Part shown: piece after piece, positions 1 through 27,984 of the stretch
How the letters are laid out: each line of letters begins with the position of its first letter
How positions within the stretch are numbered: position 1 is the stretch's first letter
The notes under the pieces: generated by a model
Told to the model about the DNA's origin: nothing
What the model saw: only the letters and a program-made list of their open reading frames with translations
The model's database searches: none
Made by a program: the position numbers and the translations under genes
IMG/VR virus record: IMGVR_UViG_3300000405_002089
Coordinates: 1-27,984 of that record
Source: a virus
Length of the DNA: 27,984 nt
Strand: one strand, 5' to 3'

Positions 1-42
1 TTAATCCGCAGGTCCCTGGTTCGAGTCCAGGTCGGGGAGCCA
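1..42 (+). tRNA. tRNA-Asn 3' half (attachment-site end)
   Basis: Bases 1-42 fold as the 3' half of a tRNA. Bases 1-4 are the end of the anticodon loop, reading UU then AA. Bases 5-9 are the 3' strand of the anticodon stem and 10-14 a five-base variable loop. The T stem CCTGG/CCAGG (15-19, 27-31) encloses TTCGAGT. Bases 32-38 are the acceptor 3' strand, followed by discriminator G39 and an encoded CCA. An anticodon ending UU with a G discriminator fits Asn (GUU) rather than Lys. The 5' half is outside the window, so I cannot tell whether the host gene is intact. A tRNA 3' half next to a recombinase is the classic end of an integrated element. Confidence 0.85.
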
Positions 43-1566
43 CCCAACATCACTGTGAACCACGGTCGAAAGACCGTGGTTCATTAGTTTCTGGGGCTGG
101 TATTTGATCACCAGCGCCTCTCCCTCCACCACGATCTTGTCCACGAAGCTGGCGAAGAACTGACGCACGACGATCGGATCCTCGCAGTCGGTGATGATCG
201 CGCGCAGCACGGCCGTGGCCTGGCCGATCATATCCTCGCTGATGTTGATCTCCGGATCATGCGCACTGTCCAGGTCGGCCAGTGCCCGCGTGGCCCCCTC
301 GATCTCCGCTTTGATCTCGCGCAGGCGCACGGTGATGTCGCCGAGGTTCGGCGCGTCGACCCCGTGCAGCTCCAGGATACCGAAGAGGTTCTTCTGCCGG
401 CGCTCGGCCTCGCGCAGGCTGGCGGTGAGGTGGGCGCGCTGCTCGGAGCGATCTTTCCACCAGGTCTGGGTCGCCGCCTGGATGTCTCGAATGATCGCAA
501 CGACCCGGTCCTCTGTCAGGATCTCATCCAGGATCGACTGCGCCACGAATTCGTCCATTTCGGGTGCGCTGACCCGCTTGGAGTTCTCGCAGAAGCCAGC
601 CTTGGCCTGGCCGCATCGGTAGTAGTGGTAAGTGCGGCTGCGGCCGGTACCGCTTTCGATATGCATGGTGCCGCCACACAGGTGGCAACGGAAAATTCCG
701 GTCAGAAGATGATGGCTTCGCGGCGCGCCGCCGGCCACGAGCGGCGCCCGGTCCTCGATGCAGCTCTGCACATCCTTGAAAAGCACCTCATCGATGATGG
801 CCTCGTGGCTTTTCGTGCGCACCCATGCCTCCTCTGGCTGCACCACGCGGCCCTTGCGCCTTCCGAAGATGGTGTGCCCGGTGTAGACCTCATTCTTCAG
901 CATGAAGTTGATGCTGGAGCGGTTCCAGCGGCGGCCACGTTGAAGCCGGCCGACGCCATTGAGCTTGTGGGCGATGGCTGTCGCGCCCACGCCCTGCAGG
1001 CACATCTGGAACATGTCGCGGACCACGCTGGCCTCACCGGCATTGATCACCAGCTTCTTGCGCGTGCCCAGCGTGACCGTCTCGTAGCCGAACGGGACGC
1101 TGCCGCCGTTGTAGAAGCCTTCCTCCGCGTTCTTGATCATGCTGCGCTTGGTGTCCTTCGAGATCCGGCGGCTGACGTTTTCGTCCATCACCTCCAGGAG
1201 AGCTTCCATGAACCAGCCCTCATCGGTCGACGAGTCGAGATCCACGGAGACGTAGACGACATCGGTGCCCAGGGCGCGCAGGTCCCGCTTGTACATCGCC
1301 GCATCAATGCGGTTGCGAGCGAAGCGCGCCGTGTCCCAGGCAATGAAGAAATCCGGCTTGTACTGCTCGCAATAGGCGATGGCCGCCTGGAAGTCCTGGC
1401 GCCGGTCCGTGCGTCCGGAGATTCCGCTGTCGGTGAAGGTGGCGATTACCGTTGCATTGAGGTCCTCGGCCTTCTTGCGGGCGAACTTGAGCTGGCTCTC
1501 GATGGGCAGCTCCTTCTTGGCCTGTTGGACCGAGCTGACGCGCAGATAAATGATGGCTGTTTTCAT
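1..1566 (-). CDS. Large serine recombinase (site-specific integrase)
   Basis: A 521-residue resolvase/invertase-type recombinase, a normal length for large serine integrases. The N-terminal catalytic domain starts with YLRVSS, in which Ser11 is the expected nucleophile and Arg9 its partner. RFAR (Arg81, Arg84) supplies further catalytic arginines. A recombinase domain follows, then a zinc ribbon (Cys294, Cys297, Cys318, Cys326), a coiled-coil segment (about 375-435) and a C-terminal tail. Such enzymes cut and rejoin att sites through a 5' phosphoserine link. The ATG overlaps the stop of the upstream gene as ATGA, so translation is probably coupled. The last 13 residues are antisense to the tRNA-Asn half and the stop codon lies in its anticodon loop. 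That tail is therefore probably acquired from the integration site. Confidence 0.93.
   Translation of the reverse strand: MKTAIIYLRVSSVQQAKKELPIESQLKFARKKAEDLNATVIATFTDSGISGRTDRRQDFQAAIAYCEQYKPDFFIAWDTARFARNRIDAAMYKRDLRALGTDVVYVSVDLDSSTDEGWFMEALLEVMDENVSRRISKDTKRSMIKNAEEGFYNGGSVPFGYETVTLGTRKKLVINAGEASVVRDMFQMCLQGVGATAIAHKLNGVGRLQRGRRWNRSSINFMLKNEVYTGHTIFGRRKGRVVQPEEAWVRTKSHEAIIDEVLFKDVQSCIEDRAPLVAGGAPRSHHLLTGIFRCHLCGGTMHIESGTGRSRTYHYYRCGQAKAGFCENSKRVSAPEMDEFVAQSILDEILTEDRVVAIIRDIQAATQTWWKDRSEQRAHLTASLREAERRQKNLFGILELHGVDAPNLGDITVRLREIKAEIEGATRALADLDSAHDPEINISEDMIGQATAVLRAIITDCEDPIVVRQFFASFVDKIVVEGEALVIKYQPQKLMNHGLSTVVHSDVGWLPDLDSNQGPAD
56..83. repeat. Perfect 12-bp hairpin with GAAA loop
   Basis: Arms at 56-67 and 72-83 are perfect inverted complements around a GAAA loop (68-71). 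The element starts 13 bases after the tRNA CCA end and lies inside the recombinase reading frame (about residues 495-504). Neither strand has a T-run after it, so it is not a textbook intrinsic terminator. It could be an RNA 3' structure for the tRNA transcript or a recombinase or accessory-protein site beside the crossover. Confidence 0.7.
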
Positions 1567-2201
1567 GCGCGAATCTTATGCTTCCTGGCCAGGCGGCCAA
1601 TATTAGAAATCGTCATATTTTCCTTAAGGTCCCTCTTGACAATCGCCTGAATTTCCTTAGGCGAGTGGCCATCTGCCACGAGCGTGGCCACGTAGCGGTT
1701 CTTCTGGAAGCGCTCGAAGTTGGCGTAGGGCCGCAACATCAGCGCCATGGCGCCGGAGCGCTTGCCCTTGGGGATACTGGCCTCGATGGAGTCCAGCAGG
1801 CGCCACATGCCCAGGAACTTGTCCATGCCGAGATAATCGGCCACCACCAGCCAATAGCCCTGCATCCCCATGGTGTAGAGCTCGGCGACCCGCGGGTCGG
1901 CGAATTTTTTTTGCCCGCCCGCGATTTCAAAAATATTGCAGATATTTTGGTACCCACCCCCCCCGCTGGGGGAGGGCGGCCTTCTACGCCGAGCCCCCAC
2001 CCCCTGCAGTTTCTTCGGGGCAGCAGGGGCAGGGGACAGCATCTGCTGCACCATGTGTGCAATTCCGCTGCCTGAGCTTCGCTTTTCCATTGGAGCAGGC
2101 ACGGTGTCATCCGGGAATAGCGATAGCTGAGCTTCGCTTTTTGTCAGAATGCGAAACTCGCGAGGGGCAGGGGATCGGGTTCGGGTTTTGTTCGGCTTCA
2201 T
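1563..2201 (-). CDS. Hypothetical protein with beta-clamp-binding-like motif and possible C-terminal HTH
   Basis: A 212-residue protein of unknown function. The first ~75 residues are rich in Pro, Ser and Arg and probably disordered. They include QLSLF at residues 25-29, which matches the pentapeptide consensus (QL[SD]LF) used by bacterial proteins to bind the DnaN sliding clamp. The rest looks globular. Its last ~45 residues, with segments like HSPKEIQAIVKRD and SNIGRLARKHKI, resemble a helix-turn-helix, but this is only a visual impression. The gene sits between two recombinase genes and its stop overlaps the serine recombinase start. Starts at 2261 (ATG) or 2267 (GTG) are possible, with AGGAAA just upstream. 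I prefer ATG at 2201 for its natural N-terminus. The frame carries a G8 run and an A8 run on the coding strand. Confidence 0.75.
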   Translation of the reverse strand: MKPNKTRTRSPAPREFRILTKSEAQLSLFPDDTVPAPMEKRSSGSGIAHMVQQMLSPAPAAPKKLQGVGARRRRPPSPSGGGGYQNICNIFEIAGGQKKFADPRVAELYTMGMQGYWLVVADYLGMDKFLGMWRLLDSIEASIPKGKRSGAMALMLRPYANFERFQKNRYVATLVADGHSPKEIQAIVKRDLKENMTISNIGRLARKHKIRA

Positions 2202-2368
2202 GATTTTGCCCGTTCTGGGGTGTAGTTTCGAGCGCTGCGGAAACACCGCGCAACATCGCATAAACACTGCTTTCCTATGTCTTGGCCGCCTCCCCCAACA
2301 TACGTTTCGTTCGCCGTCTGGTTTGCTCGGGGTCGCATGGCAGATCCTGCAAAAAAATCCGGGGCTCG

Positions 2369-3427
2369 TCAGGAACGGCGCAGCTTCGCCAGCAGCTCGT
2401 TGACGGGGGTCTTGATCTTGGCCAAGGGGCTGGACTTGTCGATCGCAGCAAATTTCTTCCTGGTGGCCAGGTGCGTGTAGATCTTGGTCGAGTCGGCCTT
2501 GGCATGCCCCAGCAATTCCTGGCGCACCAGCAGGTCGATGTCGTCCTCGGCCAGCTCGGTACCGAACAGGTGGCGCAGGGCATGCGGGTGGAGCTGCTTC
2601 TCATCGATGCCGGCTTTGCGGCCGTGCTTCTTCACGATCTCCCACACAGCCTTCGGCGCGAGCCGTCGGCGCTCCCCGATGTACAGGTGATCCGGCACCA
2701 TCATGTTCATGAACGAGATGAAGAGCACCCGGTCTCCATCCGGCAGGCTGCGGTCGATGCCTTGGAGGTCTGGATGCTCCAGATACAGCCGAAGCAGCAT
2801 GTCGGCCTCTCTGGGCACGGGCACGAGGCGCTCTTTTTCTCCCTTCTCGAAGGTGCGGAGCATGTAGCGGGACTGGCCGTCATATTCCGTGGCCATCAGC
2901 GCTGACTCATTGAGCCCGGCCACGCCGTCGCGGCGCAGGCCGCAGCCTGCCATGAGAGCCAAGATCGCGGCATCGCGCACGCCCTGAAGCGTACTGAAGT
3001 CCGGTGCCCACATCAGCTTCTCGGCATTGGCCAGGGTCATCATCGAGGGGAGGCGCTTCCCGGCCTTGGGATAGTGCAGGGCCTCCGCGGGATCCTGGGA
3101 GATCACCTTGTGGTGCTTCGCCCATTCGTAGAAGGCCTTGATCGCTGCGACGTACGGGCGCCGGCTATTGGCCTGGACGCCCTGCTTGTGGAGCCATGCG
3201 CCGGTGAACATTTCCAGCTGCTCCTCTGTGGCGGCGAGCAAGCCATCCTGGCCGAGGAACTGCTCCAGGCGCGCCAGGTGGCGACAGTACATATCGACGG
3301 TCTTGGCGCCACGCCCCTTGTTGAACCGAATGAAGCGCCGGAAGCGGGCAATTTGCTCGCTCTCCGCCTTCTCCTCGGGGGTACCAGGGGCAGCGCAACT
3401 TGTGGAGCTGTGGATCGCTTGATTCAT
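2369..3427 (-). CDS. Tyrosine recombinase / phage integrase family
   Basis: A 352-residue tyrosine recombinase with both domains. The N-terminal SAM-like core-binding domain (about 25-115) includes RGAKTVDMYCRHLARLEQFL. The catalytic domain (about 130-335) has the expected set of residues: Arg165 in GCGLRRDG, His282-x-x-Arg285 in HPHALRH, His308 in LLGHAKADS and the nucleophile Tyr317 in KIYTH. It should cut and rejoin DNA by a 3' phosphotyrosine link, as XerC/D and lambda Int do. It lies directly downstream of the phased repeat array, which could be its promoter region or contain its binding sites. It is one of three recombinases in the window. Which one carries out integration cannot be settled from sequence, but tRNA 3' attachment sites are more typical of tyrosine integrases. 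Confidence 0.92.
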   Translation of the reverse strand: MNQAIHSSTSCAAPGTPEEKAESEQIARFRRFIRFNKGRGAKTVDMYCRHLARLEQFLGQDGLLAATEEQLEMFTGAWLHKQGVQANSRRPYVAAIKAFYEWAKHHKVISQDPAEALHYPKAGKRLPSMMTLANAEKLMWAPDFSTLQGVRDAAILALMAGCGLRRDGVAGLNESALMATEYDGQSRYMLRTFEKGEKERLVPVPREADMLLRLYLEHPDLQGIDRSLPDGDRVLFISFMNMMVPDHLYIGERRRLAPKAVWEIVKKHGRKAGIDEKQLHPHALRHLFGTELAEDDIDLLVRQELLGHAKADSTKIYTHLATRKKFAAIDKSSPLAKIKTPVNELLAKLRRS

Positions 3428-3812
3428 GATCTAACCAATTGATTTTAAAGATTTTTATTTTCTATCCAATCCACAGGTTAGGGGTGTTGCCACCTTCTAA
3501 CCTGTGGAACTATTTTTTAAGCAACCACGTGACCTGTGGATTTTTGGCCTCAACCTGTGGATGCCGCTCTCTGCGTTTTCTACCCTCTCTTCTCTCTTCT
3601 TCTTCTTTTTAATCAGAGAGATAGAGAGAGATAGAGGAAGGTGTAAGGGGGGATAGCTGGTTTTCTGACTTGTGGAAAAATATGCATAACTTGTGGAAAA
3701 ACGCCATAGACTTGTGGATGTAGTTCTCTACAAAATCAAAGGCTTAGCGAGTTTTCCACAGCAATCCACAGGTTTTTTGCGCTGCCCCCATATCCCCCTT
3801 CATAGAAATTCG
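3428..3812. other. Non-coding region with nine phased TGTGGA repeats; candidate replication origin
   Basis: No credible gene is present in these 385 bases. Nine copies of TGTGGA occur, usually as ACYTGTGGA. Plus-strand copies start at 3503, 3535, 3556, 3671, 3692 and 3713. Minus-strand copies lie at 3470-3475, 3755-3760 and 3765-3770. Start-to-start distances of 32, 21, 115, 21 and 21, with 10 between the last two inverted copies, are all close to multiples of 10.5, so the sites face one side of the helix. Three copies extend to TGTGGAAAA, which fits the relaxed DnaA-box consensus TTWTNCACA read in reverse. A pyrimidine-then-purine tract (about 3583-3641) splits the array. Location near the replication genes suggests an origin. 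An operator array or recombinase arm sites are alternatives. Confidence 0.55.
3583..3641. repeat. Pyrimidine tract followed by purine tract (imperfect inverted repeat)
   Basis: A nearly pure CT run (3583-3610) is followed by a nearly pure AG run (3615-3641) rich in AGAGAG/GATAGAG units. The two can pair imperfectly, or form unusual DNA structure under supercoiling. The tract lies in the middle of the TGTGGA repeat array, between the fourth and fifth copies, where an origin would have its unwinding or structural element. Function is inferred from position only. Confidence 0.5.
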
Positions 3813-4370
3813 CTATTGCGGCCCCCTGGCTCTCTTCGTCGAGGTTTTCCCCGAGCCCGGCTCCTTGCTTAGGGGGAACGGGGGAACAGGCGAGGCGAAC
3901 GGGTCCGGGCGGCCGATATCCTGATCAGCGGCCTGCGGCCGAGGGAGTCCTGGCCAGGCTGGAAGATGGGGCGACACGCGCTGCAGGACCAGCTCCTCGG
4001 CGACATCGAAGAGGCCGAGCTTGCCGGGCATGGGAATGAACGGGAACGACGCTGGCCTAGCCAGCACGAAGCCATGCGGGCCGAAGAACCAGGGCGAGTT
4101 GCTCTCATCTACGCAGTCCACCATCTCTACGACGCCCACGAGCCCGCCTCGGCCGATCAGGTCCTCCGTAGGGATCACGTGTACCAGATCCGGGCGCGCC
4201 TTCAGGATCGCCCTGTGGCCCCCATGGTCGTACTGGCCAGCGGCATGTATCAGCAGCGGCCCCCGGTGCTTGGCACGCCAAGTGCGGTTCTCGATGCGTT
4301 TCGGCTGCGCGTAGTGTTCGGCGTTCAGGATGAGCCAGGCCCACGGCTGGCGGATGGATAAAGCCTTCAT
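3813..4370 (-). CDS. ASCH-domain protein
   Basis: A 185-residue protein. Residues 1-125 match the ASCH fold (PUA-like superfamily): MKALSIRQPWAWLIL at the start, IENRTW, RGPLLIHAAG, and a GLVGVVEMVDC strand. ASCH domains bind nucleic acid or nucleotides; small phage ASCH proteins mostly have no assigned substrate. The last 60 residues form a Pro/Ser/Lys-rich tail, probably disordered. The start overlaps the Dam-type methylase stop by ATGA, so the two are translated together. Since PUA-like folds (ASCH, EVE, SRA, YTH) include readers of modified bases, a link to DNA methylation is possible but unproven. It is the last gene before the repeat array. Confidence 0.85.
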   Translation of the reverse strand: MKALSIRQPWAWLILNAEHYAQPKRIENRTWRAKHRGPLLIHAAGQYDHGGHRAILKARPDLVHVIPTEDLIGRGGLVGVVEMVDCVDESNSPWFFGPHGFVLARPASFPFIPMPGKLGLFDVAEELVLQRVSPHLPAWPGLPRPQAADQDIGRPDPFASPVPPFPLSKEPGSGKTSTKRARGPQ

Positions 4371-5236
4371 TCGATTCCTAACAGTAAGGGTTGATGAGCC
4401 GCTTCATTCAGTGCATTTGCGGCCGCAGGATTGATCCAGACACACTCGGTTTTAACTTTTGTGCCGCGGCCGGCCGAGATCCGGGCTTTGGTCTGATGGA
4501 GCGTCCAGCCCGGTAGCCGCGCGTGATAGAGGTCTGTGTAGTACCCGGAGAGCACCACCATGCCGCGCAACGAAGTGAGGATGGACAGCAGCTCAACGTG
4601 TGCAGCGTCATCCATCTCATGCCGGTAGGCTTGGATTTTTCCGTTCTTGATCCGAGGGACGCGGGTCTCAAACACGTACGGTGGGTCTACGAAGTGCAGA
4701 GTTTCCGGACCGTCGTGTTGCACCATCACTTCTATCGCCGGCCGGTTCTCGATGAGCACCCCGCGCAGGCGCTCGCCTGCAGCCTCGATGGCGTCCGGAT
4801 ATGCCGTCCAGTCGTGCTGTGCCGTGCCATATGCGCGCTTCGTATCGATCCTGAAGCCTGTCATCCCCTTCGTCGCTCCAGCAGAACCGAACCCCATCTG
4901 CGCGCGGATGCAAAGCCTTCGAGCGCGTTCAATGGGATCCTCGGACGGGGTCCACGCCTCGACGAATTCTTCGCGGGCATAGGGAGTCAGCCGCACGGCA
5001 TCGACCAGCTGCGATCTGGCGATCGGGTCACGAAGGACGCGGAAAAGGTTCACGACATCGCCATCGAGGTCGTTATAGACCTCCGCATAGCAGCGCGGCT
5101 TCTGCAGCAAGACGCCGGCGGCACCACCGAAGGGCTCGACATAGCAGGTGTGCGGCGGGAAAAAACTCTGGATCCAGCTGGATAGCCGGAACTTCGCCCC
5201 GTGATACCGGAGGGCCGGTCGGGTCACCTTGCTCAT
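4367..5236 (-). CDS. DNA N6-adenine methyltransferase, D12 (Dam/DpnII) class
   Basis: A 289-residue methyltransferase that transfers a methyl group from S-adenosylmethionine to adenine N6. Motif X is RYHGAK (10-15, a variant of YxGGK), motif I is VEPFGGAAGVL (33-43) and the catalytic motif IV is DPPY (184-187). The order X-I-IV is that of the alpha group (Dam, M.DpnII). No restriction endonuclease lies beside it, so it is an orphan enzyme. It may protect phage DNA from host restriction or tune replication and transcription through GATC-like sites; the actual target is not predictable here. It overlaps the primase-helicase stop by ATGA and the ASCH start by four bases, so all three are in one operon. 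Confidence 0.93.
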   Translation of the reverse strand: MSKVTRPALRYHGAKFRLSSWIQSFFPPHTCYVEPFGGAAGVLLQKPRCYAEVYNDLDGDVVNLFRVLRDPIARSQLVDAVRLTPYAREEFVEAWTPSEDPIERARRLCIRAQMGFGSAGATKGMTGFRIDTKRAYGTAQHDWTAYPDAIEAAGERLRGVLIENRPAIEVMVQHDGPETLHFVDPPYVFETRVPRIKNGKIQAYRHEMDDAAHVELLSILTSLRGMVVLSGYYTDLYHARLPGWTLHQTKARISAGRGTKVKTECVWINPAAANALNEAAHQPLLLGIE

Positions 5237-7986
5237 GGCTTCTCGATCCGCGGGGCAGCATGCAGACCATAGCGCAGCAACCGATCCAGCGGGAGCACCT
5301 GAAGATTAGAGACCCGCCGGCCCAGGATGGTCCGTTCAGCAGTTCCGTCAATAATGCCGGCGTTCTCCATCTGCTTCTTGAAGACGCGATCTGACTTCAC
5401 GGGCAGGCCGTTCCATTTTTCGCGCAGCGCTGGGCTGGTAGACAGGTGATCCATGATGTGACTCGTTCGGATCAAAAGAGCATCCCCGTTGTCAGGATCG
5501 ATCTGCCAATGGTAGGGATAGGAGAAGCGGCCGGCGGCGATCTCGGAGAGGGCAGTCTCCATGATCCAGACCCAAGGCTCACGATCGGCGCTGGTCTCGC
5601 CGATGTGGCTGTTCATCTCGGTCAACAGATCACTATCGAATTCGCCCTGGGCGGTGTCGATGCCTGCGAAGTCGCACAGGTAGATCCAAGCGAGGTACAA
5701 CGCGGCATAGTTACCAGACATGCGGAGTGCACCGCTGTCCGATCCGCTGGCCATGGATGCGTCCAGGAAGGTCCCACGCACCTCACGGTACTTTTCAAGC
5801 ACTACCTTCTTCGGCAGCCGGGTGATGTATTCCAGCCATGCACGCACAGGGAATCGAGGCAGATCGTCAGGCAGCAGCGGCCCCTTCTTACCGGTGAGGT
5901 CCGTGCGGATAATCTTGCCCAGCAGTGAGCGTACAGGGACATCCTCGCCGGCGAGCAGCACAGGTGCCGAGAGCAGATATTCCGTCATCTCGGCACCGCG
6001 GCGCGTCACCGTGTACTGATAGTTCTCCTGCAGCATGCCCACAGCCTTGTCGATGACCTCTTGCCGGCGGGCGGAGAGTTCCTCCCATCCGATCGGATGA
6101 GATGTGTGGCTGATTGAGGTCAACAGCCGGAATTCCGTGGTGAGGGACTGGCCGGACAGCATTGTCATGCCGATGGCGCGCTCCAGACGCTTGATCAAGG
6201 TGGATTTGCCACTGCCCTTATCGGACTGAATCATCATGTGTGGCCAGAAGCCCAGCAAAACCTTCAGGTGCGCGCCCAGACCCCACACCAATGGGAAGAG
6301 GGCGGCATTGCTCTTGAAGGTCTCCTGGAAGGCCCCGATCACTTGACGAGCCTCTCGCTCACCTCCGGTCGGGAAAGTGAGGTTGTGGTACGGGCATTGC
6401 TTCTCGGGCTCCGTGAAATAGCAGTCCGGCCCCTCGTTGACGATGAGTTGGCCATCGCGCCAGGCCACCCCTACGAAGTTCGCGGCCTGCCGCGCGCCCA
6501 GGTCCGCAGTGCGCTCCAGGATGTTCACCATGCGCGAGAAGGCTCCGCTGTTCCAGACCGGGCCGAACTTCTTCCATCCGTCGACGTTGTGGAGCTGCTC
6601 GTCCAACATGACGCGCCGCTGCAGCACCGGACCATGCCGTGGCGTCTGCACCGACACAGCGAAGTAGACCTGCGGCTGCTGGTCAGGATCTCCGGTCATG
6701 GTTGCGGTGGCGCTGGCCACAGAGACGCGGGAGATCGACGCCACGCGGAAGCCCGCCAGATCCACCATGATCGGTGTCTTGATCATGCCGTCCTCACCTT
6801 CCTTCTCCTCCATCTTGGCGATGTAGCTGGTGAAATCCTTCCGGACCCGGAATTTCCAGTACTGCGCGAAGTCATGCGCGGGCAGGTAGACGCGTTTGAT
6901 GCCTGGTGTCCCGACCTCCCCCGACAGCCCAGGGATCAGCCAGTATTCGTGCTTATCGAGGGCCGCCCGCAGCTTCTCCGCGCCGAGCTCCTGCAGCATG
7001 TCGTTGACATCATTGATCGGTTCATCGTCCTCATCCTTCCAGTCGGCCTGGTCCACTAGCATCACGCCGATATTCAGGGCCACCAAGCGCTCCACGAGGC
7101 GCCACGCTGCCTCCGGCCCCTGTCGATGCCCGGCGAGCTTGTGGGGCGGTTCAAAGGGCTGATCGTTGTCCAGGCAGAGCACCACCTGCTTACCGCGCAG
7201 GAAAGTCCAGTCTGCATGGTCGACGTTGCCCAGGCCGCGAAGCGCGATGGCGAAAGCATGTTCGTCGGCAGTCTCGATCGACAGGCAGTTGATCGCAGAC
7301 TCGACGATGAAGACATTCCGGGCGTGCTTCAGGCGGCGCCAGTCGCTGCACCACAAGACGCCATCCTTCTCACCCTGGGACCGCGTCTTCACGCCGCCAT
7401 TGATATCGGGATCCAGGTAACGGAGGTCGACGGCACGTACCTGATCGGTGTGCTGGTCGCGGATGATGAAGGCTGCAGCAGGGCCGCCGTGGCCAACCTC
7501 TCCAGAGGGCCTCGAAGGAGAGACGTAGTTGTTGAAGCCCAGAGTCTTCCGGCTGATGGCTTTGTCTATCACCTTGTCGGCAATGCCACGGCTGGTCAGG
7601 TATTCACGCACCTGGGTGGCCTCGGCGACGCACTTATCAGCGATGTGCTCCACGAGGCTTTTCTCGCGTGCCTCCTGAGTGTTCTGGACCCGGCGCTCGG
7701 TCGGGATCCCGTATTGGTCATGAAGCCACCGCATGGCCTCGCTGACTTCCGTGATGCCGAGGACCCACATGACCAGGTCGACGCAGGAACCGCGTGCGTG
7801 CGGCTGGCCTTCCGCACTGTAATCGCGGAAGCTCCGGCCATCCTTCGCAATGCCGATGGATGGTGATTTGTCCTCATGGTGCGGGCTGTGGTAGTTCGCG
7901 TTGCCGCCTTTCCCTCGCTTCAGTCCCAGCCTTTCGGCCAGGTCGTGGAGGTCAATGCGGTTCCGAAGTTCTTCGATTGATGCCAT
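5233..7986 (-). CDS. Phage DNA primase-helicase (TOPRIM plus P-loop ATPase)
   Basis: A 917-residue replication protein. The N-terminus (about 5-95) resembles a CHC2 zinc-binding primase domain: HSPHHEDKSPS stands where CPFHxEKTPS is usual, and only one later Cys (68) is evident, so the zinc site looks changed. A TOPRIM domain follows, with Glu229 in VESAINCLS and the metal site LDND (272-275). The second half carries a Walker A motif, SDKGSGKST (588-596), in a AAA/helicase-like domain. The protein should prime and unwind the phage chromosome and its presence suggests self-directed replication. The stop overlaps the adenine methylase start by ATGA. Confidence 0.9.
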   Translation of the reverse strand: MASIEELRNRIDLHDLAERLGLKRGKGGNANYHSPHHEDKSPSIGIAKDGRSFRDYSAEGQPHARGSCVDLVMWVLGITEVSEAMRWLHDQYGIPTERRVQNTQEAREKSLVEHIADKCVAEATQVREYLTSRGIADKVIDKAISRKTLGFNNYVSPSRPSGEVGHGGPAAAFIIRDQHTDQVRAVDLRYLDPDINGGVKTRSQGEKDGVLWCSDWRRLKHARNVFIVESAINCLSIETADEHAFAIALRGLGNVDHADWTFLRGKQVVLCLDNDQPFEPPHKLAGHRQGPEAAWRLVERLVALNIGVMLVDQADWKDEDDEPINDVNDMLQELGAEKLRAALDKHEYWLIPGLSGEVGTPGIKRVYLPAHDFAQYWKFRVRKDFTSYIAKMEEKEGEDGMIKTPIMVDLAGFRVASISRVSVASATATMTGDPDQQPQVYFAVSVQTPRHGPVLQRRVMLDEQLHNVDGWKKFGPVWNSGAFSRMVNILERTADLGARQAANFVGVAWRDGQLIVNEGPDCYFTEPEKQCPYHNLTFPTGGEREARQVIGAFQETFKSNAALFPLVWGLGAHLKVLLGFWPHMMIQSDKGSGKSTLIKRLERAIGMTMLSGQSLTTEFRLLTSISHTSHPIGWEELSARRQEVIDKAVGMLQENYQYTVTRRGAEMTEYLLSAPVLLAGEDVPVRSLLGKIIRTDLTGKKGPLLPDDLPRFPVRAWLEYITRLPKKVVLEKYREVRGTFLDASMASGSDSGALRMSGNYAALYLAWIYLCDFAGIDTAQGEFDSDLLTEMNSHIGETSADREPWVWIMETALSEIAAGRFSYPYHWQIDPDNGDALLIRTSHIMDHLSTSPALREKWNGLPVKSDRVFKKQMENAGIIDGTAERTILGRRVSNLQVLPLDRLLRYGLHAAPRIEKP

Positions 7987-7991
7987 CTTTT

Positions 7992-8234
7992 TTATCTATA
8001 TCCGTTGATGCGGGCCCAGACGTCGGGAGAGAGGTGCCCCTCCATGTCTGGATCCTCTTGCATGTCATCCAGGGCTGCGTTCACTGCGGCCAGCAGCGTT
8101 TCCCCCTCGCCCCAGGCCTGCGGCTCCGCGGCGTCACAGTAGATCGCCACTTCCCAGCCGGCGCCAAAGGATGGAACGACACTGACGCGTAGCTCCTCCA
8201 TGAGGGAGCGCAGGTTCAGGGAGGTGGCGATCAT
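7992..8234 (-). CDS. Small hypothetical protein
   Basis: An 80-residue protein that I do not recognise. It starts MIATSLNLRSL and is acidic overall, with a predicted beta strand (WEVAIYCDA) followed by a helical segment (TLLAAVNAALDDMQ). This resembles the small DUF1902- or HicB-like folds that phages use, but the match is too weak to name. I chose the ATG at 8234 because it overlaps the upstream stop as ATGA, as do most neighbours. A start at 8255 would add seven residues that overlap the previous gene. It lies five bases before the primase gene and is probably co-transcribed with it. Confidence 0.7.
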   Translation of the reverse strand: MIATSLNLRSLMEELRVSVVPSFGAGWEVAIYCDAAEPQAWGEGETLLAAVNAALDDMQEDPDMEGHLSPDVWARINGYR

Positions 8235-8557
8235 TTGGTGTTTCCCTCTGGCCATTTGTACCTATCATCGAAGCCGCGATAGTCTGGATCCCCGGGCCAC
8301 TCGGCGCCGTAGTACAGCCGTGACGTTTGGAGCTTCCCCCCCCGCGCGATGCGATGGAGCACGTGCCCCAACCAAGAATGGATCTTGTGCTTGTCGATCA
8401 GCTCTCGGAAATCGCTATAGGACAACCACTCTTCAGGTCGGGAGGAAAAAACCGCGAGAATTTCCTGCTCGACCTCGATCGAGAAGGCTTTCTCTCTCGC
8501 GATATCGCGGCTGTCGCGCGCAGGAGGCCGTTGGAACAGTTCAAGTTGCGCAACCAT
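8231..8557 (-). CDS. Hypothetical protein with N-terminal QLELF clamp-binding-like motif
   Basis: A 108-residue protein that starts MVAQLELFQRPP. QLELF at residues 4-8 fits the QLxLF form of the beta-sliding-clamp-binding pentapeptide. The body (about 20-75) looks like a winged-helix or HTH segment: a helix with EVEQEILAVFSSRPEEWLSYSDF, then IHSWLGHVLHRIARGGKLQTSRLYYGAEW, a typical helix-then-wing pattern seen in small phage DNA-binding proteins. The tail is charged. A longer in-frame reading upstream is only a shadow of the preceding gene. The start at 8557 lies 17 bases inside that gene and the stop overlaps the next start by ATGA. Function is unknown; DNA binding near the replication genes is an inference. 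Confidence 0.75.
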   Translation of the reverse strand: MVAQLELFQRPPARDSRDIAREKAFSIEVEQEILAVFSSRPEEWLSYSDFRELIDKHKIHSWLGHVLHRIARGGKLQTSRLYYGAEWPGDPDYRGFDDRYKWPEGNTK

Positions 8558-9290
8558 GATCTGCCCCCTGCGCGACGTTCGTGGCCACGGCCACCGGCTG
8601 CGCCACGGCTGGCGAGGGGGAGGCGCAGCAGCGTGCCAGCACCTCAGATTCGACCGCCCGCACGAATGCCAAAGTCTCATCGCGCCCGAACATTCGGTAA
8701 ATGGTCTGCCCGTTGGCGGTGGCCGCAATCTGGTCAACGACGGTATCGCCCATTGCGACGTACTGGAGCGTCGCACGATGCGCTGCCTGATCGACAGGAA
8801 CTGGCCCTGCCGGTGGTGGGGTCTCGTCGTCTTTTCGGCCGCGGCTCGAATGTCGCAGCTGCGCGACGATATCGCACAGACTTGCCTGCTTGGCGGCGCC
8901 TGCCGCCCCATTCAGTAGCACATCGATCTCGCGCACCAGGCGGCGGTGGTCGGCCAATACCTCCTCGTAGTCAGCCGCCGTCAAGCCATCCTCTGCAGGC
9001 GTCTTGCCATACTCCTCCTTCAGTTGATCGATCAGGCGCTTGTTGCGCTGGCCGACTCCACTCAAGAGGGCGAGGAGTAATAGGTCATGCGGACCGCGCG
9101 TCACACGGTTGAAGCCCTTGATAGCGAGGGACTTCCAGGCGCGCGTCGGGCTGTCGATGCGTGAGAGGCGAACCTTGTAATTACCCTCTTCCCGCGTGCC
9201 GGTACCATCGTTGGCGATCTCGATGGTTCCCATGTGACGCGCCTTCGACTGGTCGCCCAGGGGCCACATTTCGATGCGGACGTGGATCAT
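8541..9290 (-). CDS. Hypothetical phage protein, two-part
   Basis: A 249-residue protein starting MIHVRIEMWPLGD. The first ~75 residues (beta-rich, with IANDGTGTREEGNYKVRL) look like a small phage protein family usually found alone. The rest is a separate, mostly helical part with LTAADYEEVLADHRRLVREIDVLLNG, then a Pro-rich stretch and a second helical block. A fusion of two genes is therefore possible. The C-terminal end (QPVAVATN..QG) nearly repeats the C-terminal end of the upstream cytosine methyltransferase (RPVAVAMN..QG), a 28-base repeat in DNA. The ATG at 9290 overlaps the methyltransferase stop by ATGA. The upstream extension of the frame lies inside that gene and is not used. Confidence 0.75.
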   Translation of the reverse strand: MIHVRIEMWPLGDQSKARHMGTIEIANDGTGTREEGNYKVRLSRIDSPTRAWKSLAIKGFNRVTRGPHDLLLLALLSGVGQRNKRLIDQLKEEYGKTPAEDGLTAADYEEVLADHRRLVREIDVLLNGAAGAAKQASLCDIVAQLRHSSRGRKDDETPPPAGPVPVDQAAHRATLQYVAMGDTVVDQIAATANGQTIYRMFGRDETLAFVRAVESEVLARCCASPSPAVAQPVAVATNVAQGADHGCAT

Positions 9291-11227
9291 GCTTGGTCTC
9301 CCTGTGTGAGGTTCATGGCCACGGCCACCGGCCGCACCCAGATTGGCGCTGCGCTCAGTTGGAAGGTCTCGCCGGACCAGGCCAAGAGCAAGGTGCGACC
9401 CATCTCGGAAGCGATGGCCTCGGCCGCAGCCGGGGGGACAGCGTTCCCGATGCGCTCGCGCCAAGCTTGATCCGACAGGCCGTCCAGCTCCAGCATCTCC
9501 TCCGGGTCCACCAGGGACTGCAGTGCGGCCAGCTCCAGGGTCGTGAAGGGACGGTGCCAAGTGCCGTCCAGCGCACGGATGACGCAGACGAGCTTGTCGG
9601 CCGCCGCCGGTATGCGCGGGTCAGCGACCGACCAGCGGCCGTTGTCGTAGCTGGCCGCCGAGGCCACAGCACCAGAGTGCGCATCCATGGGCAGAACGCC
9701 ATAGTGGCCACCGGTCAGGTAGTGGTCCCCCTTCTGGGGAATGCCGGCCGGGCGCGGGTCGGCCACGGCATAGGCCCCGTTGGCATTCCCGGCAATGACC
9801 GCGCGGCTATGCTCATTCCAGCCATGCACGGGGTATTTCCCGTGCAGATCCGATGCCACCTCGCTTCCGCGGGGATCTGCGACAGCGAAGGCACCATTGC
9901 CAGTCGTGGATGCGGAAATGACGGCGCCGGCAGGCTCGCCCATGCCCGTCACGCGGTATTTCGTCTGCTTGTAGTCTTCGCGCTGTGCTGGACGCGGATC
10001 CGCGACGGCCTGGCCGGTGCCGTGAGCGCTGGTCACCGCGCACGATGAGCGATCCCATTCGACGATGCGGAACTCGTTGGAGTGCTTGGCAGGGCCGGCG
10101 TGGCGCGGGTCCGCGATCGAGAAAGTGCCCTGGCCGGGCGACTTGACGCCGATCACCGCGCCGGACGATTCCCGCCAATCCAGCACGCCATACTGCTGGT
10201 ACTCGGCCGCGCCGGCCGCAGCGCGTGGGTCTGCGACAGCGAAGGAGCCATTGTTCGGCAGGCTGCGGCCGGTGACGGTACCGCGCGTCGCTTGCCAGGC
10301 ATCCACGCCCAGAAAGCCGCCGTTGCGGTTTTCCGGCACGATCAGGTAATCCCGCAGGTGGCCGTGCTCGATCGCCAGGCGGTTGAGGCTGCGCCAGTCC
10401 TTGCCGGCCTCCACGAATGCAAGGCGCACCCAGGTCTTCCACTGCAGCGACGGGATACGGTGCATCGGGCCGCCGGCCGGATCACCCGGCAGTGGCATCC
10501 GGCCCAAGATATCGCCCACCGCCAGCAGGCTGCGCTTCGGCGGTTCGTAGAGGAAGTTCGGTACCTTGGCCATGTGGCGGCCGACCAGCAGGAACCGCTT
10601 GCGGCTCTGGGCCAGGCCTCCGATCTCACCGCAGTCGTGCGTGGTCTCGGCCGTCGCATAGCCATACTGGCGCAGCAGCGCGACGATCTGGTCCAGCAGG
10701 TTGCGCCCACGGGTGGCGATGCGCGGCACGTTCTCGAAGATGATCAGCTCCGGGGGATCGTCGGCCCAGGCCTCCAGCATCAGCCAGACGCCGCGCAGGG
10801 TCAGCCGGTTGAGGGCCTGGTACTTGTCGGTCTTGCTCTTGCCCTCGGCCAGCAGGCCGGAGAAGCCCTTGCACGGTGCGGACAGGAACACGATATGCGG
10901 GCGTTCGCCGCCGGCAGCGCGGCTGATGTCGGCGGGGAGGGCCTCACGCCAGCCAGGCGGCGGCATGTGACCGTGGAAGGCCAGGTACTGGTCCAGGTCG
11001 AACAGGTCCAGGGTCGTGGCCGGCACGCCCACCAGGCGGCCGAAATCGCGGTTCGCTGCAGCATCCACGTCCACGCTGCCGATGCAGCGGAACTTGGCCA
11101 CCATGTTGCCCACGCGGGCGCTGGCCCGGCAGAAGCCACGGGCTCCACCGCCGATGGCGCCGAACAGGTGGAAGTGGCGGATCTCACGGACGTCGTCCTT
11201 GATGCCACTGAAAATATCTCGCTTCAT
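9287..11227 (-). CDS. DNA cytosine-C5 methyltransferase with six tandem internal repeats
   Basis: A 646-residue enzyme; typical members have 330-450 residues. The C5-MTase motifs are in order: a motif I-like N-terminus (HLFGAIGGGARG, 20-31), catalytic motif IV APCKGFSG (Cys119), motif VI FENV (164-167), motif VIII QSRKR (207-211), motif IX-like FTTLELAALQ (561-570) and motif X GNAVPP (594-599). The extra length lies between VIII and IX, where the target-recognition domain belongs. Residues ~301-538 are six diverged repeats, each ending (V/I)ADPR at 331, 371, 408, 449, 488 and 534, so the unit is 37-46 residues. No partner endonuclease is nearby. It probably protects phage DNA. Because recognition is normally set in this region, the repeats may affect specificity. 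Confidence 0.93.
   Translation of the reverse strand: MKRDIFSGIKDDVREIRHFHLFGAIGGGARGFCRASARVGNMVAKFRCIGSVDVDAAANRDFGRLVGVPATTLDLFDLDQYLAFHGHMPPPGWREALPADISRAAGGERPHIVFLSAPCKGFSGLLAEGKSKTDKYQALNRLTLRGVWLMLEAWADDPPELIIFENVPRIATRGRNLLDQIVALLRQYGYATAETTHDCGEIGGLAQSRKRFLLVGRHMAKVPNFLYEPPKRSLLAVGDILGRMPLPGDPAGGPMHRIPSLQWKTWVRLAFVEAGKDWRSLNRLAIEHGHLRDYLIVPENRNGGFLGVDAWQATRGTVTGRSLPNNGSFAVADPRAAAGAAEYQQYGVLDWRESSGAVIGVKSPGQGTFSIADPRHAGPAKHSNEFRIVEWDRSSCAVTSAHGTGQAVADPRPAQREDYKQTKYRVTGMGEPAGAVISASTTGNGAFAVADPRGSEVASDLHGKYPVHGWNEHSRAVIAGNANGAYAVADPRPAGIPQKGDHYLTGGHYGVLPMDAHSGAVASAASYDNGRWSVADPRIPAAADKLVCVIRALDGTWHRPFTTLELAALQSLVDPEEMLELDGLSDQAWRERIGNAVPPAAAEAIASEMGRTLLLAWSGETFQLSAAPIWVRPVAVAMNLTQGDQA
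9614..10327 (-). repeat. Six diverged coding repeats ending (V/I)ADPR inside the cytosine methyltransferase
   Basis: Each unit has the pattern of a W or G near the start, then SGAV with a small residue, a short variable loop, G-x-G/F-x-VADPR, and a variable Ala/Pro-rich linker. Distances between the VADPR ends are 40, 37, 41, 39 and 46 residues. The SGAV/GTVTG part resembles the 'RL..W..P..Tvt' segment that precedes motif IX in ordinary C5 methyltransferases, so the units may be copies of that segment. Sequence divergence shows the expansion is not recent. Confidence 0.85.
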
Positions 11228-11237
11228 GGACAGGTCC

Positions 11238-11786
11238 TCAGAGTTGGCCGGTGACTTCCTTGAAGCGACGGAGGAACTCAGCCTCTGCCGACAAGGGGAG
11301 CTTGGGGGTGATGGGAGCGCGGCGGGCCGATATCCCGGCCAGCGCAGGCCAGGGCGCGCTATCCGGTGCCAGGAGGTCGCGCCGCTCGGTGGCCAGCATC
11401 ACGAGGTCTGCTTCATGAATTGCAGCTGCTGCCGCCGACGAAGGATAGGGATCGAGGCCGAAGGCGATGTGGATCTTCGCCAGCATGCCGACCTCCAGCT
11501 CGCGGTTCTCGCTGTTGTGCCGCATGCACTTCAGGGGCTGCACCATGTCGCCCACGTAGGCCTCGCCCGAGTCGTGCAGCAGGCCGTAGAGCTTCAGCTC
11601 CTTGGGCAGTAGGTCGGCCACGCCGACGCTGTGCTGTGCCACCGAGTAGAACTGGCGAGTGTGGCCGCCGAAGCGGCAGATCTGGGACAGCGCATGCGCG
11701 ATGTCGACGATGTGGATGTCGGCTGGCGTGGCCTCGGTGAGGCTCACGTAGTTGCCGAGGGTGGTATAGATCGAGTTCGGTTTCAT
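11238..11786 (-). CDS. HD-domain phosphohydrolase (YfbR-like nucleotidase)
   Basis: A 182-residue HD-superfamily metal-dependent phosphohydrolase. Visible motif residues are His52 (in YSVAQHS), His71-Asp72 (in LLHDSGEAYVGD) and an Asp further on (EADLVML). Phage proteins of this type are related to YfbR, a 5'-deoxynucleotidase, and are likely to act on nucleotides during phage DNA synthesis. The N-terminus IYTTLGNYVSLTEATPADIHIVDIAHALSQICRFGGHT is typical of the phage subgroup. I chose the ATG at 11786; the longer reading frame is a shadow of the gene upstream. It lies 10 bases before the methyltransferase gene, in the same early operon. Confidence 0.85.
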   Translation of the reverse strand: MKPNSIYTTLGNYVSLTEATPADIHIVDIAHALSQICRFGGHTRQFYSVAQHSVGVADLLPKELKLYGLLHDSGEAYVGDMVQPLKCMRHNSENRELEVGMLAKIHIAFGLDPYPSSAAAAAIHEADLVMLATERRDLLAPDSAPWPALAGISARRAPITPKLPLSAEAEFLRRFKEVTGQL

Positions 11787-11802
11787 TTGGGATCTCGGTA
11801 GG

Positions 11803-12024
11803 TCAGATGGACTTGCTGGTGATCGAGGAGGGCGCCGGCGGCCGGGCGCACCAGGAACTGGGCTTGATCGAGCTGCTGCGCGCGGAAGAGGGCTGGATGT
11901 GCTGCGCCGGCAGCATGCCTGCCAGCACGAATGCGGATAGGACCCCGGCGAGCCAGGCACCGAGGAGGCGCAAGAGCATGCTGCGCTTGCTGATGACGAG
12001 CAGGACGCCAATGCGGTAGGTCAT
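11803..12024 (-). CDS. Small single-span membrane protein
   Basis: A 73-residue protein of unknown function. Positively charged N-terminal residues (KRS) precede a hydrophobic segment LLRLLGAWLAGVLSAFVLAGML (about 14-35), followed by a polar Ser/Pro/Lys-rich tail. This suggests one membrane span. The ATG at 12024 overlaps the previous stop by ATGA, which is why I prefer it over an upstream start. It is one of three small membrane-protein genes in this part of the early operon. Confidence 0.65.
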   Translation of the reverse strand: MTYRIGVLLVISKRSMLLRLLGAWLAGVLSAFVLAGMLPAQHIQPSSARSSSIKPSSWCARPPAPSSITSKSI

Positions 12025-12266
12025 TGCGAGACCTCCACCAGACTGCTGACGCGCCACTTGTTCATCTTGTCGACGGCCAGGGCCATGCTCATGAGAGCAG
12101 CCGCCAGCTCACGCGCCTGGTCGGCGTTGAGGCTGGAGGTAGCGAAGAGCCCGTCGTTATGCAGCATGATGGTCACACGGGCAGGGACAAGGTTGCGGGG
12201 CGCGATCGCCTCGGCCTTCAGGGGCAAGCCATAGATCGGCTTGATCTCGTGAGATACGGCAGTCAT
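12021..12266 (-). CDS. Small hypothetical phage protein
   Basis: An 81-residue protein starting MTAVSHEIKPIYG. The middle (VPARVTIMLHNDGLFATSS) looks like a beta strand pair and the C-terminal half (ADQARELAAALMSMALAVDKMN) an amphipathic helix. I do not recognise the family. GGAG lies about eight bases upstream of the ATG at 12266, a good ribosome-binding site. Its stop overlaps the next gene's start by ATGA. It is probably co-transcribed with its small neighbours. Confidence 0.7.
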   Translation of the reverse strand: MTAVSHEIKPIYGLPLKAEAIAPRNLVPARVTIMLHNDGLFATSSLNADQARELAAALMSMALAVDKMNKWRVSSLVEVSQ

Positions 12267-12268
12267 AG

Positions 12269-12514
12269 TCAAACTCCAGAAAGAGGGCGTGCCCAGAGGC
12301 CACGCAGGTAGCGATACGACAAGAAAATGGCCAGCATGAACATGCCCCACTGGTGCGACGAAAAGGTCTCCATGAACCAGCAGGGCTGGCCAGCCAGGCC
12401 GATGAAGCACCCGAGGCGGCGGTTCTCTTCGCCACCACGGGTCATGTAGAGCACGGAGCCGGCGCTGGTGGCGAGGATCCAGCACTGGACCAGCAGCCCG
12501 AGAAGGTCAGTCAT
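12269..12514 (-). CDS. Small phage membrane protein, two spans
   Basis: An 81-residue protein starting MTDLLGLLVQCWILATSAGSVLYM, a first hydrophobic span. A polar loop (TRGGEENRR) follows, then a second hydrophobic region GCFIGLAGQPCWFMETFSSHQWGMFMLAIFLSYRY. The GLAGQPxW...QWGMF pattern is one I associate with a small phage membrane protein family of unknown role; this is recall, not a search. The ATG at 12514 lies inside the end of the upstream recombinase gene (8-base overlap). Its position in the early operon argues against a lysis holin. Confidence 0.75.
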   Translation of the reverse strand: MTDLLGLLVQCWILATSAGSVLYMTRGGEENRRLGCFIGLAGQPCWFMETFSSHQWGMFMLAIFLSYRYLRGLWARPLSGV

Positions 12515-13178
12515 CGTTGTGTCTCCGATCGAAGCGGCGGCGCAGCTCGGCGCGGGTGATACGGTTGCCCTGATGGCGGTCCAGGTCGTCGAGGGTGTTC
12601 TCAACGTCCTCACGCAGGACGCCGGTGTACACCCCGGTCGAGGCGATGGAGTTATGGCCGAGCGCAGCCTTGACGACGCCGCGTGGGTCAGCGGCCTTGC
12701 TCCGGCGCATGATGTCGATGGCGCGCGTATGGCGCAGCCAGTGGGGGCTGAACTTGTCAGTGAGGCCGGCGGCGATCGCCCACTTCTTCAGGCGCAGCTC
12801 GATCGAGCGCACTGTCATCGGCCGGTCAGTGCTTTGACGGCTCACCAGGAGCGGGGCGGTCTTGGCAGGTTTCTCCTCGCCGGTAATCAGGATCCTGATC
12901 TCCAGGAGGTCGCGCAGTGCCTTCGAAAGCCCCAAGGTGACGTACACGCTGTGATCGCGCTTGCCGCCCTTACGGTTCTCTTTCGGGATGAAGTGGTACT
13001 TATCTGCCAGGGCCGCTTCAGCATCGCCCACCGTCATCAGGGCGAACTCCCCCACGCGCTCGGCGGAGAAGTAGAGGCCGCGAATGATGGCGCTGTCGCG
13101 GCGGGCGTAGATGTCATTGGACTGTCCAGCAGCTTTGAAAAGCCGCTTTCGTTCTTCTGGTGTCAGGTATCGCAGCAT
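12507..13178 (-). CDS. Minimal tyrosine recombinase (catalytic domain only)
   Basis: A 223-residue tyrosine recombinase that lacks the N-terminal core-binding domain. Catalytic residues are Arg41 (SAERVGE), a Lys in the KENRKGGK hairpin (about 66-73), His146-x-x-Arg149 (SPHWLRHT), His175 (LGHNS) and the nucleophile Tyr184 (GVYTG). The size and layout are like small XerD-type or invertase-like integrases (FimB/FimE are about 200 residues). It could invert or resolve DNA rather than integrate the phage. GGAG six bases before the ATG at 13178 favours that start over the ATG at 13190, which has no such site. It lies within the early operon, unusual for a recombinase. Confidence 0.88.
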   Translation of the reverse strand: MLRYLTPEERKRLFKAAGQSNDIYARRDSAIIRGLYFSAERVGEFALMTVGDAEAALADKYHFIPKENRKGGKRDHSVYVTLGLSKALRDLLEIRILITGEEKPAKTAPLLVSRQSTDRPMTVRSIELRLKKWAIAAGLTDKFSPHWLRHTRAIDIMRRSKAADPRGVVKAALGHNSIASTGVYTGVLREDVENTLDDLDRHQGNRITRAELRRRFDRRHNDD

Positions 13179-13227
13179 GTGGTTCTCCATGCGTGTGGGT
13201 GGCCCGCGCTCCCCAGCGCAGGTGGGG

Positions 13228-13338
13228 TTAGAAAGTGCCGTCCAGCAGGCCAGCGATGGTGATGAACAGGAGCACCGCCACCAAGGCTGAAAGCCAGTCG
13301 ATCGGCTTGGTCTTTCCGTCGCTGTTGTTCTCGTTCAT
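13228..13338 (-). CDS. 36-residue single-span membrane protein
   Basis: A small gene of 36 codons plus TAA. The protein begins MNENNSDGKTKPIDW and continues with a hydrophobic span LSALVAVLLFITIAGLL, ending DGTF. A strong ribosome-binding site, GGAGGAG, lies about seven bases upstream of the ATG. The start also overlaps the previous stop by ATGA, so both signals point to real translation. The predicted topology is a polar N-terminus and one membrane helix. Function is unknown. Confidence 0.7.
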   Translation of the reverse strand: MNENNSDGKTKPIDWLSALVAVLLFITIAGLLDGTF

Positions 13339-13541
13339 GAAGTTCTCCTCCGGAGTTGTGCCGCTTGGGCGAAATTTTTAAGGGCCAGCGATATCGACCG
13401 GTGCTCCAACGCTGCCTCGAAGGGCAGGCGCTGCTTGTCGAACACGCAGGCGTCGTACGCTGCTCGCAGCTCGGCTTCCGTCGGTGGGCGCAGGTTGATC
13501 TGCAGGTGAAGCGAGCGCTGCCTCGGGTCGGGTCTCTTCAT
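13335..13541 (-). CDS. Small hypothetical phage protein
   Basis: A 68-residue basic protein starting MKRPDPRQRSLHLQINLRPPTEAELRAAYDACV. The pattern of a charged N-terminus, TEAEL.AAY and a conserved LPFEAALEHRSISLALKNFA helix fits a small phage protein family found beside regulators, without known function. GAGAAGG lies seven bases upstream of the ATG. The stop overlaps the 36-residue membrane protein's start. The first 164 bases also lie inside a second open frame (13378-13701). Confidence 0.75.
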   Translation of the reverse strand: MKRPDPRQRSLHLQINLRPPTEAELRAAYDACVFDKQRLPFEAALEHRSISLALKNFAQAAQLRRRTS

Positions 13542-13701
13542 GGCGGGCCTTCTCGGTGAAAACCTGTTTCATGAGCTGGCTCTTGAAAAGGGCCAGGAAG
13601 ATCGCGGAGATATCGACGACTTTGCCGGCCTGGATCTGGTGCTCGACGCGAGTGACCCCGAGGCGGCGCAGCGATGGTGGTGGGCGGCGATCATTTGTCA
13701 T
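13378..13701 (-). CDS. Hypothetical protein overlapping the next gene
   Basis: A 107-residue open frame starting MTNDRRPPPSLRRLGVTR. The first ~55 residues (VEHQIQAGKVVDISAIFLALFKSQLMKQVFTEKARHEETRPE) look like real protein, with a hydrophobic helix. They also fill a stretch (13542-13690) that would otherwise have no gene in a tightly packed operon. The second half runs antiparallel in phase over the 68-residue gene and is low-complexity (Arg/Ala/Pro), as expected for an overprinted frame. The start lies 11 bases inside the CII-type gene. Confidence 0.5.
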   Translation of the reverse strand: MTNDRRPPPSLRRLGVTRVEHQIQAGKVVDISAIFLALFKSQLMKQVFTEKARHEETRPEAALASPADQPAPTDGSRAASSVRRLRVRQAAPALRGSVGAPVDIAGP

Positions 13702-14152
13702 CGACCATGCCCTCGATGCGGCTTACGCATTCCATTACTGCTCGGATGTAGCTCCATCCGCGCTTTGCGATGCGCTGGTGTTCGTCAGGCTTGATGCGAC
13801 CGTCCTCCAGGGCGTCTTTGATCTCCTGGTGGAACTCACCGGACTTGGCGCCCAGCTCCAACATCACATCAAGGAGGGCCTCGTCAGAGACCGTCTCATC
13901 GATGGGCAGGCGGATGAACACACCGCCGAGCGTGGCCGCCATGGCCTCCACGATGCGATGGTCTTTTGTGAGGACCTGGACCAAGAGGGCATCGGCCAAT
14001 GTCGGCTTCTGCTTGTTGGTCTCGTTGGAGTTGGCCTTGTTGTAGAGGGAGCCGACCGGCATCCCCATCAGGTTGGCAAGCTTCGGCACGCCATGTTCTA
14101 AAACGATGGCGCGAAAAGCCTCCTGCACATCAAACAAAGGTTTGTGCGACAT
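13691..14152 (-). CDS. CII-type phage regulatory protein (CP76 family)
   Basis: A 153-residue regulator resembling the Phage_CP76/CII-like family. The N-terminal part (VQEAFRAIVLEHGVPKLANLMGMPVGSLYNKANSNETNKQKPTLADALLVQVLTKDHRIVEAMAATLGG) is a DNA-binding module with an HTH around 20-40: KLANLMGMPVGSLYNKAN. The C-terminal half is helical (LDVMLELGAKSGEFHQEIKDALEDG) and probably oligomerises. Such proteins sit first in the early operon of many proteobacterial prophages and help to decide between lysis and lysogeny. A terminator and a strong hairpin lie between this gene and the promoter-proximal small gene. This matches the cro-tR1-cII order of lambda. Confidence 0.85.
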   Translation of the reverse strand: MSHKPLFDVQEAFRAIVLEHGVPKLANLMGMPVGSLYNKANSNETNKQKPTLADALLVQVLTKDHRIVEAMAATLGGVFIRLPIDETVSDEALLDVMLELGAKSGEFHQEIKDALEDGRIKPDEHQRIAKRGWSYIRAVMECVSRIEGMVDDK

Positions 14153-14189
14153 ATGAATTCCAGCGAAAGATTAATAAACCGCTATTGCT

Positions 14190-14230
14190 GGACTCCGGCA
14201 CACTGATGGTGTGCTGGAGTGTCCATCCAG
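14190..14230. promoter_or_regulatory. Long imperfect inverted repeat upstream of the CII-type gene
   Basis: On the plus strand, GACTCCGGCACAC (14191-14203) faces GTGTGCTGGAGTGTC (14209-14223) around a TGATG loop, with one mismatch and a small bulge. Outer CTGG/CCAG bases extend it. It lies 38 bases upstream of the CII-type start and just past the minus-strand terminator. It could be an operator for CI or the CII-type protein, or an RNA hairpin in the leader that changes read-through. I see no convincing -35/-10 pair for a separate promoter here. Confidence 0.5.
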
Positions 14231-14232
14231 CG

Positions 14233-14275
14233 AAAAAAATGAAAAGCCCGCTGCCCCTTGGAAGGGGCGGCAGGC
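14233..14275 (-). terminator. Intrinsic terminator after the small cro-position gene
   Basis: Read on the minus strand, a GC-rich hairpin (14275-14246, arms of about 12 pairs with one mismatch) is followed by TTTTCATTTTTTT (14245-14233). It starts four bases after the stop of the 64-residue gene and ends before the CII-type gene. Early transcription must therefore read through or bypass it to reach the main early operon. Confidence 0.85.
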
Positions 14276-14278
14276 TCG

Positions 14279-14473
14279 TTACTTCGGGTAGTTTTTCATC
14301 CCGCGTGCGATGAGATCACGGGCGAGACCCGATGCGCTCTGATCGGTGCTCGAAAGGAGATTGAAGAATTGTTTTCCCAAACTACGGTGACGAACACCGA
14401 AGGTGATCATCACAAAGTCAGGTTTTGCGCTCTGCGCGACTTTTTTGCCCCTATTTACCGCTGACTTGCTCAT
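14279..14473 (-). CDS. Small protein in the cro position
   Basis: A 64-residue basic protein starting MSKSAVNRGKKVAQSAKPDF. It is the first gene leftward from the divergent control region and is followed at once by a terminator, which is the place of cro in lambdoid phages. No clear helix-turn-helix is visible. The C-terminal part SASGLARDLIARGMKNY could be the helix of a ribbon-helix-helix type fold, which would suit a small repressor, but I do not recognise it. The ribosome-binding site is weak. A candidate promoter lies just upstream. Confidence 0.65.
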   Translation of the reverse strand: MSKSAVNRGKKVAQSAKPDFVMITFGVRHRSLGKQFFNLLSSTDQSASGLARDLIARGMKNYPK

Positions 14474-14491
14474 ATTTCAGTAGCCCCGTTT

Positions 14492-14520
14492 GCTATACTC
14501 AGCCCGCCCCATGTCTTAAA
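14492..14520 (-). promoter_or_regulatory. Candidate early leftward promoter
   Basis: Read on the minus strand, TTTAAG (14520-14515) and TATAGC (14497-14492) are separated by 17 bases and lie upstream of the 64-residue gene. The -35 hexamer is weak. It coincides with the left arm of the perfect operator palindrome, so repressor binding there would block polymerase. The same region has TGCTATACT on the plus strand, a possible extended -10 for repressor transcription. Confidence 0.4.
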
Positions 14521-14541
14521 GATTCCTCAAAAATCTTTAAG
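14515..14541. promoter_or_regulatory. Perfect operator palindrome in the CI control region
   Basis: CTTAAAGAT (14515-14523) and ATCTTTAAG (14533-14541) are exact inverted repeats with a nine-base spacer, so half-site centres are 18 bases apart. It lies between the divergent repressor and cro-position genes and overlaps the candidate early -35 element. It is the best candidate for a CI operator. Confidence 0.65.
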
Positions 14542-14562
14542 ACTCCTATTTGTATGAATTGT

Positions 14563-14580
14563 ATTCCTAAATCTAGGAAT
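14563..14580. promoter_or_regulatory. Second operator palindrome near the repressor start
   Basis: ATTCCTA (14563-14569) and TAGGAAT (14574-14580) are perfect inverted repeats with a four-base spacer. Related TCCT half-sites occur at 14524-14527 and 14544-14547, giving a ladder of similar half-sites between the two palindromes. The site ends 20 bases before the repressor ATG and could mediate autoregulation. Confidence 0.55.
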
Positions 14581-14600
14581 TGCAAGAGTTTTATCCGCCT

Positions 14601-15353
14601 ATGAACAAAGAACTTTCCCCGCTCGCACAACGCCTTGAATTCCTCGCAGCGGGAAGAGCGCTCCACGGCTGGGCCAAGTCCATCGGCTTGCCGAAGATCA
14701 GTATCGAAAACGTGATGAAGGGGAATGGCCTCTCGTATGAGTCGCTGGCGCACCTTCACCGTGTCGAGAATGTGCGCACCGACTGGCTGCTAGAAGGAAG
14801 AGGAAGCCCGTTCTCCGTCAATGCCTGCCTCTGTGACGAATCAGCGTGCGAGTTGCTGGATGATCTGCTGGAGGAAAGCTGGGAACTCGACGTGATCACC
14901 GACGAAAGCCGTATGGCCATCGTTCTCAGCCAGCCCGCTCTGGTGCAGGTCAAGGATGGAAAGGACGGCGCAGGTCATCAGAAATATCGCGATATCAATT
15001 ACAGACTTGTAGAGATCGTCTGCGGAGCGTTGGGATCGAAGGTCATCGCACGCGCGACCGCGTTCGGAATTCACCGAGTCCTCCAGATCGGTAGCGACAT
15101 GATGCGAGAGCTGGAGCGAGGCAAACTCGGCTCATACTTTCTTTTCTCTTCGCCCACGGCGGTGATTCCGAATGCTGTCCAATACGCACAGGCAGGAAGG
15201 CTGTTCGAAAAACTGGCGAGAGGGGAGCAAGTAGCCTCCACCTCTGAGGAGAAGGCACTGCTCGGAAGCTATAGGAACATGTCGCCGGAAAAGCAGCGAG
15301 CCGTCATCCAAGTCGTGAATTCGATGTCCGATGTGCCGCAGCGGCTACGATGA
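14601..15353 (+). CDS. CI-like phage repressor without peptidase domain
   Basis: A 250-residue repressor candidate and the only convincing plus-strand gene. The N-terminus has a CI-type helix-turn-helix: RALHGWAKSIGLPKISIENVMKGNGLSYESLAHLHRVENVRTDWLLEGRGSPF, where the WLLxGxGSP ending is a hallmark of phage CI HTH domains. The C-terminal part (about 70-250) is helical. I see no LexA/S24 Ser-Lys protease signature, so RecA-driven self-cleavage is not expected and induction may need an antirepressor. I prefer the ATG at 14601; a TTG at 14580 would add seven residues but overlaps an operator palindrome. It is divergent from the early genes and faces the late block, ending in a shared terminator. 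Confidence 0.85.
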   Translation: MNKELSPLAQRLEFLAAGRALHGWAKSIGLPKISIENVMKGNGLSYESLAHLHRVENVRTDWLLEGRGSPFSVNACLCDESACELLDDLLEESWELDVITDESRMAIVLSQPALVQVKDGKDGAGHQKYRDINYRLVEIVCGALGSKVIARATAFGIHRVLQIGSDMMRELERGKLGSYFLFSSPTAVIPNAVQYAQAGRLFEKLARGEQVASTSEEKALLGSYRNMSPEKQRAVIQVVNSMSDVPQRLR

Positions 15354-15383
15354 AAAAAACCCACCGATGAAGGTGGGTTTTTG
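15354..15383. terminator. Bidirectional intrinsic terminator
   Basis: AAAAACCCACC (15355-15365) and GGTGGGTTTTT (15372-15382) pair perfectly around GATGAA. Each strand gives a GC stem followed by a T-run. It sits between the convergent ends of the CI-like gene (stop at 15353) and the tail-spike gene (stop at 15398), so it separates the lysogeny and late transcripts. Confidence 0.92.
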
Positions 15384-15397
15384 TTCTGCGTGATGAC

Positions 15398-17788
15398 CTA
15401 CAGAGCTTCTACAACCTCTCTGCTCTTATAGCCGATGTATTCGCCGTGGCCCATATGCAGACCGTCGCTGAAGTTGCCTGGCATCGTCTTAAATGCGTTG
15501 ACCTTCGTGATGTCTCCGGTCAAGCCATAGAGAGAGCGAATTTCATTCACGACATCGATGGTGCCGTCGCTGACTTTCGTCTGAACCCATACGTCCCAGT
15601 CCGTAACGATATCGCCACCTAGTCCCATACGGCTTGTAGGCACCTGAGCGCTGGAAAGAGCGTTGGTCGCGGTATAGGTACTCAGCCGCATGGTAAAACC
15701 GTTCCGGATGATCTTTCCGGTTCGCAGGCCCGGACCTGTTTGGAAGGCAGCACGCATGATCGGCCAATAGACCAAGGAACGGTTTTTGATATCGGTCGAG
15801 TTGGCCGCTGTCCCGGTAATGGAATTGATGTGGATGCCATCGAGGACGACATTCGCATATTTGACCAGCTGAGTGATATCTCCGGCACCTCCAGTACCAG
15901 CGGCGAAGAAGGAGCTCGTGCCACCAGAGCGTTGGCAGTTGAAGCTGGCCAGATAAGGCCTTCCGGGTTCATTTGCCACGACGTTATGGAAGATTGACGC
16001 GTAGCCATTGCTGCCAAAGGTGCTGTCCCCTAACCCGAACAGGACTTTAGGGTCGCCGGAGAAGAATTTGCCAAGAATGGCCAGCTTCGGCCCGCGGGGG
16101 CCGTTGTAGCTCATGCCGGTGCCGGACACCAGCACATAGCCGCCCTGGTAGCTGGTGCTTCCAATGCCCGCGCCGATGGTTGCGGTGGTCGGGTCATAGT
16201 AGAAGAAGCTGCCGCGCACGGCGGAGGTCGCAATCTCCTGGCAGGGCATGACCTTGCCTGCGGGCCAGTCCCAACGGGGTTGCAGATTGATGATGGCACC
16301 TTGTGGAATAACGCTCAAGCCGAATGCTGTCGCGGGCACTTCATCAGACATTACATTGACAGCACCGTCGGCGAATACCTTTCCGATAGAGCCGCCATCC
16401 CATGTGACGCGTACCGGGTTTCCTTGGCGCACACCGTTGATGAAAACGACGGCATACACATCCTCAAGGGTGGTTGCAGAGCCAGGCCCGGTTGGCGCAA
16501 CCAGGCCGCCGCTGATGACGTTGTCGAAGGACAGTTTAAAGGAGGTGATCCCGCCACTACCAACGGCGTGCTCGTCGTTCGCCATCAGTTTATTGGCTAC
16601 ACCTGTGCTGTTCGTCCATTGGAACAAGCAATTGCGATTGAATGCGGAGGCCCAGCGCCATACACCAGTTGCCGCGACAGCGGCTGAGACCGTTACTGGA
16701 TCGGTGTCATAGGTGAGGGTACCTGACGCATTGGAGATGATCGTACGCATTGCGACAGTGCCGGTGGCGCTGGGGAGCAAAACTGGCGGAGTAGCTGATG
16801 CGCTGCCCTGTAGTACGCCGTTCAGCATTCCTTGGTAGGTGATCGTTACTCCGGTGCCTTGTGCAGTCGCTGGTGCAAACATCACGGGCTCGCCCACTAC
16901 CGGGTTACTGGCGTGGCAATAGGGCAGTTTAGTGAAAGCTAAGGCCGCGGCCGTCGGGGCGGTGCAGATGGCAGGCATGCAGCCAGCGTCGTCAGATCCG
17001 AGCGAATTCACAACATGGTGGCGGCAAGCGAAGTAGTGCCCGAGATCCTTGGCAGATGGCGTGTACGTGGGATTCGACCCTGATGCGACGATCCTGCCGG
17101 ACCGCAGAATATCGTACGTCGATGTTGTTGCGGTCGAATCATTGAGGGTCCCAGGCACTACCGTCATCGCTACCCCAACTTGAGGCGTCGTGCTCAGCGC
17201 GGGCCCAGCCGTGAAGACTGGCGCGACAGTGGCCACCGGATTGGGGGTGACCAAGGTAGACGCGCCAGAGGCTGCCCCTTCACCGATGGCATTTGTCGCG
17301 GTCACCTTGCCATAGATCTGCGTCCCATTCGTCAATCCCGTTTTCACCAGCGGGCTGGAAGTTCCGGAGACCGAACCGAGAAGCGTGTCGTCGGCTTTCT
17401 TGTAGACATTCAAGGTATAAGCCGTGATTGCTTTGCCGCCATCATCGGCGGGAGCTGTGAAAGCAAATGATGCTTGTTGGTCGCCACCGCTCGTGGTGCC
17501 AATGACCGGCGCTCCCGGCTTTTGAAATGGAACGGTGATGGACTTTCTTCCACCGATCGAAACACCGGTTACGCGCGCGGCGAGATCATAGCCACGGTCC
17601 GCCGCAGTCTTGACGTATGGATTCGCCGTCCCCGCTGGGCTCGCAATATCTGTTGCTACTCCATTGCTGTCTACACGTGACCATTGCAGTGTGGTGTAGA
17701 TCAGGCCCTTTGGAACTACGGCCAAGACCGAGCTTCCGCTATCGATCAAGTCAAGGGTTAAGGACGTGCCTTTAACAGGGAAGCTCAT
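15398..17788 (-). CDS. Tail spike/fibre with Ig-like domains and C-terminal SGNH esterase
   Basis: A 796-residue structural enzyme. Residues 91-182 look like a fibronectin type III domain (PGAPVIG...ITAYTLNVYK...VTATNAIGEGAAS) and about 185-370 like one or two further Ig-like modules. A beta-rich middle follows. The C-terminal ~225 residues carry SGNH/GDSL hydrolase marks: GDS with Ser589 in FGLGDST, Asn655 in GIHINS at the block III place, and Asp775-x-x-His778 in SDGLHMG. The likely role is to bind and deacylate a surface polysaccharide at the tail tip. It is the last gene of the late operon and is separated from the other fibre gene by the lysis cassette. Its start overlaps the previous stop by ATGA. 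Confidence 0.8.
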   Translation of the reverse strand: MSFPVKGTSLTLDLIDSGSSVLAVVPKGLIYTTLQWSRVDSNGVATDIASPAGTANPYVKTAADRGYDLAARVTGVSIGGRKSITVPFQKPGAPVIGTTSGGDQQASFAFTAPADDGGKAITAYTLNVYKKADDTLLGSVSGTSSPLVKTGLTNGTQIYGKVTATNAIGEGAASGASTLVTPNPVATVAPVFTAGPALSTTPQVGVAMTVVPGTLNDSTATTSTYDILRSGRIVASGSNPTYTPSAKDLGHYFACRHHVVNSLGSDDAGCMPAICTAPTAAALAFTKLPYCHASNPVVGEPVMFAPATAQGTGVTITYQGMLNGVLQGSASATPPVLLPSATGTVAMRTIISNASGTLTYDTDPVTVSAAVAATGVWRWASAFNRNCLFQWTNSTGVANKLMANDEHAVGSGGITSFKLSFDNVISGGLVAPTGPGSATTLEDVYAVVFINGVRQGNPVRVTWDGGSIGKVFADGAVNVMSDEVPATAFGLSVIPQGAIINLQPRWDWPAGKVMPCQEIATSAVRGSFFYYDPTTATIGAGIGSTSYQGGYVLVSGTGMSYNGPRGPKLAILGKFFSGDPKVLFGLGDSTFGSNGYASIFHNVVANEPGRPYLASFNCQRSGGTSSFFAAGTGGAGDITQLVKYANVVLDGIHINSITGTAANSTDIKNRSLVYWPIMRAAFQTGPGLRTGKIIRNGFTMRLSTYTATNALSSAQVPTSRMGLGGDIVTDWDVWVQTKVSDGTIDVVNEIRSLYGLTGDITKVNAFKTMPGNFSDGLHMGHGEYIGYKSREVVEAL

Positions 17789-18069
17789 CGCACACTCCAG
17801 GTTTCCCCGGGAGCACCGGTAAATCGGATATGGGAGATCGGGGTGCTGATGGCCAGCACCAACATCGTGTTGGTGCTGACATCGTAGTCGACGGGGAAGA
17901 ACTCATCGCCGCCATCGGCTGATAGCTCGATCTTGCGGGTTGCGGTGGCGCTGCTCTTGAGGACGGCTGTCAGGTTCACGCGGCTGGAAGGCGAGACCGA
18001 AAACAGCTTGACTCCCGTCGAGTCGAGCGTTCCTTTCAAAACTCCATTTGCAATATCAGGGCTTGGCAT
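17785..18069 (-). CDS. Small structural-type phage protein
   Basis: A 94-residue protein starting MPSPDIANGVLKG. It is beta-rich and low in Cys, with repeated short strands (KLFSVSPSSRVNLTAVLKSS, RKIELSADGGDEFFPVDYDV, HIRFTGAPGETWSVR). This suits a tail-tip or decoration component. AAGGA lies about nine bases upstream of the ATG. Its stop overlaps the tail-spike start (ATGA), so it may assemble with or assist the spike. I do not recognise the family. Confidence 0.75.
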   Translation of the reverse strand: MPSPDIANGVLKGTLDSTGVKLFSVSPSSRVNLTAVLKSSATATRKIELSADGGDEFFPVDYDVSTNTMLVLAISTPISHIRFTGAPGETWSVR

Positions 18070-18102
18070 TTGATTTTCCTTGTTGGGCTGATAGGGGGGC
18101 GC

Positions 18103-18372
18103 TTACTTGCCCGCCGGCGCTGTACAGCGAGTTCCGGCTGGGGGTCTCCAGCCACAGTGCGCAGCACCGACCTGGTTGTGGTCGACGATCTGGCGCGCCG
18201 TCGTGTCCGCCACGACGTCATTGCATGCTGGGTAAATAGGCTTGAACAGATCGCAGGAGGTGTCGATCGTCCGGGTGATCGTCGCCGGGGTCTGCTGTGG
18301 TGGCGCGGCCGTGCATGCGGCCAGTGCCATTCCTACGATCAGTGCGCTACATGCGCCATTGGTCCATTTCAC
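18103..18372 (-). CDS. Small lipoprotein, probable Rz1-like outer spanin
   Basis: An 89-residue protein with a GTG start at 18372, chosen because AGGAGG lies seven bases upstream and no in-frame ATG is near. The N-terminus has a hydrophobic signal ending in the lipobox LAAC (Cys20), so the mature protein should be lipid-anchored. The rest includes four more Cys residues and the phrase TARQIVDHNQ..AHCGW, a pattern I associate with phage lysis-region proteins. Its start lies 26 bases inside the Rz-like gene, the nested or overlapping arrangement typical of Rz/Rz1 pairs. It is longer and less Pro-rich than lambda Rz1. Confidence 0.7.
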   Translation of the reverse strand: MKWTNGACSALIVGMALAACTAAPPQQTPATITRTIDTSCDLFKPIYPACNDVVADTTARQIVDHNQVGAAHCGWRPPAGTRCTAPAGK

Positions 18373-18616
18373 GTTGCACCTCCTGTGGTGATTTGGCCGC
18401 GTTCTGGGTCTCGACCTGCTGCCGTACCGCTGCAGCGTCGACGCGGGCCGTTGCGGCTGCGGCATTGGCCGTGGCTTCTGCCTTCTCCAGTTCTGAAACG
18501 CGGGCCGTGGCGGTGGCCTGGGTGGCCTTCGCCTGCTGATGCCGCACGTAGCCGAACAGCACACCGGCGGCGCCAGCGATAAGCGAGAGAATCTGCAGAA
18601 TTGCTGTGATGGTCAT
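18347..18616 (-). CDS. Rz-like inner-membrane spanin candidate
   Basis: An 89-residue protein starting MTITAILQILSLIAGAAGVLFGYV, an N-terminal membrane span. An Ala-rich, Glu/Lys/Gln-containing helix (about 28-75: HQQAKATQATATARVSELEKAEATANAAAATARVDAAAVRQQVE) should form a periplasmic coiled coil. This is the inner-spanin layout, which links to an outer-membrane lipoprotein and fuses the membranes at lysis. The ATG at 18616 overlaps the DUF6527 gene stop by ATGA, so it is preferred to the ATG at 18628. Confidence 0.7.
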   Translation of the reverse strand: MTITAILQILSLIAGAAGVLFGYVRHQQAKATQATATARVSELEKAEATANAAAATARVDAAAVRQQVETQNAAKSPQEVQREMDQWRM

Positions 18617-18960
18617 GATGTTCCCCATCCAGGAGGAAAAGAAGGGAGGGGTACGGTCTTCCCGGCCAGCTCATGGGTGCAGTCCGACAGGAACTCGATC
18701 TGGCCATTCGTCACGAATGAGTGGCAGCATTTCTCGATGTCCTTGGTGTCGTCCAACTGCTCGGCGGGGTTGTCGCTCGGTTCCCGCCATGTCACCTTGA
18801 TGCTGGGGGTGAAGGTGGGAAGGTCTGCGTGCCCGTTGTACCCCCAGCGCGGCCCTGGTCCGGTGCCGTAGAGGATCTGATGCGCATCACTGCAGCCTGG
18901 GCACCAGAATGACAGTCGACCCGCACCGAGCTCGCGCAGGATCGGGGACAAATTTTTCAT
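18613..18960 (-). CDS. DUF6527 family phage protein
   Basis: A 115-residue protein with the features I recall for DUF6527: LSFWCPGCSDAHQI (a CxxC that may bind metal), RWGYNGHADLPTFTPSI, and CCHSFVTNGQIEFLSDCTHELAGKTVPLP. The conserved Cys and His residues suggest a zinc site. The family is widespread in phage late regions beside lysis genes, with no established function. It is joined by ATGA overlaps to the lysozyme-like gene upstream and the Rz-like gene downstream. Confidence 0.85.
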   Translation of the reverse strand: MKNLSPILRELGAGRLSFWCPGCSDAHQILYGTGPGPRWGYNGHADLPTFTPSIKVTWREPSDNPAEQLDDTKDIEKCCHSFVTNGQIEFLSDCTHELAGKTVPLPSFPPGWGTS

Positions 18961-19460
18961 CCAACCACCTCCTGCAGCGCCTGTGCGTGATATGCAGGCC
19001 AGGTCTCCGGACGTGGCTTCCCCGGTCTCCAGATCCGGAGGTAAGCAGCCCAGGCCGCATCGGCGTCATTTGCTGCTGGCAATCGCTGCGCATCCGTGAA
19101 CAGCATCAACCTCGCCACACCGGCAGCCAGGATGTCGTTGTGCTCCATGGCTGCATAGATAGCCTGTGGAGTGAACGGCACCTTCAGCGCTGCACACAAT
19201 CGCTCCAGGAGCGGCCTGCTGACGCTGTGGAGATAGACGCCCCATACGCCTCCGCGGCTTTCCTTTGTGCCGAGCTCAAACTGCCAGAAGCTGCGCGCTG
19301 GTCCATTCCCCATCTGGCGCCGAGCTTCGAAGCGGGACTCCTGGAGGCCGATGGCCAGCAGCATGACCAGCGCCTCCATGGAGTTGAGGCCCGGAGGTAA
19401 CAGCGAAAGTGCCGGCCGGATGGCCAGAGCCAGGATCTCGCTAAGTTTCTGATTTGCCAT
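18957..19460 (-). CDS. Lysozyme-like endolysin (probable transglycosylase/muramidase)
   Basis: A 167-residue protein starting MANQKLSEILALAIRP. The core MEALVMLLAIGLQESRFEARRQMGNGPARSFWQFE resembles the catalytic region of lysozyme-fold enzymes, with Glu41 in LQESRF as the likely acid and GPARSFWQFE as the following strand. It should cleave the glycan strands of peptidoglycan. No signal peptide is visible, so it should need the holin for release. AAGGAG lies about nine bases before the ATG at 19460. Its gene follows the holin gene and precedes the spanins. I infer the role from motif and position; a search is needed to name the enzyme class. Confidence 0.72.
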   Translation of the reverse strand: MANQKLSEILALAIRPALSLLPPGLNSMEALVMLLAIGLQESRFEARRQMGNGPARSFWQFELGTKESRGGVWGVYLHSVSRPLLERLCAALKVPFTPQAIYAAMEHNDILAAGVARLMLFTDAQRLPAANDADAAWAAYLRIWRPGKPRPETWPAYHAQALQEVVG

Positions 19461-19731
19461 CGCTCTGCTCCTTCTTGTTGAGAATCTTGCGCACCTGATC
19501 AAGGATGGCGCGCTGGCTGACCAGGCGTGCGGCGATAGTCAGCAGCAAGCCGATCACGGGCGCCACCTGCTCGCCATGCTTCGGGAAGAGGGCCACGAAG
19601 CCAGGAGCGACGTCGGGCCAGCGGTCGGCAAGGATCGGGACGGCCGTCACGGCGACTGCCGAGATGACGCCAATCCACACCGACCACCAAGTGCGAATGG
19701 CCGCCCATTCACCTGCAAGGAACGACTTCAT
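19441..19731 (-). CDS. Phage holin candidate (two membrane spans)
   Basis: A 96-residue protein starting MKSFLAGEWAAIRTWWSVW. It has two hydrophobic segments (about 15-36 and 57-74), a loop containing PDVAPGFVALFPKHGEQ and a charged C-terminal tail (VRKILNKKEQSDGKSET). These are the features of class II holins or of the phage holin group found beside lysozyme genes. It should permeabilise the inner membrane to release the endolysin. ATG at 19731 overlaps the previous stop; GTG at 19740 is closer to the GAGGAGG site and would add three residues. Confidence 0.75.
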   Translation of the reverse strand: MKSFLAGEWAAIRTWWSVWIGVISAVAVTAVPILADRWPDVAPGFVALFPKHGEQVAPVIGLLLTIAARLVSQRAILDQVRKILNKKEQSDGKSET

Positions 19732-20087
19732 TTCACCCACCTCCTCATGTCTGGGCGCCCCACGGGGCTGTTTTGAATCATCAGATTGCGCAGCTCGTCG
19801 ATCTTGTTGGACTGTTCCTTCTGTCCATCCTTGATGTCGCGCAGCTGCTGGTTGGTTTCGCCGCGCTGCTCCCGCATACCGACCTCGATGCGCGACATAC
19901 GGTCCTCGTGCACGATGTCCTTGCCTTCAAGCTTTTCAACGCGACTCACCAGTGTGAAGTAGCCAAGCGCGCACGCCGCAGCAGCCCCGGCAAAGGCCCC
20001 GAAAGCAGACTGCACATTGATGGTTGTGTCGAAGAGCCGACTTTTCTGTGGAGCCGCGGGCATCCCAGAAGGCGAGTTATCGATCAT
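19728..20087 (-). CDS. Membrane-anchored coiled-coil protein at the head of the lysis cassette
   Basis: A 119-residue protein starting MIDNSPSGMPAAPQKSRLFDTT. One membrane span (VQSAFGAFAGAAAACALGYFTLV) is followed by a charged helix (RVEKLEGKDIVHEDRMSRIEVGMREQRGETNQQLRDIKDGQKEQSNKIDELRNLMI) that should form a coiled coil. It could be an anti-holin, a second holin component or a tail-associated membrane factor. Position directly before the holin suggests a lysis role. ATG at 20087 overlaps the fibre-assembly gene's stop. Confidence 0.7.
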   Translation of the reverse strand: MIDNSPSGMPAAPQKSRLFDTTINVQSAFGAFAGAAAACALGYFTLVSRVEKLEGKDIVHEDRMSRIEVGMREQRGETNQQLRDIKDGQKEQSNKIDELRNLMIQNSPVGRPDMRRWVK

Positions 20088-20488
20088 GCGGTTGCTCCTG
20101 GTTCGATGGGCCAGACGACCGCTTGCGGATAGCCTGGCTGTTGCGTGACCCGATTGAGGTCGACTCGATATTTTTTCCAAAGCACGAGCGCCGCGGCTTC
20201 GTCTTCTGTTGCGACCCCGAGGTCTTGCGCATCCTGCAGCGGTGCAATCCGAAGCGCCGCAAGTTGCAGGAGGGCGTCCCGTTGCGAATCAACCTGTGCA
20301 GGACCCGGGATCACCGTCGGGGGTGTCGGATCGTCACTGGGATAGAGCGTGGAAGGGTAGGGGCCGACGAGCTCAGTGCCATCACCTGATGTGAAAGTCC
20401 AGCTGCCGCCCTCACCCTGAGTTGCAGTGACATCATCATCAAATGCGTACAGGATTTGAGGGTCTATATGATCTCTGAAATATTGCAT
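20084..20488 (-). CDS. Tail fibre assembly protein (Caudo_TAP-like chaperone)
   Basis: A 134-residue protein starting MQYFRDHIDPQILYAFDDD. The C-terminal part has the features of tail-fibre assembly chaperones: ALVLWKKYRVDLNRVTQQPGYPQAVVWPIEP, close to the LxxWxxYRxxLxxL...P..v.WP pattern. Such proteins help the fibre trimer fold and are encoded just after the fibre gene, as here. AAAGGA lies about nine bases before the ATG at 20488. The longer in-frame extension is a shadow of the fibre gene. Confidence 0.85.
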   Translation of the reverse strand: MQYFRDHIDPQILYAFDDDVTATQGEGGSWTFTSGDGTELVGPYPSTLYPSDDPTPPTVIPGPAQVDSQRDALLQLAALRIAPLQDAQDLGVATEDEAAALVLWKKYRVDLNRVTQQPGYPQAVVWPIEPGATA

Positions 20489-20498
20489 TCCGATTCCT

Positions 20499-21347
20499 TT
20501 AGGGGCGCAGTTCGTACCACTTGCCGGCGACCCAGTTGCTGACACCGTATGTGGCACCTGGAGGGACTAAAGTAAAGGCAGAGGCCGCGAACGAACCTCC
20601 GGCCAGTTGAATGAGCGAGCTTCCGACCGGCAAGCTATTCACAATGACGTTGAGTCCGACCGCCTGGCTGGAGGCCGTGTACAGGGAAAGTGCGATCCAC
20701 CTGCCAGTGGAGTTGGTGTACGTGGTCTCGACAGCTCTCGATCCGGTCATGTCTTTCCAGATATTTCCGGAAAATGGCAGTTGGCCTTGGATCGCCGCAT
20801 GATTCGACTGTGTGCCAGCTGGTATGGCAAGCGGGGCTCCAGTGCAACCGAGGAGAATCCACGCCCCTGTTCCAGAATTAGCTGTGGGTGAATACGAAAG
20901 TGTCGCGATTCCGCCAGCGATCAACTCACCGCCCTTCAACGGCTGCAGGTCCAGTCCGAGAATAGGCTTATTCCCCAAGCCATCAGGAGAATACGTTCCT
21001 GCGCCTGTATTCGTGTGTCCGACCACGAAACGCTGCTCAAGCCCACGGGTTAGCGTCCCATCACTCAATGGAACCGAATTGCTTGTTGAGTAAATATTGG
21101 GCCCGCTTCCAGCGTCATCGAGGATGACTTGTTTCTGAATTAGGCGGAGCACCCCTTTCAGGAGTTGGGAGACGTCACCTTCAATAGGGAGCTGGCCCGC
21201 AGCAGCTTGTACTGCCAAAATTGAATCGACCAGATCATTCATGAATGCGGCATCGTCGACCGATGCTGGTCGAAGGCCTGGTATCCCGCTCGTAAATTTT
21301 CCGTTGTACAGCCCGAGCTCACTGGCCCGGCTCTTGGGGTAGTCCAT
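20499..21347 (-). CDS. Tail fibre protein
   Basis: A 282-residue protein starting MDYPKSRASELGLYNGKFTSGIPGLRPAS. The N-terminal ~80 residues (DAAFMNDLVDSILAVQAAAG...LKGVLRLIQKQV) have the helical, baseplate-attaching look of short tail fibres. The remainder is rich in Gly, Ser and Thr with short beta strands (GGSFAASAFTLVPPGATYGV) and ends GKWYELRP, as receptor-binding fibre tips often do. It directly follows the gp48-like gene and precedes the fibre chaperone, the usual Mu-type order. The target receptor cannot be read from the sequence. Confidence 0.85.
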   Translation of the reverse strand: MDYPKSRASELGLYNGKFTSGIPGLRPASVDDAAFMNDLVDSILAVQAAAGQLPIEGDVSQLLKGVLRLIQKQVILDDAGSGPNIYSTSNSVPLSDGTLTRGLEQRFVVGHTNTGAGTYSPDGLGNKPILGLDLQPLKGGELIAGGIATLSYSPTANSGTGAWILLGCTGAPLAIPAGTQSNHAAIQGQLPFSGNIWKDMTGSRAVETTYTNSTGRWIALSLYTASSQAVGLNVIVNSLPVGSSLIQLAGGSFAASAFTLVPPGATYGVSNWVAGKWYELRP

Positions 21348-21349
21348 CG

Positions 21350-21940
21350 TTATCCCTCGTAATTAAAGATGACCGTGGTGTGGGCAGGTTTGAGTTTCAA
21401 CACGCGGCATTCCAAGGCGCCGTTGCTGCTCTGTACGAATAGTCCGCCGAAGCGATCCGAGAATCTCCTGGGGATATAGCCGTCTCCGGGAACATTCATC
21501 TGCCAGACGTTGCGCCACTGGATCCCGTAGAAGCGGGTTCCAAACCGGCTTCCGAAGCGCCGAACGGAGAATTCCTCGATGGTCGCACCAGGGCGCCCCA
21601 TTGCTGCCGCAACCGATATGAAATATGCGGCGCTGGCGCCACCGGTGCTGACAAGCTTGGAAGTGACAGCGGCGCGCCGTTCAAAGACGGTGGCCTCCGC
21701 AGTGGTGCATTCGTCCGGTAGGCCTGTGAAGGCTTCCCAGTCGCTCAGCAAAATACTCGCGCTGCGAGGATCAAGTTCTCGCGCAATGGTGTTGAGCAAG
21801 GACTCCACGCGGGGCGCTGCGGCGGATAGTCCCCGCACCAGGCGCATGAGGACTGATGTCCGCTTGCGGGGCCACGCGAGGCCGGTGGGCATGAACTGCG
21901 CATGCGCCTGGGTGTATTCATCTTGGCTTCTGGTTTCCAT
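21350..21940 (-). CDS. Mu gp48-like baseplate protein (DUF2313 / YmfQ family)
   Basis: A 196-residue protein starting METRSQDEYTQAHAQFMPTGLAWP. The opening (LMPTGLAWPR...L..L..GLSAAAPRVESLLNTIARELDPRSASILLSDWEAFTGLP) is the signature of DUF2313/YmfQ proteins, which sit at the tail baseplate of Mu-like and P2-like phages and link the wedge to the fibre. The C-terminus ends LKPAHTTVIFNYEG, also typical. It follows the gp47 gene and is two bases from the fibre gene. Confidence 0.9.
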   Translation of the reverse strand: METRSQDEYTQAHAQFMPTGLAWPRKRTSVLMRLVRGLSAAAPRVESLLNTIARELDPRSASILLSDWEAFTGLPDECTTAEATVFERRAAVTSKLVSTGGASAAYFISVAAAMGRPGATIEEFSVRRFGSRFGTRFYGIQWRNVWQMNVPGDGYIPRRFSDRFGGLFVQSSNGALECRVLKLKPAHTTVIFNYEG

Positions 21941-21941
21941 G

Positions 21942-23009
21942 TCAGGCGGCCCACTGTGGCGTGCCCATCACCAGCACTTCGTTCTCCGCGCACTGGACAT
22001 CAGCAGTGGGGGAAATGAGGGTGTGATCGGTCTCCCCATCGGCAAGGGAGATCTCTTCATCGATATGCGAAAGCAGTAGCTTCCCGCCGAGATCTCGTTC
22101 TCGGGTGATAAGGTCGTTGAGTTGAACGAGCACGGCGTTGCGCACGGCCGGCGTATTGGGTACCACCCTAATGGTCGGCGCGAACTCCTTTGGTGCTGGG
22201 GCATATACCCCCACCGAGGCGGCGACCGGCTTGCGGCTGGGGTCCTTCAAATATGCGAGGGCCTGCGCTACCAGCTCAGGAGAGGGAATGATGCTGTCAG
22301 CGTTGTTCTCGCAGACGAAGAAGACCTGTACGGTATCAAGGCCATCCAGGCCGCTGCGCACCCAAACTTTCGTAGCGCCAACACCCGCTTCCTTGATCCA
22401 CGTGACATAGTCATCGGCATTCCCGCCATGGGCAGGCTTCTGAACACGGGCCAGGAAGCGATCCCAGAGGCTATCGATTGACTCCTCTTCGCGGCCGCCA
22501 TCCAAGCCGCCGCCGGCCACGAGACCGTCCGCCGTGACGCCTTCGACGGTGGTCATCAGTGTCAGCTTCGAACCTGCTGCGAGATTCCCGGCAGTGCCGG
22601 CCGTTACCGCTTGGACTTGGACTGAGACACTCCCGCCAGACGCAACGCCGGCTACCACGACCGCATATTCCACTCCGGCATCCGATTGCATCCGTTGGTC
22701 AACGTCGATGCTCTTGCCATCCGCAGCTGGGAATGTGGCCACGCCTGTGGCCGATGCTGGGGGCTCCTGGTAGATGGCCCAGATCTCGGCCCACTGGCGC
22801 AACAGGAAGCCCTTGCACCATGGCAGACACTGCTTGAGGAAATTTCGGATGAAGCCGTACATGCCATGCGTAAAGCCGGCCATGACGCGTGCGAGCACAT
22901 TGAGATTCCGACGCCGCAGGGTGGCATCGGTACCAGGGAGTTCGCCCTGGATATCGCTCTCGGCATCCGTGATGAGTTTGCGGAGCGAGGGAATATCGAA
23001 GTCAGCCAT
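21942..23009 (-). CDS. Baseplate J / Mu gp47-like wedge protein
   Basis: A 355-residue baseplate wedge protein, normal length for the family. The N-terminus MADFDIPSLRKLITDAESDIQGELPGTDATLRRRNLNVLARVMAGFTHGMYGFI matches the baseplate-J start. The middle includes ATGVATFPAADGKSIDVDQRMQSDAGVEY, and GGREEESIDSLWDRFLARVQKPAHGGNADDYVTWIKEAGVGATKVWV is the family's core motif. It assembles the tail baseplate of contractile-tailed phages. ATG at 23009 overlaps the gp46 stop by eight bases. The longer reading upstream is inside gp46. Confidence 0.93.
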   Translation of the reverse strand: MADFDIPSLRKLITDAESDIQGELPGTDATLRRRNLNVLARVMAGFTHGMYGFIRNFLKQCLPWCKGFLLRQWAEIWAIYQEPPASATGVATFPAADGKSIDVDQRMQSDAGVEYAVVVAGVASGGSVSVQVQAVTAGTAGNLAAGSKLTLMTTVEGVTADGLVAGGGLDGGREEESIDSLWDRFLARVQKPAHGGNADDYVTWIKEAGVGATKVWVRSGLDGLDTVQVFFVCENNADSIIPSPELVAQALAYLKDPSRKPVAASVGVYAPAPKEFAPTIRVVPNTPAVRNAVLVQLNDLITRERDLGGKLLLSHIDEEISLADGETDHTLISPTADVQCAENEVLVMGTPQWAA

Positions 23010-23463
23010 AGGTGTTTTCCCACAATCTTTGGAACTGGAGGCGTAAGGTGCTTCCATCAGGACGCGTGATCCTGACTTCCAGCAGGCGAACGCCCATTCT
23101 CGGGTTGGTTGCTGTGATCTCCAGCCCTTCGGCGATCCCATCGTCGACCAGCCATTGCAGGGCTTCTGCCGCATACCGCTCGTCGGTCCGGAGCACGGAT
23201 GTCAGCTGCTTGGCTGAGCCGTTGAGCCAGAGGCGGGAGCCGATCTTGTCACCCTCTACGGTCGGGAAGAGGTCGCCCCAGAAGCCTCGGCGGTCTGTGA
23301 TGGTCTCATCGGGCAGAACGTCATCCACCTTGGCCTCGCCATCGGTGAACAGCGACATGACAACCGCCGTGACCAATCCATCGTCATCCTGGAGCAGCAC
23401 GCCGTCGAGGGCGTAGTCAGCCCCGGCCGTAAAGTCGACGAAGACCGTCGCGATATCGCTCAT
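23002..23463 (-). CDS. Mu gp46-like baseplate protein
   Basis: A 153-residue protein of the phage GP46 family, a baseplate wedge component like T4 gp25. Visible marks are VVMSLFTDGEAKVDD near residue 40, then DRRGFWGDLFPTVEGDKIGSRLWL, a strongly conserved patch, followed by LRTDERYAAEALQWLVDDGIAEGLEITATNP and the final beta strands. It sits between the spike (gp45-like) and gp47-like genes, as in Mu, and overlaps the spike gene's stop by ATGA. Confidence 0.93.
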   Translation of the reverse strand: MSDIATVFVDFTAGADYALDGVLLQDDDGLVTAVVMSLFTDGEAKVDDVLPDETITDRRGFWGDLFPTVEGDKIGSRLWLNGSAKQLTSVLRTDERYAAEALQWLVDDGIAEGLEITATNPRMGVRLLEVRITRPDGSTLRLQFQRLWENTYG

Positions 23464-24008
23464 GACAGCCCCTGCGTCGGTGGATTGCTCTCGGCGTTGG
23501 TCCCATTGACATGGTGCGTATGGTCAAGCTGGTGCTGGCGCAGCTGGTCGACCGTGACGCTGTTCCCCAGGCTCATGTCCGTAATCGTGCCCGTGGATTT
23601 AACCTCCGGCGAATTGAAGATCACCTTCTTGCTGGCGTTGAGGACAAAGGTCTCCGTCGTGACCTCGACGATTCTGCCGCGCTTCATGTGGATGGAGTCG
23701 CCTTCGTCGGTGTACATGGCTACCTCGCCGGCCTGCATAGCGATAGCCACACGACGATCATCCATGCAAAGCACGACGGCCGCGTCGCGCACGCCTCCGA
23801 GCGCAATGAGAATGCCTTCGGCACCGGCCTGGGGCGCGGACCGGAAGCCATACTGTTGGAACAGCTCCACTTTATCTCGGGGCTCGCCTTCAAGTGCTTT
23901 CACCTGCATGAGCGCATTGCTGCTGCGGACGGTGAGAACGGCACGGCTTGCCAGCAGACGAATCTTCCGTTCGAGTGGGCTGAGGAGACGGCGCAACTCA
24001 TCGATCAT
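23460..24008 (-). CDS. Mu gp45-like tail spike / baseplate assembly protein V
   Basis: A 182-residue central spike protein. The N-terminal OB-fold part (about 20-110) includes QVKALEGEPRDKVELFQQYGFRSAPQAGAEGILIALGG, a strong gp45 signature. A beta-helical part and the C-terminal tip DHTHHVNG (His163, His165, His166) follow, where Mu-type spikes bind an iron ion through histidines. It pierces the outer membrane during infection. The start overlaps the gpP-like gene by 11 bases and its stop overlaps the gp46-like start. Confidence 0.93.
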   Translation of the reverse strand: MIDELRRLLSPLERKIRLLASRAVLTVRSSNALMQVKALEGEPRDKVELFQQYGFRSAPQAGAEGILIALGGVRDAAVVLCMDDRRVAIAMQAGEVAMYTDEGDSIHMKRGRIVEVTTETFVLNASKKVIFNSPEVKSTGTITDMSLGNSVTVDQLRQHQLDHTHHVNGTNAESNPPTQGLS

Positions 24009-25176
24009 GGTTTCCTCCGATGTAGTTGCCGGTTTCGAAGGTCACGATCTCGCCCACCGCGTCCTTATCCTTCTTCGCACGGTGCCGCGCTTCTCTCTTG
24101 TTCACTTCCATCCCGTTGGCACCGGTGGCGCGGCGTCCGAGGCGCGTGGCCTTCACGCCGGCGATGATCTCGAAAGCGGACGGATGCGCGAACTGCAGCT
24201 CTGTCACCTTTCCTCGCCGCTCGTCGAGGAAGAAGTCCGGCTTCACGACGAGCAGGTTCTCGCTGATGTCCAGGGCGGGGTATTGTACGTTGATGAGCAT
24301 GTTCGGCCGCCATACCTTCCCAGCATCGTTGCGCCAGCCTTGCACGATGAATCGGCCGCGCGTGCCACGGCCGCGCCGGATATTGCGTTCCCACTCTGCT
24401 CGTGCCTGGAAGTTGACGCCCTTTCCGTGCTGCTCGGAAATCACCACGAGGGGCCTGTAGCGAGTGATGGCTGTGTCGACGGCAAAAGCGGATCCGTGCG
24501 CGACTGCCGCGCCGAACTCGCTGTCGTTGCCCTTGCCCTGGCCCTTGACGATGATCTTGCTGTATCGCTCTTTCCAGGAGGTGATGACCGATCCGTATTT
24601 GATGCGGTGGACACCCTGCGTGAGATTAGCGACTGCCGCACCCGTTGAGGCACGGGTGAGGATCAGGCGGCCGGTGCCATCGGTAGTGAGCAAGACGCCT
24701 CGCATGCGCGCGGCCCGGTCGAGTGTTTCAAAGGCTCGCTCGCCTTCCTCGATGTTGAAGCTGGGGAATGGGTCACCGACGTCGACGTCCACTACCACCG
24801 GAATGTTGAAGGGACTGGCCACGTCGCGGGCGATGCGATCGAGTTTTGCATTGGTCCACTGGCCAGAGCGGTAGATTGCCGAGCAGTCAATCAGATCTGC
24901 GGTGGTGTCTCTGCCGGTGACATTGATGCCGTAGTCCTCGTCGGTGACGAATGGCTCTGCATCATCCACGAAGCCTTGCATCACCGTCTCGCCCTCGATC
25001 CGCAAGGAGAATGCATCGCCTGCGTAGATGCGGCGGCGTTCGACCTTCTCCGACCAGCGGCTGGCCACATGGAGGCTGAAGCGGCTGGATGACTGCTCCA
25101 GGCCGGTCTGCACCGCGGCGCTCTTCCAACCGCCGTACACGGCGCTGCCGATGATTAGCTCGATACCATCAGACAC
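23998..25176 (-). CDS. Mu gpP-like (gp44) baseplate hub protein
   Basis: A 392-residue protein that matches the Mu gp44/P hub family. The start (IELIIGSAVYGGWKSAAVQTGLEQSSSRFSLHVASRW) and the fold with VMQGFVDDAEPFVTDEDYGINVTGRDTTADLIDCSA are typical, as is FERAFETLDRAARMRGVLLTTDGTGRLILTR-like content in the middle. The hub forms the base of the spike. The start is a GTG at 25176, inside the last codons of the gpN-like gene (8-base overlap); I see no usable ATG nearby. It ends in a basic, charged C-terminal region. Confidence 0.9.
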   Translation of the reverse strand: MSDGIELIIGSAVYGGWKSAAVQTGLEQSSSRFSLHVASRWSEKVERRRIYAGDAFSLRIEGETVMQGFVDDAEPFVTDEDYGINVTGRDTTADLIDCSAIYRSGQWTNAKLDRIARDVASPFNIPVVVDVDVGDPFPSFNIEEGERAFETLDRAARMRGVLLTTDGTGRLILTRASTGAAVANLTQGVHRIKYGSVITSWKERYSKIIVKGQGKGNDSEFGAAVAHGSAFAVDTAITRYRPLVVISEQHGKGVNFQARAEWERNIRRGRGTRGRFIVQGWRNDAGKVWRPNMLINVQYPALDISENLLVVKPDFFLDERRGKVTELQFAHPSAFEIIAGVKATRLGRRATGANGMEVNKREARHRAKKDKDAVGEIVTFETGNYIGGNHDR

Positions 25177-26431
25177 GGCGCACCTCCAGAGGTACAGAGG
25201 CCGGCAAGAACAGCGGGTGGATCAGTTCTGCGCTCGCCTGGTTGCGTTCCACCAGCTCATCGGCATACGCGACGTCGCGGTACAGGCGATAGGAGAGGAC
25301 TGACGCGGGCATCGATGCGGTCAGGGTGGTAGCAACGAGGGTGGCCAGGTCTGCGCCACGATCGGTGATGTCCTGCACCATGGCCGCACGAACGTCCAGC
25401 AGCGGGCGGTAGACGGTATCCGAGGCAGCGAGGATTTGCTCCTCCAGGGCAGCATAGAGAGTGTCGCGCAGCTCGACTGCGTCATCCTTGCTGGAGAAGA
25501 CCTCAAACGTGGATGCACGGGTCGCTTCGATGACTGCGGCGCGGGCCAGGAGAGTGAAAACGGCTGCTTGGTTGGCGGCTTGCTGGGATCGAACGGGCGT
25601 GGTCGCCGCGAGCGTCGGGCGGGTTGCTCCGTATGAGGTAAAGCCGAGGAGCTGGTTGATAGGGCGCCGCACGGCTGACGATTCGCCGAAGACCGACTGC
25701 TGGGCTGCAGAGAAATCGAAGAGGTTGACGATTCCGCGCACCAGCGACCCTAACTCCGTCGCCAAGGCATTCGGCGTGGCCAGAAGGCCGACCAGGCTCG
25801 ACTTGAACTGTTCCCCGGCCAGTACGAGGGACGACAGGCCGGTGAGGTTGAAACTGATCCGCCGGCGCAGGTCGGATATCGCGTCTGCTGCAGCTTTGAT
25901 TTCACTCGTGATGGAATCGATCGACCAGCCTGGCATGCCCTTGATGCTGAAGTTGTCGGCGAAGTCTGATTCCAGGGAGGCGTAGGCCGCATCGCATGCA
26001 GCGTCGACGGCCAGTTGTGTATCGACCTGGGAGAGAAGTTCGTCTTCGTCGTTGTCTTCGATGAACTTCAGCGAGAAGCTGACCATCCCGCGCTGCTCGA
26101 TGAACTGTTCGCGCAGGCGCGTCTTGTCCACCAGCTTGACGTCCAGGTATCCGTAGGTGGGATGCACCAGCGTGCCAGCGCCAGGCTGCAGCAGAGCCTT
26201 GATCAGCTTGTTGCGGCCATTGAGGTATTCGTCACCGATGATGAAGCCATCGACGATGATCTCGGTCGTGTCCTGGCCGAGATCCTCACCGAACGGGCGA
26301 CGGAAGGGAAAGCGGTGCACGACCACCGAGCGGCCCACGGCGACTTCCGCAGCTTTCACCTTAAAGGGAATGCCACGGAAGGAAGCAGGCTGAAGAATTT
26401 CTCGGAAGTCCACGGGGATCTCGACACGCAC
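25169..26431 (-). CDS. Mu gpN-like (gp43) DNA circularisation/tail protein
   Basis: A 420-residue protein. The N-terminal domain (LQPASFRGIPFKVKAAEVAVGRSVVVHRFPFRRPFGEDLGQDTTEIIVDGFIIGDEYLNGRNKLIKALLQPGAGTLVHPTYGYLDV) is the DNA-circulation-protein N-terminus (Mu gpN, LysM-like tail proteins resemble it). The rest is helical. It belongs to the baseplate hub set and precedes P. The start is a GTG at 26431 with no visible Shine-Dalgarno and lies in the loop of a perfect 8-bp hairpin. No in-frame ATG is near. Two extra genes separate it from the tape-measure-like gene. Confidence 0.88.
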   Translation of the reverse strand: MRVEIPVDFREILQPASFRGIPFKVKAAEVAVGRSVVVHRFPFRRPFGEDLGQDTTEIIVDGFIIGDEYLNGRNKLIKALLQPGAGTLVHPTYGYLDVKLVDKTRLREQFIEQRGMVSFSLKFIEDNDEDELLSQVDTQLAVDAACDAAYASLESDFADNFSIKGMPGWSIDSITSEIKAAADAISDLRRRISFNLTGLSSLVLAGEQFKSSLVGLLATPNALATELGSLVRGIVNLFDFSAAQQSVFGESSAVRRPINQLLGFTSYGATRPTLAATTPVRSQQAANQAAVFTLLARAAVIEATRASTFEVFSSKDDAVELRDTLYAALEEQILAASDTVYRPLLDVRAAMVQDITDRGADLATLVATTLTASMPASVLSYRLYRDVAYADELVERNQASAELIHPLFLPASVPLEVRRV

Positions 26432-26448
26432 GATGAAGTGGTGTCGAG
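26420..26448 (-). promoter_or_regulatory. Hairpin that places the gpN-like GTG start in its loop
   Basis: CTCGACAC (26420-26427) and GTGTCGAG (26441-26448) pair perfectly around a 13-base loop. On the minus-strand RNA the loop contains the GTG start codon (26431-26429). No clear ribosome-binding sequence is visible upstream, so the hairpin may control initiation or present the start codon. Chance pairing of eight bases cannot be excluded. Confidence 0.5.
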
Positions 26449-26487
26449 TTTCCCCGTTCCGTCAATGCACGGGCAGGGGGGGCGGTG

Positions 26488-26727
26488 TTAGCCGCTGAGC
26501 GCGAGTTGCGTGAGGTCGCTGTCAGCCTTTTCCAGCTTCTCCACCAACATGCCCAGCAGGATGCCGGAGCCGTGTTCTACGTTGTCCTGGCTGCGCCTGA
26601 GCAGGATGGCCAGGCTGTCGAGAGCGATGTGAACTTCAGCGATCTGTGCTCGAAGATCCGATAGGAGAATTTTTGATATGGAAACAGTGTCGGCAGGCGA
26701 CGGCCTGCCAGCTGGAGATGTCGTCAT
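26488..26727 (-). CDS. Small hypothetical helical protein in the tail operon
   Basis: A 79-residue protein starting MTTSPAGRPSPADTVSISKILLSDLRAQIAEV. It has a short disordered N-terminus and a long helix-forming body (LAILLRRSQDNVEHGSGILLGMLVEKLEKADSDLTQLALSG). I do not recognise the family. It is preceded by its own candidate promoter and a leader of about 215 bases. The ribosome-binding site is modest (AGGA 12 bases upstream). Its place between the tape-measure-like and gpN-like genes, where Mu has nothing, marks it as an inserted accessory gene. Confidence 0.65.
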   Translation of the reverse strand: MTTSPAGRPSPADTVSISKILLSDLRAQIAEVHIALDSLAILLRRSQDNVEHGSGILLGMLVEKLEKADSDLTQLALSG

Positions 26728-26948
26728 GATTCTTTAGATTCCTGGTTGTCTCGAAAGACACCCGTTTCTAGGCGGGTGGGCAGGATGCTAGAAAACCGCA
26801 CCAGAGGACGGCTGACGGTTTTCCCCTTTCGGGTCTTGTATGTGCCGTCACATCCCGCCCATTGACAGAAATCAATAGGCGAAAAAAATACCACATGCTA
26901 TCGGGGTGGCAAACCGTCTGGTTGAGTGTTTTCTAGGCACCTAACGCA
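26728..26948 (-). ncRNA. Candidate structured leader RNA
   Basis: This non-coding stretch should be transcribed leftward from the candidate promoter. On the plus strand CTAGAAAAC (26788-26796) pairs perfectly with GTTTTCTAG (26928-26936), and just inside ACCAGA (26800-26805) pairs with TCTGGT (26917-26922). Enclosed hairpins are 26858-26865/26872-26879, GACGGC/GCCGTC (26807-26812/26844-26849) and a CCC-GAAA-GGG stem (26824-26833, GNRA loop in the RNA). A further hairpin (26759-26764/26773-26778) has TTTCTAG in its loop, a copy of the 26928-26936 arm, so alternative pairing is possible. I know no family that matches. Confidence 0.45.
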
Positions 26949-26977
26949 AATATAGCCCGGTTGCAGATGTTTGTCGA
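26949..26977 (-). promoter_or_regulatory. Candidate promoter inside the tail operon
   Basis: Read on the minus strand, TCGACA (26977-26972) and TATATT (26954-26949) each differ from the sigma-70 consensus at one base and are separated by exactly 17 bases. The site drives the small gene at 26488-26727 and possibly the baseplate genes behind it. Two copies of AGAAAAGCGAAACT lie directly upstream, the first touching the -35. Confidence 0.6.
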
Positions 26978-27013
26978 GTTTCGCTTTTCTGTAATTACTA
27001 GTTTCGCTTTTCT
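26977..27013 (-). repeat. Tandem 14-base upstream repeats (activator-site candidates)
   Basis: AGAAAAGCGAAACT occurs at 26990-26977 and 27013-27000 on the minus strand, 23 bases apart, about two helical turns. A third copy with one mismatch lies at 27414-27401, upstream of the secreted-protein gene. The spacing to the -35 element fits binding sites for an activator that touches polymerase. The upstream copy includes the stop codon region of the secreted-protein gene. Confidence 0.55.
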
Positions 27014-27350
27014 ATCTGTAGATCTGCTTCAGCAATCGTTGCGCTCGAGCTTCTGCTGCAACGCGATCCTCTTGCTGAAGCGGACCGCAGTAGGTCCGCA
27101 CGTTCCCGGCATCGGCCGAGCCGACCTTACTACTACCTGACTGCAGTATGACTAAATACCAAGCACAGCTTGCAATGGGATCGGACCTTTCACCCTTTTC
27201 AGGACTGGCGTAAGAAAAGGCCAGATTCCGCTGCGCTTGGTAGTCACCCTTCATGGCCAGCGGCAAAAGTTCGGTTTGAGTTTGAGCGGCTACGCCGATG
27301 CAAAGCAGTGACATGACGAGTGCCAGCGCAGCGGGTGTTGATCTATTCAT
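27012..27350 (-). CDS. Secreted Sel1-like small protein (accessory gene)
   Basis: A 112-residue protein starting MNRSTPAALALVMSLLCIGVAAQTQ, a clear signal peptide with likely cleavage after Ala22. The mature part has one Sel1/TPR-like helix pair (LLPLAMKGDYQAQRNLAFSYASP ... DPIASCAWYLVILQ) and two Cys residues (62 and 88) that could form a disulfide in the periplasm. It is not a known Mu-tail component. A secreted product inside a tail operon fits a lysogeny or superinfection-exclusion 'moron'. A run of seven G bases four bases before the ATG serves as ribosome-binding site, preceded by A7. Confidence 0.75.
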   Translation of the reverse strand: MNRSTPAALALVMSLLCIGVAAQTQTELLPLAMKGDYQAQRNLAFSYASPEKGERSDPIASCAWYLVILQSGSSKVGSADAGNVRTYCGPLQQEDRVAAEARAQRLLKQIYR

Positions 27351-27429
27351 TTACCCCCCCTGTTTTTTTGGGAGATACATTTTAGTCTTGTTTTCGTGCG
27401 AGTTTCGTTTTTCTGAAAACTCGATGAGG

Positions 27430-27984
27430 TCAATAAGCCATGAGAGGGCCTGTATCAACGCGCAAATTCTGTCCTTGGAATGTCTTGTTCGCGACATACG
27501 CTCTGCCCTGATCGTCAATGGCGATCTTGATATCGAGCTGGCCCTGAATGGGATTACTCTTGATGCTGTCGGCCAGTGCCTGGGAGACCTTCTCACCTGA
27601 AGGCTCGCCGAACATACTTTGGCCGGCCAGCTCACCAGCCTTGCTGCCCAGGTAGTTGCCGCCCATGCTCAGAGCCCCACCGAGCAGGAGGCCGCCAAGC
27701 GTGCCGATGCCAGGGAAGATCATTGTGCCAATGGCCGCACCAGCCGCTGCGCCTCCCAACCCGCCCAGCAAGCCGCCGGCCGCGCTGGTGTAACCAATCT
27801 TCTTCTGCTGGCTGGTGAGCTGATCGTTGCTGGCGATGCCATAGACGTCCAAGAGGGTCGCTGCGCCTGCCACCGCGGCGTTCGCCTTCATGGCACCCTT
27901 GAAGCCGCCAAAGGGAATGCCCGCAGCGCCAACGGTGCGGCTCGCGGTGGCCACGCCGGCGGCGGCGCTGGCATTCCTGCCCAG
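27430..27984 (-). CDS. Tail tape-measure-like protein, C-terminal part (cut by window edge)
   Basis: The frame is open to the right edge, so only the last 184 residues are present. A Gly/Ala zipper segment (about 50-110: GGLLGGLGGAAAGAAIGTMIFPGIGTLGGLLLGGALSMGG) is typical of the hydrophobic C-terminal region of long-tailed phage tape-measure proteins. The end is DDQGRAYVANKTFQGQNLRVDTGPLMAY. In Mu the tape-measure gene lies just before N and P, the same place as here. A minor tail protein with glycine zippers is the alternative. An ATG or GTG inside the window is internal. Confidence 0.75.
   Translation of the reverse strand: MGRNASAAAGVATASRTVGAAGIPFGGFKGAMKANAAVAGAATLLDVYGIASNDQLTSQQKKIGYTSAAGGLLGGLGGAAAGAAIGTMIFPGIGTLGGLLLGGALSMGGNYLGSKAGELAGQSMFGEPSGEKVSQALADSIKSNPIQGQLDIKIAIDDQGRAYVANKTFQGQNLRVDTGPLMAY

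What the first reader, a model, noticed from the sequence alone, without database searches (positions are those of the whole stretch)
9614..10327. Six tandem repeats in the recognition region of a cytosine methyltransferase
Between motifs VIII and IX, where specificity is set, lie six diverged 37-46-residue units that end in (V/I)ADPR. Known multispecific phage methyltransferases carry several recognition domains, but these units are much smaller and resemble the segment just before motif IX. They could give several targets, act as a length-variable scaffold, or let the specificity evolve by repeat number.
Basis: partly seen in the sequence, partly recalled or inferred. Interest (0 to 1): 0.65.

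Follow-up and report, generated by a model that had tools for sequence, protein, structure and literature searches.

The report
Phage methyltransferase with swappable recognition modules
This phage carries a DNA-methylating enzyme whose DNA-reading part is a row of about 40-residue modules that related phages swap, add and drop one at a time, so one enzyme can probably mask several different restriction sites and keep changing the set.

Summary
A 646-aa C5-cytosine methyltransferase (9287-11227, minus strand, motifs I-X present) has six 37-46-residue units ending in (V/I)ADPR between motifs VIII and IX. Homologues in phages and prophages, nearly all of Pseudomonadota, carry 2-8 units (176 complete proteins). 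Three results identify the units as target-recognition modules. (1) Each unit is built round a TL-like dipeptide; columns that differ between unit types but are conserved within a type lie where published work puts the N-TL and C-TL DNA contacts. (2) In genes with nearly identical catalytic domains, single first or interior units are replaced or inserted, with breakpoints at unit borders; the last unit is never replaced (0 of 120 pairs). (3) The same interior type almost never occurs twice in one array (1 of 110 arrangements, about 23 expected), which argues against a TALE-like code or a spacer. Best reading: a multispecific phage anti-restriction methyltransferase with exchangeable mini-TRDs, five here plus a fixed terminal unit. 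New are a separate family, larger arrays and a shared module library. Targets are unknown; AlphaFold did not resolve the units.

The parts
9287..11227 (-). Gene of the C5-cytosine DNA methyltransferase, 646 aa
   Evidence: ORF; Pfam DNA_methylase E=3.2e-13; phrog_116 DNA methyltransferase; predicted core matches DNMT1, M.HaeIII, M.HhaI
10577..11170 (-). Catalytic domain stretch, motif I to motif VIII
   Evidence: Motif I HLFGAIGG 11147-11170, IV SAPCKGFSG 10856-10882, VI IIFENVPRI 10718-10744, VIII QSRKRFLLVGR 10577-10609; most of it pLDDT 75-97
10223..10351 (-). Unit 1 (type T01), exchangeable
   Evidence: for coordinates; for type; first unit replaced in 31 of 120 close pairs
10103..10222 (-). 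Unit 2 (type T04, loop VKSPGQG), exchangeable
9992..10102 (-). Unit 3 (type T05, loop SAHGTGQ), exchangeable
9869..9991 (-). Unit 4 (type T02, fine type 11, loop ASTTGNG), exchangeable
9752..9868 (-). Unit 5 (type T02, fine type 16, loop AGNANG), exchangeable
9614..9751 (-). Unit 6 (type T03), fixed terminal unit next to motif IX
   Evidence: Type T03 is last in 175 of 176 proteins and never replaced in 120 close pairs
9410..9553 (-). C-terminal motifs IX and X
   Evidence: Motif IX RPFTTLELAALQ 9518-9553, motif X GNAVPPAAAEAIA 9410-9448

Best explanation
An orphan, phage-encoded, multispecific C5-cytosine methyltransferase. One catalytic domain is served by an array of exchangeable mini target-recognition modules, each about 40 residues round a TL-like motif, followed by one fixed terminal unit next to motif IX. 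Each exchangeable module probably docks in turn over the target cytosine and reads its own short site, so the enzyme methylates several different sites and shields phage DNA from several host restriction enzymes. Phages change the set of sites by recombination that replaces or inserts whole modules at the conserved VADPR borders. Shown here: the array, its variability, swapping at unit borders, non-redundancy within an array, and type-specific conservation at published DNA-contact positions. Inferred: that every module has its own target, that modules act independently, that VADPR boxes guide recombination, and that the benefit is anti-restriction.
For: C5 core with all motifs. Units lie between motifs VIII and IX and contain a TL-like dipeptide ([TA][VIL][TASVI] in 88% of 985 units). 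Columns carrying type information (9, 26, 27, 30; then 25, 28, 29, 33) coincide with or adjoin the published N-TL (columns 8-10) and C-TL (26-28) trimers, while columns 14-19 vary freely within types. In 120 close pairs interior units are bimodal, 334 kept / 98 replaced / 8 between, last unit 0 replaced; background identity 56.6 +/- 4.2%; breakpoints at unit borders. Same interior fine type twice in 1 of 110 arrangements against 23.1 +/- 3.3. Sets of modules turn over faster than the catalytic domain. Genes are in phages and prophages, and the phage annotations seen show no restriction gene beside them.
Against: No methylation data and no target known. The strict published TL consensus (T, then I/L/V, then T/A/S/V) is met by only 25% of units; many have A for T. 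Unit fold not predicted (pLDDT 32-53 in L038, about 30 in the window protein). No significant sequence match of the units to the SPbeta enzyme. Module order is not free, so positions may not be equivalent. The column test is partly circular because types were clustered on the same columns; shuffle tests ignore relatedness.
Confidence: 0.75

Rival explanations
1. Composite reader: the units act together, each contacting part of one long target (a TALE- or zinc-finger-like linear array), so unit order and number spell one site.
For: Tandem units with variable residues at one or two positions; order of unit types is strongly constrained.
Against: Dozens of types, and almost no repetition of a type within an array (1 of 110 arrangements); a base code would reuse units. 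Each unit carries both N-TL- and C-TL-like positions.
Confidence: 0.1
2. Only the first and the fixed last unit make the DNA-reading domain; interior units are spacers or a scaffold of variable length.
For: One complete homologue, L038, has only these two units; the last unit is invariant.
Against: Interior units keep type-specific residues at the DNA-contact positions, encoded by varied synonymous codons; a spacer would not need distinct conserved types or avoid repetition.
Confidence: 0.08
3. The units bind a protein partner (for instance host restriction or defence proteins) and diversify in an arms race, not by DNA target.
For: Fast module turnover would also fit an arms race with proteins; the unit structure is unresolved.
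Against: Location between motifs VIII and IX, TL-like core, and specificity columns at published DNA-contact positions.
Confidence: 0.07

Closest known systems
Multispecific C5-methyltransferases of Bacillus phages SPbeta, SPR, phi3T, rho11, H2 (cited in PMC8936443; PMC2413257)
   Same: Temperate-phage C5-methyltransferase with several tandem TL-centred recognition modules between motifs VIII and IX; TL spacing in SPbeta MtbP 47 residues, similar to the units here; modules differ between related phages (from memory of that literature).
   Different: Different protein family with no significant module similarity; units end in VADPR with a fixed last unit; up to 8 units against 2-3 targets per Bacillus enzyme (from memory); a library of dozens of module types shared across many genera.
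M.(phi)BssHII and M.BssHII (cited in PMC8936443 and PMC4081073)
   Same: Multispecific C5-methyltransferase, phage-associated in the phi case.
   Different: [quoted passage not shown] here they form one array.
Monospecific C5-methyltransferases M.HhaI and M.HaeIII
   Same: Catalytic core fold and TL-type recognition geometry.
   Different: A single recognition domain of usual length instead of an array.
Type I HsdS specificity subunits and their exchange of recognition domains
   Same: Specificity evolves by swapping recognition domains at conserved borders (general knowledge; PMC3983042 title and abstract).
   Different: Large TRDs, adenine methylation, a restriction partner; no sequence relation tested or expected.

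Membership tests
C5-cytosine DNA methyltransferase (PF00145) | Conserved motifs I, IV (PC), VI (ENV), VIII (QxRxR), IX, X in order | tested here: met
   Pfam E=3.2e-13 above cut-off; motifs located; Foldseek to DNMT1, HaeIII, HhaI. The NCBIfam dcm model matches below its cut-off.
C5-cytosine DNA methyltransferase (PF00145) | Methylates cytosine at C5 in DNA | not testable with these tools
   Needs expression and bisulfite or EM-seq.
Multispecific C5-methyltransferases (SPbeta/SPR/phi3T kind) | Several TL-centred modules of about 40 residues in tandem between motifs VIII and IX | tested here: met
   Six units of 37-46 aa with TL-like core; SPbeta TL spacing 47.
Multispecific C5-methyltransferases (SPbeta/SPR/phi3T kind) | Modules gained, lost and exchanged between related enzymes | tested here: met
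Multispecific C5-methyltransferases (SPbeta/SPR/phi3T kind) | Each module confers its own methylation target | not testable with these tools
   No methylome; motif statistics inconclusive.
Multispecific C5-methyltransferases (SPbeta/SPR/phi3T kind) | Sequence homology of the modules to the Bacillus phage enzymes | tested here: not met
   Unit profile has no hit in SPbeta MtbP; hhalign of the family aligns only motifs IX-X, probability 1.1. So it works like them but is not filed as one of that sequence family.
TALE-like one-base-per-repeat arrays | Few repeat types reused many times within one array | tested here: not met
   56 fine types; a repeated interior type in 1 of 110 arrangements.
Type II restriction-modification methyltransferase | Adjacent cognate restriction endonuclease gene | tested here: inconclusive
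   Window neighbours searched are a nucleotidase-like protein, a D12 adenine methyltransferase, primase and integrases, or have no profile match; the unmatched neighbours were not examined further.

The most novel reading that the evidence does not exclude
A plug-in system for DNA recognition: one phage enzyme with up to seven independently working mini-TRDs, drawn from a library of about 50 or more module types shared by phages across Pseudomonadota and exchanged as roughly 40-codon cassettes. It would probably be the most multispecific DNA methyltransferase known, with a module-to-target table that could be read out.
Probability: 0.55. Interest if true: 0.8.

Novelty: new variant of a known kind. 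Interest (0 to 1): 0.62.

Why it matters
It would be a naturally modular DNA-recognition system in which about 40-residue parts are mixed on one catalytic core. It makes testable how phages defeat several restriction systems with one gene and how fast that set changes between near-identical phages. The number of module types and natural combinations should let module-to-target rules be worked out from a modest number of methylomes. It would also mean that many phage and prophage genes annotated simply as 'cytosine methylase' have several specificities.

Tried and rejected
(1) Structure: AlphaFold2 on the window protein (55 rows) and on the two-unit homologue L038 (117 rows); core confident, units not, so no structural claim is made for the units; Foldseek only confirms the C5 core. 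(2) Targets from published N-TL/C-TL signatures: no match to those given for GGCC, GCGC, CGCG or CCGG. (3) Targets from motif over- or under-representation in 90 viral loci against unit type: 2 of 451 tests just pass Bonferroni (GCGC, CGCG), several types point at the same GC-rich motifs, and relatedness was not controlled; treated as inconclusive. (4) Sequence link to PDB entries and to the SPbeta enzyme: none for the units. (5) Copy-number change of one repeat as the way specificity evolves: rejected, because units in one array are of different types. (6) Literature: no paper on these arrays found in the held library. Trautner 1996 is not held, so the roughly 40-residue TRD size is from memory plus the SPbeta spacing.

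Full report
What is there. The window is an IMG/VR phage record with tail and baseplate genes, a primase, recombinases and two DNA methyltransferases. The gene at 9287-11227 (-) encodes a 646-residue C5-cytosine methyltransferase: Pfam DNA_methylase E=3.2e-13, motifs I, IV, VI, VIII, IX and X in order, and Foldseek matches of the predicted core to DNMT1, M.HaeIII and M.HhaI. Between motifs VIII and IX lie six units of 43, 40, 37, 41, 39 and 46 residues, each ending in VADPR or IADPR (9614-10351). Shuffles give 0.001 such pentapeptides on average, and the residues before the pentapeptide are also far more alike than shuffled ones.

Relatives. Scans of viral and genome collections give about 190 loci, nearly all in phages and in genomes of Pseudomonadota; 176 proteins are complete. 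A profile of the unit finds 2 (1 protein), 4 (3), 5 (85), 6 (68), 7 (14) or 8 (5) units. The larger scans return only the best 80 loci, so the distribution is biased to near relatives, and some loci are the same phage twice. Named phages: PBC5 8 units, LKA5 6, CF418P1 6, D14A 5, PS3 4, H66 4. The 985 units fall into 24 coarse types and 56 finer types based on the putative specificity columns, 27 of them with five or more members. There are 69 coarse and 110 fine arrangements among 176 proteins. The last unit is of one coarse type in 175 of 176. The other places draw from the library in a loosely fixed order (T01, then T04, then T05/T06, then T02, then T07/T11).

Units are recognition modules. 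Published work on C5-methyltransferases places DNA contacts on both sides of a conserved TL dipeptide, with trimers at the spacing NNN-x10-TL-x3-CCC, and records that the TL motif was used to define and swap recognition domains of the multispecific enzymes (PMC2413257). In the unit alignment the TL equivalent ([TA][VI]) is at columns 21-22, so the published contact trimers fall at columns 8-10 and 26-28. The columns with most information about unit type are 9, 26, 27 and 30, with 7, 33, 5, 25, 29 and 28 behind. The strand between (columns 14-19) varies freely within types, and V22, V35 and ADPR hardly vary at all. Within a type the conserved residues are encoded by several synonymous codons, so they are held by selection on the protein. 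The types were clustered on the same columns, so this test is partly circular; where the peaks fall was not built in.

Units are exchanged as cassettes. Among 120 pairs of genes whose catalytic domains are at least 88% identical in DNA, interior units are either kept (334) or replaced/absent (98), with 8 in between. First units are kept 73 times, replaced 31 times and intermediate 16 times. Last units are never replaced (118 kept, 2 intermediate). Background identity of different-type units is 56.6 +/- 4.2%. Identity drops and recovers at unit borders: only unit 2 in L176/L194 and L088/L174, only unit 3 in L145/L157, units 1 and 4 in L134/L137, an inserted unit in L129/L176. Against its relative L003 (catalytic domain 92.7% identical), the window gene has different units 1, 4 and 5 and kept 2, 3 and 6. 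Even at 90-95% amino-acid identity of the catalytic domain only a third of pairs carry the same set, and below 80% the similarity of sets levels off at a Jaccard index of about 0.25. The VADPR coding box (GTNGCNGAYCCNCGN) shares on average 12 of 15 bases between neighbouring units and may serve as recombination homology; that step is inference.

Units in one array differ from each other. Only 1 of 110 distinct arrangements contains the same interior fine type twice, against 40 under free shuffling and 23.1 +/- 3.3 under a position-preserving shuffle; of 19 proteins with two T02 units none has the same sub-type twice. Relatedness makes exact probabilities unreliable, and arrays of different layout inflate the null, but the deficit is large. 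It is expected if each module adds a different specificity, and not if the units are a linear base code or a spacer.

How it most likely works. One catalytic domain with one fixed terminal unit (probably part of the small domain next to motif IX) is served in turn by five exchangeable modules, each reading its own short cytosine-containing site. The phage DNA is thereby protected against several restriction enzymes, and the protected set changes by module replacement. Independence of modules, the targets and the anti-restriction benefit are inferred; no methylation data were available. AlphaFold could not resolve the units, published four-base signatures do not match them, and motif statistics gave nothing reliable.

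Relation to what is known. The principle, several contiguous TL modules on one C5 core in temperate phages, is that of the Bacillus SPbeta/SPR/phi3T enzymes. PMC8936443 states that these contain multiple target recognition domains in tandem that result in multiple recognition sequences. The present family shows no significant module similarity to that enzyme, has larger arrays with a fixed end unit, and shares a large module library. I found no description of it in the held literature; subscription papers and REBASE could not be checked. I therefore call it a new variant of a known kind.

Noticed in passing
window 10856-10882: Motif IV reads SAPCKGFSG, with K where most C5-methyltransferases have Q (PCQxxS, from memory); the K is invariant or nearly so in the family.
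   Followed up: partly
window 1-1566, 2369-3427, 12507-13190: Three site-specific recombinase genes in one phage record: a serine recombinase and two tyrosine integrases.
   Followed up: no
window 4367-5236: A second methyltransferase gene, D12-class adenine (PF02086).
   Followed up: no
L010:4001-6140: A close homologue whose frame is broken by what looks like a local duplication round motif VI, with the recognition units intact downstream; could be assembly error.
   Followed up: no
L035:3974-6022: Two extra bare SVADPR copies in a row inside the array, as if the border box itself had been duplicated.
   Followed up: no
L038:3989-5419: Shortest complete homologue, with only the first and the fixed last unit: possibly a natural monospecific minimum.
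   Followed up: partly
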